Shown one piece after another: positions 1 to 64,000 of a stretch of DNA of 64,000 nucleotides. Position numbers and translations under genes: made by a program. The stretch is taken from assembly GCA_913061095.1 (NCBI GenBank), contig CAJXVM010000019.1, positions 1 to 64,000 on the forward strand, given 5' to 3'. Every line of letters begins with the position of its first letter. Positions within the stretch are counted from its first letter, which is position 1. The stretch comes from an uncultured Ignavibacteria bacterium. GTDB taxonomy: Bacteria; Bacteroidota; Ignavibacteria; SZUA-365. Below the pieces are notes generated by a model. The model was not told the origin of the DNA, made no database searches, and worked only from the letters and a program-made list of their open reading frames with translations.

Positions 1-6
1 CCCCCT

Positions 7-27
7 CGCCGAGCCGTTGGCTCGGCG
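7..27. repeat. REP-like hairpin (copy 1)
   Basis: Perfect 9-bp inverted repeat CGCCGAGCC / GGCTCGGCG around a GTT loop. The same hairpin recurs at 5742-5762 (opposite orientation, AAC loop) and, with GG/CC ends, at 17189-17209. All copies are intergenic, which suggests a short dispersed palindromic family. The function is unknown. Confidence 0.6.
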
Positions 28-137
28 CTACCGTCACGGTTTCCTCACGATCCCTTGACATCCATCCCCCGCGGCTGTAATTTTCCGATACTCTCCACCG
101 AAAATTCTGATATCCAACGCTCTGCGTGGAGGCAGTC

Positions 138-611
138 ATGAAAATATTCGACGATGATGGCCTGATGGTATTTCCCTCGCAGTACATGCGCGAACTGCGT
201 GAGAGCAGCAAGGTCATCGTGGTGAAAGCCTGTTACTGTCCGAGAGGACACAACCTGGTCAATGACCGGGTTCAGTTCAACGATCACAGCGGCATCCTGC
301 TGCGCCTGCGCGACCGGGAACTGCATGAGGGACTCGTGGCACTGAGTCCGATATACGGCGACAAATCGCGCATATCACTTGGCATGCATCTCGAAAAGGG
401 GGATGTGATGAAGCTGCTCTGCACGGAATGCGGCGTCCCGTTACCGGTCTACGACCAGTGCAGCTGTGGCGCTGACGTGATCGCGCTGTTCACGCGTCCC
501 CGGCCCGACTACGGCAACTGCATCGGCATCTGCAGCCGCGTCGGCTGCTACAACGCTGAACTGAAGAGTGGCAATGAACTGCTCACCTTCGCAAGCCTCG
601 CTGCACAATAG
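138..611 (+). CDS. Cys-rich hypothetical protein, zinc-ribbon-like
   Basis: A 157-aa protein I do not recognise. The ATG at 138 is preferred over the one at 126 because GGAGG stands five bases before it. It contains paired-cysteine motifs: CYCPRGH near residue 35, CTECG and CSCGA in the middle, and CIGICSRVGC near the C-terminus. This pattern suggests one or two bound zinc ions. There is no signal peptide or membrane segment, so it is probably cytoplasmic. It is followed by a hairpin (626-645), a palindrome array and a strong terminator, and converges on the next gene. No function is assigned. Confidence 0.7.
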   Translation: MKIFDDDGLMVFPSQYMRELRESSKVIVVKACYCPRGHNLVNDRVQFNDHSGILLRLRDRELHEGLVALSPIYGDKSRISLGMHLEKGDVMKLLCTECGVPLPVYDQCSCGADVIALFTRPRPDYGNCIGICSRVGCYNAELKSGNELLTFASLAAQ

Positions 612-625
612 GCAGGATGCGGCAG

Positions 626-645
626 CCACACGCCTAAGCGTGTGG
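626..645. repeat. intergenic hairpin
   Basis: Inverted repeat CCACACGC / GCGTGTGG with a CTAA loop, 14 bases after the stop of the Cys-rich gene. It resembles the CCCCACGC/GCGTGGGG hairpins at 12291 and 17235, so it may be a variant of the same dispersed family. There is no T-run, so it is a weak terminator candidate at best. Confidence 0.5.
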
Positions 646-725
646 GACGGCAGTCCACCACCCACCCCGAATCCCGAATGGGTGTGATTCCATAGAAGAC
701 AGCCCCAGCCGTGAGCCCGGGCGGA

Positions 726-869
726 TGTCACCAGGTGGTGACAAAAACAGGCCCATTTTGGCCAATGTCACCGGGTGGTGACATCGAAAACGGCTCTCAC
801 GGTACCCATGTCACCGGGTGGTGACATCCGGAACGGCCCTCCTGGCACCTATGTCACCGGGTGGTGACA
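726..869. repeat. four tandem palindromes, about 43-bp period
   Basis: Four copies of the 18-bp palindrome TGTCACC-GGGT-GGTGACA lie at 726-743, 766-783, 809-826 and 852-869; the first has AGGT in the loop. The spacers between them differ and are partly similar (for example AAAACGGC and GGAACGGC). The regular 40-43 bp spacing and perfect arms suggest a protein-binding array or a small repeat element rather than a coding remnant. It lies between two convergent genes. Confidence 0.8.
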
Positions 870-888
870 TGGTCCGGTCACAGAAAAA

Positions 889-931
889 CACCCCGTTCGC
901 TGCGAGGATTCGCAGGAAACGGGGCGTTTTT
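889..931. terminator. bidirectional rho-independent terminator
   Basis: Stem CCCCGTT / AACGGGG with an inner GCTGCGA / TTCGCAG extension is followed by TTTTT on the + strand and by a T-run on the minus strand as well. It sits between the convergent genes ending at 611 (+) and 1031 (-) and can serve both. Confidence 0.85.
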
Positions 932-964
932 CATTCGGAATTGATCGCGGCAGAGCGCCTGTTC

Positions 965-1019
965 AGCTGCTCGTCGGATTAACGGCTGCTCGTCGGATTA
1001 ACGGCTGCTCGCCGGGTCA
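965..1019. repeat. 19-bp tandem repeat
   Basis: Unit GGCTGCTCGTCGGATTAAC occurs about 2.9 times (965-983, 984-1002, partial 1003-1019) directly after the stop of the transglutaminase-like gene. No function is visible. Confidence 0.7.
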
Positions 1020-1030
1020 GCGGCTGCCCG

Positions 1031-3343
1031 CTATTTCAGCAGCAGCATGCGCTGAGTGGTGGCGCCGCCGGAGGCGGTGACGCGCAGCAGGTAATGTCCC
1101 TGCGGAAGCGCGGGCGGCGTCCAGCGCAGTGTCTGCGTGCCGCCGTGCAGCGCGGCATCGGTGCCGTGGCGCAGGCGTCCGAGCAGATCGTAGAGTTCGA
1201 TGCGCGCCGTTCCGCTGGCGGAGGCCGGCGTGAAGAGCGTCAGCGCGGCCCCCTGCGCGGTGACCGGATGCGGAGCGCAGTCCACGAGTGCAAAATCGCG
1301 CGTCTCGGGCAGCGCGTCGACATCCACGAGTGAGGATGCGCGCAGGTAAAAACGGGTGCGGATGTGTGCGGGATTGTGCGCGCTGGTGTTGTTGACAAAG
1401 AGATAGTAGAGATCTCCGGTGAAGTCGAGTCCGTCCACCTGTCCGGTGACCAACTGCCCGAGCTCCTGATCGGGCACGCCCCACTTCATCATGAAAGGAT
1501 TCTCCAGATCGACTTTCTGGAAATTCTCCTCGTCAAAATATCCGCGGCAGATCGTGCCGCCCTCCTCTTCACTGTAAAAGACGCAGAGATCCACGGTATT
1601 GATGTCGTCGAAACGCTGCTGCCAGCGCACCACCTGCGCTCCGCCATCGATGTGATGCTCGATGACGAAATCCTCCACCTCATCTTCCATGCCGGAGATA
1701 GTGCCCTCCTGCATGAAGCGGCGCTTCGATACATTGCTGCGAAGCGTGTAGGAGTAATCCCGCCCCGCCTCGGCGTTGGACATCAGTCCGCTGACCTGGT
1801 TCGACTGCGCGGGACTCGATCCGCCGTGCGGCGAATCGAAGCGCGCGTAATAGTCGCGCTCCGCACCGACGATAAAGCGTGCCACACCGTCCTGGTCGGT
1901 GCAGCCGTAGGTGTCGATATAGATGTTCTGATCGGAGCGCACGGCGAGCAGCACGACAGCGCCATCCACCGGTCGATCGTTTGCATCCTTCGCATGGATT
2001 TCCAGCGTGCAGGTCTTCTTCTGATAGCGATCCGTGACGGGCATGAATTTGCCGTCGCTGCGGCGCGCGATCACGCTGCCGAACTTCTTCCCCCATCCTT
2101 CCGAATACACAAGCGCATTCCTGTGGGAATTGTTCACCGGCTCCCACTGCCACCACTCCTCGTCCCAGAACTCGTTCCACACATGATCCGAGGAATAGGC
2201 GCTGATGCCGCGCGTCGGAATCAGACAGGCGCGCGCCGCGGCCGCGGTCATGTCCTCATGCTCCCCGCAGCGTCCCATGTGCAGCGTGTAGATGCGCACC
2301 GGCTGATGCGGCCGCTCACTGCCGGAATCGAAATCCAGCACCGCGCGAATCCACTTCGTGATCTGCCGAACGGCCTGCGGTTCGTCGCCGCGCTCGGCCC
2401 AGAGCACCTCGCATGTCGACACCAGGTCACGCAGCACGGGGAAATCCACTCCCGTGGTATCGGGCACGGCTTCGGTGACCGTGAACAGATAGTCCCGCCA
2501 GAACACGCCCTGCGGGGGCGCCTTCACGGCCACGGTATTCCCCTGCATCGTGGGATCGACATACGTCGAAAGCTCATCCGAGAGCTTCGGATGTACGATG
2601 TACCAGTAATAGATATCGCGCGGCACTTCGACCTGCACACGGTTCGAATCCGCATCGACGCGCCAGTAGCGCACGGTGGAGTAGAAATCCTCGTCCGCGG
2701 ACGTGCCGTAATCCACTACTTCCACGTAGGGCAGCACCTTGTCATGCGCGTATATCAGCTCGGCGTTGTCGCGGAAAAGCTGTGCGTAGCAGAACTGCGA
2801 CTGCAGGAAGACGGGATTGGAGTGCGCGATGGCGAAGCAGACCTCATCCACGTAGGGATCGGGCGCGTCGTTGATCACCGCGGCGAGGTTCTCCTGCTGG
2901 AAGCCGGAGAGCTGGGCGAGCGCGTATTCGAGCTTGGCGCGCAGCCAGGCGGGACTCTTCGCGACGGCCTGCCGCGCCGAAGCGCGCAGGGACGGCACCG
3001 TGCGCACGGTTTCGAGCATGCGCATCGCGCTGTTGAAACGCACGCCAGCATAACCGAGAGGCGGGATCCATGTATCGAGCAAGAGGCTGTCGCGGATGCG
3101 CCAGTCGTCGCGCACGGAGGCCTGCTCCTTCGCCAGCGTGGATGGCGCAAGCACTGCGTTCGCGTCGTGCGCAGGGATTCCGGTATCGAGCGCCTCCGCC
3201 TGGCCGGTACAGATCAGCGGCTGCGTGGTCATCGGAGCCGACGTCATGCCGCGATCCTGCTGGGCGACGGCGGTCCGGGCGACAAAGAGCTGGGTGATGA
3301 TAAAAACAGCGAGTGTGAGTGAAAGGGGTGTGAAACGTCTCAT
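1031..3343 (-). CDS. exported transglutaminase-like protein with T9SS sorting domain
   Basis: A 770-aa protein with an N-terminal signal peptide (hydrophobic residues about 8-27, ending AVAQQ). A transglutaminase-like core lies around residues 320-405, with candidate catalytic Cys359 in MGRCGEHED and His387 in SSDHVWNEFW. This is the Cys-His arrangement of bacterial papain-like transglutaminase domains, which may act as proteases or cross-linkers. The last about 80 residues form a type A Por/T9SS sorting domain (IELYDLLGR ... LPQGHYLLRV ... QRMLLLK), so the product is probably exported across the outer membrane and anchored or released. Substrate unknown. The gene stands alone and converges on the terminator at 889-931. 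Confidence 0.85.
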   Translation of the reverse strand: MRRFTPLSLTLAVFIITQLFVARTAVAQQDRGMTSAPMTTQPLICTGQAEALDTGIPAHDANAVLAPSTLAKEQASVRDDWRIRDSLLLDTWIPPLGYAGVRFNSAMRMLETVRTVPSLRASARQAVAKSPAWLRAKLEYALAQLSGFQQENLAAVINDAPDPYVDEVCFAIAHSNPVFLQSQFCYAQLFRDNAELIYAHDKVLPYVEVVDYGTSADEDFYSTVRYWRVDADSNRVQVEVPRDIYYWYIVHPKLSDELSTYVDPTMQGNTVAVKAPPQGVFWRDYLFTVTEAVPDTTGVDFPVLRDLVSTCEVLWAERGDEPQAVRQITKWIRAVLDFDSGSERPHQPVRIYTLHMGRCGEHEDMTAAAARACLIPTRGISAYSSDHVWNEFWDEEWWQWEPVNNSHRNALVYSEGWGKKFGSVIARRSDGKFMPVTDRYQKKTCTLEIHAKDANDRPVDGAVVLLAVRSDQNIYIDTYGCTDQDGVARFIVGAERDYYARFDSPHGGSSPAQSNQVSGLMSNAEAGRDYSYTLRSNVSKRRFMQEGTISGMEDEVEDFVIEHHIDGGAQVVRWQQRFDDINTVDLCVFYSEEEGGTICRGYFDEENFQKVDLENPFMMKWGVPDQELGQLVTGQVDGLDFTGDLYYLFVNNTSAHNPAHIRTRFYLRASSLVDVDALPETRDFALVDCAPHPVTAQGAALTLFTPASASGTARIELYDLLGRLRHGTDAALHGGTQTLRWTPPALPQGHYLLRVTASGGATTQRMLLLK

Positions 3344-3450
3344 GGAAATCAGAGCGTAAGGTGGGCGGAAGGTATTTCAGATAAACATATGAGTTTCCCT
3401 TTCATAGCGCAAGGAATCCGATTGGATTCCCGTGGGTAGAGTCCCACCCC

Positions 3451-3510
3451 GCGTCGATGTCCGCCTTGCGTCGATGTCCGCCTTGCGTCGATGTCCGCCT
3501 CGCGTTGATG
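3451..3510. repeat. 17-bp tandem repeat
   Basis: GCGTCGATGTCCGCCTT is repeated at 3451, 3468 and 3485, followed by a partial fourth copy. It lies between the divergent genes starting at 3343 (-) and 3595 (+), in the region where their promoters must be. No reading frame through it looks real. Confidence 0.7.
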
Positions 3511-3594
3511 ATTCAGGGACGCCGTGCGGCATTCCCTCGCAATGCTCTTGTTTATTTGTGCGGGAAACGCAATCTTTCCCCACATCCGTTGATC

Positions 3595-4125
3595 ATGAAG
3601 ATTCGCCGCATGGATACCCGAGATCGCTCCGCCCTCCCCCGCCTGCTGAAATCCCATCTCCTGCTCATCGTGTCCGTATTCATCCTTGCATCCTGCTCGG
3701 ATGACGACGGTGTCGGACCGGTCGACAATCCCGGCATCCCCGAAATTGAGCAGCGCGTGCATACTCTTATCAATCAGTACCGCGTCGACCAGGGACTGGC
3801 GCCGCTGACCATCAGCGACGTGATCACGACGCAGTGCCGGAATCACAGCCGCAACATGGCCGACGGCACCGTGCCGTTCAGCCATGACGGATTCCAGGAT
3901 CGTGTCAATGCGATCAGCTCACAGATCTCGATTTCGCACGCGGCGGAGAACGTGGCCACGAACTCGGGCTACTCCGATCCCGCCCAGATCGCCGTGAACG
4001 GCTGGATCAAGAGCGCGGGACACAAAAAGAATATTGAAGGGGACTACGATCTGACCGGCATCGGCGTCTCGCAGTCTTCCGAGGGAGGATATTATCTGAC
4101 GCAGATGTTTGCCCGGAGCCGGTAG
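3595..4125 (+). CDS. CAP/SCP-domain lipoprotein
   Basis: About 176 aa. A hydrophobic segment ending in the lipobox LASC (Cys about residue 33) marks a lipoprotein. The rest matches the CAP (SCP/PR1) fold: an early IEQRVHTLINQYR helix, then CRNHSRNMADG, FSHDGFQDR and HAAENVATN with the family's His and Glu residues, and WIKSAGHKKNI with the second His. Bacterial CAP lipoproteins are extracytoplasmic and mostly of unknown activity. There is no clear ribosome site, so the start could also be ATG 3610. The gene converges on sucD, with a shared hairpin at 4141-4167. Confidence 0.85.
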   Translation: MKIRRMDTRDRSALPRLLKSHLLLIVSVFILASCSDDDGVGPVDNPGIPEIEQRVHTLINQYRVDQGLAPLTISDVITTQCRNHSRNMADGTVPFSHDGFQDRVNAISSQISISHAAENVATNSGYSDPAQIAVNGWIKSAGHKKNIEGDYDLTGIGVSQSSEGGYYLTQMFARSR

Positions 4126-4140
4126 GGGGCCTCGGGAGGC

Positions 4141-4167
4141 AGTAGGCAGTACGCAGTACTGCCTACT
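4141..4167. terminator. hairpin between convergent genes
   Basis: Eleven-bp inverted repeat AGTAGGCAGTA / TACTGCCTACT around CGCAG. It overlaps the last codons of sucD and follows the CAP gene. It probably ends or buffers both transcripts. The T-tract is weak, so this is an inference from position and stem strength. Confidence 0.55.
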
Positions 4168-5071
4168 TCGCAGCCGCCGGCCGCTTCTGTCCTTTCAGTT
4201 CCAGTCCAAGCGCCTTGGCGACGGTGACGCCGATCTGGGCAGGGCTCTCGACGACATGGATGCCGGCACGCTTCAGTGCCTTCATCTTGTCTGCCGCGGT
4301 GCCCTTGCCGCCTGCAATGATGGCGCCCGCGTGCCCCATGCGGCGTCCCGGGGGAGCCGTGCGTCCGGCGATGAAGCCGACAACGGGTTTGGTCATGTTC
4401 TTCCTGACCCACGTGGCCGCTTCCTCTTCGGCGGTGCCGCCGATTTCGCCGATCATGACCACGGCGTCGGTGCCGGGATCCTCGTTGAACAGCTGCAGCG
4501 CATCGATGAACTGCGTGCCGATGACAGGATCGCCGCCGATGCCGATGCAGGTAGACTGTCCGATGCCGAGCTCGGTGAGCTGGTTGACAGCTTCATAGGT
4601 GAGCGTTCCGCTGCGGGAGATCACGCCGACATGGCCTTTCTTGTGGATGAAGCCCGGCATGATGCCGACCTTGGCCTTGCCCGGCGAGATGATGCCCGGA
4701 CAGTTCGGTCCGATCAGGCGCACGCCTTTCTGCTGCACGAATTCATAGGCCCTCACCATGTCATCGGTCGGGATGCCCTCGGTGATGCACACGATCAGTC
4801 CGATACCGGCATCCGCGGCTTCCATGATGGCGTCGCCCGCAGCGAACGGCGGCACGAAAATCACCGAGACATTCGCGCGCGTCTTCGCGACCGCTTCCTT
4901 GACGGTGTTGAACACGGGAACACCAAGATGCTCCGTTCCGCCCTTGCCGGGCGTGACGCCGCCCACGACCTTCGTGCCATATTCGATCATCTGTCCGGCA
5001 TGAAAGGTACCTTCGGAACCGGTGATGCCCTGCACAATGACGCGGCTTTTCTTGTCGATCAAAACGCTCAT
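4163..5071 (-). CDS. sucD: succinyl-CoA synthetase, alpha subunit
   Basis: A 302-aa protein of normal length for the ADP-forming succinyl-CoA synthetase alpha chain, which makes succinate and ATP from succinyl-CoA in the TCA cycle. The N-terminal CoA-binding Rossmann domain starts at [15 protein letters not shown]. The C-terminal ligase domain holds the phosphorylated His247 in RMGHAGAII and the [12 protein letters not shown] loop. The ATG is preceded by GGAG. The beta subunit gene (sucC) is not adjacent and not in this window, so the two subunits are encoded apart. Confidence 0.97.
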
Positions 5072-5229
5072 GCTGTTTCTCCAAGCACTCAGATATGTAT
5101 GACGGTTTTCTGTGAATCCGCAGTATTTTCAAAGCTAGCATTTTCGCCCGCACGAAACAAACCGTGCAAAATCCGCGGAATTGCCTATGTTGCGAATGCA
5201 TTGAACTGAACGCAGTACAGAGGAGCAAC

Positions 5230-5622
5230 ATGGACGAGATGCGCAAAGAACTGCTGGCGGCGCTCGGATATTCTCCGAAGGCCATCAGCGTGCTTGAAAA
5301 CGAGAAGCATTACGGGGAACTCGACAATCCGACCGTTCATGTCGAGCACAAGGCGGGCTGCGGCGACATCCTCTTTCTTTCCCTGAAGATCGACGACGAT
5401 GTCATCACCGACGCCGCGTTTCAGTTCGTCGGCTGTTCGGGACTGCAGGCCTCAGCGGAGGGACTGACGGAAATGATCATCGGCAAGCGCATCGACGAGG
5501 TCGAGCATATCGGCACGATGGACATCGTCAACTGGCTCGAAGGGATCCCCGAAAACAAGTATGAGTGCGCGGAGTCTTCAAGCATCACGCTGCACAAGGC
5601 GATCGAAGAATACAGGCGTTAG
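5230..5622 (+). CDS. IscU/NifU-like iron-sulfur scaffold
   Basis: A 130-aa single-domain protein starting at the ATG preceded by GAGGAG. It has the three conserved scaffold cysteines: AGCGD near residue 40, VGCSGLQ near 74 and KYECAES near 115. The aspartate after the first Cys is also present. Proteins of this NifU-N family assemble Fe-S clusters from a cysteine desulfurase and pass them on. No desulfurase lies next to it. The gap before the second Cys and the ending HKAIEEYRR fit stand-alone scaffolds rather than full NifU. Confidence 0.88.
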   Translation: MDEMRKELLAALGYSPKAISVLENEKHYGELDNPTVHVEHKAGCGDILFLSLKIDDDVITDAAFQFVGCSGLQASAEGLTEMIIGKRIDEVEHIGTMDIVNWLEGIPENKYECAESSSITLHKAIEEYRR

Positions 5623-5674
5623 GAACGCGAGGAACGCGAGGAACGCGAGGAACGCGAGGATCGTGAGGATCGTG
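5621..5674. repeat. 9-bp microsatellite
   Basis: AGGAACGCG is repeated four times (5621-5656), followed by two AGGATCGTG units (5657-5674). It starts at the stop codon of the scaffold gene. It is likely a slippage tract; no coding role is seen. Confidence 0.8.
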
Positions 5675-5741
5675 AGGTCGGAGGCCGAAGGCCGGAGACT
5701 CGCCGAAGGCGAGAACGGGGAGGAAACCGTGAAGGTAGTAG

Positions 5742-5818
5742 CGCCGAGCCAACGGCTCGGCGAGGGGGCAAAGGCTGGGCGTAGCCAACCGCTCGGCGAG
5801 GGGACTCACGCGTGGGGC
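5742..5818. repeat. REP-like intergenic element (copy 2)
   Basis: Contains CGCCGAGCC-AAC-GGCTCGGCG at 5742-5762, the inverse of copy 1. A degenerate second copy (GCCAACCGCTCGGCG) follows, and then CACGCGTGGGGCTA, shared with the hairpins at 12291 and 17235. It lies at the 3' ends of two convergent genes. Confidence 0.6.
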
Positions 5819-6393
5819 TAGCCGTGCATGCGGGGTTCATTGGGAAGCTCGCGCACGATGTCCGCCTCGGCGGCGGCGAGTTCGTCCAGCCGCGCATCTA
5901 CTTCATCCGCGGGATAATACTCCCGGGCGAGATTCATGAACATGGCGTAATGGCGGGCCTCGGAGGGCATGAGTCCGTCGAAGAGATCTCGCAGGTCGCC
6001 GTCGGGGAGTGCGTCGATCAGCAGCTGGAAGCGCTCGCATGATCGCGCCTCGATCAGTGCGGCGACGAGAAGCGCGTCGAGCAGCCGGCCGGGTTCGGCG
6101 CTGCGGGCATGCTCCAGCAGACGGTTCACGTAGGGATCGGGCGTGTCGCGCCGCAGCACGATTCCGCGCTCTTTCACATGTCCCATGACGAGCGCGAAAT
6201 GCTCGAGTTCCTCCTGCGCGTGCGCAATCATGTGATCGACCAGCAGCGTGCGATCGGGATAGCGGTTAACCAGGCTCAGCGCGGTCGATGCCGCCTTTTT
6301 CTCGCAGTGCACATGGTCGATCAGCAGCGTGTCGAGATCGTCCGTCGCGGCACGCACCCAGGCGGGATTACTGTCCGATTTCAGATTCAGCAC
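5818..6393 (-). CDS. miaE: MiaE-like tRNA hydroxylase
   Basis: A 191-aa non-heme di-iron protein. The ligand motifs are visible in order: HVHCEKKAAS, AHAQEELEHF, EARSCERF and SEARHYAMF, which gives the paired Glu/His-x-x-Glu/His pattern of the ferritin-like MiaE fold. MiaE hydroxylates the ms2i6A37 modification of tRNAs reading UNN codons. Some family members in bacteria without ms2i6A may act on other substrates, so the exact target is an inference. It ends seven bases before the next minus-strand gene's stop region and could share its transcript. Confidence 0.85.
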   Translation of the reverse strand: MLNLKSDSNPAWVRAATDDLDTLLIDHVHCEKKAASTALSLVNRYPDRTLLVDHMIAHAQEELEHFALVMGHVKERGIVLRRDTPDPYVNRLLEHARSAEPGRLLDALLVAALIEARSCERFQLLIDALPDGDLRDLFDGLMPSEARHYAMFMNLAREYYPADEVDARLDELAAAEADIVRELPNEPRMHG

Positions 6394-6400
6394 ATCAGAC

Positions 6401-7663
6401 TCACGTCTTCAGCTGCTTCTTCTTCGCAGCCGGGAAAAGGATGTTGTTGAGAATCAGCCGGTAGCCAGGACTGTTTTTGTGCAGCGAGAGATCGGTCGGC
6501 GGGTCGCCCACGCGATGCTGGTAATCCTCGGGATCGTGTCCGCCGTACCAGGTAAACGTGCCGCGGCCGTAGTTGCCATGCAGGTATTTCACCTCGTTCG
6601 TCCCTTCCTTCTCGCCGAGGATGGTGACGTACTTCTTGATCAGATCCTTGCGGAAGGCGGTGGTCTGACCAAGAAAACCGGCGACGACATTGACATGGCA
6701 CTGCGTCAGCATGCTCGGCACGGGATCGTACTTCGCCGAGAAGTCGAAGAGCGTGAAGTAGTCGTTGTCGGGCCTGCCGCCGAATGCCGGCGTCATGTCG
6801 ATGTTCGAGTATTCGTATTCGTAGGGATTCATGACCAGCTCGAAATTCTCGAACGCGAACGTCTTCTCGAAATTCAGCCGCTCCTGGCAATCGGGATCGG
6901 GGGGATCGCCGTCGAACATCACATCGCAGATATCCGTACTCTCCGCCGCCAGCGCGATGTCGAAGGTGTCGGTGGCCGAGCACATGGCGAACATGAATCC
7001 GCCACCCCCCACGTATTCCTTGATCGTGCGCGCCACGGCCTTCTTCAGCTCACTGACCTTCTTGAAGCCGAGGCGCTTGGCCATCGATTCATTGATAGCC
7101 ACCTGCTGAATGTACCAGGGATAGGTACTGAACTGCCCGTAGAATTTGCCGTACTGTCCGGTGAAATCCTCGTGATGCAGATGCAGCCAGTCGTACTCGT
7201 CCAGCTTGCCCTGAATCACCTCTTCGTCCCAGAGCTTGTCGTACGGCACCTCGGCGTATTCCAGCGCCAGCGTGACGGCATCGTCCCAGGGCTGGAAATT
7301 CGGCGGCACATACACGGCGATTTTCGGCGCTTTCTCGAGACGGACGACTTCCATGTTTCTGTCAGGACTCGACACCTCGGCCAGGATCTGTGCGGCGGTG
7401 GATCCGTCGATGACACGGAAAGAGACGCCGCGCACGCGCAGTTCCTGTTCGATGAACGGGTAATACCCCGTCATGAAACTGCCGTGTTTGTAGTTCAGCA
7501 GCCAGTCGACATCCACCCCGCGCGTGAGCACCCAGTACACGACGCCATAAGCCTTGAGATGATCGGTCTGCTGCAGATCCATTTCGATGAGAATATTCTG
7601 CTGTGCACGCAGCGGCATGGCCGTCGCGAGGAACAGCAGGGTTATGGTCAGAATGCGTATCAT
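6401..7663 (-). CDS. conserved exported protein of the TPR operon
   Basis: A 420-aa protein with a signal peptide (ITLLFLATAMPLRAQ). The mature part begins NILIEMDLQQTDHLKAYG. Relatives in FCB bacteria are often labelled asparagine synthetase B, but I see no synthetase motifs and do not accept that label. The stretch GGGGFMFAMCSATDT resembles a class I amidotransferase-type nucleophile elbow, which would fit a glutaminase-fold or regulatory domain; this is only a suggestion. Its ATG overlaps the stop of the upstream TPR gene by one base (TGATG), so the two are translationally coupled and probably work together in the envelope. Confidence 0.7.
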   Translation of the reverse strand: MIRILTITLLFLATAMPLRAQQNILIEMDLQQTDHLKAYGVVYWVLTRGVDVDWLLNYKHGSFMTGYYPFIEQELRVRGVSFRVIDGSTAAQILAEVSSPDRNMEVVRLEKAPKIAVYVPPNFQPWDDAVTLALEYAEVPYDKLWDEEVIQGKLDEYDWLHLHHEDFTGQYGKFYGQFSTYPWYIQQVAINESMAKRLGFKKVSELKKAVARTIKEYVGGGGFMFAMCSATDTFDIALAAESTDICDVMFDGDPPDPDCQERLNFEKTFAFENFELVMNPYEYEYSNIDMTPAFGGRPDNDYFTLFDFSAKYDPVPSMLTQCHVNVVAGFLGQTTAFRKDLIKKYVTILGEKEGTNEVKYLHGNYGRGTFTWYGGHDPEDYQHRVGDPPTDLSLHKNSPGYRLILNNILFPAAKKKQLKT

Positions 7664-9519
7664 CAGGAATTCCCTTTGCGTAATTCAACGATGCGCGCGC
7701 GGGCCTCGGGGGCCAGCGGCGAATGCGGATATTCGGTAAGCAGCCGCTGGTAGAGCTCCGTGGCGGCCGCGGGGTCGCCGAGCTCCTCTTCCTGCAGCTG
7801 CGCATAATGAAACAGCCCGCGATCACGGAGGAAACTCTCGTCGCGCGTGTCGAGAAACGCCGCATAGGTGGCGGCCGCCTCCCGCGGTTTGCCGATGCGA
7901 CGCTGCAGGGAAGCGCGCTTCAGGTAAGCAAGATCGGCGATGTCGTTCGCAGCGAAGGTCTCGATGATCTCGCCGGCAACCGCGGCTGCCTCCGAGAATT
8001 TCTTCTGCCGCTCGAGCAGCAGCGCCTCTGCGTAGCGTTTGAGGGGGATCTCGCCGGGACGCCGGTACTGCGCGATCAGCGCCGTCAGGTCCAGCGCGTC
8101 ATTCGCGATGTCCGTGCCCACGTCCTCGGTCAGCGGCTCGAGCTGCGTGACCACCGTGTCGAATTCCCCCATGAAGAAAAACGCTTCCGCGATTTTGTAG
8201 CGCAGCTCCCGCCGCTGCTGCTCCTCGATCTGCTTCGAGGGAAGCACGGCGTCGTACTGCGCGATGGCGCCTTCGATGTCGCCGCGCGCCAGCAGGATGT
8301 CGCCGATCAGGATATCGGCGTCGGCCTTGCCGAACACATTGCGGCGGTTCTCGGAAATGCGCTCGAGCACGTCGAGCGCGCCATCAGTGTCGCCGAAGCG
8401 GTGAAACTTAATGTAGCCGATGCGATAGAGGCTTTCGCTGGCGACGGGCTGATTGCTGTACTTTTCGGCAACTTCCTCATACAGCTGGATCGCGCCCTGG
8501 TAAGAGCTGACGGACTCCGTGCTCGGGAAGCGCGTGCCGCCACCGGACAGCTCATCGGGCATGCCCTCGCGCGCATACAGTTCCTCAAGGCTGCGCGCCC
8601 GGTAGAATTCCGCCTGCGGAAGAAAGGCCGCGTCTGGATACTCCTCGACGGCATCCCCGTAGGCCTTCGCGGCAGCGCGGTACTCCCTGTCGTTGTAGGC
8701 GCGCGATGCGAACTTGATGATCTCCATACCACCGGCATCCTTCAGGTCGTCAATCCCCCGGTACACCCTGTACGCGGAGGCATAATCCTTCCGCTCCATG
8801 TACAGCCATGCGAGAAGGTAGCGAAGCACCTCGCTTTCGGGATATTCGTCGACATGCTCGCGCGCCTGGTCAACCGCCGCATCCAGCGCCGATGGGATCT
8901 CGGAATACATGGTCAGCTGCTGCTGGATCTGGTACAGCGCCTGCGGAACAGTGCGGAGGTAGTTCAGGTACTCGTCCATCGCGGTTTCGAAATCCATGTT
9001 CATGGCGCTGGCGCGCGCGATTTCGAAGGCGAAAAGCTGCGGGGACCCCAGCGCCTCGCGTCCCCGGCGCAGGTACTCGATGCCGCGCTCGTACTGCCGC
9101 GCATTGATGCACTGATCGGCGATCTGCGAGTACACCTGTCCGTTGCGGGGATTCATGCCGATGGCCGTCTCCCAGTCCGCCCGGGCGCTGTCGGTGTTGT
9201 CCTTCTGAAGATGGATCCCGCCCCGGTACACCCAGAGCTGCACTTCACCCGTCTGCCGTTTCATGCGCTCCGTCAGCAGCGCGATGACGTCGTCATAGCG
9301 CTTCAGGGCCGTGAGCGAGCGCCGCACGCCCTCGAAATAGGCGGAGTTGAGCGGGCTCTGACGGTAGAGATCCCGGTAGAATCGCAGGGCGTCTTCGTAC
9401 TTCCCGGCCTGCTCGTAGCTCTGGGCAAGGCGCAGCGTGCTGCGTTCGTCCGCAGTCTGCGCCGTCAGCGACTGCAGGCCTGTCAGAATCAGAAACGCGA
9501 TGAAAACACTGTATTTCAT
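7663..9519 (-). CDS. exported TPR-repeat protein
   Basis: About 618 aa. I chose the ATG at 9519 because it opens a good signal peptide (KYSVFIAFLILTGLQSLTAQ); an in-frame upstream ATG would add 14 residues before it. The rest is alpha-helical with many TPR units, for example AQSYEQAGKYEDALRFYRDLYR, IGYIKFHRFGDTDGALDVLER and ELYQRLLTEYPHSPLAPEAR at the end. TPR arrays are protein-binding scaffolds, here probably periplasmic. It is coupled by overlap to the conserved exported gene downstream, so both may belong to one envelope complex. Confidence 0.85.
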   Translation of the reverse strand: MKYSVFIAFLILTGLQSLTAQTADERSTLRLAQSYEQAGKYEDALRFYRDLYRQSPLNSAYFEGVRRSLTALKRYDDVIALLTERMKRQTGEVQLWVYRGGIHLQKDNTDSARADWETAIGMNPRNGQVYSQIADQCINARQYERGIEYLRRGREALGSPQLFAFEIARASAMNMDFETAMDEYLNYLRTVPQALYQIQQQLTMYSEIPSALDAAVDQAREHVDEYPESEVLRYLLAWLYMERKDYASAYRVYRGIDDLKDAGGMEIIKFASRAYNDREYRAAAKAYGDAVEEYPDAAFLPQAEFYRARSLEELYAREGMPDELSGGGTRFPSTESVSSYQGAIQLYEEVAEKYSNQPVASESLYRIGYIKFHRFGDTDGALDVLERISENRRNVFGKADADILIGDILLARGDIEGAIAQYDAVLPSKQIEEQQRRELRYKIAEAFFFMGEFDTVVTQLEPLTEDVGTDIANDALDLTALIAQYRRPGEIPLKRYAEALLLERQKKFSEAAAVAGEIIETFAANDIADLAYLKRASLQRRIGKPREAAATYAAFLDTRDESFLRDRGLFHYAQLQEEELGDPAAATELYQRLLTEYPHSPLAPEARARIVELRKGNS

Positions 9520-9726
9520 TGAACTGCTCGATCGAAAAATGGCGTTCATGTATCCGTCCATTATATGAAGAATTCCCGAGTCGACACAATGAGTACCCGA
9601 TTACCGACCGGTGCCGGAAATCGGAGGATACGCAGAATTTTTCGCTCCCGAACGGTGTTGTGCATAGTGGCCCCGCGCAATGCTGTTGCGCAGCGAAGCC
9701 CCGATATGTAACTTGTTTGATTGCCT

Positions 9727-10911
9727 ATGAGTGCGGAACACAAAATACTCGCTGTCTTTGGATCGACCGGATCCATCGGACGCAACACGCTCGAAGTGGT
9801 GCGCCGCCATCCGGAGCATTTTTCCGTGCGGTATCTGACGGGCAACAGCAACGCCGATCTGATGATCGAACAGGTGAAGGAATTCCGTCCCGCCGCCGTG
9901 GCCGTGACCGACGGCGAGGCCCGGCGGAAGGTGCGTGACGCGGTGGGAGAACAGGCCGAGGTGCTTGACGGCAGCGGACTGACCGAACTGGCCGCACGCG
10001 AGGATTATCACACCATGGTCAGCAGTCTCGTCGGATTCGCTGGACTGCTCCCGACCACCGAGGCGATCCGCGCTGGAAAGCATATCGCACTGGCGAACAA
10101 GGAGACGCTGGTGGTCGCCGGAGAAGTCATTACCGGCCTCCTCCGCGAACACGGCGTGCAACTCGTACCGATCGACAGCGAGCACAGCGCCATCCAGCAA
10201 TGCATCGTGGGCGAACCGGCACAGAGCGTAGCGCGCATCATCCTGACGGCCAGCGGCGGTCCTTTCCGGGGACGCAGCGCCGCCGAACTCGAGCATGTCA
10301 CGCCCGCCGACGCGCTCAAACATCCGAACTGGAGCATGGGCAGCAAGATCAGCATCGATTCCGCAACGCTGATGAACAAGGGGCTCGAAGTGATCGAGGC
10401 CCACTGGCTCTTCGACGTCGCGCCCGGCGACATCGACGTCGTCGTCCACCCCCAGAGCATCATTCATTCCATGGTGGAGTTCTCCGACGGTTCGCTCAAG
10501 GCGCAGCTCGGGGTACCCGACATGAAAATCCCCATTCATTACGCGCTGACCTGGCCCGACCGCATCGCGGCGGATTACGAGCGGGCGGACATGGCGCGCA
10601 TCGGAACGCTGACCTTCGAGGAGCCCGACCGCGAGACTTTTCCCTGCCTGCAGCTCGCCTTTGACAGCCTGCAGGCGGGCGGCACGGCTCCGGCGGTCCT
10701 GAACGCCGCCAACGAGGTGGGCGTCGCCGCCTTCCTGCGCGGTGACATCCCCTTTCCCGGCATCCCCGCCGTGATCGCGGACGCTCTCGATCGCTGCGAC
10801 ATCCGTCCCGCCGACACGCTCGAAACCGTGGTGGAAGCGGATCGCGAAGCGCGGGAATTCGCGGAGGCCTCCCTGCCGCATTATTCATCGGTTACAACGA
10901 CCCGGACATAG
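9727..10911 (+). CDS. dxr: 1-deoxy-D-xylulose 5-phosphate reductoisomerase
   Basis: A 394-aa enzyme of the MEP isoprenoid pathway that converts DXP to MEP with NADPH. The NADPH-binding motif GSTGSIG is near the N-terminus. ALANKETLV, the metal-ligand region PIDSEHSA, the flexible loop TASGGPF, and NWSMGSKISIDSATLMNKGLE are all typical and intact. Length matches the family. It lies six bases upstream of rseP on the same strand, an arrangement seen in many bacteria (dxr-rseP), so the two probably share a transcript. Confidence 0.97.
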   Translation: MSAEHKILAVFGSTGSIGRNTLEVVRRHPEHFSVRYLTGNSNADLMIEQVKEFRPAAVAVTDGEARRKVRDAVGEQAEVLDGSGLTELAAREDYHTMVSSLVGFAGLLPTTEAIRAGKHIALANKETLVVAGEVITGLLREHGVQLVPIDSEHSAIQQCIVGEPAQSVARIILTASGGPFRGRSAAELEHVTPADALKHPNWSMGSKISIDSATLMNKGLEVIEAHWLFDVAPGDIDVVVHPQSIIHSMVEFSDGSLKAQLGVPDMKIPIHYALTWPDRIAADYERADMARIGTLTFEEPDRETFPCLQLAFDSLQAGGTAPAVLNAANEVGVAAFLRGDIPFPGIPAVIADALDRCDIRPADTLETVVEADREAREFAEASLPHYSSVTTTRT

Positions 10912-10917
10912 ATTCTC

Positions 10918-12240
10918 ATGGAAGCATTCGCAAATATTCTCAGTCAGATATTCTATTTCATCATCATCATCGGCGTGCTGGTGCTGATACACGAACTCGG
11001 CCACTTCCTCGCCGCCAAGGCGTTCGGCATGCGGGTCGAGCGTTTCTCCATCGGCTTCCCGCCGCGGGCCTTTGGCAAGCAGATCGGGGATACGGATTAC
11101 TGCGTCTCCTGGCTGCCCATCGGCGGATATGTGAAAATTTCCGGGATGATCGACGAAAGCATGGACACCGAGCATCTCGAGAAGGAACCGGAACCGTATG
11201 AATTCCGTGCGAAGCCCGTCTGGCAGCGCATCATCGTCATCACGGCGGGCGTGATCATGAATATCCTGCTGGCGATCGCGATTTTCTGGGGATTGAATGT
11301 CGTTCAGGGCACGGTGCATCATAAAAACACCACCATCGGACACGTGCAGGAGGGCAGCGTCGCGGCGGCCTATGACCTGCGGTCCGGTGACCGGATCGAA
11401 CGCCTCAACGGAGAGCCCGTCGAGACGTGGGAAGGCATTCGTGAGGGTGTGCTGTACTCCCAGCTGTCCGAGGATCTGAGCATGACCGTCACGCGCAGCG
11501 GCGGTACGACCGGCATAACCGTGCCCGCGAAAAAGCTCGAGGGACTTGGTGTGGACGACTTCGGCATTTCACCGGAGGGTGCCGAGACTTTCATCGGCGG
11601 GGTGGAGCCGGGGCTGCCGGCCTCGCGTGCCGGCATGGAGGAAGGCGATGTGATCGTCAGCATCGACAACGTGCCGATTTTCCTGCCCGCGGATGTTATC
11701 CGCGTCGTGAGCCGGAATCCGGGGAGTTCCATCGATATCGTCTGGGAGCGCGACGGCAGGGCCATGCAGGCAAAGGTCACCCCGACGGACAACGGGAAAA
11801 TCGGCATCATCCCGGTGCCGCGCATCCCGGGTCCGGTGGAGACCGTCCGCTACGGTGTATTCGAGGCGCTCGGGGTTGGTGTGACGGGACTTATCCGCAT
11901 CACCGACATTTTCCTGACCAACATCTGGCATATCATCATCGGCGAGGCGAGCTTCAAACAGAGCATCGGCGGACCGGTAAAGATCGCCGAGATGGCCGCG
12001 CAGTCCGCCGAGGCCGGCATCGTCAGCTTCCTCAGTCTCATGGCGCTGCTCAGCATCAGTCTCGCCATCATCAACATCTTCCCCATCCCGGCGCTCGACG
12101 GCGGGCACCTCGTGTTTCTGATTTACGAGGGGCTGTTCCGCCGCGAGGTGCCGAACAGAATCAAGATCGCCCTGCAGCAGGTCGGCATGGTGCTGCTGCT
12201 CGCACTGATGCTGTTCGTGATTTACAACGATATTTTCTGA
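10918..12240 (+). CDS. rseP: RseP-type site-2 intramembrane metalloprotease
   Basis: A 440-aa inner-membrane zinc protease. The catalytic HELGH (His25, Glu26, His29) is in the first transmembrane helix. Two PDZ-like regions follow (around LRSGDRIERLNGEPV and AGMEEGDVIVSIDNVPI), and the third zinc ligand is in NIFPIPALDGGH near the C-terminus. RseP cleaves anti-sigma factors and leftover signal peptides within the membrane. The start lies six bases after the dxr stop. Length and topology are those of the normal family. Confidence 0.96.
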   Translation: MEAFANILSQIFYFIIIIGVLVLIHELGHFLAAKAFGMRVERFSIGFPPRAFGKQIGDTDYCVSWLPIGGYVKISGMIDESMDTEHLEKEPEPYEFRAKPVWQRIIVITAGVIMNILLAIAIFWGLNVVQGTVHHKNTTIGHVQEGSVAAAYDLRSGDRIERLNGEPVETWEGIREGVLYSQLSEDLSMTVTRSGGTTGITVPAKKLEGLGVDDFGISPEGAETFIGGVEPGLPASRAGMEEGDVIVSIDNVPIFLPADVIRVVSRNPGSSIDIVWERDGRAMQAKVTPTDNGKIGIIPVPRIPGPVETVRYGVFEALGVGVTGLIRITDIFLTNIWHIIIGEASFKQSIGGPVKIAEMAAQSAEAGIVSFLSLMALLSISLAIINIFPIPALDGGHLVFLIYEGLFRREVPNRIKIALQQVGMVLLLALMLFVIYNDIF

Positions 12241-12290
12241 GCGGTCACCCGCCGTTGAACGTATCGGGAGCGTGGGGCGCTCATGCGTGT

Positions 12291-12310
12291 CCCCACGCTG
12301 ACGCGTGGGG
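12291..12310. repeat. REP-like hairpin CCCCACGC
   Basis: Inverted repeat CCCCACGC / GCGTGGGG with a TGAC loop. It is preceded by a looser copy (GTGGGGCGCTCATGCGTG). The same hairpin occurs at 17235-17254. It sits just after rseP and may stabilise or end its transcript. Confidence 0.6.
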
Positions 12311-12355
12311 TTACTCTTTTCAGGAATGATATCGGGATGGAATCATCGCGGCGGG

Positions 12356-12430
12356 TTCCGGAACGGGCGGAGGCGATCAGCGCGGCGGATTCCGGAACGG
12401 GCGGAGGCGATCAGCGCGGCGGTTTCCGGA
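12356..12430. repeat. 34-bp tandem repeat
   Basis: Two exact or near-exact 34-bp units (12356-12389 and 12390-12423) beginning TTCCGGAACGGGCGG, plus seven bases of a third. They fill most of the gap between rseP and rex, which holds no gene. Confidence 0.8.
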
Positions 12431-12519
12431 AAATGGCCGATTCGTTGGATCGGCCCTACCATCCAGCATTCTGCAATGATTATCGGTACACGACCAATTC
12501 CGCGGATCTTTATTCGATG

Positions 12520-13146
12520 TTATTCGGAAAGATTTTTCAGGTAATATGACAGCGCCATGAATCCCCCGACGATCTGCTCGTTGCGCACGCGGACGCCTTC
12601 GGGGACGTTCAGTTCGCGCGGGGTGAAATTCCAGATTGCGCGCACGCCGGCATTAACCGCGATGTCGGTCAACTCCTGCGCGCTGTCCTTGGGAACGGTG
12701 AGGATGATGAGCTTGATCTGATGTTTCTGAATCATCGAGGCGAGGCGGAAGACAGATACGACCTCGTACGGACCGATCATGCTCCCGATCTTGGAGGGAT
12801 CGTTGTCGAGCACGCCGGCGATTTTCAGTCCGTAGTGCTCGAACCCGGGATAGGTGGCGAGCGCCGTGCCGAGATGTCCGCCGCCGACGACCAGCGCCTC
12901 GGTCACATCCTGCAGTCCGAGAAATTCCTCGATGCGCTGCCGCAGAGCGGAGATGCCGTATCCCTGGTTCTGTCTGCCGCGGATCTGCAGATCGGCCATG
13001 TCCTTGCGAACGAGCGTCTCATTGATCTCGAGGATTTCGGAAAGTTCGCGTGATGAAATGTACTCTCTGCCCAGTTCCTCGAAGGCGCTGAGGATCTGAT
13101 GATATCGCGGAAGCCGGCGAAATGCGGCCTTTGAAATTCGGTCCAT
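12520..13146 (-). CDS. rex: redox-sensing transcriptional repressor Rex
   Basis: A 208-aa protein. The N-terminal winged helix has the Rex signature RLPRYHQIL ... ISSRELSEILEINETLVRKDMADL ... GYGI. The C-terminal Rossmann domain has GGGHLGTALA and VLDNDPSKIG. Rex reads the NADH/NAD+ ratio and represses fermentative or respiratory genes when NADH is low. No clear Rex operator palindrome was found in its own upstream region. It is monocistronic, with the DUF2851 gene upstream on the same strand and a repeat-rich gap between. Confidence 0.95.
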   Translation of the reverse strand: MDRISKAAFRRLPRYHQILSAFEELGREYISSRELSEILEINETLVRKDMADLQIRGRQNQGYGISALRQRIEEFLGLQDVTEALVVGGGHLGTALATYPGFEHYGLKIAGVLDNDPSKIGSMIGPYEVVSVFRLASMIQKHQIKLIILTVPKDSAQELTDIAVNAGVRAIWNFTPRELNVPEGVRVRNEQIVGGFMALSYYLKNLSE

Positions 13147-13291
13147 GATACGATTCCTGCTGATGGGATGTCTGGCCTGAGCGTTCGGCCGTGTTCATGT
13201 GGGATGCGGATCCGCACAATACGATCCGCCTTCCCCGAAAATGCTTCTGCTGTATTTGCGAACGATTTCACGAAAAAATAGTGTTTCCGGG

Positions 13292-13365
13292 CCACGGATT
13301 CAACCCCGGCCGGCTTTTCCGAAGTGTCTTCGGACCACGGATTCAACCCCGGCCGGCTTTTCCGA
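13292..13365. repeat. 31-bp direct repeat pair
   Basis: An identical 31-bp sequence (begins CCACGGATTCAACCCC) occurs at 13292-13322 and 13335-13365. The second copy covers the last codons of the DUF2851 gene and the first lies just outside it. This could be a small duplication of the gene's 3' end. Confidence 0.8.
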
Positions 13366-14674
13366 GCAGACAGTCGCCGCAGCGGCCCGGTGTGCAGAAG
13401 CCGGTGTACAGCTCGATCATGCCCTGCTGACGGACCGCGTGATCGCACGTGAGCTCCAGCGCCCGCGTGACGATACGCGTGTGCCGGTTTTCCGGCGATG
13501 GTGAAAGCCCGAAGAACAGCGCGGCCGCGGCGCGGGCAAGGCGGTCGCGCCCTTTCGCTCGCGCGTACAGATGCACGCTCGGCGCCAGCACATTCACGGC
13601 GAATTCGAACATACGCTCGGGACCCGGACTGCCGGTGCGCACGCGGGATGCGAACAGCGGCGCGAAAGATGCGGGGGATGCCACCCCTTCATCGATGACG
13701 GTGAACAGGGCGCGCCACCAGGCGGGACGATCGATCTGCGGCGCCCAGTCGGCCAGCCAGCGCATGCGCGGCCGGGGCCGGTTGCCGGGCAGAACGCCGG
13801 AGACATTCCAGTCGTGTGCGGTGGAGAGGAGTAATTCCTGGCGGACGGCGGGACGGGCGGCGGAAAGCTCGCGCAGGGGTACCGCGCGCGCGAGACGCTC
13901 GAACCCATCTTCATTCCCGCCGTAGCCGGCGGCCCGCGCGAACGCCTCGTACACCGCCTGCCGGAATGCATCGGCAGACGGCATGTCTTCGGCCAGCCGC
14001 TCCCAGCGCACCTCCAGCCGCGCGCGTTTGCGATTGAAGCGCTCCGCCGCCGCGAGCGTGATCATGGCGTCGGCGCGCTGCGGATCGGGCCGTTCGAAGC
14101 CGGAACGGCAGCGAAGCGGCGAACGCGACTGACGCGCCCGCGCCCATGCCCCGCGCAGCGGCTCCTGCATCTGGGTCGAGAGCACGACCAGCGGCGGACC
14201 GCCGGCGCCGCGGTTTTCGGCATACAGACAGACATGGAGAATGACATCATCATAGCGCGCATTGAGATGGTGGCGGTGACGATGCCAGTCGCTCTCGCGC
14301 ACATGTACTTCGATGCTGCCGCGACGCAGCACGCCGTCGATCACCACGGTGGCATCGAGAAAATCCGGACCGTCGTGCCGGTTGCGCCGCCCGGCGTCGA
14401 GCACGCGCACATCCTCCCCGCCTCGTGCTGTGAAGTGCCGCTCGGGATGCAGCTCACGCAGCCAGATGCCGATGACATGCTCTTCCGGCACCGCGGGACG
14501 CCGCTCGCGGATCGCCTGCGCCGGAAACGCCTGCGCCGGAAACGCCTGCGCCGGAAACGCCTGCGCCGGAAACGCCTGCGCCGGAAACGCCTGCACCGGA
14601 TCATGCGGCCTCTGATGGATGTGCGGTGGATGATGTGTGAGACGGATAACGGACACGGTGCTCCCAGATTCCAT
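13343..14674 (-). CDS. DUF2851 family protein
   Basis: About 443 aa. The family core is clear: EEHVIGIWLRELHP, the motif NRHDGPDFLDATVVIDG, SIEVHVRESDWHRHRHH and YDDVILHVCLY. The C-terminal Cys pattern is YTGFCTPGRCGDCLLG. DUF2851 is found mostly in Bacteroidota/Chlorobiota and has no known function; the acidic/His motif hints at a nuclease-like fold but this is not proven. The first ATG is at 14674; a GTG at 14722 would extend the product. Residues about 29-53 are five QAFPA repeats absent from typical members. It is the last gene after GT9, lipoprotein and rpe. Confidence 0.8.
   Translation of the reverse strand: MESGSTVSVIRLTHHPPHIHQRPHDPVQAFPAQAFPAQAFPAQAFPAQAFPAQAIRERRPAVPEEHVIGIWLRELHPERHFTARGGEDVRVLDAGRRNRHDGPDFLDATVVIDGVLRRGSIEVHVRESDWHRHRHHLNARYDDVILHVCLYAENRGAGGPPLVVLSTQMQEPLRGAWARARQSRSPLRCRSGFERPDPQRADAMITLAAAERFNRKRARLEVRWERLAEDMPSADAFRQAVYEAFARAAGYGGNEDGFERLARAVPLRELSAARPAVRQELLLSTAHDWNVSGVLPGNRPRPRMRWLADWAPQIDRPAWWRALFTVIDEGVASPASFAPLFASRVRTGSPGPERMFEFAVNVLAPSVHLYARAKGRDRLARAAAALFFGLSPSPENRHTRIVTRALELTCDHAVRQQGMIELYTGFCTPGRCGDCLLGKAGRG
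14513..14600. repeat. 15-bp coding repeat (QAFPA)
   Basis: CGCCTGCGCCGGAAA is repeated five times in perfect tandem (14513-14587), plus a degenerate sixth copy, inside the DUF2851 gene. It is in frame (15 bp = 5 codons), so copy-number changes would lengthen or shorten the protein without a frameshift. Confidence 0.9.
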
Positions 14675-14745
14675 GTGATGGAAATGCAACACTGCGCCCC
14701 GGCCCGGAGTTCCCCCCTGCACGAAGAACCACTGCCGGCAGGGAC

Positions 14746-15417
14746 TCAGGCGCCGCGCAGCGCCTCGATGTAGGAAGCGTAGTCGCCTGAGCGGAAGACC
14801 GCCGAACCGGAGACGAGAATATCCGCCCCGGCGCGCAGCAGATCCCCCGCGTTGTCGCGCGTAACGCCGCCATCGACCTCGATGCGCAGATCCTCGAATC
14901 CCCGCTTATCTGCACGCGCACGCAGGTCGGCGATTTTCTCCAGTGCGCGCGGGATGAAACGCTGCCCGCCGAAACCGGGATTCACGCTCATGACGAGCAC
15001 CATCTCGATCTCCCCGAGGATGTCGTCGAGCAGCGCCACCGGCGTGGCGGGATTGATGCTCACCCCCGCCGGGATGTCCAGCGTGTGAATTCCCTGCACA
15101 GTGCGATGCAGATGCGCGCAGGTCTCCTGATGCACCGTGAGGATGTCCGCGCCCGCATCCCGGAAGGCCTGGAGATACCGGTCGGGATCGCTGATCATCA
15201 GGTGCACGTCCAGCGGACGCGAGGCGTGCCGCTTGATGGCCTCGACGATGAGCGGACCGATGGTGATGTTCGGCACGAAATGACCGTCCATGACGTCCAC
15301 GTGCAGGAGATCGGCACCGGCCTCCTCGATGGCGTGCACCTCCTCGGCGATGCACGCGAAGTCGCATGACAGCAGTGAAGGCGCGATAAGGGGACGGCGG
15401 TCGGGGATGCGGTTCAT
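14746..15417 (-). CDS. rpe: ribulose-phosphate 3-epimerase
   Basis: A 223-aa TIM-barrel enzyme that interconverts ribulose 5-phosphate and xylulose 5-phosphate in the pentose phosphate pathway. Signature motifs: APSLLSCDF, LHVDVMDGHFVPNITIGP, DVHLMI, VMSVNPGFGGQ and EVDGGV, with the catalytic Asp residues and metal-binding His present. The start codon overlaps the stop of the upstream lipoprotein gene (ATGA), so translation is coupled. Confidence 0.97.
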   Translation of the reverse strand: MNRIPDRRPLIAPSLLSCDFACIAEEVHAIEEAGADLLHVDVMDGHFVPNITIGPLIVEAIKRHASRPLDVHLMISDPDRYLQAFRDAGADILTVHQETCAHLHRTVQGIHTLDIPAGVSINPATPVALLDDILGEIEMVLVMSVNPGFGGQRFIPRALEKIADLRARADKRGFEDLRIEVDGGVTRDNAGDLLRAGADILVSGSAVFRSGDYASYIEALRGA

Positions 15418-15935
15418 GGTGTCTCCGCGATGCGTGTGAAATGCAGCTTGTAGAGGGGTTTGCCGGTCAGTATCTGCAGACGGTCTCCGGAAAAGCGTGC
15501 CCGTTCTCCCGGGCGCTGCAGCGTGATGGCGGTCATGTAGAGCGTGTCGCCCGAGTAATACAGCTCGAATATATCCCCCGGCTGGTCCTTGCCGTTGAAC
15601 AGGGTTATCAGCCGGACGCTGTCACCGGAGACCTCGTAGCGGCAGGCGCCTTCGCCCGCGAGTCCCTCCTGTCCGACTGCAGCCGAGTCTCCCTCCATGA
15701 AGCGCACGAGACTCCCGTCACCGTTTTTCCAGCGGCCGCGGATCAGCTCGGCGACATCGGGATCATCCTCCCCGCCACCGCAGCCGGAAAGCAGCGACAG
15801 CATGACTGCGATGAGAGGGATCGCAGCGAGAGCGGCACGGCGGAATATACCGGCATGGCCGAATACAACGGCTGCAGGGACAATCCCGGCAGCTGGGGAT
15901 TTCGATCGGGAATGGGGACGATGCCGGATGCTCAT
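15414..15935 (-). CDS. small lipoprotein, unknown function
   Basis: A 173-aa protein with a long basic N-terminus, a hydrophobic stretch (AALAAIPLIAVMLSLL) and the lipobox LSGC. The rest is predicted beta-rich (FELYYSGDTLYM, YKLHFTRIAE) with alternating charged and aromatic residues, similar to lipocalin-like lipoproteins of Bacteroidota. It overlaps its neighbours by four bases on both sides (GT9 upstream, rpe downstream), so it is the middle gene of a tight operon. No specific function is inferred. Confidence 0.75.
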   Translation of the reverse strand: MSIRHRPHSRSKSPAAGIVPAAVVFGHAGIFRRAALAAIPLIAVMLSLLSGCGGGEDDPDVAELIRGRWKNGDGSLVRFMEGDSAAVGQEGLAGEGACRYEVSGDSVRLITLFNGKDQPGDIFELYYSGDTLYMTAITLQRPGERARFSGDRLQILTGKPLYKLHFTRIAETP

Positions 15936-17098
15936 GATGCCTGATCCCTGCGCACGGTGGGAATGATGGTGTCGGCGTGGTCACGCACCGCCGCGGCGAT
16001 GCTGTCGAGGTCGATCATGTCGATGCATTCGAGGTTGTACGGACAGCGCTTCTTCCAGCAGGGCGCGCAGTGCAGTCCTTCCGGGATGAACTTCTGCCCG
16101 CGCTCGTAGAGGTCGATTTCCTCCCAGCAGGAGAGGCCGAACCAGGCGAGCACGTGCTTGCGCAGCGCGATGGCAAGATGCATGCCGAAGCTGTCGCCGG
16201 TCACGACGATGTCGGCCAGGTTTTCGTAGCAGACGCCGCGGCGCAGCCCCTCTTCGGTCGGGGTGGATATGAGTCGGCCGCCGAGCCCCGACGGCTTGAG
16301 CCGCGCCATGATCTCGGCGTTGCGCTCCGTGTCTTCCGGTCCTCCCAGCAGGAGGAAGACCAGCCGTTCGTCCGCGGCGAGGCGCGTGATCAGCTCCACG
16401 TGCTGCTCGACGGTCATTTTTTTGTTCGGATACAGCTCCGAGCAGCCCGTGTTGAATCCCACCGCGACGCGGTCGTCCAGCCCCCACTCCGCGCGCAGCT
16501 GCGCACAGAACTGCCGTTCCTCCTCGCCGAGTTCGAGGATGTACGGATCGCGCTCGTAGGGCAGCATCCAGCTTTCCGCGAGGATGTCCTGTCCCGTGCG
16601 CGTATTGACGCGGAACTTGAGATTGTCGTCGAGTCCCATGCGGAAATTGTACTCCGCTTCGGGATTGGCGGGCACGATCTGTCCCCGTCGGGATATCGTG
16701 AATCCGCGGATTTCCTTCGCGTTGAGCGAAGCCGCGAACGCGCAGGCGTCGAGCGACTTGTCGGCGTTGAGTACCACGTCGAGCTCCTGCTGCTGCAGGA
16801 TGAGGCGGCTGACGTCGTCCCACACGAACGTGCGGTCGACGAGGGGATTGTGATCAAGCAGGCGCAGGGCGTTTTTTCGTGTGATCCAGAACACCTGGCT
16901 CACCGGCCAGCGGCGCTTGATGCCTGCCAGCTGCGCCGTCGTCATCACCACATCGCCCATCGCGTCGAGATTGACGATGAGCACCCGCGTGCCGATGGGC
17001 TCGGGATGCCGGCAGCCCTCGCTGCAGTCCTCACCAGGGAAGCAGGGTTTGTAGCCGTTGAAATGCTTGCAGTCGACGCCGTTTGTATCGAAAGTCAT
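15932..17098 (-). CDS. glycosyltransferase family 9 (heptosyltransferase-like)
   Basis: A 388-aa protein. The GT9 core starts at RVLIVNLDAMGDVVMTT and includes GFNTGCSELYPNKKMT, LLLGGPEDTERN and VTGDSFGMHLAIALRK, the ADP-heptose-type nucleotide-sugar site. Family members add heptose or related sugars to the LPS core. It has an added Cys-rich N-terminus (DCKHF ... CFPGEDCSEGC) and a C-terminal cluster (HCAPCWKKRCPYNLEC), both of which look metal-binding. First gene of the operon with lipoprotein, rpe and DUF2851. Confidence 0.85.
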   Translation of the reverse strand: MTFDTNGVDCKHFNGYKPCFPGEDCSEGCRHPEPIGTRVLIVNLDAMGDVVMTTAQLAGIKRRWPVSQVFWITRKNALRLLDHNPLVDRTFVWDDVSRLILQQQELDVVLNADKSLDACAFAASLNAKEIRGFTISRRGQIVPANPEAEYNFRMGLDDNLKFRVNTRTGQDILAESWMLPYERDPYILELGEEERQFCAQLRAEWGLDDRVAVGFNTGCSELYPNKKMTVEQHVELITRLAADERLVFLLLGGPEDTERNAEIMARLKPSGLGGRLISTPTEEGLRRGVCYENLADIVVTGDSFGMHLAIALRKHVLAWFGLSCWEEIDLYERGQKFIPEGLHCAPCWKKRCPYNLECIDMIDLDSIAAAVRDHADTIIPTVRRDQAS

Positions 17099-17188
17099 TT
17101 ATTAATTTACGCATCATTGAGGATGATTCCATATGCAGGGCTGTTGGCTGCCGAAGGTCCGCCGAAGTGCAGCGAAGGCGGGTTGGCT

Positions 17189-17254
17189 GGCCGAGCCGTT
17201 GGCTCGGCCCTCGTGCATCGTGCTCGTGCTCGATCCCCACGCTCACGCGTGGGG
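17189..17254. repeat. REP-like double hairpin (copy 3)
   Basis: GGCCGAGCC-GTT-GGCTCGGCC at 17189-17209 is followed by CCCCACGC-TCAC-GCGTGGGG at 17235-17254. Both hairpins recur singly elsewhere (7, 5742, 12291), and this copy shows that they belong to one composite element. It lies in a gap between divergent genes. Confidence 0.65.
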
Positions 17255-17352
17255 CTATCCTGCTCGTGCTCCCATCCCCCGCTTCGCTTTCACGTTCAAA
17301 ACCGCTATATTTAGAGTTTGCGATGTGACAGAAATAAACACAGTATAGACGC

Positions 17353-18237
17353 ATGACACGGAAATCTTCGAACCAGTGGGCGCTGATCCTGGGCGTTTCG
17401 TCCGGATTCGGCGCGGCAGCGGCGCGGGAGCTCGCGCGGCACGGCTATCACATCCTCGGTATCCACCTCGACCGGCAGGCCACCATGCCCGCCGTAAACA
17501 AACTGATCGAGGATATCGAAGGACACGGCCAGAAAGCCGTCTTCTATAACATGAACGCCGCCGATGAACACAAGAGGCATGCCGCGCTGGACAATTTCGT
17601 GGACGCCTATCACCGCGAGGGACGCGCGGAGATCAAGGTGCTCATGCACTCGCTGGCCTTCGGCACCCTGCGCCCGCTGGTGGGACGCAACGAGGGCGAA
17701 ATGATCAAGAAGGCGCAGCTGGAAATGACCATCGACGTCATGGCCAATTCCCTGATTTACTGGATCCAGGACACTGTGCGCCGGGGACTCCTCGGACGCG
17801 GTGCGCGCATTTTCGCGATGACCAGCGACGGCGCCAACCTGAACCTCCCGTTCTACGGTGCGGTTTCCGCCGCCAAGGCGGCGCTGGAATCCTACATCCG
17901 CCAGCTCGCCATCGAACTCGGTCCCCGCGGCATCACCTGCAACGCCCTGCTCGCCGGTGTCACCGATACGCCCGCGCTCAGCAAAATCCCCGGCGCGAAA
18001 AACATGCTGTACGCAGCCGTCGCGAAAAATCCCTTCAATCGCGCCACGACGCCCGAGGATGTGGCGACGGCTATCATCGCTCTGCTGCAGGACGGCACCG
18101 AATTCATCAACGGCAACACCATCGGCGTCGATGGCGGCGAAAGCAAAATCAGCTACGTGGGACAGAAAACTCCCTACCAGTATGCCGATCTCAACCTCCT
18201 GACCGAAAGCTCCTGGGATCCGACCGACGTCTCCTAA
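17353..18237 (+). CDS. SDR-family enoyl-ACP reductase-like protein
   Basis: A 294-aa short-chain dehydrogenase. The cofactor loop GVSSGFGAAAA and the catalytic YGAVSAAK (Tyr-x6-Lys) resemble FabI/FabL-type enoyl reductases. MHSLAFGTLRPLVG and the C-terminal GNTIGVDGGESKI also match that branch. A likely role is reducing enoyl-ACP in fatty acid synthesis, using NAD(P)H in the cytoplasm. The neighbouring acyl-CoA dehydrogenase and acyltransferase also point to lipid metabolism, although each has its own spacing. Substrate assignment is by similarity of motifs only. Confidence 0.8.
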   Translation: MTRKSSNQWALILGVSSGFGAAAARELARHGYHILGIHLDRQATMPAVNKLIEDIEGHGQKAVFYNMNAADEHKRHAALDNFVDAYHREGRAEIKVLMHSLAFGTLRPLVGRNEGEMIKKAQLEMTIDVMANSLIYWIQDTVRRGLLGRGARIFAMTSDGANLNLPFYGAVSAAKAALESYIRQLAIELGPRGITCNALLAGVTDTPALSKIPGAKNMLYAAVAKNPFNRATTPEDVATAIIALLQDGTEFINGNTIGVDGGESKISYVGQKTPYQYADLNLLTESSWDPTDVS

Positions 18238-18331
18238 TCGGCGTCACCCGCGGTGAAGTTTCGGCGGGAAGTCATATATTTCTTGAGTTTGACACATATT
18301 GAGTCTGTCACATACTAACAGCCGGAATCAC

Positions 18332-19480
18332 ATGAACCTTTTTGAATTCTCCGAAGAGCAGAACATGCTTCGCGACATGGTGCGCGAATTCGTCAACGAG
18401 GAAGTCAAACCCGTCGCAGGACAGATCGACGAAAACGAGGAAATCCCGCAGGACCTGATCAAGAAGATCGGCGAGGTCGGACTGTTCGGCACGGTATTCC
18501 CCGAGGAATACGGCGGCGGCGGTTTCGGCGAAGTGGGCTACTGCATCGCGCAGGAGGAAATGGCGCGCGGCTGCCTCTCCACCGCGACCATGATCGGCGC
18601 GCACATGTCCATCGGCACCAACGCCATCTTCCTCGGCGGCACCGAGGAACTCAAGCAGAAATACCTGCCGAAGCTCTGCTCCGGGGAAATGCTCGGCGCG
18701 TTCGGACTGACCGAAGCGACCGCCGGCTCCGACTCGTTCAACGTGCGCACGCGCGCGGAGCAGGACGGCGATGACTGGATCCTGAACGGCGAGAAGCTGT
18801 GGATCACCAATGGCGGCATCGCCGATGTGGTTTCCGTTTTCGCGCGCACCGAGCGCGGGGTGACGGCCTTTGCCGTGGAGACAAAATGGGATGGCTACCA
18901 TGCCGGACCGAAGGAAAAGAAAATGGGCATCCGCGGAAGCGCGACGAATGCCATTACCTTCGACAACGTGCGCGTGCCGGGCGAAAACATGATCGGTCCC
19001 AACGGACGCGGTTTCCTCATCGCCATGAAAACGCTCGACGCCGGACGTCTCGGACTCGGCGCCTGCTGCGTCGGCGCGGCGAAGGAACTGATCGAGCTGT
19101 CCACGCAATACGCCAAGGAGCGCAAGCAGTTCGACGAGCCCATCTCGCATTTCCAGGCCGTGCAGTTCATGCTCGCCGAAATGTGGGCCATTACCTACGC
19201 GATGGAGAGCATCGTGTACCGCACCGCGGTGGATTACGACGCCGGCAAGAAAATCGCCACGCAGTCCGCTGCCGTGAAGTATCTCTGCAGTGAGGGACTC
19301 GACAAGGTGGTGGACATGGCCGTGCAGATTCACGGCGGCATGGGATATTCCCGCGAGCTGCCGATCGAGCGCATGTACCGCGACAGCCGCATCAACCGCA
19401 TCTTCGAAGGCACGAACGAAATCCAGAAGCTCGTCATTTCGCATGACGTGCTCCGCCGCAACGGCGCCTGGAACGTCTGA
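18332..19480 (+). CDS. acyl-CoA dehydrogenase
   Basis: A 382-aa flavoprotein. FAD-binding motifs: GLTEATAGSDS and WITNGG; CoA-side segment RMYRDSRINRIFEGTNEIQ, where Glu359 is the probable catalytic base. The first step of beta-oxidation or a branched-chain amino acid step is the usual role; short-chain (butyryl/isovaleryl-like) specificity is plausible but not decidable here. The ATG at 18332 fits the conserved N-terminus FEFSEEQNMLRDMVREF. A strong terminator follows at 19523-19561. Confidence 0.93.
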   Translation: MNLFEFSEEQNMLRDMVREFVNEEVKPVAGQIDENEEIPQDLIKKIGEVGLFGTVFPEEYGGGGFGEVGYCIAQEEMARGCLSTATMIGAHMSIGTNAIFLGGTEELKQKYLPKLCSGEMLGAFGLTEATAGSDSFNVRTRAEQDGDDWILNGEKLWITNGGIADVVSVFARTERGVTAFAVETKWDGYHAGPKEKKMGIRGSATNAITFDNVRVPGENMIGPNGRGFLIAMKTLDAGRLGLGACCVGAAKELIELSTQYAKERKQFDEPISHFQAVQFMLAEMWAITYAMESIVYRTAVDYDAGKKIATQSAAVKYLCSEGLDKVVDMAVQIHGGMGYSRELPIERMYRDSRINRIFEGTNEIQKLVISHDVLRRNGAWNV

Positions 19481-19522
19481 TCTGCCTTCGTCCCTCAGTA
19501 ATGAGGATTTCCGAAATACACA

Positions 19523-19561
19523 CCGTCACCCTGAGCCTGTCGAAGGGTGACGGTTTTTTTT
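19523..19561 (+). terminator. rho-independent terminator
   Basis: Ten-bp stem CCGTCACCCT / AGGGTGACGG followed by eight T. The loop region contains CCCTGAGCCTGTCGAAGGG, a motif found as a dispersed repeat in many bacterial genomes. It ends the acyl-CoA dehydrogenase transcript. Confidence 0.9.
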
Positions 19562-19589
19562 CAGCCGACCATCCCGCATATTAGCGCTC

Positions 19590-20393
19590 ATGATACCGCA
19601 CGGACATATCATTGCAGCGTCACCCTCGTACCGGACACCGCAGGACCGCCGCACGTCCATCCTGCCGCCGACCATCTCCTTCTACATCGGGATGATCGCG
19701 GTCGTGTTCCGCGGGGCGCACCTCGCCAGGCGCGGCCGCTATGACGACCAGGCCTGGATCGACAGCAGCATCGACATCATGAACGCGCTCGAGCGCGCCG
19801 GCGTCCGCCTCAACATCGACGGCATGGAGCATCTGCACGAACTCGACGGTCCGGCCGTGTTCATCGCCAACCATATGAGCACGCTGGAAACCTTCACCCT
19901 GCCCGGCCTCATCCATCCCGTGCGCCGCTGCACCTTCGTGATCAAACCCAGCCTGATGGACTACCCCGTCTTCAAGCATGTCATGCGCAGCCGCAATCCC
20001 GTCGTGGTCTCGCGCGACAATCCGCGGCAGGACCTTGTCACCGTGCTGGAGGAAGGTGCGCGGCGGCTCGAGCAGGGGACGTCCATCGTGCTCTTCCCGC
20101 AGACCACGCGCACGCCGGTGTTCGATCCCGCGCAGTTCAACACGCTCGGCGTGAAGGTCGCGAAGAAGGCCGGCGTTCCCGCCGTGCCGGTCGCGCTGAA
20201 AACCGATACCTGGGAAAACGGGCGGATGCTGAAGGATTTCGGTCCGGTGCTGCCCGAACGTCCGGTGCACATCCGCTTCGGCGCGCCGATGGATATCACG
20301 GGCAACGGACGCGAACAGCACGAGGCCATCGTCGCATTCATCACCGAACATCTCGGCCGCTGGCGGGATGAGGAGCCCGGCGCTCCTGCCTGA
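19590..20393 (+). CDS. variant 1-acylglycerol-3-phosphate acyltransferase
   Basis: A 267-aa PlsC-like acyltransferase. The four family blocks can be seen in variant form: IANHMSTLETF (His-x4-Glu instead of His-x4-Asp), VVVSRDNPRQD, VLFPQTTRT (in place of FPEGTRS) and VPAVPVALKTDTW. It should transfer an acyl chain to a glycerophosphate or similar acceptor at the inner membrane. The changed catalytic block could mean a different acceptor. The gene starts just after the terminator and is followed by a separate promoter region. Confidence 0.78.
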   Translation: MIPHGHIIAASPSYRTPQDRRTSILPPTISFYIGMIAVVFRGAHLARRGRYDDQAWIDSSIDIMNALERAGVRLNIDGMEHLHELDGPAVFIANHMSTLETFTLPGLIHPVRRCTFVIKPSLMDYPVFKHVMRSRNPVVVSRDNPRQDLVTVLEEGARRLEQGTSIVLFPQTTRTPVFDPAQFNTLGVKVAKKAGVPAVPVALKTDTWENGRMLKDFGPVLPERPVHIRFGAPMDITGNGREQHEAIVAFITEHLGRWRDEEPGAPA

Positions 20394-20546
20394 TCTCCGG
20401 GAATCCCGCCCATCATTCATTCCACCCGCCACACATCCCGATATTCCACTGCGGGTCCTGCAGCGTCCGGGGCGGACGATTTCATTGCTTTTCCTTCCCC
20501 GCGCTTCTATTTTGCCCTGATTTCATCCCCATCCGACGCGTCCACG

Positions 20547-23500
20547 GTGCTTCTTCGAATCGGCATTCTCTTCTTCTGCATCCTGACGGCCGCGCTTCCG
20601 CTCCGGGCACAGGAGGAGGCGCCGCAGCGGGACGCATCCGGGCGGGACGCATCCGGGCGGGACACATCCCGGCAGGTGTCGCTGTGGATGTCTTACTCGG
20701 ACTCGCTGTCGTGGACTCCCGGTGACACCATCCGCCTCGCGCGCCGCTTCCTCCAGCCGGGCGGGCTTGCGATCAGCTTCAATCCCCCTCTGCGCATCAA
20801 TCCCGCAACCGATCTCATCGTGGATCGCGCCGAGGGCACCATTATCCTTACGCCCGCGGCCGCCTCCCGCGCCGACAGCGGCGTCACCTACACGGCAGAA
20901 ATTTCCTACCGCGCCCTGCCGTTCGAATTCGCGGACACGTATCGCCTCCGCACGCTCACGCGGCGCGTGGATACCACCGGCGGCGACAGCATCGCGGTGG
21001 CCACGCCGTCGCAGCCGCTGAGCATCGAGAGTATTTTCGGATCGGAGCTGCAGAAAAGCGGCTACATCGGGCGCGGGTTCACGGTGGGATCGAATCGCGA
21101 TCTGAACATCAACAGCGGATTCCGGCTGCAGCTGGCGGGAGAGCTGGCCGAGGGGATCACCGTCACTGGCGCGCTGACCGACGAAAACACGCCCATCCAG
21201 CCCGAGGGCAACACGCGCACCCTGCAGGAGCTCGACCGCGTGTTCATCCGCATCGCCGGGGACGACATGAGCGCGACGCTCGGGGATTTCAACCTCACGT
21301 ACAGCGACACGGAGTTCGGGCGCTACAACCGGAAGCTTTCGGGCATTCTCGGCGAGGCGGCCGGCGAGGATTTCGGCGCGGCGGTCTCCTACGCGTCCCT
21401 GAACGGAACGTTTCACTCCATGCAGTTCAACGGCATTGACGGTGTGCAGGGACCTTACCGCCTGACCGGACGCAACGGCGAACAGCCGATTCTCGTGCTC
21501 GCGGGAACGGAGAAGGTGTACGTCGACGGCGTGGAGATGGTGCGCGGCGAACGCAACGATTACGTGATCGAATACGCAGCGGGGGAAATCACGTTCACGC
21601 CGAACCGGCTGATTACGGCGTACTCACGCATCACGGTGGATTACGAATATGCCGAGCGGGAGTACGTGCGCGACATGCTCACGGCCGACACGCGCGGCGC
21701 GTTTCTCGACGGTGCGATCAGCGTCGGCGCGCGGTATATCCGGGAAGGCGACGACGAAGCGAGTCCGATCGACCTCGATTTCACCGACGAGGACCGCGCG
21801 ATCCTGCGCACTGCGGGCGACGATCCGCAGCAGGCGGCGCGCAGCGGTGTGACGTACGTCGGCTACGATACGGCGCGCGGCGCGGGTGCGGGACAGTACA
21901 TCCGCGTCGATACGACGATCAGCGGCGAGGCGCATGCATTCTACCGCTACGAGCCCGGGGCGGACAGCGCGACGTACAGCCTCTATTTTTCCTTTGTCGG
22001 TCAGGGCAACGGCGATTACCGCCGGCAGACCGTCGGCACGTTTGTGTTCGCCGGTGTGGACGGAGGCGATTATGCGCCGCTGCGTCTGCTGCCCCTGCCG
22101 CGTCTGCATCAGCTGCTCGACCTGCGGATGGCGGCGACTCCCAGGGCGGATCTGCGCATCGGCGCCGAACTGGGCGTGAGCAGTCTCGACCGCAACCGCT
22201 TCTCCGACACCGATGACGGCGACAACACCGGGTCTGCCTACAATCTTACCCTGCAGTGGCGGCCGGAGACGCGGCGGCTCGGCGACTTCGACATTTCTGC
22301 ACGCTACCGGGATGTGGGCTCCGCCTTTCAGCCCGTCGACCGCATCAACGACATCGAATTCAACCGCAAGTGGGATATCACCGCGCCGGTGCCGTCGCGG
22401 GAGCGCATTGCCGAGGGCGGCGCGGCCTGGCGTCCCTGGCAGCACACGGAAGTGCGCGCGGGTGCGGGCGCCATCGACCGCGGCGCGTTCTCCTCGCTGC
22501 GCGTGGACGGCGGCGTGCGCATCACGCCGGCGCGGCAGGACAGCATACTTCCGGAGCTGGACTACCGCATCGAGTTTATCGACAGCGACGACGGTGCGAG
22601 CGGCGTCTCCGGCACCTGGCTGCGTCAGCTCGGCGAAGCGCGCTACGATGCAGACGGCGTCACGCCGCGTCTGCGCTTCGAACAGGAACGGCGGCGCAGT
22701 CTGCGCGGCGGCGATTCACTGCTGCCCAACAGCCTGGGATTCGTGGATGTGCGTCCGGGCGTGAGCTTCACCGCCTTCGATTTCATGCGGGTGACGGCCG
22801 ACGTGGGCGTGCGCGTCGAAGACGCCCTGCTCGACGGCGCGCTGCAGCGGCAGTCCACCGACCTCCTGCAGATCTACGGCATGGAGCTGCGTCCGGGATC
22901 GGACCTGCGCGCATCGGCATCCGTCACAGTGCGCGATCGCCGCTTCAGCGACGCCTTCCAGGCGCTCGGGAACAAGGATCTGCAGACCATTCTCACGCGC
23001 GCGGAGACGCGCTGGTCGCCGCTGAACGGCGGTGTGGAGACCGACCTGCTCTACGAAGTCTCCACCGAGCGCACCTCGCGGCTGCAGCGCGTCTTTCTCA
23101 GCGTGCCGTTCGGACAGGGAAATTACGAGTACGCGGGAGATCTCAACAACAACGGCGTGCAGGACGAGGAGGAATTCGAGCCGACGCGTTTCGAGGGCGA
23201 CTACGTGCAGATCACCGTCCCCACCGACGAGTTGTTTCCCGTCATCGATCTGAAGAGCAGCCTGCGCCTGCGTCTGCGTCCCGACCGCATGCTGCGCGGC
23301 GCGGGCAACGCGTGGTGGAGCGACATGCTGCGTGCGGTGTCATCGGAAAGCTTCGTGCGCATCGACGAAAAAAGCGAGGAGGAGACGACATCCGACATTT
23401 ACCTGCTGCGGCTGTCGCATTTCCTCGACGATTCGACGACCATCCGGGGTTTCCAGAATTACCGGCAGGACCTGTTCCTGTTCGAGCGGGATCCCTCCTT

Positions 23501-24092
23501 CTCCATGCGCCTGCGCTTCGACGAGCGGCGCGGGTTCAGCCAGTTCGCCCTCGCCAACGAGCGCAGCTGGCGGCGGGAGCGCTCACTGCGCATCAAGACA
23601 CAGCTCGTGCGCGAGATCGGGCTGCAGACCGACCTGGTTTTCATGGATGACGAAGTGTTCTCCTCCCGCTTCAGCAGCCGCGCGCGCGACATCACCTCGG
23701 CGAACCTCATCGCTGATCTCTCCTATCGTCCCTGGCCGCGGCTGGAGATCGGTTTCGTGCTCGACAGCAAATCCGCCACCGACGCCCTGCCCGACACCCC
23801 CGTCGAGGCCGACATCACCGCGCTGACGCTGCGCAGCATCGCCAGTTTCGACGGTCCGGGACGGCTGCGCGTCGAACTCGAGCGCAGCGACGTCACCTTC
23901 AACACGGACGTCGACCGCTTCCCTTTCGAACTCACCGGCGGGCGGGCCGAGGGACGCAACTGGATCTGGCGCGTCAACTTCGATTACCGCATGACCAGCT
24001 TCATGCAGGCCACGCTCTCTTACCTCGGGCGCGCGGAAGGCGAGCGTCCGACCATTCACATCGCGCGGGCGGAGGTCAAAGCGTTTTTTTAA
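20547..24092 (+). CDS. large exported protein, probable outer-membrane beta-barrel
   Basis: An 1181-aa protein with a GTG start and a signal peptide (GILFFCILTAALPLRAQ). No known enzyme motif was found. Long stretches alternate polar and hydrophobic residues with aromatic girdle residues (VDYEYAEREYVRD, YEYAGDLNNNGVQDEEEFEPTRF). The last residues (IHIARAEVKAFF) end in phenylalanine, typical of outer-membrane barrels recognised by BamA. The NNNGVQDEEEF segment looks like a calcium-binding turn. It is probably a surface or outer-membrane protein of the Ignavibacteria/Chlorobi type, of unknown role. It overlaps the convergent peptidase gene by four bases. Confidence 0.7.
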   Translation: MLLRIGILFFCILTAALPLRAQEEAPQRDASGRDASGRDTSRQVSLWMSYSDSLSWTPGDTIRLARRFLQPGGLAISFNPPLRINPATDLIVDRAEGTIILTPAAASRADSGVTYTAEISYRALPFEFADTYRLRTLTRRVDTTGGDSIAVATPSQPLSIESIFGSELQKSGYIGRGFTVGSNRDLNINSGFRLQLAGELAEGITVTGALTDENTPIQPEGNTRTLQELDRVFIRIAGDDMSATLGDFNLTYSDTEFGRYNRKLSGILGEAAGEDFGAAVSYASLNGTFHSMQFNGIDGVQGPYRLTGRNGEQPILVLAGTEKVYVDGVEMVRGERNDYVIEYAAGEITFTPNRLITAYSRITVDYEYAEREYVRDMLTADTRGAFLDGAISVGARYIREGDDEASPIDLDFTDEDRAILRTAGDDPQQAARSGVTYVGYDTARGAGAGQYIRVDTTISGEAHAFYRYEPGADSATYSLYFSFVGQGNGDYRRQTVGTFVFAGVDGGDYAPLRLLPLPRLHQLLDLRMAATPRADLRIGAELGVSSLDRNRFSDTDDGDNTGSAYNLTLQWRPETRRLGDFDISARYRDVGSAFQPVDRINDIEFNRKWDITAPVPSRERIAEGGAAWRPWQHTEVRAGAGAIDRGAFSSLRVDGGVRITPARQDSILPELDYRIEFIDSDDGASGVSGTWLRQLGEARYDADGVTPRLRFEQERRRSLRGGDSLLPNSLGFVDVRPGVSFTAFDFMRVTADVGVRVEDALLDGALQRQSTDLLQIYGMELRPGSDLRASASVTVRDRRFSDAFQALGNKDLQTILTRAETRWSPLNGGVETDLLYEVSTERTSRLQRVFLSVPFGQGNYEYAGDLNNNGVQDEEEFEPTRFEGDYVQITVPTDELFPVIDLKSSLRLRLRPDRMLRGAGNAWWSDMLRAVSSESFVRIDEKSEEETTSDIYLLRLSHFLDDSTTIRGFQNYRQDLFLFERDPSFSMRLRFDERRGFSQFALANERSWRRERSLRIKTQLVREIGLQTDLVFMDDEVFSSRFSSRARDITSANLIADLSYRPWPRLEIGFVLDSKSATDALPDTPVEADITALTLRSIASFDGPGRLRVELERSDVTFNTDVDRFPFELTGGRAEGRNWIWRVNFDYRMTSFMQATLSYLGRAEGERPTIHIARAEVKAFF

Positions 24093-25237
24093 ACTGTCCA
24101 GTTCCCGTCGCGCATGATGACTTCTTCCCGCCCGTCGGGATAATACAGCTTCACTTCCTTCGCGAGGATATCGGGCTGGAGGGAGTCGACGTACACGCGG
24201 TCGATGTGCACGACATTCTTCGGATTGTTGAAGGATTTCGGGGAGATGATGCCGCCGAAATGCTCCGAGCGTCCGAAGGCGATATGCAGGCCGAGCTTTT
24301 CGTCCATCAGCAGACTGCCGACGGCCGTGCATCCGAAGTCGCCGAGAATGCCATGGCCGATTTCCGCGATGTTGCCGTAGGCGGGCTCCGCTTCCAGCAT
24401 CGCCTTCTCCTTGCGGCTGTGCTCGCCGTCGGTGAGGATTTCCACCGCGCGGTTTTCCACGATGCGGTACACCACGATTTCATCCTCGAACTGCACCGGC
24501 ACCTCGCCGTTCGTGCGGCTCTTGTCGCCCTCGATTTCCCCCTCATACGGCACGATGTAGGTTTCGCCGGACGGCAGATTGCCCACCTGTTTGTCGTCGT
24601 GGAACATGCCGCTGCTCGGCGTGGCCGTGCGGTGCCGCAGGTCGCAGTCGATCACGTAATCCTTCCCGCGTGCGTGCAGCGTGATCACCTCGCGCTCGGC
24701 CTCGTCGAGGCGCGTCTTGATGCTCATGATGCGCTCATGCACCTTGCCGTAATCCAGGCTCAGCGCCGGCAGCATTTCCAGGATGAAGCCCGGCATCGTC
24801 GTGCCGCGGAAATCGTACTGCTTCGCGAGCATCTTGCACGGCGCCGTGGCGGAGAACTGCGTCGGCGCGATGATCAGGTCGGTGGCGGTCATGACGTCCG
24901 CGAGCGGCACGGCCATGCCCTCTTTCTCGAGTATGTCCGCGGTGAGGTCGCGCGGATTCCCGCCCCAGTGATACAGCGTGTCGGGAAGGTCGTTGTTGTT
25001 GCTGCCCACGTTGCGATAGTAGTAGATCTCGAGGCGTTCGAGTCCCATATCGTGCTTGAACGCGATGGCGCGCATCCACCAGTTGTAGGCCATTTCACGG
25101 CGCTGCCGCCATTTTTCATGGTCGGGCACGGCCTCGTCGGGTACGTCGGCGATGATGGTCAGCACCCGGTCGCTTTCGCGGGGTTTGAATACGGTGAAAA
25201 ACAGCTGCTTGAGTTCTTCGGTGCTCAGTTCTTTCAT
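24089..25237 (-). CDS. M29-type aminopeptidase-like protein
   Basis: About 382 aa from the ATG at 25237. The overall pattern resembles thermophilic M29 aminopeptidases (aminopeptidase T family): TDLIIAPTQFSATAPCK, GEIGH-type GNIAEIGHGIL, GLHIAFGRSEHFGG and VHIDRVYVD near the end provide the Glu, His and Asp residues that would bind metal. It should release N-terminal residues from peptides in the cytoplasm. Similarity is to the fold and C-terminal metal motifs; substrate and activity are uncertain. It diverges from glnA with a 205-bp shared upstream region. Confidence 0.7.
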   Translation of the reverse strand: MKELSTEELKQLFFTVFKPRESDRVLTIIADVPDEAVPDHEKWRQRREMAYNWWMRAIAFKHDMGLERLEIYYYRNVGSNNNDLPDTLYHWGGNPRDLTADILEKEGMAVPLADVMTATDLIIAPTQFSATAPCKMLAKQYDFRGTTMPGFILEMLPALSLDYGKVHERIMSIKTRLDEAEREVITLHARGKDYVIDCDLRHRTATPSSGMFHDDKQVGNLPSGETYIVPYEGEIEGDKSRTNGEVPVQFEDEIVVYRIVENRAVEILTDGEHSRKEKAMLEAEPAYGNIAEIGHGILGDFGCTAVGSLLMDEKLGLHIAFGRSEHFGGIISPKSFNNPKNVVHIDRVYVDSLQPDILAKEVKLYYPDGREEVIMRDGNWTV

Positions 25238-25442
25238 GGCGATGCACGCTTGGTTGGACGGGATTGAAGAGCGGCGTGTCACCGGAGAGGGCGCAGCGCC
25301 GCCGTCCCGGAAGATGCGAGAAATCGGCGGAACAATCAACGCGCGGGTGCGCTTTGGGATTCCGTCCGATATTGCATAGTTTAATATCCCTTTGGCCTCT
25401 TCGGCCGGGGAGAGCTGTATCGCCACCATGACTGGAGCCCGT

Positions 25443-26813
25443 ATGTCCGCAGAAATCCAACACGTCAAGAAACTCATCGAAGAACATCACATTGAATTCA
25501 TCGACCTGAAGACACTCGACCTCGTCGGGCGGCTGCATCACATCACGCTGCCGATCCGCGAGGGCACGCTCGACAACCTGATGGATCAGGGCGTCGGTTT
25601 TGACGGTTCGAGCTTCGGCTTCGCGAAGGTGGAGAACAGCGACATGGTGCAGAAGCCGGATCTCGGCACAGTGCAGATCGACCTGTTCCGCGACCGGCCG
25701 ACGCTGACCTGCTTCACCAACGTCTTCCTGACCGACGAGAAGCGCTCACGCTTCCCGCAGGACGTGCGCTGGGTGGCCTCGCAGGCCGAGGAGCTGCTGC
25801 GGCGGCTCGATATCGCCGACGGAACGCACTGGGGACCCGAGCTCGAGTATTACATCTTCTCGCAGGTGGAATTCGACACCCGCACCTCCGCCTCGTACTA
25901 CAACGTGACGCACGAGGAGGAATTCTTCCAGAACGCCTATCACGCCTGCGGTCCGTTCGACCTGTACGACGACTTCCGCGATGAGTCCTGCCGCCTCCTC
26001 GAGCAGGCGGGGATTCCCGTGAAGTATCATCATCACGAAGTCGGCGAGCGCGGCCAGCAGGAGATCGAGTTTCTCTTCGAGTCCCTGCTCAAATCCGCCG
26101 ACAGCATCACGCTGGCCAAGTACATTCTCTTCAGCCAGGCGGCCGAGGCCGGACTGGAAGTCACTTTCATGCCCAAGCCCATGTACCAGCAGGCGGGCAG
26201 CGGCATGCACGTGCATCAGTTCCTGACGAAGAACGGGAAGAACATCTTTTATAAAGACGGCGAATACGCGAATTTCGGGGAGACGGGATTGTACTACATC
26301 GGCGGTCTCCTCAAGCACGCGCCGGCGCTTGCGGCCTTCACCAATCCCAGCACCAACAGTTACAAGCGACTCGTGCCCGGCTTCGAAGCCCCGGTTGCGC
26401 TCACCTACAGCCAGGCCAACCGGTCGAGCTGCGTGCGCATCCCGCGCTACGTCTCCGATCCCAACGAGACGCGCATGGAATACCGTCCCTCCGACGCCAC
26501 GGCGAACCCCTACCTCATGCTCGCCGCCATGCTCATGGCCGGCATTGACGGCATCATCAACAAGATCGATCCGCGCGAGGAGGGCTTTGGTCCCTACGAC
26601 GAAAACGTCTTCGACAACCACGACCTGCACTTCCTGCCGCGCAACCTCGCCGAGGCCCTCGACGCCCTCGAACTCGACAACGATTTCCTCCAGCGTGAGG
26701 GCGTCTTCCCGCAGTCCCTCATCAGCCAGTGGCTCAAGACCAAGCGCGAGGAAGTCCACGCCATTTCAACCATGCCACACCCCTTCGAGTACAAAATGTA
26801 TTTTCATCGTTGA
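25443..26813 (+). CDS. glnA: glutamine synthetase
   Basis: A 456-aa type I glutamine synthetase that makes glutamine from glutamate, ammonia and ATP. Motifs: GVGFDGSSFGF, GPELEYYIF (metal Glu), HHHEVGERGQQEIEF, GSGMHVHQF, NPSTNSYKRLVPGFEAP and RMEYRPSDATANPY. The adenylylation-site region seen in GSI-beta enzymes is not evident, so it looks like the GSI-alpha form. ATG 25443 is chosen because GGAG stands before it. A terminator lies about 130 bp downstream, and the final codons are duplicated at 29372. Confidence 0.95.
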   Translation: MSAEIQHVKKLIEEHHIEFIDLKTLDLVGRLHHITLPIREGTLDNLMDQGVGFDGSSFGFAKVENSDMVQKPDLGTVQIDLFRDRPTLTCFTNVFLTDEKRSRFPQDVRWVASQAEELLRRLDIADGTHWGPELEYYIFSQVEFDTRTSASYYNVTHEEEFFQNAYHACGPFDLYDDFRDESCRLLEQAGIPVKYHHHEVGERGQQEIEFLFESLLKSADSITLAKYILFSQAAEAGLEVTFMPKPMYQQAGSGMHVHQFLTKNGKNIFYKDGEYANFGETGLYYIGGLLKHAPALAAFTNPSTNSYKRLVPGFEAPVALTYSQANRSSCVRIPRYVSDPNETRMEYRPSDATANPYLMLAAMLMAGIDGIINKIDPREEGFGPYDENVFDNHDLHFLPRNLAEALDALELDNDFLQREGVFPQSLISQWLKTKREEVHAISTMPHPFEYKMYFHR

Positions 26814-26944
26814 GGTGAACAAGGGGCATGCAGAATGCCATAATGCACTGTACATCAATCATTTACAGGCATTCATGAGAACAGCAGAATCATAGAAACA
26901 CTCTTCAGTTTACCGTTTTTCTACCGTTTGCTGAGCCATGATTA

Positions 26945-26976
26945 TCACGAGACCAGATGGAAACGTCTGGTCTCGT
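26945..26976. terminator. 32-bp hairpin, copy 1
   Basis: CACGAGACCAGA / TCTGGTCTCGT forms a strong stem with loop TGGAAACG, followed by TTCGTTT. It ends the glnA transcript. An identical 32-bp copy stands at 29496-29527, after the YCF48-repeat gene. The 416-bp gap between glnA and that gene holds nothing else that I can name. Confidence 0.85.
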
Positions 26977-27229
26977 TCGTTTATTGAGGCTCACGCCAGC
27001 CCTCATTCTGAAACGCACTCTCCCCCTCTCCGAGCTTCAGTCCACCCTCCGGCATCAGGACATCTCTTTGACGGGACTCTACGCCACCACGGACAGAGTG
27101 GACACGATCGAGATGGATGTTTGACCACTTGAACGTGGTCGTAACCATTCGTAAGATGCGGTGTTCTTGTTGATGCAGATCAGAGAGTATCTGCATATGA
27201 CCGGCGTTCCTGAAGGAGGAGGCAACATC

Positions 27230-29365
27230 TTGAGATCCAACGTACTTCGAATCCTACTTCCGTTTCTGCTTCTGTTCCTCTCCCAAAATCTCTCCCAAGC
27301 TCAGACCGGCTGGTTCTGGCAGAATCCACTACCTCAGGGGAATTCTCTTCACGCAGTCTCTTTTGTCGACGAGAACCGTGTCTTAGCTGTAGGAGAAGGC
27401 GGAACGGTTCTAAAGACGACCGATGGCGGTGTAAATTGGGGATTCGTGTCAAGCGGAAGCTCACTTGGACTCCACGATATCTATATCACTGACGAGAATC
27501 ATTTTCTAATATTTGGAGAAAACGGGACGATCCTTCGCACTTCAGACGGAGGCAACTCGTGGAGTGCTCAGAATATTGGCACCAATAGCACACTCCGCTC
27601 TGCTTGCTTTGTAAACCAAATGTTCGGTACAGTAGTCGGAGATAGCGGAGCAATATTTTCAACGACAGACGGCGGATTCAACTGGCGAGAACAGAGCAGT
27701 GGAACGAATGTCCGCCTCAGCGATGTCTGTTTTATCAATCCAGATACCGGTATTACAATAGGATGGGGAGGTACCATACTCAGAACGACAAATGGTGGGC
27801 GGGACTGGTATTCCGTTGAAGCGGAAGTTGCGGGTTACTATAGGCTCGAAGGCATTGACTTCGCTGACGCTGACACTGGCACCATTGTGGGTGGAAACAT
27901 TGGCACAATATATCGTTCGACTGATGGAGGAGAGAGTTGGGAGTTGGTGTCAAGCGGTATTACTTCGTCATGGTACCTTTTCGACGTGCAGTATTTCAAC
28001 AAGAACGTGGGGGTGGCAATCTGTTCAGGAGGTAATGTTGTCAGAACGACTGACGCTGGTAAAAGCTGGTCTACTCAACAATTGCAGACAGGTGCCTCAT
28101 TATTGAATATTGCGACCATCTCGGATTCTATCGGAATCGTGGTTGGTGCAGGAGGCACCACACATCGCACAGATGATGGAGGGAGGACATGGTCAGCGCA
28201 TGCAGAAGGAGTATCAACTACACTTTATGACGTAGACTTTTGGGATTCCCAAAATGGCATCGCCGTCGGATCTCATGGTGTCTCGCTGTACACCAGCAAT
28301 GGAGGTCAAAACTGGGAAACAGGAACGAGTGGTACCGGTTACTTACTCGGGAATGTGTGTTCATTCAGTCCCCGTCATGCCTTAATCGTAGGGGCTGGGG
28401 GCACAATCCTGCACACCATCGACGGTGGGAAGAACTGGTCACGGCGTGAATGCGGAGTGGAAACGGGCTTTTATGACCGAGTAGCTTTTCTCGATTCTTC
28501 AACGTGGGTAATGGCGAAGTATGATTATCCGGGAAGGATACTGCAAACGACAGACGGAGGAGTGAATTGGGTGCTCAAGCACGGCGGCAACAATGCCTCT
28601 TTGGTTGACGTTGACTTCAGCAACAGCGTCAATGGAATCGCAGTTGGAAGAGGTGGTCTTATAATGCATACCTCAGATACTGGGGAAACATGGGAGCGGA
28701 TTGAAAGCCCCACGACATCCACGCTTGCAGGTATCGATTTTTTCAGCCCAACCAATGGTTTGTGTGTTGGAGCGGAGGGCACTGTACTGCGAACGACCGA
28801 TGGAGGGTATCATTGGACTGAGCGATTAAGCGGAACGACGGAATCGTTATTGGACATAGCCTATTCGAACGACCAATGCGCAACAGCAGTCGGGACACAC
28901 GGCACCATAGTGCGGACAACAGACGGTGGTTCCACGTGGGAAAAACAGAGAAGTTGGACTTCGCACACACTCAACAGAGTCATCTTTTCAAATGATTTTA
29001 CCGGAACTGTGGTTGGTGAAAACGGCACAATCCTCAGAACAACAACCGGCGGTGTGACATGGATCGAGGACACACACGCCTCCCCCACCCACTTCCATCT
29101 CGCCCAGAACTACCCCAATCCCGTAACCACGAGCACGACAATACCCTTCACGCTGACGAAGCCGGAGCATGTCCGGCTGAGCGTCTGGGATGTGCTGGGA
29201 CGAGAGGTCGCTGTGCTCGTGGATGGAGAGCGTCTGGCTGGAGAGCAGTCTGTGCCGTTCAATGCGGCAGGGCTGAGGGCTGGGATTTACTTCTCTGTTC
29301 TCAGGACGGGGTCGGGAGTTGAGACGAGGAAGATGGTAGTAGTCAATTCGGACGCTCGATTCTGA
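27230..29365 (+). CDS. YCF48-repeat (BNR-like) exported protein with T9SS sorting domain
   Basis: About 711 aa from a TTG at 27230 that follows AAGGAGGAGG at good spacing; an ATG at 27197 is an alternative. Signal peptide VLRILLPFLLLFLSQNLSQAQ. About fourteen repeats of 40-48 residues follow, each with a G-x-x-GTILRTTDGG-x-x-W core, which is the YCF48/sortilin-type beta-propeller blade. The end is a type A T9SS sorting domain (FHLAQNYPNPV ... LSVWDVLGREVA ... AGIYFSVLR), so it is probably displayed on the surface. The gene is clearly more AT-rich than its neighbours and is flanked by duplicated sequences. Confidence 0.85.
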   Translation: MRSNVLRILLPFLLLFLSQNLSQAQTGWFWQNPLPQGNSLHAVSFVDENRVLAVGEGGTVLKTTDGGVNWGFVSSGSSLGLHDIYITDENHFLIFGENGTILRTSDGGNSWSAQNIGTNSTLRSACFVNQMFGTVVGDSGAIFSTTDGGFNWREQSSGTNVRLSDVCFINPDTGITIGWGGTILRTTNGGRDWYSVEAEVAGYYRLEGIDFADADTGTIVGGNIGTIYRSTDGGESWELVSSGITSSWYLFDVQYFNKNVGVAICSGGNVVRTTDAGKSWSTQQLQTGASLLNIATISDSIGIVVGAGGTTHRTDDGGRTWSAHAEGVSTTLYDVDFWDSQNGIAVGSHGVSLYTSNGGQNWETGTSGTGYLLGNVCSFSPRHALIVGAGGTILHTIDGGKNWSRRECGVETGFYDRVAFLDSSTWVMAKYDYPGRILQTTDGGVNWVLKHGGNNASLVDVDFSNSVNGIAVGRGGLIMHTSDTGETWERIESPTTSTLAGIDFFSPTNGLCVGAEGTVLRTTDGGYHWTERLSGTTESLLDIAYSNDQCATAVGTHGTIVRTTDGGSTWEKQRSWTSHTLNRVIFSNDFTGTVVGENGTILRTTTGGVTWIEDTHASPTHFHLAQNYPNPVTTSTTIPFTLTKPEHVRLSVWDVLGREVAVLVDGERLAGEQSVPFNAAGLRAGIYFSVLRTGSGVETRKMVVVNSDARF

Positions 29366-29371
29366 TTGCCC

Positions 29372-29388
29372 TACAAAATGTATTTTCA
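29372..29388. repeat. duplicated 3' end of glnA
   Basis: TACAAAATGTATTTTCA is identical to the last codons of glnA at 26790-26806. It stands seven bases after the YCF48 gene stop. With the duplicated hairpin it frames a 2.58-kb segment. Confidence 0.8.
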
Positions 29389-29431
29389 CAGGTGATACGC
29401 GCACAGGGTTAAGACAACGTCATCCCGAGTA

Positions 29432-29469
29432 GTCCCGCGGCGTCCCGCGAAGCGGGGACGCAGCGGGAC
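29432..29469. repeat. nested REP-like hairpin
   Basis: Outer arms GTCCCGC / GCGGGAC enclose a second stem GCGTCCCGC / GCGGGGACGC with a GAA loop. It lies between the YCF48 gene and the second 32-bp hairpin. The flanking CATCCCGAG ... CGAGGGA arms are another weak pairing, typical of dispersed intergenic repeats. Confidence 0.6.
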
Positions 29470-29495
29470 GTATCGAGGGACCATTGAAACCGACT

Positions 29496-29527
29496 TCACG
29501 AGACCAGATGGAAACGTCTGGTCTCGT
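29496..29527. terminator. 32-bp hairpin, copy 2
   Basis: Identical over 32 bp to the glnA terminator at 26945-26976. Here it probably ends the YCF48-repeat gene transcript. Confidence 0.8.
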
Positions 29528-29676
29528 CTGTGTGAGGGCAATTCCTCCTTTCTCTGCCGGCAAACCCGCTCGGGCACTTTTGGGATCACTTCCGATGTTA
29601 CATTTCCGTAACAATCAGACGGTTATTAAAAAATACATCTGGCAGGTCCACGACCCTGCAGAGGAGAGGTTAGGCT

Positions 29677-30597
29677 ATGAGTACAAATAACAAACACTGG
29701 CCGGCACTGCCGCTGGATTCCTGGCAGGATACGTATGAGACACTCCACCTCTGGAGCCAGATCGTCGGAAAGATTCGCCTTTCGCATATGCCGTGGATCA
29801 ATCATTCGTGGCATATTCCCCTGTACGTGACGGCGCGCGGTTTGACAACCTCCCTCATCCCTCATGGCAATCGGGGTTTCGAAATTGACTTCGATTTCAT
29901 CGATCACCGGCTGCATATCGCTGCATCGGACGGTGAACGCTCTTCCTTCGCCCTGGAACCGATGCCGGTGGCCGAATTCTATCGAAAGGTGATGACGGCG
30001 CTTGATGAACTTGCGATCGACATGCAAATCTGGCAGATGCCCGTGGAGATTCCCGATCCCATTGAGCCCTTTTCCAAGAACGGGACGCAGGCGGCCTACG
30101 ACGCCGAAGCTGTCGAACGATTCTGGAAAGCCCTCCTGCAGATTCATCGCGTGTTCACAGCGTTCAGGGCGCGCTTCATCGGAAAGGTGAGTCCGGTGCA
30201 TTTCTTCTGGGGTGCGTTCGATCTCGCCGTGACACGCTTTTCCGGCCGCACCGCGCCGAGACATCCCGGCGGTGCGCCCAACTGCGCCGACTGGGTGATG
30301 GAGGAAGCCTATTCCCATGAGCTCTCGAGCGCAGGGTTCTGGCCGGGCGCGGGACTGGGCGAAGCCGCCTTCTACGCGTATGCCTATCCCGAGCCGGATG
30401 GATTCGCCGAGCATGCGATCCGACCGAGGGAAGCATACTACAACAGAGAGCTCGGTGAATTCGTGCTGCCGTACGAGGCCGTGAGAACAGCGGAAGATCC
30501 CGATGCGATGCTGCTGGATTTCCTGCAGAGTACCTATGAAGCGGCCGCGAATCTCGCCGGGTGGGATCGCGACGCACTCGAATACAAGAACGCCTGA
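29677..30597 (+). CDS. DUF5996 family protein
   Basis: A 306-aa protein starting WPALPLDSWQDTYETLHLWSQIVGKIR and continuing with HSWHIPLYVTARGLTT, which are the hallmarks of DUF5996. Other conserved pieces: SPVHFFWGAFDLAVTRFSGR, APNCADWVMEEAYSHELSSAGFWPG and EAAFYAYAYPEP. It is soluble and cytoplasmic as far as can be seen, with no signal peptide. The function is unknown. It stands alone, with a 190-bp gap before the next gene. Confidence 0.85.
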   Translation: MSTNNKHWPALPLDSWQDTYETLHLWSQIVGKIRLSHMPWINHSWHIPLYVTARGLTTSLIPHGNRGFEIDFDFIDHRLHIAASDGERSSFALEPMPVAEFYRKVMTALDELAIDMQIWQMPVEIPDPIEPFSKNGTQAAYDAEAVERFWKALLQIHRVFTAFRARFIGKVSPVHFFWGAFDLAVTRFSGRTAPRHPGGAPNCADWVMEEAYSHELSSAGFWPGAGLGEAAFYAYAYPEPDGFAEHAIRPREAYYNRELGEFVLPYEAVRTAEDPDAMLLDFLQSTYEAAANLAGWDRDALEYKNA

Positions 30598-30787
30598 GAA
30601 ACAGACTGCCCTCAACGCCGCATTCCGCGGATGCGTGGTGCAAACCGGCCACGCATCGAGATGGTATGCACGAAGCAGAAGTGCGGCGTTCCGGAACCCT
30701 CCTTGGATTAGTCTCCCCGATATCGTACTATCGCTCCTGCGGTGCCGTACCGCCGGAAGTATCTGAACGAACGATTGCTCTCCCATC

Positions 30788-31963
30788 ATGGAAATGTTCG
30801 CGTCCGCCATGCGCACACTGGGAACACGACTGAGCGCCGTCTGGGACGTGCTCCGGCACGGGACGAAAGCCAGGCACGCGGGGCTCGTGGGCGGACGCCT
30901 TGAATTCGTCGACGCGATGCGCGCGTACGCCATCCTGATGATGCTGCAGGGGCATGTCATCGAATTGACCCTCGCCGATATCTTCCGGGATCCCGGCAAC
31001 TGGCTGTATGCCGCCTGGCATCACATGCGCGGCGTGACCGCGCCCGCGTTCTTTTTCGCGTCGGGACTCATCGTCGCTTACCTGCTCTTCCGTACGCCCG
31101 ATACCATCGACACCGAGCGCCTGAAAAAGAATCTCTGGCGCGGGGGACGGCTGATCATTCTCGGATATCTGCTGCAGGTGAGCCGGTACACCTTCATCTG
31201 CCTGTATCACGGGGATGCCTGTTTCTGGAACTGGGCCTCGCACACGCATGTGCTGCACACGATCGGGGTCGGGATGTTCGTCGTAACAATCCTCGCCTAT
31301 GTCACGCGGCACTTTCGCTGGCTGTTTCCCGTGGCCGCCCTCCTTCTCATGCACGCGGCATTCGTCTTCGGTCCGATGGTCACCGTGCAGGAATCCCTGC
31401 CCGGCGCGCTGCAGATCTTTTCCACCTATGTTTTGAAGGTACACGCCGCCTTCCCCATCCTCACCTGGCTGGGCTTCCCGCTCGCGGGCGCCATTCTGGG
31501 CTTCCTCGTCGTCGAACTGCGCCTGCACGAGCGCATCTGGGTGTTTCTGCTGCTGCCCGTGATTGGATACCTGATCATGTCGCGGTCCTGGTTCATCCTG
31601 CACGACATGTACAGTACGTGGTGGACCGAGTATTCGGAATGGCTGAATTACGGCGTGTTCACCTATTTCCGACTCGGGGAAGTCCTGATCATCGCGGGCA
31701 TCATCGGCCTCCTCACCAAGGTCGTCACCATGCCGAAGGCCATCCACGCGACGGCAAAAGAGACGCTCGGGATTTACTTCCTGCATTCCATCGTCGTGTA
31801 CGGTTCCATATTCGGCATCGGCATGAGAACCTTCTGGCGGCACAGCCTGGATTTCAATGTCTCCATTGTGCTGGCACTGCTGCTGGTCGCGGTGTTCATC
31901 GTCTACGCGGTGTATGCACCGGCAATCCGCAAGCACCTCCCGTTCATGAAATACCTCAAGTAA
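30788..31963 (+). CDS. DUF1624/HGSNAT-like membrane protein
   Basis: A 391-aa protein with about ten transmembrane segments. The conserved start of the family is RLEFVDAMRAYAILMMLQGHVIELT, with the GH pair in the first helix, followed by MRGVTAPAFFFASGLIVAYLL. Related proteins (heparan-alpha-glucosaminide N-acetyltransferase type) move acetyl groups across the membrane; bacterial members are mostly uncharacterised. It may modify a surface glycan. Nothing nearby fixes the substrate. Confidence 0.7.
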   Translation: MEMFASAMRTLGTRLSAVWDVLRHGTKARHAGLVGGRLEFVDAMRAYAILMMLQGHVIELTLADIFRDPGNWLYAAWHHMRGVTAPAFFFASGLIVAYLLFRTPDTIDTERLKKNLWRGGRLIILGYLLQVSRYTFICLYHGDACFWNWASHTHVLHTIGVGMFVVTILAYVTRHFRWLFPVAALLLMHAAFVFGPMVTVQESLPGALQIFSTYVLKVHAAFPILTWLGFPLAGAILGFLVVELRLHERIWVFLLLPVIGYLIMSRSWFILHDMYSTWWTEYSEWLNYGVFTYFRLGEVLIIAGIIGLLTKVVTMPKAIHATAKETLGIYFLHSIVVYGSIFGIGMRTFWRHSLDFNVSIVLALLLVAVFIVYAVYAPAIRKHLPFMKYLK

Positions 31964-32203
31964 CGCTTTCGCCTGTTCGCTGCACGGCCATTCGAGTCGG
32001 TCAGACGTTGGATGCGGTGGCGCATCCCCTCTCCGATCTTGATTATTGCCTTGACGAACCGTACTTTTTTTGCAGCGTGTCCGGTCACGCGCCCGGCGTT
32101 GTTCCGAGCGCGCACGTCCGTGCGGACATCCTGCCTTGCCGTCGGCGGCCCTGTCTCCCGGATGCGAAACACGTCTGTCCACTACGTTTCCCAAGGAGGT
32201 CAC

Positions 32204-32635
32204 ATGACAGCAGGTACCATGGCACGCATTCCGCTCCTCGTCGCCATACTGTTCGTGCTTGTCGCCTGGGTCACTCCGTCCCAGGCACAGATTCACAAAC
32301 TCCGTGCTGAGGCCTTCGCCTACAAGTATGTCCTCGACGGGGAATGGACGGACTGGACGGACTGGGAGGATGTCAGCATCATCGTCACGATCGATACGGA
32401 CAAGGAGCGGATAAAAATTTACTCAAAGGAAACGCAAATTTATCACATGGCGAAGGATGCGGGGAAATCCATTGACGAGGACGGAGACGAAACCTGGGAA
32501 ATTCTCTGCATCGATGAAGACGGGAAGGAGTGCAGCGTGCGCCTGGTGATTCTGCACAGCCAGGGAAATCAGGGACAGCTGTACGTCGACTACCCCGAGA
32601 TGACATTTGTCTACAATGTTGCTCCGCTGGAGTGA
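32204..32635 (+). CDS. small exported protein
   Basis: A 143-aa protein with a strong GGAGG four bases before the ATG and a signal peptide (IPLLVAILFVLVAWVTPSQAQ). The mature part has an acidic, aromatic sequence (WTDWTDWEDVSIIVTID, KIYSKETQIYHM) and a Cys pair (ILCIDEDGKECSV) that could form a disulfide. I do not recognise the family. The 381-bp gap after it holds no other gene that I can support. Confidence 0.75.
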   Translation: MTAGTMARIPLLVAILFVLVAWVTPSQAQIHKLRAEAFAYKYVLDGEWTDWTDWEDVSIIVTIDTDKERIKIYSKETQIYHMAKDAGKSIDEDGDETWEILCIDEDGKECSVRLVILHSQGNQGQLYVDYPEMTFVYNVAPLE

Positions 32636-33016
32636 ATTCCCCTCTCTCCTGATACTCTCCAACCACATGCAACCGCTTGCCGATGGGCCTCTCGCCGGTG
32701 GCGTCGCCTCAATGACGGCATACATACTGTTTGATTCCGAGACAATGGCACATCCAGGCTGTTTGGAAACCGTACAGCCTGATGCCGCCGGGCAGGTGCA
32801 GAACCTCCACCGCAGGTGATTATGGGAGAAAATCATCCTGAACATGCGCCTGGCACGATTTCTGCTTACAATTATATGGCGTCTGAGTGCACGAACATAG
32901 CACGTCCATTCACACGCATGAGCTTGCTACTTTCGCGTCCGATATGATGGACGGACTTCACTGCCCGAGTTGAGGAAGGGAAGTGATTTTTCCACCATCC
33001 AGAAAGGATTCGCGCC

Positions 33017-33430
33017 ATGGGTACACAGCAGCTCCTTCTCATCGTGCTTGGCTTCATCATCGTCGGAATCGGTGTCGTTCTCGGTATCGGCATTTTCGAT
33101 GCGAACGCCGCACAGTCTTACAGGGACGCCATCACGCAGGACTGCCTGCATCTTGCTTCCTCCGCACAGGGATTTTATCGCAAACCTGCCGCGCTCGGCG
33201 GCGGTGAAAACACGTTCGACAACATCGATATCGCCGACTGCGGCATGGAAGCGGAAACGGACATGCTAAAGGCGGAAAACATGAATGCCACCTATGAGAT
33301 TGCTGGCCGCGGTCAGACATTCACCGTGACTGCCGTATCAAAGACCGAGTCCGAAAAATCGGTGGTGCTGATCTGCGACATGTCGCAGCCCGAAAACAGC
33401 CGCATCAGCGTCTCATTCGAGAACTGGTGA
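33017..33430 (+). CDS. pilin-like membrane-anchored small protein
   Basis: A 137-aa protein. The N-terminus MGTQQLLLIVLGFIIVGIGVVLGIGIF is one hydrophobic helix, followed by a helix with YRDAITQDCLHLASSAQGFYRKP and then a short beta region. The layout resembles pseudopilins or type IV pilin-like proteins, but no classical cleavage site with a Gly-Phe-Thr-Leu-x-Glu motif is seen. Similar proteins occur in Ignavibacteria. It may be an inner-membrane-anchored periplasmic protein. Confidence 0.65.
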   Translation: MGTQQLLLIVLGFIIVGIGVVLGIGIFDANAAQSYRDAITQDCLHLASSAQGFYRKPAALGGGENTFDNIDIADCGMEAETDMLKAENMNATYEIAGRGQTFTVTAVSKTESEKSVVLICDMSQPENSRISVSFENW

Positions 33431-33464
33431 TCAGCGCATTCCCGCATGTCGATTTCGCTTGCGG

Positions 33465-33495
33465 ATGCATGAAATCTTTCTGACCTTTCATGCAT
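33465..33495. other. 10-bp inverted repeat
   Basis: ATGCATGAAA / TTTCATGCAT with an 11-base loop. It ends the pilin-like gene region and overlaps the possible start of the next reading frame. There is no T-run, so it is either a weak terminator or a binding site. Confidence 0.45.
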
Positions 33496-33844
33496 GTATC
33501 GCCGCATCGTCACGACCAGTATCCTTCTCTGCGGAATCCTCTGCATTCTCGCGGTTCCGCAGCAGTCGGGCGATGAATGGGACCACCCGCGCTTCTTCTT
33601 CAGTGCGGGCTGGACCACCCCCGCACAGCAGGCGGAGTCCGACAGAAGTGAGCCGCGCCCATCGTCCTCAGTCACGGCGGCGACAGCGGCACAGACGAAG
33701 AAACACGTATGCCGGATGATCAGCACCGCCGCACCTCCGCCGCGTGAAGGCGACGTGCAGAGAACCGATCCCTCACCGCTGTGCATCCCTCTTTTTCCAC
33801 ATCTTTTTCGCTTCCCTCCCCGCGCCCCTCCATCCGTGTGCTGA
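33494..33844 (+). CDS. doubtful small exported peptide
   Basis: A 116-aa frame with a signal-like start (RRIVTTSILLCGILCILAVPQQ). The rest is low-complexity and rich in Pro, Ser and Arg, without recognisable features. The start overlaps an inverted repeat, and no ribosome site is present. It may be a real small secreted protein or a chance frame; I lean slightly towards chance. Confidence 0.3.
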   Translation: MYRRIVTTSILLCGILCILAVPQQSGDEWDHPRFFFSAGWTTPAQQAESDRSEPRPSSSVTAATAAQTKKHVCRMISTAAPPPREGDVQRTDPSPLCIPLFPHLFRFPPRAPPSVC

Positions 33845-33896
33845 CAGCGCGATATAATCACACGGATTCGATCACTATTCCCCATGGAGGAAGCGC

Positions 33897-34016
33897 ATGT
33901 CTGAAGCCAATCAGAACACGCAGAACACGACCTCGATGCCGGTCAGCCTGCTGATCATGCTCACAGTGCTGGTGCTCGGTATCGTGATGCTCGGTGCGAA
34001 ATTCATTTTCGCGTAA
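33897..34016 (+). CDS. 39-aa single-helix membrane protein
   Basis: ATG at 33897 follows GGAGG by six bases. The product begins MSEANQNTQNTTSMPVS and then has one hydrophobic helix (about residues 16-33), ending GAKFIFA. It is followed after 32 bp by a perfect 12-bp hairpin. The strong ribosome site, the terminator and the polar-head/single-helix layout support a real small membrane protein. Function unknown; such peptides often attach to larger membrane complexes. Confidence 0.65.
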   Translation: MSEANQNTQNTTSMPVSLLIMLTVLVLGIVMLGAKFIFA

Positions 34017-34048
34017 TTTCGTCCGCGCAAACGGACGCCATGATACAC

Positions 34049-34079
34049 CACCGGGGAGCCCGTCACAGGCTCCCCGGTG
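34049..34079 (+). terminator. hairpin after small membrane protein
   Basis: Perfect 12-bp stem CACCGGGGAGCC / GGCTCCCCGGTG with loop CGTCACA. The T-tract is short. The rest of the 297-bp gap up to lon shows no gene. Confidence 0.75.
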
Positions 34080-34313
34080 TCATATTCCTCCCGTGCTCCT
34101 AATTCCATTGACATTCCCTCCCCACCGGTCTATCTTGCGTGATGCTTCGCCGTGTTTCGAACGGTTCAGCATGACGGATAACCTGCCCGCTTCGATGAAG
34201 AACAGCGCAAGCAGGACCTGCCGCAATGACCTCTAAACCATGTCGATTATCTGACGGCAGGAAATCCGTCCTCCGGAAGACGAACATAGCACAAAGCAGA
34301 TAACATACTACCC

Positions 34314-36716
34314 ATGCAAGAAAACGACACCCAGCCCGATCCCACACCTGAAGATATTCCGGGGAAACTGCCGCTGATTCCGCTGCGGGACATCGTGATA
34401 TTTCCCTACATGATCTTTCCGATCCTGGTGGGACGCGAATCCAGCATCGCCGCGGTAACCGAGTCGATCGAACAGGACAAGTTCATTTTCGTCTGCGCGC
34501 AGAAAAATCCGGAAGACGAGGAGCCGGGGATCGACGGGCTGCATCCCGACGGCACGGTCGCGCGCATCCTGCAGGTGCTCAAGCTCCCGAACGGACTGAT
34601 GAAGGTGCTGGTCGACGGTCTCTTCCAGGCGAACGCCACGAAGATGACCTTCACGAAAAAGGACTTCTACCGCGCCGACATCGAAATTGCGCATTCACCC
34701 GCGGTCATGACAACCGAGCTCAAGGCGCTGATGCGGCAGCTCGACAGCGTGTTCGAAGAGTACGTGCGCGTGCACCGTGACATCCCGAACGAGTCGCTGC
34801 TCGGCTTCGAGAACATCGACGATCCCCTGCGCCGCCTTTACTACGTCAGCGCCAACCTGCTTGTGGACATCCAGACACGGCAGTCCATTCTCGAAATCGA
34901 CGATGTCGTCAGGCAGTACTATCATGTCATCCGTATCATCAACGACGAACTTGCGATCCTCAAGGTCGAGCACGAGATCGACGAGAAGGTCAACGAGAAC
35001 ATCCAGCGCTCCCAGCGGAAGTTCTTCATCCAGGAGCAGATCCGCATCCTGCAGCGTGAACTCGGGGATGACGAGGAGGTGGAGTCCGGCGAATTCGAGG
35101 AAATGCAGACGAGCATCGTCGAGAGCGGCATGCCCGACGAAGCGATGTCGAAGGCCATCGAGGAGCTCGACAAGCTGAAGAAAACCCCGATGATGTCGCC
35201 CGAGGCCACGGTGATCCGCAATTACATCGACTGGCTGATCGCCCTGCCGTGGAGTACGTTCTCGGAGGACAACCTGTCGGTGCGCAACGCGAAGCGCGTG
35301 CTCAACGCCGATCATTACGGGCTCGAGAAACCGAAGGAGCGCATCCTCGAACATATCGCGGTGCTGAACCTGGTCGGCGAGATGAAGGGACAGATTCTCT
35401 GCTTCGCCGGTCCTCCGGGCGTGGGCAAGACATCGCTCGGGAAGTCCATCGCCCGGGCGCTCGATCGCAAGTTCGTGCGCATTTCCCTCGGCGGCGTGCA
35501 CGACGAGGCGGAAATCCGCGGACACCGGCGCACGTACATCGGCTCGATGCCGGGCAAAATCATACAGGCCATCCGCAAGGCGGGCACGTCGAATCCCGTC
35601 ATCCTGCTCGACGAGATCGACAAGATGAGCCAGAGTTTCCACGGCGATCCGACCTCGGCCATGCTCGAGGTGCTGGATCCCGAACAGAACAACACCTTCA
35701 CCGACCATTACATCGACGCGGAATTCGATCTCTCGAAGGTGATGTTCATCACCACCGCCAACGTGCAGTACCAGATCCCGCTGCCGCTGCAGGACCGCAT
35801 GGAGATCATCGAACTGCCGGGATATCTCGAACACGAGAAGCTGGAAATTGCGAAGCGCCACCTGGTCACCAAGCAGATCGCCGAACACGGCCTCGGGGAG
35901 TTCAACGTGCGTTTCGAGGATGACGCACTGATGAAAATCATCCGCGAGTACACGCAGGAAGCCGGCGTGCGCAACCTCGAGCGCAGCATCGCCACCATCT
36001 GCCGCAAACTCGGCAAGGAAATCGTGTTTTCGATGAGCGGAAAGGCCACGCGAAAGAAGCAGGAGGAAGAAGACCGCTTCGCCGTCACCCCGGAACGCGT
36101 CGAGAAATTTCTCGGCGTGCCAAAGCACCGCGTGCGGAAACCGCTGCGCGAGGGACGCGTCGGATCGATGATCGGACTGGCGTGGACGAGCGTCGGCGGC
36201 GACATCCTGCACGTGGATGTCAGCGCCATGAAGGGCGAGGAAAAGCTGACGCTCACCGGTCAGCTGGGAGACGTGATGAAGGAGTCCGCCCACGCGGCAC
36301 GCAGCTACCTGCGCTCGAATGCCGACAAGCTCGGCATCCCCGAAGACGCGTTCCACAAGCGCGAGCTGCATATCCATCTGCCCGAGGGAGCGATTCCCAA
36401 GGACGGACCCTCCGCCGGCATCACCATGATCATGGCCATGCTTTCGCGGCTTCTGGAAAAACCGCCGCAGTCCGACATCGCCATGACCGGCGAGATCACG
36501 CTGCACGGCGAGGTGCTGCCCATCGGCGGACTCAGTGAGAAGCTGCTTGCAGCGCGGCGGCACGGGATCAAGCGCGTGATCATCCCGGAGGAAAACGAGA
36601 AGGATCTCGCGGAGGTGTCGAAGAAGATTCTGCGGGGTCTGAAAATCATTCCCGTCGCCACGGTCGACGAAGCCATCCCCCACGTCTTCGGCAAACCCCG
36701 CGGCAGGAAGAAGTAG
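34314..36716 (+). CDS. lon: ATP-dependent protease Lon
   Basis: An 800-aa bacterial LonA. The N-terminal substrate domain starts LPLIPLRDIVIFPYMIFPILVGR. A coiled-coil region follows, then the AAA+ module with Walker A GPPGVGKTS (Lys372) and Walker B VILLDEIDKM. The C-terminal serine protease domain has the dyad Ser700 (PKDGPSAGIT) and Lys743 (GLSEKLLAARR). It degrades misfolded and regulatory proteins in the cytoplasm. All catalytic residues are intact and the length is normal. A REP-like degenerate palindrome follows at about 36717-36760. Confidence 0.97.
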   Translation: MQENDTQPDPTPEDIPGKLPLIPLRDIVIFPYMIFPILVGRESSIAAVTESIEQDKFIFVCAQKNPEDEEPGIDGLHPDGTVARILQVLKLPNGLMKVLVDGLFQANATKMTFTKKDFYRADIEIAHSPAVMTTELKALMRQLDSVFEEYVRVHRDIPNESLLGFENIDDPLRRLYYVSANLLVDIQTRQSILEIDDVVRQYYHVIRIINDELAILKVEHEIDEKVNENIQRSQRKFFIQEQIRILQRELGDDEEVESGEFEEMQTSIVESGMPDEAMSKAIEELDKLKKTPMMSPEATVIRNYIDWLIALPWSTFSEDNLSVRNAKRVLNADHYGLEKPKERILEHIAVLNLVGEMKGQILCFAGPPGVGKTSLGKSIARALDRKFVRISLGGVHDEAEIRGHRRTYIGSMPGKIIQAIRKAGTSNPVILLDEIDKMSQSFHGDPTSAMLEVLDPEQNNTFTDHYIDAEFDLSKVMFITTANVQYQIPLPLQDRMEIIELPGYLEHEKLEIAKRHLVTKQIAEHGLGEFNVRFEDDALMKIIREYTQEAGVRNLERSIATICRKLGKEIVFSMSGKATRKKQEEEDRFAVTPERVEKFLGVPKHRVRKPLREGRVGSMIGLAWTSVGGDILHVDVSAMKGEEKLTLTGQLGDVMKESAHAARSYLRSNADKLGIPEDAFHKRELHIHLPEGAIPKDGPSAGITMIMAMLSRLLEKPPQSDIAMTGEITLHGEVLPIGGLSEKLLAARRHGIKRVIIPEENEKDLAEVSKKILRGLKIIPVATVDEAIPHVFGKPRGRKK

Positions 36717-36814
36717 GGCCGAGCCAGCTTGCCACGCCAAAGCGCAGCGAAGGCGGGCAGCTCGGCCAATGATGTGAAACCGCACATTGCAGACGTCTTA
36801 TCCCGCGAGCCCCA

Positions 36815-37678
36815 ATGGAAACCATCCAGACCCTCTTACAGAAATCCACCTCCTTCTTCGCGGAGAAAGGGATCGGCGAGCCGAAGCTGTCGGCCGAGCA
36901 CCTCATGGCGCACGCGCTGGGAGTGAAGCGCCTGCAGATGTTCCTGCGCTTCGACCAGCCGCTGCGGGAGGATGAACTTGAACGATTCCGCGCAATGGTG
37001 CGGCGCCGGCTGCAGCACGAACCCGTGCAGTACATCGTCGGGACAACGGAATTTTACGGACTGGAATTCCGGGTTTCTCCTTCGGTGCTGATTCCCCGTC
37101 CCGAAACCGAGCATCTGATCGACACCTTTCTCGACCTGCGGAAATCCGAGCTGCTGCGGCCGGACCTGCGCCTGCTCGACATCGGCACCGGCAGTGGCGC
37201 CATCGCCGTGACGCTCGCCGTGCACATGCCGGAGCTGCGCGTTACCGCCACCGATCTCAGTGACGACATCCTCGAAATCGCGCGCGGGAACGCGGCGCGG
37301 CATGGCGTCGAAGACAGGATACAGTTCCTGCGTCATGACATCCTGAAAGAATCACCTGCCGCGACGGACGCCCCGTTCGATATCGTGGTATCGAATCCCC
37401 CTTACATTCCCGCCGCGGAGGTCGCGGAGCTGCAGCCCGAAATCCGTGAGCACGAACCACTCGAAGCGACGACCGACGGCACCGACGGACTGCGGTATTA
37501 CCGGCGCATTGCGGAGATCGTCCCCGACCTGATAAAAAACGGCGGACTGCTTGCCGTGGAAATCGGGCATGGACAGTCCGCCGAAGTAACAGGTCTATTT
37601 TCTAATGCCGGTCTGCGGGATCTCAGCGTCCGGCAGGATTACGCGGGCATTGATCGCGTTGTTACCGCGTGGCGGTGA
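36815..37678 (+). CDS. prmC: release factor N5-glutamine methyltransferase
   Basis: A 287-aa SAM-dependent methyltransferase that modifies the GGQ glutamine of peptide release factors. Motifs: RFDQPL and VQYIVGTTEFYGLEFRV in the N-terminal helical domain, VLIPRPETEHLID, the SAM loop LLDIGTGSGAIAV and the catalytic NPPYIP. Length and order are standard. It converges on the DEAD-box helicase gene with a six-base gap. Confidence 0.95.
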   Translation: METIQTLLQKSTSFFAEKGIGEPKLSAEHLMAHALGVKRLQMFLRFDQPLREDELERFRAMVRRRLQHEPVQYIVGTTEFYGLEFRVSPSVLIPRPETEHLIDTFLDLRKSELLRPDLRLLDIGTGSGAIAVTLAVHMPELRVTATDLSDDILEIARGNAARHGVEDRIQFLRHDILKESPAATDAPFDIVVSNPPYIPAAEVAELQPEIREHEPLEATTDGTDGLRYYRRIAEIVPDLIKNGGLLAVEIGHGQSAEVTGLFSNAGLRDLSVRQDYAGIDRVVTAWR

Positions 37679-37684
37679 CGGGCA

Positions 37685-39247
37685 TCAATAACTGAACCGC
37701 GGGTCGCGATGGCGGCCGGATTTGCCAGCGCCGCGGCCGGTTGAACCGCCTCCGCCAGTTCCGTTGCCCTGCCGCTTTTTCATGCTGTTGCGCGACTGCT
37801 TGTTCTTTCCGCGCTTGTTTCCCTTCCATTCTTCACGCTGACTGCGCTCGTTCCTTCCGGTGTCGCGGCGGTCATCCTGCGTGCGGTTGGATGTGCGGCG
37901 GTCCTCGGAGAATTGCGGTCCGTCCTCGTATCGCCGCTGACCGTTCCGCTTCCCCTGCTTCGATTCGTCACGGCGCCGGCCAGCCTGCTGACGCTTGCCG
38001 TTCGAGCGCCCCTTGCCCTGGCGATTATCCCGTCGCCGGCCCTGGCCATTGCCTCCGGCACCTTCGTTCCGGTCTGACCGCGGGTGTGACGGCGCTGCGG
38101 CCTGATTCTCCCGGGCATCGGGCATCCCGTCGGGCGTGCGCTCGATGGTAAAGCGCCGTCCCGTAAAGCGTTCAATTTTGCGCAGGTAGTCCTTTTCATC
38201 CTGGGCGACGAACGTGATAGCGTCGCCGGTGGCCTCCGCACGACCTGTGCGGCCGATACGGTGCACGTAATCCTCGGCGAAGGCCGGCGTGTCGTAGTTG
38301 ACGACATGGGAAATGCCGGCCACGTCGATGCCGCGCGCGGCGATGTCGGTGGCGACCAGCACGCGATGGCGTCCCTCTTTGAAACCGGCCAGCGCGCTGA
38401 GGCGCTGCGACTGCGTGCGGTTCGAGTGCAGCACGCCGGCGGCGATGCCACCGCGTTCGAGGCGGCGGACAATTTTATTTGCGCCGTGCTTGGTGCGCGA
38501 GAATACCAGGACACTGTTCATCTCGCGGCTTTTAAGCAGGTGGAACAGCAGTCCGAGCTTCTCCTGCTTCTGCACGGAATAGAAGCGCTGCTGCACGGAT
38601 TCGGCGGGATTGTTTTCCACGCCGACCTCGACGAACACCGGGTCGCGCATGATATCCGAAGACAGCAGGCGCACCTCCGGCGACATCGTCGCGGAAAAGA
38701 GCAGCGTCTGGCGATTTTTCGGAAGCTTCGCGATGATGCGGCGGACGTCCTTGATGAAGCCCATATCGAACATGCGGTCGGCCTCGTCGACGATGAGTAC
38801 CTCGCACTGCGAGAGGTCCACCGTGCCGCGCTCGAGATGGTCGAGCAGGCGTCCCGGTGTGGCGGCGAGAATATCGACGCCCTTTTTCATACGTTTCAGC
38901 TGCGGTTCAATCGAAACGCCGCCGTAGAATGCGTCGCTGCTGAGCTTGGTGAAGCGGCCGTAGGTTTTCGCGGAATCCGCGACCTGCTGTGCCAGTTCAC
39001 GCGTGGGCGTGAGTACCAGGGCACGCACGATGCCGCGCGCAGGTCGCCGGCCGCCGTCGAGGCGGTCGATGATGGGGAGCGTGAAGGCAGCGGTTTTTCC
39101 CGAGCCGGTTTTGGCGCGGCCTATGACATCATCGCCGCTGAGGACGGGAGGAATAGCGCGCTGCTGGATTTCCGTGGGCGTCTCGTATCCGGCAGCGTGC
39201 ACGGCACGCATAACGGGGGCAGACAGCCCGAGTGTGTTGAAAGACAT
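37685..39247 (-). CDS. DEAD-box RNA helicase, RhlE-like
   Basis: 520 aa from the ATG at 39247, which is preceded by AAGGA. Helicase motifs in order: AKTGSGKT (I), PTRELAQQ (Ia), VDEADRMFD (II), SATMS (III), ATDIAARGID (V) and HRIGRTGRAE (VI). A basic, low-complexity tail of about 140 residues (GGNGQGRRRDNRQGKGRSNGK...) follows, as in RhlE/CsdA-type proteins, and probably binds RNA. Likely roles are ribosome assembly or mRNA turnover, often cold-induced. The start lies 640 bp from the divergent DUF134 gene. Confidence 0.93.
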   Translation of the reverse strand: MSFNTLGLSAPVMRAVHAAGYETPTEIQQRAIPPVLSGDDVIGRAKTGSGKTAAFTLPIIDRLDGGRRPARGIVRALVLTPTRELAQQVADSAKTYGRFTKLSSDAFYGGVSIEPQLKRMKKGVDILAATPGRLLDHLERGTVDLSQCEVLIVDEADRMFDMGFIKDVRRIIAKLPKNRQTLLFSATMSPEVRLLSSDIMRDPVFVEVGVENNPAESVQQRFYSVQKQEKLGLLFHLLKSREMNSVLVFSRTKHGANKIVRRLERGGIAAGVLHSNRTQSQRLSALAGFKEGRHRVLVATDIAARGIDVAGISHVVNYDTPAFAEDYVHRIGRTGRAEATGDAITFVAQDEKDYLRKIERFTGRRFTIERTPDGMPDARENQAAAPSHPRSDRNEGAGGNGQGRRRDNRQGKGRSNGKRQQAGRRRDESKQGKRNGQRRYEDGPQFSEDRRTSNRTQDDRRDTGRNERSQREEWKGNKRGKNKQSRNSMKKRQGNGTGGGGSTGRGAGKSGRHRDPRFSY

Positions 39248-39604
39248 GTATATCCTTCTGAATGGCGTTCTGAGATGCGCCGCATCGGTGAACGGATGTT
39301 CTGATGCCGCGATTGGGTGCACACTGTGCCTTGGATTGTGTTGCGTGTGATCCCCAGGTGGTCCGTGTATCGGATAGCGAATCTCGAAAAAGTCCGCGTC
39401 CGAAAACACAATGAATCAGAGGCGGGCGCTGCATATATTGCAGCAGACACTAATGTAATGTGAATTATCCGGGATTCCTAGGGAAAAAACAGGGAAAAAT
39501 TTGTGGGGATGCATTCGGATGATTGCTTCCAGTCGGGGTATTCTCTGATGATGCACTGGATATACCCGCGCACAACACAAGTCCTGTCCGGTGTAAGCCA
39601 TTTT

Positions 39605-39743
39605 ATCCGGGTATAATACAATTTTACCCGGGTATAATGCCGTTTTCACCCGGGTATAATACCATTTTTACCCGGGTAATATGCTCTTTTTACCCGGGTA
39701 ATATGCTCTTTTTACCCGGGTAATATACCCTTTTTACCCGGGT
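39605..39743. repeat. seven ACCCGGGT palindromes at 22-bp period
   Basis: ACCCGGGT occurs at 39626, 39648, 39670, 39692, 39714 and 39736, with a variant ATCCGGGT at 39605. Spacing is 21 then exactly 22 bp, two helical turns. The first three copies are followed by TATAAT, a perfect -10 hexamer, and the last four by TAATAT. A T-run precedes each palindrome. It lies between the divergent helicase and DUF134 genes, 144 bp upstream of the latter. It looks like an operator/promoter array. Confidence 0.9.
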
Positions 39744-39798
39744 AATATACCACTCTGTCCGCATGAAAGGCCGAATTGATTGAGACAGAGAAATTGCT

Positions 39799-39849
39799 AA
39801 ATGCACATAAGTTCATTATATTGCCACACGAAATGCACATGAGCTCATT
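39799..39849. promoter_or_regulatory. two 19-bp direct repeats, operator-like
   Basis: AAATGCACATAAGTTCATT (39799-39817) and AAATGCACATGAGCTCATT (39831-39849) differ at two positions and are 32 bp apart. The second contains the perfect palindrome ATGAGCTCAT. They lie 38-88 bp before the DUF134 start. They are good candidates for the binding sites of that regulator. Confidence 0.55.
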
Positions 39850-39886
39850 TCGAGCATCAGTGAAATCTCAACCGCGGAGCATCTTC

Positions 39887-40318
39887 ATGAGACAGTCGTA
39901 TCGCACCCGTCGCATTGCACTCCCCCCGAGATACCGGGAATTCCGTCCGCGCGGTGTCCCGGCACGAAACATGAACCCGGTTTCCCTCAGTGTGGATGAA
40001 TACGAGGCTGTGCGGCTGGCGGATTATGCGAAACTGGAGCATCAGGAAGCCGCGGAGTGCATGCATATCTCGCGATCGACGTTCACACGTCTCGTCGAGA
40101 AAGCGCGCGGCCGGATCGCGACGGCCATCATCGAGGGCCGTAGCCTGATTGTCCGCGGCGGCAACGTGGAATTCGAACGCACCATCCGGCGCTGCCGGCA
40201 CTGCGGCGAGGAAGAAGCGGTTCCGATCCTGCATCGGACCGAGCACTGTCGCGGCTGCGGATCCGATGATCTCGAGGATCTTGCGGAGACCGCCGGGACG
40301 GAAACAGCAAGGGACTGA
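39887..40318 (+). CDS. DUF134 putative DNA-binding regulator
   Basis: 143 aa from the ATG at 39887 with GGAG eight bases upstream. The DUF134 core is clear: RPRGVPARNMNPVSLSVDEYEAVRLADYAKLEHQEAAECMHISRSTFTRLVEKAR, a sigma-70 region 4-like helix-turn-helix. A Cys-rich tail (RRCRHCGEE ... TEHCRGCGSDD) can bind a metal ion. It is followed by a 10-TM metal exporter gene, so it is probably a metal-responsive regulator of that gene and of itself. This is an inference from neighbourhood and the Cys pattern. Confidence 0.85.
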   Translation: MRQSYRTRRIALPPRYREFRPRGVPARNMNPVSLSVDEYEAVRLADYAKLEHQEAAECMHISRSTFTRLVEKARGRIATAIIEGRSLIVRGGNVEFERTIRRCRHCGEEEAVPILHRTEHCRGCGSDDLEDLAETAGTETARD

Positions 40319-40420
40319 CGGTCTCCGTCGATTCCGGTGCATCCGGCATTTCCGGAGTTCGCTTCGGTGTTGCCGGAAACTTTCCTCTGCCGCCGTCCGC
40401 GTGCGAAAATCGGAGTACCT

Positions 40421-41446
40421 ATGGCAGTCATCCCCATTGTGAAGCAGAGCGTGATGATCAGCGTGTTCGTACTGATCATGATGCTGCTCATCGAATATAT
40501 CAACGTCCAGACGCAGGGACGCTGGAAGCACCTGTTGAAAACCTATCCATGGAGTCAGTACGTTCTGAGCGCCCTGCTTGGGGCGCTTCCGGGCTGCCTT
40601 GGCGCCTTCACCATTGTCTCACTGTACACGCATCGCGCTGTCAGTTTCGGGGCACTGGTTACGGTCATGATCGCAACGAGCGGCGACGAAGCGTTCGTCA
40701 TGTTCTCGCTTTTCCCTGTGGACGCCGTACTGCTGACACTATTGATATTCGTCATCGGGATGGCAGCGGGATACGTGGTGGACGCAGTCTGGCGTCATCC
40801 ACCGCCGCTTGCAGATGTGCATGAACTCACGGTGCATGAAGAATCCATCTGCCACTGCTTTCCACGGGAAAAACTGCGCGATCAGCTCCTGCATCCCTCC
40901 CTGCCGCGCCTGATCTTCGTCCTGCTCTTCGCCGTCATCCTGGCGCTCCTGCTCGGTGGATATTCCGGTATGGCGATGTGGCAGTGGAAACACATCACAT
41001 TCACACTTATCACGGCGTTTCTCCTTTTCGTCCTCGCCACCGTCCCGGATCACTTTCTCGAGGAGCATCTCTGGCGACATATTCTGCGTCAGCATCTGCC
41101 GCGGATATTCCTCTGGACCTTCGGCGCCCTGTTTCTCCTGCAGTTCGTGGAGGGATACATCGATGTGGGGGCCTGGGTGGATACAAACCCGATCCTCGTA
41201 ATGACAGTGGCAGTCCTTGTCGGCATCGTGCCTGAGTCGGGTCCGCACCTGGTGTTCGCCACCATGTACGCGCAGGGAACGCTGCCCTTCGGCATCCTGC
41301 TCGCGAACTCCGTCGTGCAGGATGGGCACGGGATGCTGCCCCTGCTGGCAACGTCACGCCGTGTGTTCGTGATCACGAAACTGATCAATACCGGTGTGGG
41401 ACTTCTGGTGGGCATCATCGCGCTGCTCATCGCCGGGATGGGATGA
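40421..41446 (+). CDS. putative 10-TM heavy-metal/manganese exporter
   Basis: 341 aa from the ATG at 40421, preceded by GGAG. It belongs to the ArsP_2 family of putative 10-TM metal exporters by its two halves: ALLGALPGCLGAFTIVSLYTH with MIATSGDEAFVMFSLFP, and VGIVPESGPHLVFATMYAQG with VQDGHGMLPLLA. The paired Gly-Pro-Glu/Asp motifs in inverted repeats mark the transport path. A His/Cys-containing loop (HEESICHCFP) lies in between. Substrate (Mn, As or another cation) cannot be decided. It follows the DUF134 gene by 102 bp on the same strand. Confidence 0.8.
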   Translation: MAVIPIVKQSVMISVFVLIMMLLIEYINVQTQGRWKHLLKTYPWSQYVLSALLGALPGCLGAFTIVSLYTHRAVSFGALVTVMIATSGDEAFVMFSLFPVDAVLLTLLIFVIGMAAGYVVDAVWRHPPPLADVHELTVHEESICHCFPREKLRDQLLHPSLPRLIFVLLFAVILALLLGGYSGMAMWQWKHITFTLITAFLLFVLATVPDHFLEEHLWRHILRQHLPRIFLWTFGALFLLQFVEGYIDVGAWVDTNPILVMTVAVLVGIVPESGPHLVFATMYAQGTLPFGILLANSVVQDGHGMLPLLATSRRVFVITKLINTGVGLLVGIIALLIAGMG

Positions 41447-41546
41447 CCTGCAAGCGGAATTCATGTCGCATCCATGAACGCTCGACAACATCGAAAACAT
41501 CACATCGACAGACACGATTCGCGAACCAGGAATAGAGGACAGCACC

Positions 41547-43439
41547 ATGATACAGCTTCAGACCCCCTTTATCATGCCGCCGCTCAAGCTGGGCTACAGC
41601 GACGGAAGCGGCCGGGTAACCGACAGACACCACGCATTCTACCGTGCCCGGAGCGCCGCGCTCGGCGCCGTCACGCTCGAACCCCTGTTCATGGATCCGG
41701 GCCTTCGCGAACTTCCGACACAGCTCGGTATCGCCACCGAAGAGCATGTCGCGGGACTGCGCGGGCTCGTGAACATGATCCACGCACGGGGCGCGAAGGT
41801 CATCGCACACCTCAACCATCCGGGCAGGATGGCGAATCCGAAGCTCCCCGGAAACTACCATCTCTCCTCAACGGATGCCGCCTGCGAAAACGGCGGTGCC
41901 TTGCCGAAGCGGATGGACCGCGCCGACATGGACAGCGTGATCGCCCTGCACGTCACCGCCGCGGAGCAGGCGCAGCGGGCGGGCTTCGACATGATCGAAC
42001 TGCAGTTCGGCCACGGCTATCTGCTCGCGCAGTTCCTCTCGCCGGCCGTCAACGATCGCGAGGATGCGTACGGCGGATCATTCAAGCAGCGCGCCCGCTT
42101 CCCGCTGGAGGTCTTCCGCGCCGTCGCCGCCGCCATCGACATCCCTATCAACGTCCGTGTCAGCGGTGAAGAGATGATCCCCGGTGGGATCGTCATTGAA
42201 GAGACCATCCGCCTTGTCGCGGCGCTGAAAGAGCTCGGGGCACAGGCCGTCCACGTTTCCGCCGGCTCCGTGTGCAGCACGCCACCGTGGTTTTTCCAGC
42301 ACATGTTCGTCCCGAAAGGCAAGACCTGGGAGTTCGCCGCGGAAATTCGCAGGCGCGTCGCACTGCCGACTATTTTCGTCGGCCGCATTCACTCGGCGGA
42401 AGACATCGAGCGCGTCCGGTCGAAATACGGTGCCGAGTACATCGCCGTTGGCCGCGCGCTTGTGGCGGATCCGCATTTTATTGCGAAGTATCTCGGCAGG
42501 GAGACCGGTAGCGTACGTCCCTGCCTGGCCTGCTCCGAAGGCTGTCTCGGCGGTGTGCGGTCGGGACACGGTCTCGGCTGCGTCGTCAATCCCCTCGTCG
42601 GCACGGAGCATGCCGCACCGGCGCCGGCGGATACGCCGTTACACTGTGCCGTCGTCGGAGGCGGCATTGCAGGCATGGAAGCGGCGCGCACCCTGCGGCG
42701 GCGCGGACACGATGTGACGCTGTATGAGAAACAGGAGCTCGGCGGACAGTTCAACGCCGCCTGGTATCCTCCAAAAAAGCAGAGCCTGAAGGAACTCGTC
42801 GATTATTACATCCGGGAACTGGACGACCTCGCGGTGCGAGTGGAGAAGAAAGAATGCACCCTGGAGGATCTCCGCGCGCAGCGATACGACGCCGTCCTGC
42901 TGGCGACCGGCGCCGTGCCTGTCATCCCCCCGATCGAGGGATTAAAGGAATACGACATCGCCGCGGACCTGATTCGCGGTCCCCTTCCCGCGGACGAAAA
43001 CGTGGTGGTCATCGGCGGAGGACTCATCGGCATTGAAACCGCCAACGCCCTGGCCGAGCTAGGGAACATGGTGACGGTTGTTGAACTCCTCGATGAAGTT
43101 GCCGGTGACATGGAAATGATCGAGCGGAAGCTCACGCTGAAGAATCTCGCGGAACGGAAAGCGCGTATTCTCACCGCGACACGTGTTGCGCGCGTGGATG
43201 GCCGGTCCGTTATTCTGGAAGGATCCAGGCCCGGCGCAGAGCCGGACGTCCGCGTCCTTGCCGATATTGACCGCATTGTCATTGCGGCAGGCATGAAAAG
43301 CGAGACCCGGCTCTACGACACACTGAAAGAGGAATTTCCCGTGCATCTCATCGGCGACGCCAGCGCCGTCGGCAATGCCCAGCACGCCATCCGCCAGGGA
43401 TACGAAGCCGCATCGGCTATCGCGAAAGGCGTCCGATGA
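41547..43439 (+). CDS. FadH-like NADH:flavin oxidoreductase
   Basis: A 630-aa two-part enzyme. Residues 1-330 form an old-yellow-enzyme TIM barrel with FMN (IAHLNHPGRMANP, MIELQFGHGYLLAQFLSPAVNDREDAYGG). A [4Fe-4S] site follows with CLACSEGCLGG ... GCVVNP. The C-terminal half binds FAD and NAD(P)H (VVGGGIAGMEAARTL, VVIGGGLIGIETANAL). This is the build of 2,4-dienoyl-CoA reductase and related enoate or trimethylamine dehydrogenases. The exact substrate is open. It is the last chromosomal gene before the tRNA. Confidence 0.88.
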   Translation: MIQLQTPFIMPPLKLGYSDGSGRVTDRHHAFYRARSAALGAVTLEPLFMDPGLRELPTQLGIATEEHVAGLRGLVNMIHARGAKVIAHLNHPGRMANPKLPGNYHLSSTDAACENGGALPKRMDRADMDSVIALHVTAAEQAQRAGFDMIELQFGHGYLLAQFLSPAVNDREDAYGGSFKQRARFPLEVFRAVAAAIDIPINVRVSGEEMIPGGIVIEETIRLVAALKELGAQAVHVSAGSVCSTPPWFFQHMFVPKGKTWEFAAEIRRRVALPTIFVGRIHSAEDIERVRSKYGAEYIAVGRALVADPHFIAKYLGRETGSVRPCLACSEGCLGGVRSGHGLGCVVNPLVGTEHAAPAPADTPLHCAVVGGGIAGMEAARTLRRRGHDVTLYEKQELGGQFNAAWYPPKKQSLKELVDYYIRELDDLAVRVEKKECTLEDLRAQRYDAVLLATGAVPVIPPIEGLKEYDIAADLIRGPLPADENVVVIGGGLIGIETANALAELGNMVTVVELLDEVAGDMEMIERKLTLKNLAERKARILTATRVARVDGRSVILEGSRPGAEPDVRVLADIDRIVIAAGMKSETRLYDTLKEEFPVHLIGDASAVGNAQHAIRQGYEAASAIAKGVR

Positions 43440-43564
43440 CACCCCGTCTTCCCTGCGCAGCGGTATCGTCTGGAACGGAAAGAAATTTCCTCCGACACTT
43501 GCTTTTTGCGCACTGATCATCGTAACTTTGTAAACGCTTCAGCCGAAGCATGTTCTTTACGTAC

Positions 43565-43638
43565 GGAGCCGTAGTTCAGTTGGTTAGAATGCCTGCCTGT
43601 CACGCAGGAGGTCGCGAGTTCGAGTCTCGTCGGCTCCG
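43565..43638 (+). tRNA. tRNA-Asp (GUC)
   Basis: A 74-nt cloverleaf without encoded CCA. Acceptor stem GGAGCCG / CGGCTCC, discriminator G, anticodon stem CCTGC / GCAGG with loop CTGTCAC and anticodon GTC (43599-43601), T-arm GCGAG-TTCGAGT-CTCGT (wobble at the end). It is intact even though an element has inserted at its 3' end, because the element supplies the same 3' sequence. Confidence 0.97.
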
Positions 43639-43639
43639 C
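43595..43639 (+). other. attL core (45-bp direct repeat)
   Basis: The 45 bp from the anticodon stem to one base past the tRNA-Asp gene are repeated exactly at 61329-61373. Flanking bases differ on both sides. This is the usual footprint of tyrosine-integrase insertion into a tRNA gene. Confidence 0.95.
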
Positions 43640-43646
43640 CCCTTCA

Positions 43647-43669
43647 GGGCCCATCAAGGGCCCTTTTTT
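43647..43669 (+). terminator. tRNA-proximal terminator supplied by the element
   Basis: GGGCCC-ATCAA-GGGCCC followed by six T, nine bases after the tRNA-Asp gene. It replaces the original downstream terminator, now displaced to 61378-61419. Confidence 0.85.
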
Positions 43670-43745
43670 ATTGGGTGAAATGCAGATCACCCCTTATTCG
43701 CGGCCGGGAGTCCGGCAGGCAAAATAGGCCTGAAAAACAGTAGCA

Positions 43746-43766
43746 GAAGTAACAATTGAAGTAACA
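43746..43766 (+). promoter_or_regulatory. putative integrase arm-type sites, left
   Basis: GAAGTAACA occurs at 43746-43754 and 43758-43766, 12 bp apart. The same motif (AGTAACA twice, 11 bp apart) lies at 61262-61279 near the right end. Short direct repeats on both sides of the core are typical binding sites for the N-terminal domain of tyrosine integrases. Confidence 0.55.
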
Positions 43767-44839
43767 ATTTCTGTGGCCGGCATTCTACGGAATCAGCCGG
43801 ACACTGTCAACTCCCCTTTCATGATGTTCGGATAATCCATCGCCCGGGGGTGCCGGTCAGCCGCCGAGATCGGTCAGCCACTGAAAGCCGGATAGCCGCC
43901 GAGAGTCTTTGGTCCGCCGATAGCCAGATAGTCGCCGATAGCCAGATAGCCGCCGGTTCCCGGTACCACTGTTTCGCAGTCCACCGCCAGGGGCCATGCT
44001 GGCTCCTGTTCCTCTGCGAGGAATCCGCCGATCTCCTGATTGGCTTCGCCATGGATTGCCGCCGGTGACCCTGCGGGAATTCCGCCGGTATGCAGCCTCC
44101 GTGCGTTCCTTCCAGGGGAGCAGTCCACCCTGACACGTGTCCACCGGGACAATGGACCAACAGCGTGACGGGCCTCCCGGCCGGGCAGCCACCGATTCCC
44201 CCTGCACCAACAAAGCCCCTGCCCCTGCTGCAGCAAGCCAACGCTTGCGAAGTGCCCCCGAGGGCGGGATGCAGGACGCCGACAGGCGGATGCATGGCGC
44301 CCGAGGATGGGCGGGACATGGGCAGACTCTGCGGTTCATGCCTGCACACACCCCGCACCCCACACCTCAGCACCAACACCAGCACATCTTATCCTCAAAA
44401 TTCCCGGTCGACGCGAAGCGTCGCCGACGGACGGGACCCCGGACGTCGGGGCATGACTACCTCCACCAGCAGCAGATCTCCCGTGACTGCCAATTCGCCG
44501 GTCAATCCTCCCATGCCAGGGACGCCTGTATCCATGAGAACTGTGTACTTACATGCAGTGCATCTATCGACTGAGTCGTTTCCTTCCATTTCAAGTCGGC
44601 ACGAACCTCGTCGGGAACAGCCTGATCGGAACCATCTTTGTCGGAGCCGGCCTTGTCGGCAACATCCGCACCGCGAGGATGCACAACTGCAGCCGCAGGG
44701 AGCCTCTCGATCCGGCTGCATCAGAGCCCCTGAGAAGGCCTGAAAATCTGACAGGCATGGAAGAACATGCCCCCATCCTCAAAGCCCGTTATGGAGCCTG
44801 TATGAAGCCCGGATAGGTCTTCCTGACGGGGATCGGAAC

Positions 44840-44884
44840 GATGTGGACACATCGGACAGATGTGGGCACATCGTTCGGATGTGG
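44840..44884. repeat. iteron-like palindromes, 19-bp period
   Basis: GATGTG-GA-CACATC (44840-44853) and GATGTG-GG-CACATC (44859-44872) are 19 bp apart, and a half site GATGTG follows at 44878, again 19 bp on. The flanks GAACG and CGTTC make the whole pair one larger inverted repeat. It could be an initiator or repressor binding array. Confidence 0.7.
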
Positions 44885-45291
44885 CCATGGCCGAGTTGCT
44901 CAGGGGCTGACCTGCCGTGGTGTTCCGTGATGCCCTTGCGGCAATCTGCATGACTCCACCCCTGCAATCTGAGAGACTGCGGTCCCGAAGGGACCCGGCG
45001 CCGAAGGCGTCGGAACAACCATGCCCACTCCAGGCAAGCCATACCGTCTGAGAATACCATCTCGCCGCATTCCGTAAGAGATTCCCACCGTGCCGAACAG
45101 ACCATGGCTAGCGAAACCAGTTCGGCAATCGGCGGGGATTGCATCCGTATGCCACTTCCATCGGCAGGTCATTCGCATGCTTCGCATGCGGTCCCTCCTC
45201 CATATGCAGCATGCTCTTCGAGCACACTGCCGGAGGGACCCGTTTTATTCTCATACCGGGGTGTGTTTGGTTCAGGTGTGTGCATGCGAAA

Positions 45292-45308
45292 GGCCCCGGA
45301 GCGGGGCC
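45292..45308 (-). terminator. terminator after the replication gene
   Basis: On the minus strand GGCCCCG-CTC-CGGGGCC is followed by TTTC. It lies about 130 bp past the stop of the primase-helicase gene and probably ends the xis-replication operon. Confidence 0.65.
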
Positions 45309-45435
45309 AATGCACTAGCAGAAAGGTGGGGGTATGGGGGAAGGGGTGAAATCATGGAATCTTGAAATCTTGCAACCTTGGGGAATCCTGTGCATATCGC
45401 CGAAGAATTCAAGATTCCATGAATCTTCGAAGGTT

Positions 45436-47280
45436 TCAACAATTCATCCTGCCCCCCTCATAGTACCAGACCCAGCCACCATGCAATCCATCCTTCTTGG
45501 CATTTATCCCCAAACGCCTCCGTGCCCGATGAAGTGTAGCTTTCGATATGCCGAGATCCTCTGCTTCAACCTCTCCTACCTTTGCCGGATATAAAGGGTC
45601 TTCCGCAAGTCTGGCCTTGAGAAATTCGACCGCCGTGGATTCAGCTGACTGTCGGTGGATTTCGGCGGGAGCAGGGCCGTACTCCACCCCACCCTGCGTG
45701 ATACCGAGCCCATACCTTTCTCTGTGCTCTGAGAGGTTGGCCTTCACCACGTCTAGCACAAGTTGACCAGCCTGCTCATAAAGAGCCAGAACACTACGTG
45801 CGTGCTGAACAATGGTCGATGAGCCCCGCAGGCGATGCATGGTCATCTTTTCCATGCCCTTCTTCGGCTTACCAAGGTGATGCAGCACCAGAATGGGTTT
45901 GCCGGTATCCCGGGCAATCTCCGCGAGGGGCTTGACGATCCGGAGCATCTTCGCCGAGTTCTCTTCTTCGTTGTGTCCACCGGAGAGCGAGTCAAGGACA
46001 CAGAATACCACATCCTTACGGCTAAGGCTCCTGTGAAGTGCCTCCCGATGCGCAGAGTCCTGCAGGTTAAAATCCGCATAGGGGTCTGTTAATGGACTGA
46101 GTATTCTGTCAACAGGCAGCCGCCACCGCTGTGCGCGGGACCTGTTCAATGTCTGTCCGGCCTCAGTCTCCAGCCAAACCACCTTCTGATTTCCATCGAG
46201 TACCATATCCGAGGGCAGTTCACCATCCGGCATGAAGTCTCCAAGCAGAATCCGACGGCACAGATCCAGGGCTACCATGGATTTCCCGATACCGCTTTCG
46301 CCGCCCATCATTGTAAGCATACCCATCGGGATCATATCCTGCCAAAGCCATCTGACCGTGGGGGATTCAGGGAGGTCCGCCCAAGTGCTTCCCGCGGCTT
46401 CACGGTCGTTGCGGCTTTTCTGCTCGGCCTCCTGCGACCGGGATGAACCGGCCGCCTGTGATTCCCTGTCGGGGCGTGGTAGATCCTCTCTCATCATTTG
46501 CTCATCCGGCGGGACTGTACGGGCGACCGGATCTTCCGTGCCTTGGGAGGAATGCAGTTCGTCAATGCGCACACGCAGCCAGAGAGGAAGCTCTGTGAGC
46601 CGGTTTTCCCATGGCCTACTCGAAAGCTCCCACTTAAGATTTCTGCCTGTCATGTCCAGGCTCGGCGGTACTAATGCAAAGCCACCCTCCGCATTGAGGT
46701 CGACACCCTCTAATAGTTTGCTGCCAGAAGGTATATTACGAGTTGGCATCCGGAAAAAAAGAACGTGCACTCCATCACCGGTCATGCACAGCACCGGGCT
46801 GTCAAGTGCCTTGCCATCTCCTCCAAGGCCTTGCATCGCATGAAAACCTTTGGTTCCGCTGTCTGTCTCGAGGGTAAGGATTCCGGAAGCTTCCCCCGTC
46901 GGTAATGCGATGTTCGCATCGGGCCATCTGCCCCACCACCTTCGGATCTTTTCCGGATCCGTCGAAGCCTCCACCCGCCAGTCGTCTATTCGTGGGTGCC
47001 TGCCGGGGGTGCGGCAGTCCTTTGCTCCACAGCTACAGTAACCGGATTCTGATACTACATGTACCGGAAAGACCGGCCATTTCAGTTCTAATGCATAGAA
47101 CAGTGCGTAGCTGGCCATCTCGGTCTTGCCTCCGGCCATCTCGAAAGGATTGATGGTGCGACCGTCAGGCCACTGGCCGAGATACTGCGGCCCGGCACCA
47201 TTCATACGCGAAACACCGTAGCCAGCAGTACCATCCACCTGCCAAAAATGGGCAACAGGAAAAATGTTGGTGTTTTTCAT
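45436..47280 (-). CDS. primase-polymerase/RepA-like helicase replication protein
   Basis: About 614 aa from the ATG at 47280, which follows GGAGG by seven bases. The N-terminal Prim-Pol domain (residues about 55-210) has YALELKWPVFPVH, a Cys trio, GRHPRIDDW, WPDANIALPTG, the catalytic region LTLETD (usually DxD), TGDGVHVLFF and GVDLNAEGGFALVPPS. A RecA-fold helicase follows, with Walker A GGESGIGKS (about 328) and Walker B VFCVLDS (about 426). The C-terminus is a winged-helix-like domain. Such proteins start and drive replication of plasmids and phage satellites. It is the second gene after the xis-like gene. Confidence 0.88.
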   Translation of the reverse strand: MKNTNIFPVAHFWQVDGTAGYGVSRMNGAGPQYLGQWPDGRTINPFEMAGGKTEMASYALFYALELKWPVFPVHVVSESGYCSCGAKDCRTPGRHPRIDDWRVEASTDPEKIRRWWGRWPDANIALPTGEASGILTLETDSGTKGFHAMQGLGGDGKALDSPVLCMTGDGVHVLFFRMPTRNIPSGSKLLEGVDLNAEGGFALVPPSLDMTGRNLKWELSSRPWENRLTELPLWLRVRIDELHSSQGTEDPVARTVPPDEQMMREDLPRPDRESQAAGSSRSQEAEQKSRNDREAAGSTWADLPESPTVRWLWQDMIPMGMLTMMGGESGIGKSMVALDLCRRILLGDFMPDGELPSDMVLDGNQKVVWLETEAGQTLNRSRAQRWRLPVDRILSPLTDPYADFNLQDSAHREALHRSLSRKDVVFCVLDSLSGGHNEEENSAKMLRIVKPLAEIARDTGKPILVLHHLGKPKKGMEKMTMHRLRGSSTIVQHARSVLALYEQAGQLVLDVVKANLSEHRERYGLGITQGGVEYGPAPAEIHRQSAESTAVEFLKARLAEDPLYPAKVGEVEAEDLGISKATLHRARRRLGINAKKDGLHGGWVWYYEGGRMNC

Positions 47281-47294
47281 CACGTTACCTCCTC

Positions 47295-47552
47295 TCAGCT
47301 GCAGCTGCAGTCTGTGCAGCGAGCGCTGCAGGTGCATGATGGATTCTCGCAGACTGCACCGCCGCCCTCGATCCAGCTGTCGAGGTCCTCGATGCGGAAG
47401 TAGAGTTTCTTTCCCGACGGTTTGAAGGCCCTGATCCGGCCATCTTTCACATGCCGGTAGAGCATAGTCACGGAAATGTTGAGATAATCGGCGGCTTCCC
47501 GGGTGGATAGTGGCCTTCTGATCGTGCAGTTTTGTTCATTCATAGTGTTCAT
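47295..47552 (-). CDS. excisionase/AlpA-like HTH protein
   Basis: 85 aa from the ATG at 47552, chosen because AAGGAG stands seven bases before it. The core LSTREAADYLNISVTMLYRHVKDGRIRAFKPSGKKLYFRIEDLDSWIE is the MerR-like helix-turn-helix of excisionase/AlpA proteins. The end is Cys-rich (CENPSCTCSARCTDCSC), which is unusual and may bind metal. It stands 14 bp before the replication gene, so both are probably co-transcribed. Likely roles are directing excision by the integrase or switching on the replication gene. The 389-bp gap on its other side reaches the CRISPR array and holds only a hairpin. Confidence 0.85.
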   Translation of the reverse strand: MNTMNEQNCTIRRPLSTREAADYLNISVTMLYRHVKDGRIRAFKPSGKKLYFRIEDLDSWIEGGGAVCENPSCTCSARCTDCSCS

Positions 47553-47863
47553 GGAAGAACTCCTTTGCATGGGATGCCTCCGCGCGGTGGATACTTGAAT
47601 TAGGGTAATGGACAAAATGAGTCCACGCGGCGTGCATCATGTACCGCAAAGTACTATCAGAAAACAGCCAAGTTGAATCCGTCCCTGTGCTGTTCCTTTC
47701 AGTGAGGATATTTTTTTTTGGCTGGGCGATCCGGCTGCGGGCAGAATGCATGGACAGATCGCGACGGCCTGAATTGCGGGAAGGCTGGGAGGTTTGCAGG
47801 AAATCTTGATGCAGCAGTCCTGTAGACCAGAGAGGTGTTCGGAAGTTGGCACATAGCAATAAA

Positions 47864-47888
47864 CCCTGCCCCACGAAGGGTGACAGGG
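47864..47888 (-). terminator. possible terminator of the CRISPR transcript
   Basis: CCCTG and CAGGG arms enclose an inner CCCA/GGGT stem. On the minus strand the hairpin is followed by TTTATT. It is 54 bp past the leader-distal repeat. Confidence 0.5.
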
Positions 47889-47941
47889 CTAAGAGGAAGC
47901 CAAGGTTATTTGAAGTTTGGTTGCCGAAGAATGGGTGCTAG

Positions 47942-48485
47942 CTACCAGCTTTCATCCAATGGCCATGAAGGAAGGACATCTGATGCAGCCGGAGCCGCCG
48001 CCGTCTCTTTCCAGTGCCAGCTTTCATCCAATGGCCATGAAGGAAGGACCGTTGAAGGTTGAACGTGTGAATAGACCATCGTGGTTTGTGCCAGCTTTCA
48101 TCCAATGGCCATGAAGGAAGGACCTGGACTGGAACAAGCGCATGGTCCCGGTCGTGATCGTGCCAGCTTTCATCCAATGGCCATGAAGGAAGGACGGGGC
48201 GACCTGGTGGTTGACGAAGCCCTCGCAAATTCGTGCCAGCTTTCATCCAATGGCCATGAAGGAAGGACACCTGTGCCGATCTCGGCATCCGTTGCGCCAC
48301 CAAGTGCCAGCTTTCATCCAATGGCCATGAAGGAAGGACATGTAGTCGAGGACATGGGGAAGGCGAGAGACCTATTGTGCCAGCTTTCATCCAATGGCCA
48401 TGAAGGAAGGACTTTGAGGCATTCAAGATCCGCGTTTCAGAGGTCAACGGTGCCAGCTTTCATCCAATGGCCATGAAGGAAGGAC
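47942..48485 (-). CRISPR. type V-B CRISPR array, 8 repeats and 7 spacers
   Basis: 36-bp repeats start at 47942, 48014, 48088, 48160, 48233, 48304, 48377 and 48450, with spacers of 36, 38, 36, 37, 35, 37 and 37 bp. In the guide direction (minus strand) the repeat begins GTCCTTCC and ends GAAAGCTGGCAC; the TGGCAC end matches the GTGGCAC ending known for type V-B repeats. Seven repeats are identical. The one at 47942 has changes in its last three guide-sense bases, which marks the leader-distal end and confirms transcription towards lower coordinates. The repeat has an internal stem (TTCAT / ATGAA). Confidence 0.98.
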
Positions 48486-48680
48486 CGCAGCCCCTGTAAC
48501 CTACGCGATGCATGCAGGTTGTGTGATTGAATACGAGCAGTCTGTAATCAAGCGAAGAGAAATGACAGAACACTAGCATGAGCGAGGGGGAACCTCCAAT
48601 TTCAGGGTCAATGGCCGAACGAGCAGCCCGGGGTGGTGATGGCCAATGCAGCTGCTCGCATGCATTACGTCAAAGAACAA
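48486..48680 (-). promoter_or_regulatory. CRISPR leader region
   Basis: 195 bp between the tracrRNA anti-repeat and the first leader-proximal repeat, with no open frame of note. New spacers should enter at 48485. No convincing promoter hexamers were identified, so the array could be read from here or through the tracrRNA region. Confidence 0.6.
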
Positions 48681-48766
48681 CCAATGGATAAAAACCATCA
48701 GTGGGTGGCGGGTCTTTTCAACAGCCGTGGCACTGCCACTGAATCCGACGCAGCCCTGTAGGCTGC
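48681..48766 (-). ncRNA. tracrRNA for Cas12b
   Basis: Read on the minus strand: a 6-bp hairpin GCAGCC / GGCTGC (48766-48750), then CAGTGG (48741-48736), then GTGCCA (48733-48728), an internal hairpin, CCACTG (48704-48699), and finally the anti-repeat (48697-48681). CAGTGG pairs with CCACTG. GTGCC pairs with the GGCAC end of the repeat. The anti-repeat pairs with 16 of 17 repeat bases starting CCATTGG, four of the pairs being G-U. This order (5' hairpin, long-range stem, short pairing, hairpin, long anti-repeat) is that of known Cas12b tracrRNAs, and the place between cas2 and the array also fits. Confidence 0.85.
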
Positions 48767-48797
48767 ACATGCAGGATGTGAAATTCTGACAAAGAAA

Positions 48798-49097
48798 TCA
48801 ATAGATCATATCAGATTTATGGGACAGAATCAGCCGAGTGCCGAGGACCTGCCACTGCTCAGGAAGAGATGCTCTCGCCCCGTCGACCGTCCCAAGGGTG
48901 ATCAATATGACCTGGTCCTCTTTGTGGTGAATGATGTCCTTTATCTTTTCCATCAGAACGACCTTATCCTTTTCCGAAAGCTGACACAGGAATACCGAAT
49001 ACTGGACATGGTCGCCATACCCGCGCAGCAGCCTGAACATGTGGCGCAGCCGGGTGTCATCAGCAATGTCGTAAGCCACCAAGACAAAACTCCGCAT
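48798..49097 (-). CDS. cas2: CRISPR-associated endoribonuclease/adaptation protein Cas2
   Basis: A 99-aa ferredoxin-fold protein. The start FVLVAYDIADDTRLRHMFRLLRGYGDHVQYSVFLCQL is the Cas2 signature, with the conserved Asp after the first strand. It forms the central dimer of the Cas1-Cas2 spacer integrase. It starts three bases after the cas4-cas1 stop on the same strand. The gene's end is 31 bp from the start of the tracrRNA hairpin. Confidence 0.97.
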   Translation of the reverse strand: MRSFVLVAYDIADDTRLRHMFRLLRGYGDHVQYSVFLCQLSEKDKVVLMEKIKDIIHHKEDQVILITLGTVDGARASLPEQWQVLGTRLILSHKSDMIY

Positions 49098-49100
49098 GGT

Positions 49101-50828
49101 TCACCTCGTTGTCAATGGCCGATAGTCAGTCAATTCTCCTGTCAGGTACCTACCGAAGAGTCTTGCTTCGAGCGTGAAGATCCGCCGGTAACTCAACCGG
49201 TACCCGAAACTGGGATGAGTGACCATCTCGTCAACCCGCCGTTCATATGCCTTGATCCATTTCTTCTTTGCATGAGGCTTCATTGCGCAGTACTGATCAG
49301 TTATCACAAAATCTTCCTGAGTGAATGTACCCTCGTTAACAGCACGGAGGACTGCTGAGTCCACCACGAGGGGACGGAAGGCTTCCATCAGATCAAGCGC
49401 CAGAGCAGGGCGCCCGGCAACTGTGGCATGGAAAAAACCAAACATAGGATCCATCCCACAACCATGAATGGCTGAGATGAAATCTCTGAGAAGCATCGTG
49501 TACCCGTATGAAAGCATTGCATTGATTGGATCATGAGGTGGCCTCCGGTTCCGGCTTTTCATCTGAAAGCCTTCTGCGGCCTTGGACTGGAACAGTTGTG
49601 GATACATCTCCCAGTACCTCTTCGCGGCATACCCCTCAATTCCACGCAGGGAATCTGCATCAGTGGCCTCAAGTGCATTCCGCATACATGCACGCAGCGC
49701 CCTCAAAACTGCGGTATTCGCTTCACTACCATTCCTTCTGATAAATACCCGCTGATTCTCAATTTTTGCAAGAATGATGTTCCTGGTGATGCAAAGGCAT
49801 TGTGGTGTGTCATCGCACACTGAGTACTGCCGACGGCGAAGCTCGACTTTCTTCTCAAGGGGCTTGGCCGTGATGGCCCTAATCCATCCACCGGTTGTCA
49901 ACCATGTGATATTGATGCCGCGATCGGTAAGCGCCAGCATCAACGATGTAGATAGCTGGACCTGTCCCCAACAGCAAACATGCGCTACGTCTTTGATGGG
50001 CACAAAAGTGACTGGCTCATCCGGCACGACAATCCTCATGGACTCACCGGATTTCCCGGCCGATGTGCCCGGCGTAAGCAGATGAAGAATCCCCTCGTCG
50101 TCTCTGCCCGGAAAGAGTTGCCTCGGTTCCGCAAGCACACCGCTTAGACAGGACGTTTCATCCGGCAGGCAGACATGATTCATGGAACAACGGATGCATT
50201 TCTTGGAATCCACGAGGGGTCCCGGCATAGGTGCAGCAGCCATGCCATGCGTCTGATCGATGACATGCCGCAGCGCCATCTCGAGGCTGGGATCCCATTG
50301 TATCTCCACCAGCTTCCTGCTGCCCCTGTAGTATATCCGTCCTACATTGCATTGATGCCCGGTCTCTCGAAGGAGCGCAATTTGTCCAGCAAGTTGGATC
50401 TGGTCATTTGGCCATGCCGAGGCTTTCAACGACGCAGGCCCGATGAAGAATGGAGCATCCCCCGATGGCGCTTCACCTTTTTTCACCTCAACCGGGATTT
50501 GCTCTGTTCCTTCATCAAGAATTACATCAAACTTGCCATGGATCCCGAGGATCTCTGAATAAAGAGTCATCTCATTGACCATGCCCTCTGGCCATGGAGT
50601 CTCTTCATTGCCTTCCTCCAGTGTCCCCTCCCGCTTGCCAGCGGATCGAACCGCCTTCGACCTGCTCAACCTTTTCCTGTGGGCGATGCGGCCGGTAATC
50701 GTATCAACATTCTCCTCGAACAGTTCCTGCACATACATCAGGTGGAACAATCTTGGGCAGTATACATACTCATTCAGGCCGCGCAGCGGGGTGCTGAATG
50801 TTTCCCCGGATTCAGAGGCGGAGTTCAT
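49101..50828 (-). CDS. cas4-cas1: Cas4-Cas1 fusion protein
   Basis: 575 aa from the ATG at 50828, which overlaps the end of cas12b by 17 bp. The Cas4 part (1-225) has Cys24 in YCPR, Asp101 in GKFDVIL, Glu114 and Lys116 in VEVKKG, and Cys211/214/220 in KKCIRCSMNHVC: the RecB-like nuclease site and a four-Cys Fe-S site. The Cas1 part (about 265-575) has the metal-binding residues Glu398 (RGIEGYAAKRY), His467 (GFFHA) and Asp479 (LALDLMEAFRP). The fused protein trims prespacers, selects them by PAM and integrates them. This fusion is typical of type V-B (also seen in some I-U systems). All key residues are present. Confidence 0.97.
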   Translation of the reverse strand: MNSASESGETFSTPLRGLNEYVYCPRLFHLMYVQELFEENVDTITGRIAHRKRLSRSKAVRSAGKREGTLEEGNEETPWPEGMVNEMTLYSEILGIHGKFDVILDEGTEQIPVEVKKGEAPSGDAPFFIGPASLKASAWPNDQIQLAGQIALLRETGHQCNVGRIYYRGSRKLVEIQWDPSLEMALRHVIDQTHGMAAAPMPGPLVDSKKCIRCSMNHVCLPDETSCLSGVLAEPRQLFPGRDDEGILHLLTPGTSAGKSGESMRIVVPDEPVTFVPIKDVAHVCCWGQVQLSTSLMLALTDRGINITWLTTGGWIRAITAKPLEKKVELRRRQYSVCDDTPQCLCITRNIILAKIENQRVFIRRNGSEANTAVLRALRACMRNALEATDADSLRGIEGYAAKRYWEMYPQLFQSKAAEGFQMKSRNRRPPHDPINAMLSYGYTMLLRDFISAIHGCGMDPMFGFFHATVAGRPALALDLMEAFRPLVVDSAVLRAVNEGTFTQEDFVITDQYCAMKPHAKKKWIKAYERRVDEMVTHPSFGYRLSYRRIFTLEARLFGRYLTGELTDYRPLTTR

Positions 50829-53800
50829 CGCTACTCTGCCTCTCGAGGGACACCTTTTGCATCTCCTGCCATATCCTGTCACGAGTTGAAGACCAGAAGA
50901 CCTTTGATGGGATCCATCTGTTGCTCTCGAACAAAATGCCTGAGGGATCCCGGAAGAAGGTCTCCCGGCGGGTCCCGGCTTCCTCTGGCATGTCCGCAAG
51001 CAGTTCATCGAGTTCTCCGTCTTCCGCCCGGGCCTTCCCTTCGGCCGCTTTCGTGCCCTTTTTCCTGCCCGCCCTGGTCATAACGTAGGATACCCCATCG
51101 TCGGCGGGTGTGAGGTGAAATTCCCCTTTGCCATTCTCGAGCTGCTGGAGAGCACCGAGAAGCCGTGCGCCGGGAGTATGGTCGAGATGGTAGCCGCCAT
51201 CTTCTCCCACCGCGAGGCAGGTGATCCGGCTTGCCTCTCCGCAACGGGTCCAGAAGCGGCGCTGAAGATTCTGCGCAGCGTTGATGTCGGCATGGATCAC
51301 CCGCAGCTTTTCGTCAGCCCCAAAGCTTGCGAACAGTTCTCCTCCGCGCCACGGAACCATCATGCCCGGACGTATCACCCAGCGCAATGCCTCCCGGGCC
51401 TTCTCGGCATTACCATGGAACGAGGGGCCGAGCATCCATCCGAGCTCCGCGGCGAGGTACGGGCGGGGAAGTTCATCGGCGAAATCTTCCGCCGTCAGTA
51501 CCCGGCAACGAACACCCGGCGCACCGCTGCTGGCGTGGAACCGGCTGCTGAATCCGGCAGCCGTGGTTTCCGTGATGATCCCGTAGAGTTCTGCCTGCAT
51601 GGTGGTCTCGGCGGAGATCTCCCGGTGGTTCCACTTCATCAGCTGCGAGTTCTCCCGCCGGGGCCTGTCGACCCGAAAGCGGTACCGCGCCAGGTCTTCG
51701 AACAGGATCAACCGACATGGTGCGAAACGCTGCTGCCAGCCGGGACCATCGGGATTGGTTAGATAGCCGCGTGCGGCCTGCACCAGAAGGTCCGCCCCGG
51801 TTTTCGTGCGGTCCTCTTTCAGCTTGTTGATGTGCCGGAGCAGTCCAGCGGCCACGGTGCCATGCTCCGCCCGGTTCAGGCGGTTGATCTCGCCGAACTT
51901 CCTGCCGTGGAGACTCCAGCTCATGATCAGCCGGCGGACCGAGTCGAGGTACTCGATGGCCCACACGGACTTGCCGCCGTTGTAGGCCCTCTTCTCGCGC
52001 CGCTCCTGCCATGAAGAGGACTTGCCCCGCGTGGCCCGCCTCCATTCGCCGAATCGTTGGGAAAGCTGCTTCTCGGCCATAGCATGAAACTGCTGGCACC
52101 GCTGCATCCAAAGTTCAGGCGTGCTGCGAAAGCTGGTGTCCCTGAGTCCCTCGTAATCCTCCCGCCGGAATCCCGGCACATCGTCATCCGCGACTCCGTC
52201 ACCGGCTGGCATTGCTTCGAGCAGTGCTCCAAGCTGCGCATCCCTTTCCTGGTCGTTGTCCTCCGCTCCCAGCTGCAGCATGCGCCGGAGCAGCCGCATG
52301 TCGCGGCGAAGGGCCCGGACCTGACCGGCGGCTTCCCTCCTTGCGCTCTCCTCCCGGGTGGTCGTGGCTTCGCCCGGCAGCCGGAGGGTAAAGCTGCGCT
52401 CATGCAGGGCCCAGAGCTTCCGCGGATCGTTCTCTTCCCTGCCGTCTGCCGCAGGAAAAGCCAGGCCTTTCTCCGGTCGACCCTCGACGAGTTCGAACAC
52501 CGAACATGCGGCGAATGAACGGAGCCCGAGATCCACCGACAGCACCCGCAGGCCCGCCCGGATCTTGTCACGGTACTTGCTCTTGTTCGACAGCGCCGTG
52601 TTGAAGTGATGCACTTCCGGCGGCGTCTGAATCCTTCCCCTGCCGTCGAGCCATTCCTCCGGCGCCTTGGTGTGCACATCGAGCGTGAGTTTGAACCACA
52701 CCGGACCGATTCTGCCGCTTTCCAGCTGCTCCTCTTTCCGACGGGGCTCCTCGATATATGGCCGGTCAAAAAGGATTTCCGCACCGCCGGCTTCCCCTTC
52801 GAAGTCCTGATGGGCGGAACGGTATTGGAGCAGCATCTTTTTCCCGTCCCTGCTCAGAGTGAGATCGGAAAGCTGTCCACTCGGGGCCAGACGGCAGAGG
52901 TGTTCCTCCTCGGTGAGACCACCGTTGTCATTTCGATTCAGGAGCTTGATGCGCAGGAGCAGCTTCTCTCCGGCTGTTTCGAGGGCATAGTTGCGAAGGT
53001 TGGACCCGCCCGGAGCCTCGTACATGATCCATCGCGGATGCAGGCGGGAATCGGCGAACGTCATGAGGGAAAATTCCTGCCTGCGGCTCAGCAGCAGGTG
53101 CGCCATGTTGATCTTGACGAAGGGCACGACGGCATCGTCCTCCCGCCAGAGGTGTTCCCTGCCCTCGGCAGCGAGCCATCGGAAGAAATCCGGATCCCCG
53201 AATCCGCCGCGGAGCCGGGATTGCAGCTGCGCGAGGATCTCCATCCGGGACGCGGCGTCCTTGCCCTTCTGGAGCCAGTCCTGCCTGATCTGGTCCCAGG
53301 CGCGGATGCTTCGGCTGCCGATGCGGAACGGCCGGTCGTCGCTGGCGAGAGCCACCTCCTTGAGCCTTTCGTGGCGGGCGCGTTCGTACTCCCGCAGGAC
53401 ATCGAACACGGACTTGAGGTGGACATGCTCTTCGATGAGGGCATTGTATGCAGCCGCGGCGGCGTTGTGTTCCGCCTTGGTGTTGTGGTTCCAGCTTTCC
53501 CATGACAGAAGATGCGCAATGGCGAGACGCATGGCGAGGCGGTCCCAAACGCTGACGCCCTTTCCTCCGGAATTGAGCTTCATGCGGAAATGCGGCAGCA
53601 CGAGCGGCAGCAGACCGAGGCGCTTGAGTTCCCTAATGACCGGGGCATTCCCTCTTTCGATTTCCCGGCGTTTCTTCTCCTGGTCCTCAATAAATGCATC
53701 CTGCCAGTCCTGACCGTTGCGTAGGCGCCTGACCCACGCGGGAGGACTGCCGGTGGCGGATAGGAGCGGCAAGGCTTCCACCGACTGCAGCCATGCAGCC

Positions 53801-54306
53801 GATGCTTCCTTCCACCCCGGCTCCTCCTGCTCCTTAAGGTGGACCCATTTCGGCGGGGGATCCAGCACCTTGGCATAGACCGAAAGTCCGCCCTCACTCT
53901 CCGGATCCATCATCGGGCTGACCCACGCCCCGGAGGCCTGCGCATCGCCTGTCAGCGGCGATCCGTTCTCGTCTACCAGACAGGATGGCACCAGCTTCTC
54001 GTAGAGCACACGTAGGGCCTTGAGTACTTCCCGGTCGGTGCCCTTTCCTTCCGATCCGTTCTGCTTCTGCGCCGCCCGTCCCATCGACAGCGCCTCAGCA
54101 GTACATTTGTCGGCAGCGACATGCGCGGGTTCATCCCCGCCATCCGTCGTCCAGTACTGATCCTGTCTGCACAGCAGCAGCATGCGCTCTATCTGCTGAA
54201 CAGCCACATTCAATTCCGCGTGCGTCGTCCATAGTGCCCTGCGAAGAGCCAGAGTGCTTTCGCTCTTCCCGAGCACCAACTTCAGATTGATCGTTCTGGT
54301 CGGCAT
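50812..54306 (-). CDS. cas12b: type V-B effector nuclease Cas12b (C2c1)
   Basis: An 1164-aa protein, slightly longer than the about 1130 aa of the Alicyclobacillus enzyme. RuvC-I VLSVDLGLRSFAACSVFEL gives Asp592; RuvC-II RLILFEDLARYRF gives Glu870; RuvC-III VIHADINAAQNLQRR gives Asp1007. Further matches to known Cas12b are the N-terminus INLKLVLGKSE, LSWESWN, the Nuc-side GFSSRFHASSGAPGVRC and the late FFRDPSGI. A single RuvC site cuts both DNA strands next to a T-rich PAM under crRNA:tracrRNA guidance. No HNH domain. It is the first gene of the cas operon, and a terminator at 54568 separates it from the upstream gene. Confidence 0.97.
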   Translation of the reverse strand: MPTRTINLKLVLGKSESTLALRRALWTTHAELNVAVQQIERMLLLCRQDQYWTTDGGDEPAHVAADKCTAEALSMGRAAQKQNGSEGKGTDREVLKALRVLYEKLVPSCLVDENGSPLTGDAQASGAWVSPMMDPESEGGLSVYAKVLDPPPKWVHLKEQEEPGWKEASAAWLQSVEALPLLSATGSPPAWVRRLRNGQDWQDAFIEDQEKKRREIERGNAPVIRELKRLGLLPLVLPHFRMKLNSGGKGVSVWDRLAMRLAIAHLLSWESWNHNTKAEHNAAAAAYNALIEEHVHLKSVFDVLREYERARHERLKEVALASDDRPFRIGSRSIRAWDQIRQDWLQKGKDAASRMEILAQLQSRLRGGFGDPDFFRWLAAEGREHLWREDDAVVPFVKINMAHLLLSRRQEFSLMTFADSRLHPRWIMYEAPGGSNLRNYALETAGEKLLLRIKLLNRNDNGGLTEEEHLCRLAPSGQLSDLTLSRDGKKMLLQYRSAHQDFEGEAGGAEILFDRPYIEEPRRKEEQLESGRIGPVWFKLTLDVHTKAPEEWLDGRGRIQTPPEVHHFNTALSNKSKYRDKIRAGLRVLSVDLGLRSFAACSVFELVEGRPEKGLAFPAADGREENDPRKLWALHERSFTLRLPGEATTTREESARREAAGQVRALRRDMRLLRRMLQLGAEDNDQERDAQLGALLEAMPAGDGVADDDVPGFRREDYEGLRDTSFRSTPELWMQRCQQFHAMAEKQLSQRFGEWRRATRGKSSSWQERREKRAYNGGKSVWAIEYLDSVRRLIMSWSLHGRKFGEINRLNRAEHGTVAAGLLRHINKLKEDRTKTGADLLVQAARGYLTNPDGPGWQQRFAPCRLILFEDLARYRFRVDRPRRENSQLMKWNHREISAETTMQAELYGIITETTAAGFSSRFHASSGAPGVRCRVLTAEDFADELPRPYLAAELGWMLGPSFHGNAEKAREALRWVIRPGMMVPWRGGELFASFGADEKLRVIHADINAAQNLQRRFWTRCGEASRITCLAVGEDGGYHLDHTPGARLLGALQQLENGKGEFHLTPADDGVSYVMTRAGRKKGTKAAEGKARAEDGELDELLADMPEEAGTRRETFFRDPSGILFESNRWIPSKVFWSSTRDRIWQEMQKVSLERQSSDELRL

Positions 54307-54567
54307 GGGTCCACCCCTGTGACATGGTATTGCGTTGGTATGTGTCTATCGCCCGAAAGTCTTAGCATTCGCCCCCTTATACAATCCCTCAACAGAAGGC
54401 CCGGCCGTCATGCGGTTGACTCCACTCTGTCCTCCTGACTGGTTGGATGCAATGTATGGAAGATAAGAATGTCGGAATACAGTGGCAAATTATCCAGAGG
54501 TAGATTAATGTATTTCCCATCCCCATCCTGATTTTTTTACCTTCTCAGATCATCGAACATTAAACAA

Positions 54568-54588
54568 GGCCCCGCTCCCCTCGGGGCC
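54568..54588 (-). terminator. terminator upstream of cas12b
   Basis: On the minus strand GGCCCCG-AGGGGAG-CGGGGCC is followed by TTGTTT. It ends the coiled-coil gene transcript, so cas12b must have its own promoter in the 260 bp at 54307-54567. I could not fix the hexamers there. Confidence 0.85.
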
Positions 54589-54616
54589 TGATCCGCAATC
54601 CCTGCCTCCGTCCTTT

Positions 54617-55183
54617 CTACGGTGCGAACGTCACCACCAGGCCTTTCTTCTTCCACACCTGCACGGCGCGGCCGTCCTCCTCGGCCTGTTTCTTTGCTTT
54701 CTTCAAGGCAGTCTGCTTCTCTGAGAGCTGCTTCTCGGCATCTTCGAGTTCCGCCGGATACTTCCACTTGCTGGCGACGGTACGAATGCCCACCGTGGCG
54801 CCGCGAATGGTCGCCGGCCGGTCGTAAAACCGCTGGAATTCTTCCTCCGCCCGGGGTTTGATTTCGTCCATGGCCTCCTTGATGATGTCCGCCCACTGCC
54901 GGAGGGTGACATACGAAAGGAGACTGCTGCTGGACTTCTCCAGCTTGGCTGTTCCCTGCCGGGCAAGTTCGGCCACCTCCCGCTTGGTTGCGAAACGGTG
55001 CGGCCGGGCGATGACCAGGGGATCATGCACCGGCGGGAAGTCCTCGTCCTCGAAGGGGAAGAGCTCCCGCCTCCGCGGATTGCCGGGTGCATCCATCTTC
55101 AGCTCCGGGATAGTGTCCTCCATCCCGAGGGCGGATTCCTCCATCCCGAGTATGGTATCGATGTCCATGCTGTGCTGTGACAT
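54617..55183 (-). CDS. hypothetical protein with C-terminal coiled coil
   Basis: 188 aa from the ATG at 55183, which has GAGGAG just before it. I do not recognise the family. An acidic N-terminus (about 1-55) is followed by RPHRFATKREVAELARQG, a helical middle (YVTLRQWADIIKEAMDEIKPRAEEEFQRFYDR) and a coiled coil (DAEKQLSEKQTALKKAKKQAEED), ending in a short hydrophobic strand. No membrane segment. The setting beside recombination genes suggests a DNA-metabolism accessory protein, but this is only positional. Confidence 0.7.
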   Translation of the reverse strand: MSQHSMDIDTILGMEESALGMEDTIPELKMDAPGNPRRRELFPFEDEDFPPVHDPLVIARPHRFATKREVAELARQGTAKLEKSSSSLLSYVTLRQWADIIKEAMDEIKPRAEEEFQRFYDRPATIRGATVGIRTVASKWKYPAELEDAEKQLSEKQTALKKAKKQAEEDGRAVQVWKKKGLVVTFAP

Positions 55184-55282
55184 ATTCTCCTCATTCTCTG
55201 GTTTTACAATTTCATGACAACCGTCTGTTCGCTGCATTCGATATTGCACCTGGCCATATCCCGTGATGCAACGGAGGTTCGG

Positions 55283-55957
55283 ATGAAGACATTTCTATAC
55301 CTCATTCCCGTCTCATTTCTGCTCACTGCCTGTGCAGGCTGGCAGACGCATTCCGACCACCCCATCCGCTTGAAGCTCATCTCCGGGCAACAGATGCGTG
55401 GTGTCATCGTGTCCGTCAGGGACAGTGCGGTAGTACTCGACACCCTCTCAAGCCACAATGAGTACGAGGCATTGGCGCCTCTCTCCAGAATCCCCGACAT
55501 GAAAGGCCTCACGACCGTCACTGCTCGTCAGATCGACTCGGTGTATCTCAACCGGGGCAGCCACACATTTTCCGGTATCATGATCGGCTTCCTCGTCGGT
55601 GGAGGGGCGGGACTGGCAGCCGGCAGTGCCGGAGGTCGGGACGATGACGGCTCCAGGCTCCGTCTGAAACCCTTTAGAACCGAACCGATCGGGAATGGTG
55701 ATGAAGGCAGGGACGGTGTCGAGCAGCTGATGTATGTGCTCGGCGGCGGACTCATCGGAGCTTTGGCCGGCAGCTTCATCGGATCCTCCATCGCCGTTGA
55801 GGAAACCATATACACCAACAAGGCTCACGCGAAACCACTTTCGGATCTCACCCCTCTCCGCAAGTATGCCGTCTTCCCTGACGATGAACCACCGCTGCTG
55901 CAAAGCTACAGACCCTCAGGCGGCTCAGTTCAGACTGCTCCTTCCGGCGGGAAATGA
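55283..55957 (+). CDS. element-borne lipoprotein with glycine-rich membrane segments
   Basis: 224 aa from the ATG at 55283, preceded by GGAGG. Signal with lipobox (LIPVSFLLTACAG). A strand-rich part follows (LKLISGQQMRGVIVSVRDSAVVLDTL), and then two Gly-rich hydrophobic stretches (GIMIGFLVGGGAGLAAGSAGG and YVLGGGLIGALAGSFIGSSIAV) that look like membrane-inserting glycine-zipper helices. It runs against the surrounding genes and overlaps the end of the DUF932 gene by 33 bp. It may change the host cell surface, as lipoproteins carried by phages and satellites often do. Function unproven. Confidence 0.75.
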   Translation: MKTFLYLIPVSFLLTACAGWQTHSDHPIRLKLISGQQMRGVIVSVRDSAVVLDTLSSHNEYEALAPLSRIPDMKGLTTVTARQIDSVYLNRGSHTFSGIMIGFLVGGGAGLAAGSAGGRDDDGSRLRLKPFRTEPIGNGDEGRDGVEQLMYVLGGGLIGALAGSFIGSSIAVEETIYTNKAHAKPLSDLTPLRKYAVFPDDEPPLLQSYRPSGGSVQTAPSGGK

Positions 55958-56935
55958 CGACGGCTTCTCCATTGCCATATCCGCGGCTACGGCAAAGGCC
56001 TGCCGCTTGATTTCCCCTCCCGTGCCGAACTGCGTGGACTCTACCCACTCCTTCGCCGGACGCACGTGATCCACCCATTCCGTGATGGCATTGTAGGCGT
56101 CCCATACCGTGCGACCGTGGTTTCCTTTCCCCACTGCGTAGAGATCGGTCAGCTGCAGCATGCGATTGCGCCACACGTTCCGCCGAAGCCGGTCATCGTT
56201 CCACTTCCGAAGGTCCGGCATGACCGCCATGAAGTACGGCGTCGGATCCGGCAGCGGGGTCTCCGCCATGCGTTCCATCTCCTCCCGCGCCCGGTCGAAG
56301 TCCATCTCCGCCTGCCCGATGGCTTCCATGACCTGCTCGAGCCGCTCGCGAATGCCTCGCAGGTGCTTGAGAGAGAACTGTGCCTCCTTCCCCCGCAGTG
56401 CAAGGTTCAGGGTGTTGTTGCACACCACACGTACCGGCGTCGGACGCAGCAGCAGCGGTGTCGAACCGTCATGCGAGAGCACCAAAAGGAAGTACCTGCG
56501 CACCTCGTCATCTGCGACCGTGATGGACTCCGGCAGTCGCGCGAGGATCCACACGCGGCGGCCGTCACGCACCGCACCGGCAGACTCATAGACACATCCC
56601 CGGTCAATCAGTGCCCGGTCAAAGACCGAGAATGCCTCATCATTCTGCAGCACTTCGTACTTGCGTCCTACCACCCCGAGCACATGCGGATGATTCTCGG
56701 CGTCGTAGCGGACCGTGGCGAAGGCGGGGGCAGGAACATACTGCCGATGGATCGAAAGCCCGTCCTGGCCGTCCAGACGCGCGTACAGCGGCTTCTTGTG
56801 TACATGCCAGTCGAGTCCTGCAAGCCGCAGTGCATCGGGTGTGGACGGCGGCATGTCGAGCCGTACGCCCTTTCGGTGCCACGCCGCCTCGCCGACGACG
56901 AAGCAGGCTCTGTCGTCCATGATCATGTCAGCCAT
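55925..56935 (-). CDS. DUF932 phage/plasmid-like protein
   Basis: 336 aa from the ATG at 56935, with GGAGGT before it. The DUF932 (TIGR03299-like) features are AWHRKGVRLD, VVGRKYEVLQNDEAFSVFDRAL, YFLLVLSHDGSTPLLLRPTPVRVVCNNTLNLAL and SLKHLRGIRERLEQ. Members occur on plasmids, phages and integrative elements, usually beside recombination or replication genes; their role is unknown. Its start overlaps the stop of the RecT-like gene by eight bases, so the two are coupled. Confidence 0.88.
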   Translation of the reverse strand: MADMIMDDRACFVVGEAAWHRKGVRLDMPPSTPDALRLAGLDWHVHKKPLYARLDGQDGLSIHRQYVPAPAFATVRYDAENHPHVLGVVGRKYEVLQNDEAFSVFDRALIDRGCVYESAGAVRDGRRVWILARLPESITVADDEVRRYFLLVLSHDGSTPLLLRPTPVRVVCNNTLNLALRGKEAQFSLKHLRGIRERLEQVMEAIGQAEMDFDRAREEMERMAETPLPDPTPYFMAVMPDLRKWNDDRLRRNVWRNRMLQLTDLYAVGKGNHGRTVWDAYNAITEWVDHVRPAKEWVESTQFGTGGEIKRQAFAVAADMAMEKPSSFPAGRSSLN

Positions 56936-58073
56936 GATGACCTCCGTTTCGTGATTGTGTGTGGGTGTGGTGCTGGGTTGCTGTGACTGCCTCGGGATGC
57001 GATGGGATCTCCACGCCCTTCCCTTCGGCCACCATGCGCAGCATCTCATGCAGCTGCTCATCGCCGATCTCCGGATCTTTCCAGCGGTGCCTGAGCAGTT
57101 CCAGCTCTTCGGACGTACAATGCGGCTTGAGGGCGAGAACGGCATGCACCAGATGCTGCTGCCGCTCCGGTGTCGCCCGAACGGTTCTGCTGGCCGGTGA
57201 CTCTGCCGGATCCACCGATGCTTCCGCTGCGTTCTCAGCGGGCTCGGCCGCGGCCGCCTCAGTCACGAGCTCGGTACCGGCCTGCATACGATTGACGGAA
57301 GTATCATCCTGCGAATGGATGGAGGTTGAGGACGGTGGCGTTGTTTCATGCAGGAGCCAACCATGGCCTGTCGGCTGTCCGTCCTCATCCTCCTCCATTC
57401 CAAGTTCGTCCGGCGTGTAGACGCCCGAAACCACATCGGGACAGTACCACCGCGCACCATTCGACAATGCCCGGGCGTAAAGCATGTTCCGGGGATACCG
57501 GCGCCAGTTTTCTCCGCCGGCCACATCCGCCCGCCGCGCATCCTCGATGGTGAATTGCGAGATGCCCATTGGCTCCCATGCCCCGTTCGCTCTTTCGAAG
57601 AACTCGATATGGCAGGCACCTTCGTCATGACGGCGGACAAGGAATCTGTACCGCTGCGAACGCTTGATGAGGGCTGCCATCGCCTGTGCGCTGAGTGCAA
57701 CCTTCCCCCGGATGATGTTGATGGTGGTCATGGCCTCGAGCGGCGGGATGCCAAGCTCCCTGCCCTTGAGCACTTTGACGATGGCCTGCGCCGCACTGCG
57801 GATGTCCTGGAACAGCCCGGACTGATGGAAGATTTCTCCGAGGTCACGGACGTCCATTGCCGACTCGATTGTGATCGGTGAGGGCCTCCCATTCGCGCGG
57901 GGAGCCGCATTGGAGGCCTCAACGGCGTGTCCGGCACCGTGCATCACCGGCGGGCGATCAACGGACTGAGCGGGCCTGTATGAAGCCCGTTCGGGACTGG
58001 ACTGCGTTGCCCTGCCGGTGAATGCCGGACGGCGAAGCCGCGAGGTGTCGCCAGCGTGTTCATTCTCCTTCAT
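56928..58073 (-). CDS. RecT-like single-strand annealing protein
   Basis: A 381-aa protein. The core at about residues 75-235 (AAQAIVKVLKGRELGIPPLEAMTTINIIRGKVALSAQAMAALIKRS ... YPRNMLYARALSNGARWYCPDVVSGVYTPDELG) matches RecT-family-like annealing proteins of phages and plasmids. The N-terminus and the region from about 240 are low-complexity, and the last about 60 residues look helical. It would anneal complementary single strands during element replication or recombination. No partner exonuclease (RecE or lambda-exo type) is evident in the element. The family call rests on motif similarity alone. Confidence 0.65.
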   Translation of the reverse strand: MKENEHAGDTSRLRRPAFTGRATQSSPERASYRPAQSVDRPPVMHGAGHAVEASNAAPRANGRPSPITIESAMDVRDLGEIFHQSGLFQDIRSAAQAIVKVLKGRELGIPPLEAMTTINIIRGKVALSAQAMAALIKRSQRYRFLVRRHDEGACHIEFFERANGAWEPMGISQFTIEDARRADVAGGENWRRYPRNMLYARALSNGARWYCPDVVSGVYTPDELGMEEDEDGQPTGHGWLLHETTPPSSTSIHSQDDTSVNRMQAGTELVTEAAAAEPAENAAEASVDPAESPASRTVRATPERQQHLVHAVLALKPHCTSEELELLRHRWKDPEIGDEQLHEMLRMVAEGKGVEIPSHPEAVTATQHHTHTQSRNGGHHG

Positions 58074-58431
58074 GGTGTTCTCCTCCTGAATTGCTGAGTG
58101 ATTTCAGGTACTCATCGCGGGTCAGCACTTCGATTGCCGCCCCGTCCGGTCGGCAGATCAGGCACCGGTTCCCGTAGAGGGTGTGGTCCTGAATGTCCGC
58201 CGAGTGCATGTGATATCCGGGAATGCTGACGATGGTCGTGACGGCATGACAGGTCAGGCAGAAGATCCCGGCAGTTGATGGTGTTGCGGTCAGCTTGGCC
58301 GCGCAGGAAGGACACACGCGGACATACAGGGCATCGGGTTCTTCCACTTCCTCGGCGGATTCCATGAGGACAAAGCCTCCGCATCCGCGCGTACTGCATG
58401 GCCATAGATAGGCTGTTGGTTCATGACTCAT
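58060..58431 (-). CDS. small zinc-finger-type protein
   Basis: 123 aa from the ATG at 58431, with GGAGG four bases before it. Four Cys pairs are spread over the sequence (CSTRGCGG, VCPSCAAK, FCLTCHAV, NRCLICR), which suggests two zinc sites. No known family is recognised. It is the first gene of an operon with the RecT-like and DUF932 genes, since it overlaps the RecT start by 14 bp. It could be a DNA-binding helper or a regulator of that operon. Confidence 0.75.
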   Translation of the reverse strand: MSHEPTAYLWPCSTRGCGGFVLMESAEEVEEPDALYVRVCPSCAAKLTATPSTAGIFCLTCHAVTTIVSIPGYHMHSADIQDHTLYGNRCLICRPDGAAIEVLTRDEYLKSLSNSGGEHHEGE

Positions 58432-58511
58432 CGGGCCTCCGATATGGTGAGAATTCCTTCGGGCTGACTTGCTGCCCGGGCGGTCTGCACGTGAGGGCGA
58501 AACCACCGAAA

Positions 58512-58526
58512 GAACCTCTCGAGAAC
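58512..58526. promoter_or_regulatory. operator-like palindrome, left copy
   Basis: GAACCTCTCGAGAAC, 81 bp upstream of the zinc-finger gene. The same 15 bp in inverse lie at 58880-58894 before the divergent gene. Flanking similarity (GAAAC ... ACC) extends the match to roughly 35 bp. The 512-bp divergent gap also has hairpins at 58553-58571 and 58612-58632 and no gene I can support. Confidence 0.5.
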
Positions 58527-58879
58527 CCACCCCCACCACGGAAGCAGCGGTCATCTCCCAACCCGGGTGGGAGCAGGAAGCACAGAACAGACGGAAAGCA
58601 TTGAAGAAAGGAAACCCGCGATAGACGGGTTTGGCGCCACGGCCGATACTGCGGATGTGACTGGTGGCAGTATTCATTTCGTGTTGAGATGGGATCCCAT
58701 GCAGTTTCCGGAATACTACGCAGTGTACCGGCGGAGTCCCACCAATAAGGAGGGCACCCCTGCCATTTCCGGCTGGGGGGGAGGGGTCTTTTTGATATGC
58801 AGGGAGGCCCGGACAGGAAAGTTGTCCCGCTTCAGGGAAGGTGGGAGTGCATGTCCCGGTATCAGTGCGTCCGGGCTGA

Positions 58880-58894
58880 GTTCTCGAGAGGTTC
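58880..58894. promoter_or_regulatory. operator-like palindrome, right copy
   Basis: GTTCTCGAGAGGTTC, the inverse complement of the sequence at 58512-58526, located 50 bp upstream of the ATG at 58944. Centre CTCGAG is palindromic. It probably binds the same regulator at both divergent promoters. Confidence 0.5.
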
Positions 58895-58943
58895 CTGTGG
58901 TGTTTCCAATCCATTCCCTACCCACAAGCACAGGAGCAGAACC

Positions 58944-59414
58944 ATGCTGACCCAGCAAATCCTCATCAACGGCACCCCTCATGCAGCAGTCATCACCGTC
59001 GTCAAGGGCAGGAGTGAACTCCGGCATGACTTCATTGTCATCGATGCAACCGAGGAGGAATTGACACAGTGCATCGAACTCGACCGCAACCTCCGCACCG
59101 AGCAGTGCCTGCGTTACCTCCTGACCGGCCACTGGCTTGAGCAGCACGGCGGCTCGATCGACGGCTTCGAGGAATTCTTCGAGAGCTACAGCCCGACCGA
59201 TGCGGAAGTGGACGCGGCACGCCTCATGGTCGACCAGGGTATCTTCCGTGGCAATGGTCTGCGGTGCCAGGATCCGGAAACCGGCGAGGACCTTGCCTAC
59301 CTCAAGACCCGGCTCTCGGAACAGCAGGGCGTCCTGCGGTTCAGGAAGCTTCTGCCGAGGATCATCCGGTCGGAGATGTACAATTCGGCGATGGCCGCGG
59401 AGCCGGCATTCTAG
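58944..59414 (+). CDS. hypothetical protein of the element
   Basis: 156 aa from the ATG at 58944, with AGGAG upstream. An N-terminal beta-rich stretch (QQILINGTPHAAVITVVKGRSELRHDFIVID) is followed by helices (EELTQCIELDRNLRTEQCLRYLLTGHWLEQHGG ... FEEFFESYSPTDAEVDAARLMVDQG). I do not recognise a family. It is divergent from the RecT operon and ends at a very strong terminator, so it is a stand-alone gene. Confidence 0.65.
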   Translation: MLTQQILINGTPHAAVITVVKGRSELRHDFIVIDATEEELTQCIELDRNLRTEQCLRYLLTGHWLEQHGGSIDGFEEFFESYSPTDAEVDAARLMVDQGIFRGNGLRCQDPETGEDLAYLKTRLSEQQGVLRFRKLLPRIIRSEMYNSAMAAEPAF

Positions 59415-59500
59415 TCTGGCAGTCCGGCCCGGCAATCCGGAATCCGGCAGTCCGGCTGCGGAGTCCCGCGCACTCTGCGAGTCTCTACTTCATCCCTTTC

Positions 59501-59540
59501 AGCCAGTATCACCCACGCGGTGGTGCTGGCTTTTTTTTTT
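59501..59540 (+). terminator. strong rho-independent terminator
   Basis: AGCCAG / CTGGCT with an inner CACC / GGTG stem, followed by ten T. It ends the hypothetical gene at 58944-59414. The next about 450 bp, up to the small peptide gene, show no gene I can support. Confidence 0.92.
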
Positions 59541-59989
59541 CTTTCCCCCTGCCGAGTGGACGGATTTCCGGCAGACAGCGAATTGCATAATCCGGCAGAA
59601 TTGCCTGTCATGCCTGTGCAATGAGTAAAGAGACAGCCGCCCATCGGACAAAGGCCCACTTCCCTTCATGCATTATGTCTGTGCAATGGAATTTCCTGTG
59701 GAAGGCATCGTGCGGCATGCGGAAGGATGATGTTCGCCGTCATGTTCTTCGGGGCCATGTCCCTGCATTCCAGTCCATGTATTCATGTCCTGTGCACAGA
59801 CGTGCAACCAAGGACATGCACACCAAAAGAACCACACCGAGAACTCAGCACCACAGCACGGAGAGAACCAAACACTAGCACTATAGCACTGTGCACGACC
59901 GACCGCGCAAAGCTAAGGGCTGGCCATGACAAAGTCAAATCGGCAGCCGCAATGAGTTCCGGTTTATCCTCCCGGCTCCCTCCCCCTCA

Positions 59990-60091
59990 TCAGCCGAATA
60001 GTTGAATAAGTAGCTGGATGATGCTCAGAAGTGCAACAACCAGTTCCATCCATATCGTAGCCGACTTGGCCACTACATCACTTTTTCTCAT
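59990..60091 (-). CDS. 33-aa hydrophobic peptide, possible type I toxin
   Basis: ATG at 60091 with GGAGG eight bases before it. The product is a polar head (MRKSDVVAKS) followed by one hydrophobic helix (IWMELVVALLSIIQLLIQLFG). Size and layout resemble Hol-Tox or other type I toxin peptides, but no sequence family is recognised. It lies between the integrase and the hypothetical gene, on the integrase strand, 150 bp beyond the integrase stop. The region 60092-60240 holds its leader. An antisense RNA was not identified. Confidence 0.5.
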   Translation of the reverse strand: MRKSDVVAKSATIWMELVVALLSIIQLLIQLFG

Positions 60092-60240
60092 AACATTTTC
60101 CTCCGGCCCTCATGGACCAATGGATTGTTCCCCAAAAGTGATTTAGTGGTTGCGGCTACATTAAGGACCAGAGTTGTCAATAGCAAGAGAAAAGTGCCAT
60201 GGCCACATCAGATAATTCTTCCACGGACGGCTGGCAACAA

Positions 60241-61248
60241 TCACCAACCCTCACCAAGCTTGGCCACGACATCATGCATGGTCTCCGGCTGCAGGTGCGC
60301 GTAGATTTCGGTGGTGCGGGTGTTGGCATGGCCGAGGAGCCGAGCAACCTGATACAGGGACACGCCGTCCTGCACCAGCCAGGAAGCGAACGTGTGCCGC
60401 AGTGAGTGGAAGTGAATGGATTCCGGCAGTCCGGCCTGCCGCACGAAACGCTTGAAGGCCAGTGTGAGGCTATCCCTGCGGATCGGCTTGCGGTTGTATA
60501 TGAACACGCGGCTATGCTCCTGCGGGCGGCTCTCCAGCACATCCATGGCAGCTTGGTTGAGAGGCACATTCCGCCGCTTGCCGGCCTTGGTCTTGAACGT
60601 CGCCGTGCTTGTCACATGCACCACGCGCCGGGCCATGTCCACCTGCGACCATTCGAGGTGCAGAATCTCTCCCTGCCGCATCCCGGTGTAAACAGCGAAC
60701 ACGACGATCGGCCGGATCCAGCTGTCGCCTATGCAGTCACAGAGCTGACGGAACTGTTCCCTGCTGAGGTATGCGGGAGGCTTTTCGGGGATGCGGATCA
60801 TCTGCACACCGGCGAATGGATTCCTGGGAATCATCTCCCACCGGACGGCATGGTTGAAGGCACTGCGAAGTGTTCGCAGCTGGATGTTGACCGACACCGG
60901 TGAGAGTTCCGACATCCGCTGGGCCTTGAACCGGTCGACATCGACCGCACGGATGCGGATCAGAGGCTTGTCGCCAATGATGGCGAGGAGGGCATTCAGG
61001 GACAGCCTGTAGACTTCCTGTGTCTTCGGTGCACTGTTGATACTGACATAGTCGAGGATCTTCGGGATGAAGCTGCTGAGGTCGATACGCCGGGTGGTCT
61101 CCTTCGGTTCAAGCCCGGCGATGACAATGGCCATTGCCTCAGCTTTGTTCTTGGTCCGGGTGGAGACCCATTTGTCCTGCCCGAAGGATTGATCACGTAG
61201 GTAGTAGTAGCCGTTCGATCGTCGGATGAGAGTGCGTTTGGTGCTCAT
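60241..61248 (-). CDS. int: tyrosine integrase
   Basis: 335 aa from the ATG at 61248. An N-terminal arm-binding-like region (RRSNGYYYLRDQSFGQDKWVSTRTKNKAEA) and a core-binding helical part (QEVYRLSLNALLAIIGDKPL) precede the catalytic domain. Catalytic residues: Arg191 (YTGMRQGEIL), His281 and Arg284 (HSLRHTF), His307 (LLGHANTRTT) and Tyr316 (EIYAHL). All are intact. It catalyses site-specific insertion and removal at tRNA-Asp. It stands 81 bp from the right attachment core, the usual place. Confidence 0.96.
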   Translation of the reverse strand: MSTKRTLIRRSNGYYYLRDQSFGQDKWVSTRTKNKAEAMAIVIAGLEPKETTRRIDLSSFIPKILDYVSINSAPKTQEVYRLSLNALLAIIGDKPLIRIRAVDVDRFKAQRMSELSPVSVNIQLRTLRSAFNHAVRWEMIPRNPFAGVQMIRIPEKPPAYLSREQFRQLCDCIGDSWIRPIVVFAVYTGMRQGEILHLEWSQVDMARRVVHVTSTATFKTKAGKRRNVPLNQAAMDVLESRPQEHSRVFIYNRKPIRRDSLTLAFKRFVRQAGLPESIHFHSLRHTFASWLVQDGVSLYQVARLLGHANTRTTEIYAHLQPETMHDVVAKLGEGW

Positions 61249-61261
61249 GGTAGGCCCTTCC

Positions 61262-61279
61262 AGTAACAGTGAAGTAACA
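61262..61279 (+). promoter_or_regulatory. putative integrase arm-type sites, right
   Basis: AGTAACA at 61262-61268 and GAAGTAACA at 61271-61279, 11 bp apart, just upstream of the integrase start and 50 bp from the right core. They match the left pair at 43746-43766. Confidence 0.55.
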
Positions 61280-61328
61280 TGGATGTACTTCATTGCCCTG
61301 TCTGCCCTGTATGGCCCAATTTCGGGGA

Positions 61329-61373
61329 GCCTGTCACGCAGGAGGTCGCGAGTTCGAGTCTCGTCGGCTCCGC
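61329..61373 (+). other. attR core (45-bp direct repeat)
   Basis: Exact copy of the tRNA-Asp 3' part at 43595-43639. The 5' half of the tRNA is missing here, so it is not a gene. The displaced chromosomal 3' flank follows directly. Confidence 0.95.
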
Positions 61374-61377
61374 ACAA

Positions 61378-61419
61378 CGAAACGCAAGCCGTTTTCTTCA
61401 AAGGAAACGGCTTGTTTCG
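61378..61419. terminator. original tRNA-Asp terminator, bidirectional
   Basis: Ten-bp stem CAAGCCGTTT / AAACGGCTTG with outer arms CGAAA / TTTCG and T-rich flanks. It was the terminator of tRNA-Asp before the insertion. It also ends the minus-strand two-component operon. Confidence 0.85.
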
Positions 61420-61437
61420 TTCCTTCCCCTCCACCAA

Positions 61438-62109
61438 CTAATCCGAGAGTTGCTGGGCGATGAGTGTCCGGTTTTCCAACGCGAAGCGTAGCAGAGCGTA
61501 GCTTCCGTGCAGATCGAGTTTGCCGGAGATGTTCTCGCGGTGATGCGTGGCCGTTCGTGGGCTGATATGCAATCGTTCGGCAATGTCGGCGCTGCTGTGG
61601 TTGCATGCGAAGAGTCTGAGCACGCGTCGTTCCGTGGCGGTGAGCACGGCGAGGCGAGCCTGCAGTTCGTCGAGCACTGCACTACTTGGTCGGCTGTTCG
61701 AGGGCCGGGTGGGGCTGATATGATACTCCCCGACGGCGACGCGGTGAATGGCCTGCAGGATGTCGGTCATCGCGCTGTCCTTGAGAATGTAGCCGAGCGC
61801 ACCGAGTTCGACGACACTCTCAAACATCGTTTCGTTGTCGTGAATCGTGAGGACGATGATTCGCGTATGGCAGTCCTCTTTTCGAAGCCGGCGAATGACG
61901 TCGATCCCACTCATCTCCGGCATCTCGATGTCCAGTACGGCGACATGCGGCCGATGTGAGAGAATGGCGTCCAGTGCCTGACGGCCGTTTTCCACCTCGG
62001 CGAGGATGCGAATGCGCGGGTCGTGTTCGATCACCTGCCTTAGCCCCAAGCGCACGACAGGATGATCGTCAGCGATCACGATGTTTATTCTTCGTCCGTT
62101 CTCCATCAT
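61438..62109 (-). CDS. NarL/LuxR-type response regulator
   Basis: A 223-aa protein. The receiver domain starts NIVIADDHPVVRLGL; Asp60 in AVLDIEMPEMSG is the phosphorylation site, and the conserved Thr and Lys follow (VLTIHD, YILKDS). The C-terminal LuxR helix-turn-helix is LTATERRVLRLFACNHSSADIAERLHISPRTATHHRENI. Its start overlaps the stop of the kinase gene (ATGA), so they form a two-component pair. Target genes are unknown. Confidence 0.94.
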   Translation of the reverse strand: MMENGRRINIVIADDHPVVRLGLRQVIEHDPRIRILAEVENGRQALDAILSHRPHVAVLDIEMPEMSGIDVIRRLRKEDCHTRIIVLTIHDNETMFESVVELGALGYILKDSAMTDILQAIHRVAVGEYHISPTRPSNSRPSSAVLDELQARLAVLTATERRVLRLFACNHSSADIAERLHISPRTATHHRENISGKLDLHGSYALLRFALENRTLIAQQLSD

Positions 62110-64000
62110 GACGGCACCCCGGCGTCCTGCCGCTTATGATCAGACGTGGATGGGGGATGCGCGGATGCGGGAGCTGGAATCTCGGCAAGGAGCTTCGTCC
62201 CCGCTCCTTCGCGGGACACGATCGTCATGCTGCCCCCGAGCATGTGCATCCGTTCGCGCATGCTGCGCAGGCCAAGCCCTTCATGCGTTCTACGGCTGCC
62301 TTCAACATCGAAGCCGCATCCGTCGTCTTCGACCGTGATATGCAGGCGGGACTTCCGATGCGAAAGCCGGATCGATGCGTGCCGCGCCTGGGCATGACGG
62401 ATCACGTTGTTGGCCGCCTCCTGCAGGATGCGGTACAGCGTCAGCTGCGGCCCAGTCTCGAGCTCCTCGAACTCGGGGCTGACAACCATTGTCCACTCCG
62501 TCTCCGACGCCGCTTCGAAGGTCCGGATCATGTCCTCCAGGGCCTTCGTGAGCCCGAAGGTATCCAGTACGGGTGGATGCAGGTTATGCGAGATGCTCCG
62601 CAATTCCTGGAGCGCATCGTGCATCGAATGGGAAAGTTCACCGAGGAGCGCATGCGCATCCGCGTCCGTTTCGTTCTCTTCGAGGGCGAGCTGCGCCCGG
62701 CTGCGGATGACGGCGAGTTTCTGCCCGAGGCTGTCGTGCAGATCGCGTGCGATGCGTGTCCGCTCCCGCTCCTGCGAATCGAGCAGCCGATGCGAGAACA
62801 GCCGCTGGATCTCCGTCTCCTTGCGCTCCGCTTCCGCCTGGACGCGCAGGGCGTTCAGCTCCGCTTTCCGGGCATTCGCCTCCGCGGCCGCGGCCCGCAG
62901 TTCCGATACGCGCCGCCGCTGACGCAGATGGCGCACCAGCAGCGCACTCAGGAGCAGAATCAGGACGGCACCCGCGATCGCACTGTTGCGCAGCGTGGTC
63001 TCCTGCGAGAGGCTGGCTGCCTGCAGGGAGCGGTCTTTCTCCAGCAGCTCGATCCGCTGCCGGTTGCGTGCGGACTCCGCCTCCTTGCCCCGGAGATTGG
63101 CTTCCGTGAGCGACATTTCGAGCTGCCGGATTTCCGCCGCGCGCGAGAGCAGTTGGATCTGCTGGCGATGCTCCCGGACCTGGAGCTGCCGGCGACGCAG
63201 TGCTTCCGCGCGGTGTTGGAGTTCGGCGGACTGCAGCGCCTTGTCCTTTTCCAGCAGGTCGATTGTATGCTCGCGTTGCTGGGCCTTGAAATCCTCGTTC
63301 AGCGCCAGGCGGACTTCTCTCTCGGCATCCAGCTTCACCCGTTCCAGGCGTAGGGCATACCATTTCCCCAGCAGATCCAGCGCCTCGCGGTACATGCCGA
63401 GTTCCTGGTAGGCCATGCCAAGGCATTTCAATGCCTGCTGGTATGCCACCGAATCATCCTTCGCCTTGGAACGTTCCACGAACGCCCGGGCGTAGGACAG
63501 GGCGCTGTCTGCCCGCTGCATGTTCAGGAGTTGCTTGATCCGGATGCAGCTCACCACGGATGCACTGGTAAACCTCGGATTCTTCTCCCACATGTCCAGC
63601 GCGATCTGCGTGTAGCGCTGCGCCTCCCCGGAACGATCGAGCATGTAGCAGATATCCGCCATGACGAAGTATTCCTTCGTGCTGAACGGCAGACCCACCG
63701 CTTCCACTTCCTGAAACAACGTGATGGCCGTGACCAGGTCCGCACTGTCCGGGTCCGTCGTGCTCGCGACCTTGCGGTACAGGACATGCGCCTTTGTCAG
63801 CTGACTGTACGAGATACCCTGCTGGTCAGGGATGGCCTCGGCATCCCGTATCGCCATGTCGGCATACCGCAGGGCCTCGGTGTAGTCATCCATCCTGGCG
63901 AGCTGGTACGCGACAACCGCATCTTGTTTCCAGCGCTGTGCGGCAGCGGCCCCTCCGAGACTCCGAAGTATCGGGACGGCCTCGAGATAGCATTTCATCC
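62106..64000 (-). CDS. TPR sensor histidine kinase (partial, cut by window edge)
   Basis: At least 630 residues; the 5' end is outside the window. The N-terminal part has TPR-type helices (YADMAIRDAEAIPDQQGISYSQLTKAHVLY, KCLGMAYQELGMYREALDLLGKW) and a long coiled coil, then a single transmembrane helix (SAIAGAVLILLLSALLVRHL). A HisKA_3 domain follows with the phosphorylated His in RIARDLHDSLGQKL, and a HATPase domain with EAANNVIRHAQA and VEDDGCGF. It is likely a cytoplasm-facing or periplasm-sensing kinase partner of the downstream response regulator. Signal unknown. Confidence 0.92.
   Translation of the reverse strand, partial: MKCYLEAVPILRSLGGAAAAQRWKQDAVVAYQLARMDDYTEALRYADMAIRDAEAIPDQQGISYSQLTKAHVLYRKVASTTDPDSADLVTAITLFQEVEAVGLPFSTKEYFVMADICYMLDRSGEAQRYTQIALDMWEKNPRFTSASVVSCIRIKQLLNMQRADSALSYARAFVERSKAKDDSVAYQQALKCLGMAYQELGMYREALDLLGKWYALRLERVKLDAEREVRLALNEDFKAQQREHTIDLLEKDKALQSAELQHRAEALRRRQLQVREHRQQIQLLSRAAEIRQLEMSLTEANLRGKEAESARNRQRIELLEKDRSLQAASLSQETTLRNSAIAGAVLILLLSALLVRHLRQRRRVSELRAAAAEANARKAELNALRVQAEAERKETEIQRLFSHRLLDSQERERTRIARDLHDSLGQKLAVIRSRAQLALEENETDADAHALLGELSHSMHDALQELRSISHNLHPPVLDTFGLTKALEDMIRTFEAASETEWTMVVSPEFEELETGPQLTLYRILQEAANNVIRHAQARHASIRLSHRKSRLHITVEDDGCGFDVEGSRRTHEGLGLRSMRERMHMLGGSMTIVSREGAGTKLLAEIPAPASAHPPSTSDHKRQDAGVPS

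Follow-up and report, generated by a model that had tools for sequence, protein, structure and literature searches.

A very probable tracrRNA of a type V-B (Cas12b) locus, encoded between cas2 and the CRISPR array

The guide RNA of type V-B CRISPR-Cas systems contains both a long and a short repeat/anti-repeat duplex (PMC11246509), and a bulge in the second stem-loop holds the short anti-repeat (PMC11246509, PMC11423069). Published V-B tracrRNAs have three stem-loops, most loci share the pairing of the bulge with the end of the repeat, and in 11 of 15 published loci the order is cas12b, cas1, cas2, tracrRNA, array (PMC11423069). tracrRNAs lying between cas12b and the array were detected by RNA-seq (PMC6342934), and V-B tracrRNAs at such a position are already well known (PMC11423069, PMC6342934). 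Here we describe an element of this kind in a 64-kb window, by which we mean the whole stretch of 64,000 nucleotides that was analyzed. Based on its sequence and architecture, the covariation of its stems, its pairing with the cognate repeat, and the intact effector and array that accompany it, we propose with little doubt that the element serves a type V-B (Cas12b) CRISPR-Cas system as its tracrRNA.

Judged by its gene content, the locus is a complete type V-B system consisting of cas12b, a cas4-cas1 fusion, cas2, and a CRISPR array (Table 1), and its gene order is that of the 11 published loci. The element sits between cas2 and the array, on the strand of the cas genes and the array. The acidic RuvC residues of Cas12b (D592, E870, and D1007) are kept and fall in invariant columns. 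In a scan of approximately 85,000 genomes, the nearest relatives of this Cas12b are 57% (L006) and 56% (L007) identical, and it is the only Cas12b among 391 genomes of its class. The true start of the cas4-cas1 fusion is probably near 50830. Seven of the eight repeats are identical, while the repeat farthest from the leader (47942) has a degenerate 3' end, and the repeat is found nowhere else in the 4.6-Mb genome. Two observations concern other cas12b loci: the Alicyclobacillus dauci gene (L003:5998-9365) is annotated as two ORFs owing to a frameshift, and a 253-kb viral contig (L005, IMGVR_UViG_3300038393_003162) encodes a distant Cas12b-like protein, with 24% identity over part of its length, beside a 7-repeat CRISPR array.

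Table 1. Features of the V-B locus and of the island that carries it, in window coordinates.
Feature	Position	Strand	Basis or remark
Predicted tracrRNA core	48681..48766	-	Blind covariance model match 48765-48698, 30.3 bits; anti-repeat pairing
5' hairpin GCAGCC-UACAG-GGCUGC	48750..48766	-	Helix 1 of 23-element alignment
Closing stem, 5' arm CAGUGG	48736..48741	-	Covariance model, helix 2
Short anti-repeat GUGCC	48729..48733	-	Pairs with GGCAC ending each repeat (pseudoknot)
Internal hairpin GGC.GUU(gaaaa)GAC..GCC	48707..48726	-	Helix 3
Closing stem, 3' arm CCACUG	48699..48704	-	Covariance model, helix 2
Long anti-repeat UGGUUUUUAUCCAUUGG	48681..48697	-	Pairing with repeat; cognate repeat ranks 1 of 17
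Candidate promoter TTGATT-17-CATCCT	48773..48801	-	By-eye comparison of upstream regions; weak; overlaps cas2 end
Leader between tracrRNA and array	48486..48680	-	
Leader motif CGAGC	48658-48654	-	-173 from first repeat
Leader motif GCTCG	48624-48620	-	-139 from first repeat
Leader motif GCTCG	48538-48534	-	-53 from first repeat
CRISPR array, 8 repeats GTCCTTCCTTCATGGCCATTGGATGAAAGCTGGCAC (36 nt), 7 spacers of 35-38 nt	47942..48485	-	
cas2	48798..49097	-	PADLOC Cas2g E 1.3e-25
cas4-cas1 fusion	49101..51008	-	PADLOC Cas1g E 3.7e-148, Cas4d 5.3e-34, one ORF
cas12b, 1164 aa	50812..54306	-	PADLOC Cas12b E 2.5e-302; PDB 5wti, 5wqe, 5u34 matches
Prim-Pol/AAA protein	45436-47337	-	
Excisionase-like	47295-47615	-	
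DUF932 protein	55925-57145	-	
RecT-like protein	56928-58073	-	
Tyrosine integrase	60241-61437	-	

From 48766 onward, in the 5' to 3' direction of the minus strand, the element consists of the 5' hairpin, a linker, CAGUGG, CA, GUGCC, the internal hairpin, CCACUG, a single A, and UGGUUUUUAUCCAUUGG. The pieces described in the initial annotation are all present where it put them, and all of its coordinates hold; it set the 5' hairpin apart from the rest, but this hairpin is where the element starts. The CUANAGG loop of the hairpin (CUACAGG in the window) is common to nearly all V-B tracrRNAs. The long anti-repeat complements the repeat's 3' half, and GUGCC, in the bulge of the second stem-loop, complements its last 5 nt. 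The tally made at the outset for the 17-nt anti-repeat, 12 Watson-Crick and 4 G-U pairs plus one mismatch, is correct. These pairs exist, but the G-U pair of U48697 with the first G of GGCAC competes with the full GUGCC:GGCAC helix; because both need that G, no more than 15 pairs of the long anti-repeat can form alongside the 5 short pairs. The transcript is probably about 85-100 nt long, possibly with its 3' end a few nt past 48681.

Pairing between the anti-repeat tail and the repeat is specific. Only 2 of 5000 dinucleotide shuffles of the tail pair with the repeat as well, and the window's repeat:anti-repeat duplex has an energy of -23.1 kcal/mol, versus a mean of -11.7 with 16 non-cognate repeats. 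We extended this comparison across Cas12b loci using a collection of 28 loci and the A. dauci plasmid locus (L003), 16 of which have an array usable for pairing. The own repeat is the best partner of the anti-repeat tail in 16 of 17 loci, the window among them, and the sole exception is between two closely similar Bacilli. Summed over the 17 loci, the cognate energy is -533 kcal/mol, compared to a permutation mean of -213 (sd 29), and none of 20000 permutations reaches the cognate sum. The short anti-repeat also changes with the end of the repeat; for instance, GUGCU is found with AGCAC, and GUCCC with GGGAC. In the 16 compared loci, about 200-270 nt separate the tracrRNA-like element from the array downstream of it.

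Could a better anti-repeat lie elsewhere, for example upstream of cas12b, as the initial annotation had allowed? Across both strands of the 64-kb window, our composite anti-repeat scan found no stronger candidate. The element has the top score outside the array (37) and is the only candidate in 64 kb with a GTGCC 28-52 nt upstream. Because the next score is 36, the anti-repeat score alone is unremarkable over 64 kb; it is the combination with GTGCC and the position that are remarkable. Upstream of cas12b in the window there is nothing tracr-like. A natural single-guide RNA resembling tracr-L, sought both there and near the locus, was not found in the window.

The genome-wide search used only a covariance model, with 68 positions, trained on seven tracrRNA cores from other loci, with the window left out. 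The cores were aligned by hand for each structural element with N padding, as MAFFT alone misaligned the stems. The model's best match in the window is 48765-48698 on the minus strand (30.3 bits, E 4.4e-5), and in the 4.6-Mb genome, where its E-value is 0.003, no other match has an E-value of 10 or below. A second match in the window (47829-47801, 10.4 bits, E 1.4) covers only the 5' hairpin, without GUGCC, and was taken as chance. No tracrRNA match came from Rfam, where no family reached threshold. About 20 other Cas12b loci carry the element, mostly 200-270 nt from the array where the array is visible. The 16 loci compared for pairing belong to genomes of Alicyclobacillus, Bacillus, Peribacillus, Brevibacillus, Laceyella, Planctomycetota, Desulfobacterota-type bacteria, Elusimicrobia, and Acidobacteria. 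In Laceyella sediminis (L031), there are two tracrRNA copies (14299-14362 and 18071-18134), and downstream of each lies an array; the two arrays have the same repeat.

An alignment of 23 elements, including three second elements from Bacilli loci (L015, L016, and L018; described below), was used to examine covariation. Standard pairs fill 93.2% of the stem cells of the alignment; shuffles give 54.2%, and slid versions no more than 47.6%. There are 154 two-sided changes versus 45 in shuffles, affecting 15 of the 16 stem pairs; these figures are somewhat inflated, since the alignment was fitted to the model. Helix 1, the 5' hairpin, is 94.7% paired and 4 of its 5 pairs changed on both sides. All six pairs of helix 2, the closing stem, covary (96.4% paired), as do all five pairs of helix 3, the internal hairpin (87.6% paired). 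The same element in some 20 other Cas12b loci, its covarying stems, and anti-repeats that track their own repeats bear out the V-B tracrRNA architecture that had been recognized from the window alone.

The three Bacilli loci carry a second, divergent tracr-like element upstream of cas12b (L015:8743-8810, L018:8458-8522, and L016:8773-8839, all on the minus strand). In each, the closing stem leads into a short hairpin or linker, then GGCAC or AGCAC, and finally a stretch resembling a guide. In every one of the three loci this stretch matches the 5' region of cas12b after an ATTT PAM (none of 1000 shuffles per locus), with 6-7 nt, a 2-nt bulge, and then 9-10 matches in the next 11-12 nt. These second elements look like putative natural single-guide RNAs that could repress cas12b, comparable to the tracr-L of Cas9; a search of open-access papers turned up no report of a V-B natural single-guide RNA.

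The V-B leaders also share sequence features. In 10 of 17 loci (the window, L003, L010, L011, L016, L018, L024, L027, L028, and L029), versus 0.4 expected, a motif, (G/A)CTCG, sits at a fixed distance of 52-54 nt ahead of the first repeat, and several others have a near match there. Further upstream, an inverted CGAGC...GCTCG pair about 34 nt apart lies near -178/-144, and in the window at -173/-139. As a guess, (G/A)CTCG might be a binding site for Cas1-Cas2 or a host factor. The leader end (48486-48523) resembles the 5' flank of the tracrRNA (48749-48780, minus strand), with the pattern CACANCCTGCATG...TACAGG.GCTGCG or CACA.CCTGCATG...TACAGG.GCTGCG. As good a likeness arises in 15 of 2000 shuffles, and none was seen by eye in the other loci. 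Lastly, the stretch TCTTTGA lies 3' of the anti-repeat in the window (48671-48677, minus strand) and in several non-Firmicute loci (L008, L010, L012, L017, L019, and L030).

Self-pairing of GTGGCA-G-TGCCAC had been raised as a caution at the outset, and for the RNA alone it is justified: the minimum-energy fold (-31.3 kcal/mol) hides GUGCC and most of the anti-repeat. The open V-B fold is at -23.0 kcal/mol, and this gap of 8.3 kcal/mol for the free RNA counts against the tracrRNA reading. The cost of opening in other tested loci is 0-3.5, a rough comparison, as the long anti-repeat was not forced open there. This raises the possibility that the tracrRNA is sequestered by its own fold (GUGGC-AGU-GCCAC and the anti-repeat hairpin) and opens only on contact with the crRNA, so that guide assembly would be gated. 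A terminator scan also picks the anti-repeat hairpin (48702-48680). However, the energy estimates have no protein or pseudoknot terms, the gap may be a by-product of the GTGCC/GGCAC and CCAT/ATGG letters, and no conserved alternative helix is seen in other loci, and we regard such gating as quite unlikely. For the bound state we estimate about -52 kcal/mol, compared with -36 when the RNAs are apart; the sum is rough, since none of the programs applied handles a pseudoknot with protein. Therefore, pairing with the repeat should outweigh self-pairing.

Returning to the tracrRNA reading, we propose the following mechanism, in which transcription, processing, binding, PAM, and cleavage are taken from what is known of the family. 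Transcription of the minus strand would start just upstream of 48766 and yield a small RNA of its own from the interval that separates cas2 from the array. The long anti-repeat would pair with the repeat's CCAUUGGAUGAAAGCU, and GUGCC, in the bulge closed by CAGUGG/CCACUG, with the repeat-terminal GGCAC. RNase III would presumably process the duplex, and the resulting dual guide RNA, bound by Cas12b, would direct DNA cutting beside a T-rich PAM. The promoter is tentatively assigned by position, because the consensus scan does not reach TTGATT-17-CATCCT: at a threshold of 9 of 12, no consensus promoter was found upstream of the element, which counts against the tracrRNA reading. Related loci have TTGACA/TATAAT-like boxes at the corresponding place, with a TATAAT-like box shortly 5' of the hairpin in, for example, L018, L011, L009, and L012.

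The weak promoter boxes would also fit a decayed tracrRNA in an inactive system, as would the short array with its degenerate distal repeat. Spacer searches of phage and plasmid collections returned only chance-level matches, which likewise fits decay and counts against the tracrRNA reading. Against this, the tracrRNA has kept all its stems and both anti-repeats, the RuvC residues and cas ORFs are likewise intact, the other repeats are identical, and degenerate distal repeats are normal, and we consider decay very improbable. Finally, a 65-aa ORF on the same strand (48573-48770) overlaps the element, but the idea that this ORF is the functional unit and the pairing arises by chance has practically nothing left to it: such short, overlapping ORFs occur often in every frame of this region, the blind model match, compensatory changes, and cognate pairing across loci oppose it, and the covariation already refutes the ORF as the sole explanation.

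The V-B system lies within a 17.7-kb island bounded by a 45-bp perfect direct repeat of the 3' end of tRNA-Asp (43595-43639 and 61329-61373). No virion genes were recognized among the island proteins scanned, and a congener has an apparently empty site (G042:C319:4429-4586, 86% identity over the junction). One could join these observations with the fold described above: the tracrRNA would serve a V-B module that is cargo of a tRNA-Asp integrative element, its guides would protect both this element and the host from competing elements, and the self-sequestering fold would hold the guide RNA inactive until crRNAs are made. We regard this joint account as speculative and unlikely as a whole.

The predicted tracrRNA would complete the guide RNA for a Cas12b whose identity to any other in the collection searched does not exceed 57%. 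A dual or single guide RNA can thus be defined, and the nuclease could be assayed with it right away. The alignment of 23 elements also gives a covariance model for V-B tracrRNAs, where no Rfam family reached threshold, and shows how far conservation of the architecture reaches beyond Firmicutes.

Among known systems, the element is like the V-B tracrRNAs of Alicyclobacillus (A. dauci, L003; A. kakegawensis, L024; A. suci, L027; the AacCas12b type) in its 5' hairpin with a CUANAGG loop, closing stem, GUGCC bulge, internal hairpin, and anti-repeat, and in its position, which in Alicyclobacillus is about 200 nt upstream of the array. The Alicyclobacillus tracrRNAs differ in having two anti-repeat blocks around a bulge that cover most of the repeat, whereas the window has one block of 15-16 pairs beside the GUGCC duplex and leaves the 5' part of the repeat unpaired. 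Architecture and position are also shared with the tracrRNAs of Bacillus, Peribacillus, and Brevibacillus (L015, L016, and L018), and L015 likewise has one continuous anti-repeat; the stem sequences differ, however, and the extra tracr-like element upstream of cas12b in these Bacilli has no counterpart in the window. The same parts are found in Desulfonatronum (L008), Planctomycetota (L009), and Deltaproteobacteria tcs-42 (L010), which have the closest Cas12b among the MAGs in which the element is still seen. Of these, L008 and L010 share with the window the TCTTTGA directly after the anti-repeat, while in L008 and L009, unlike in the window, the element directly follows cas12b with no cas1 or cas2 between. 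Beyond type V-B, the element resembles the natural single-guide RNA tracr-L of type II-A (Cas9) systems in being a tracr-like RNA for a class 2 effector, but tracr-L bears its own guide, whereas the element in the window ends in an anti-repeat and needs crRNAs.
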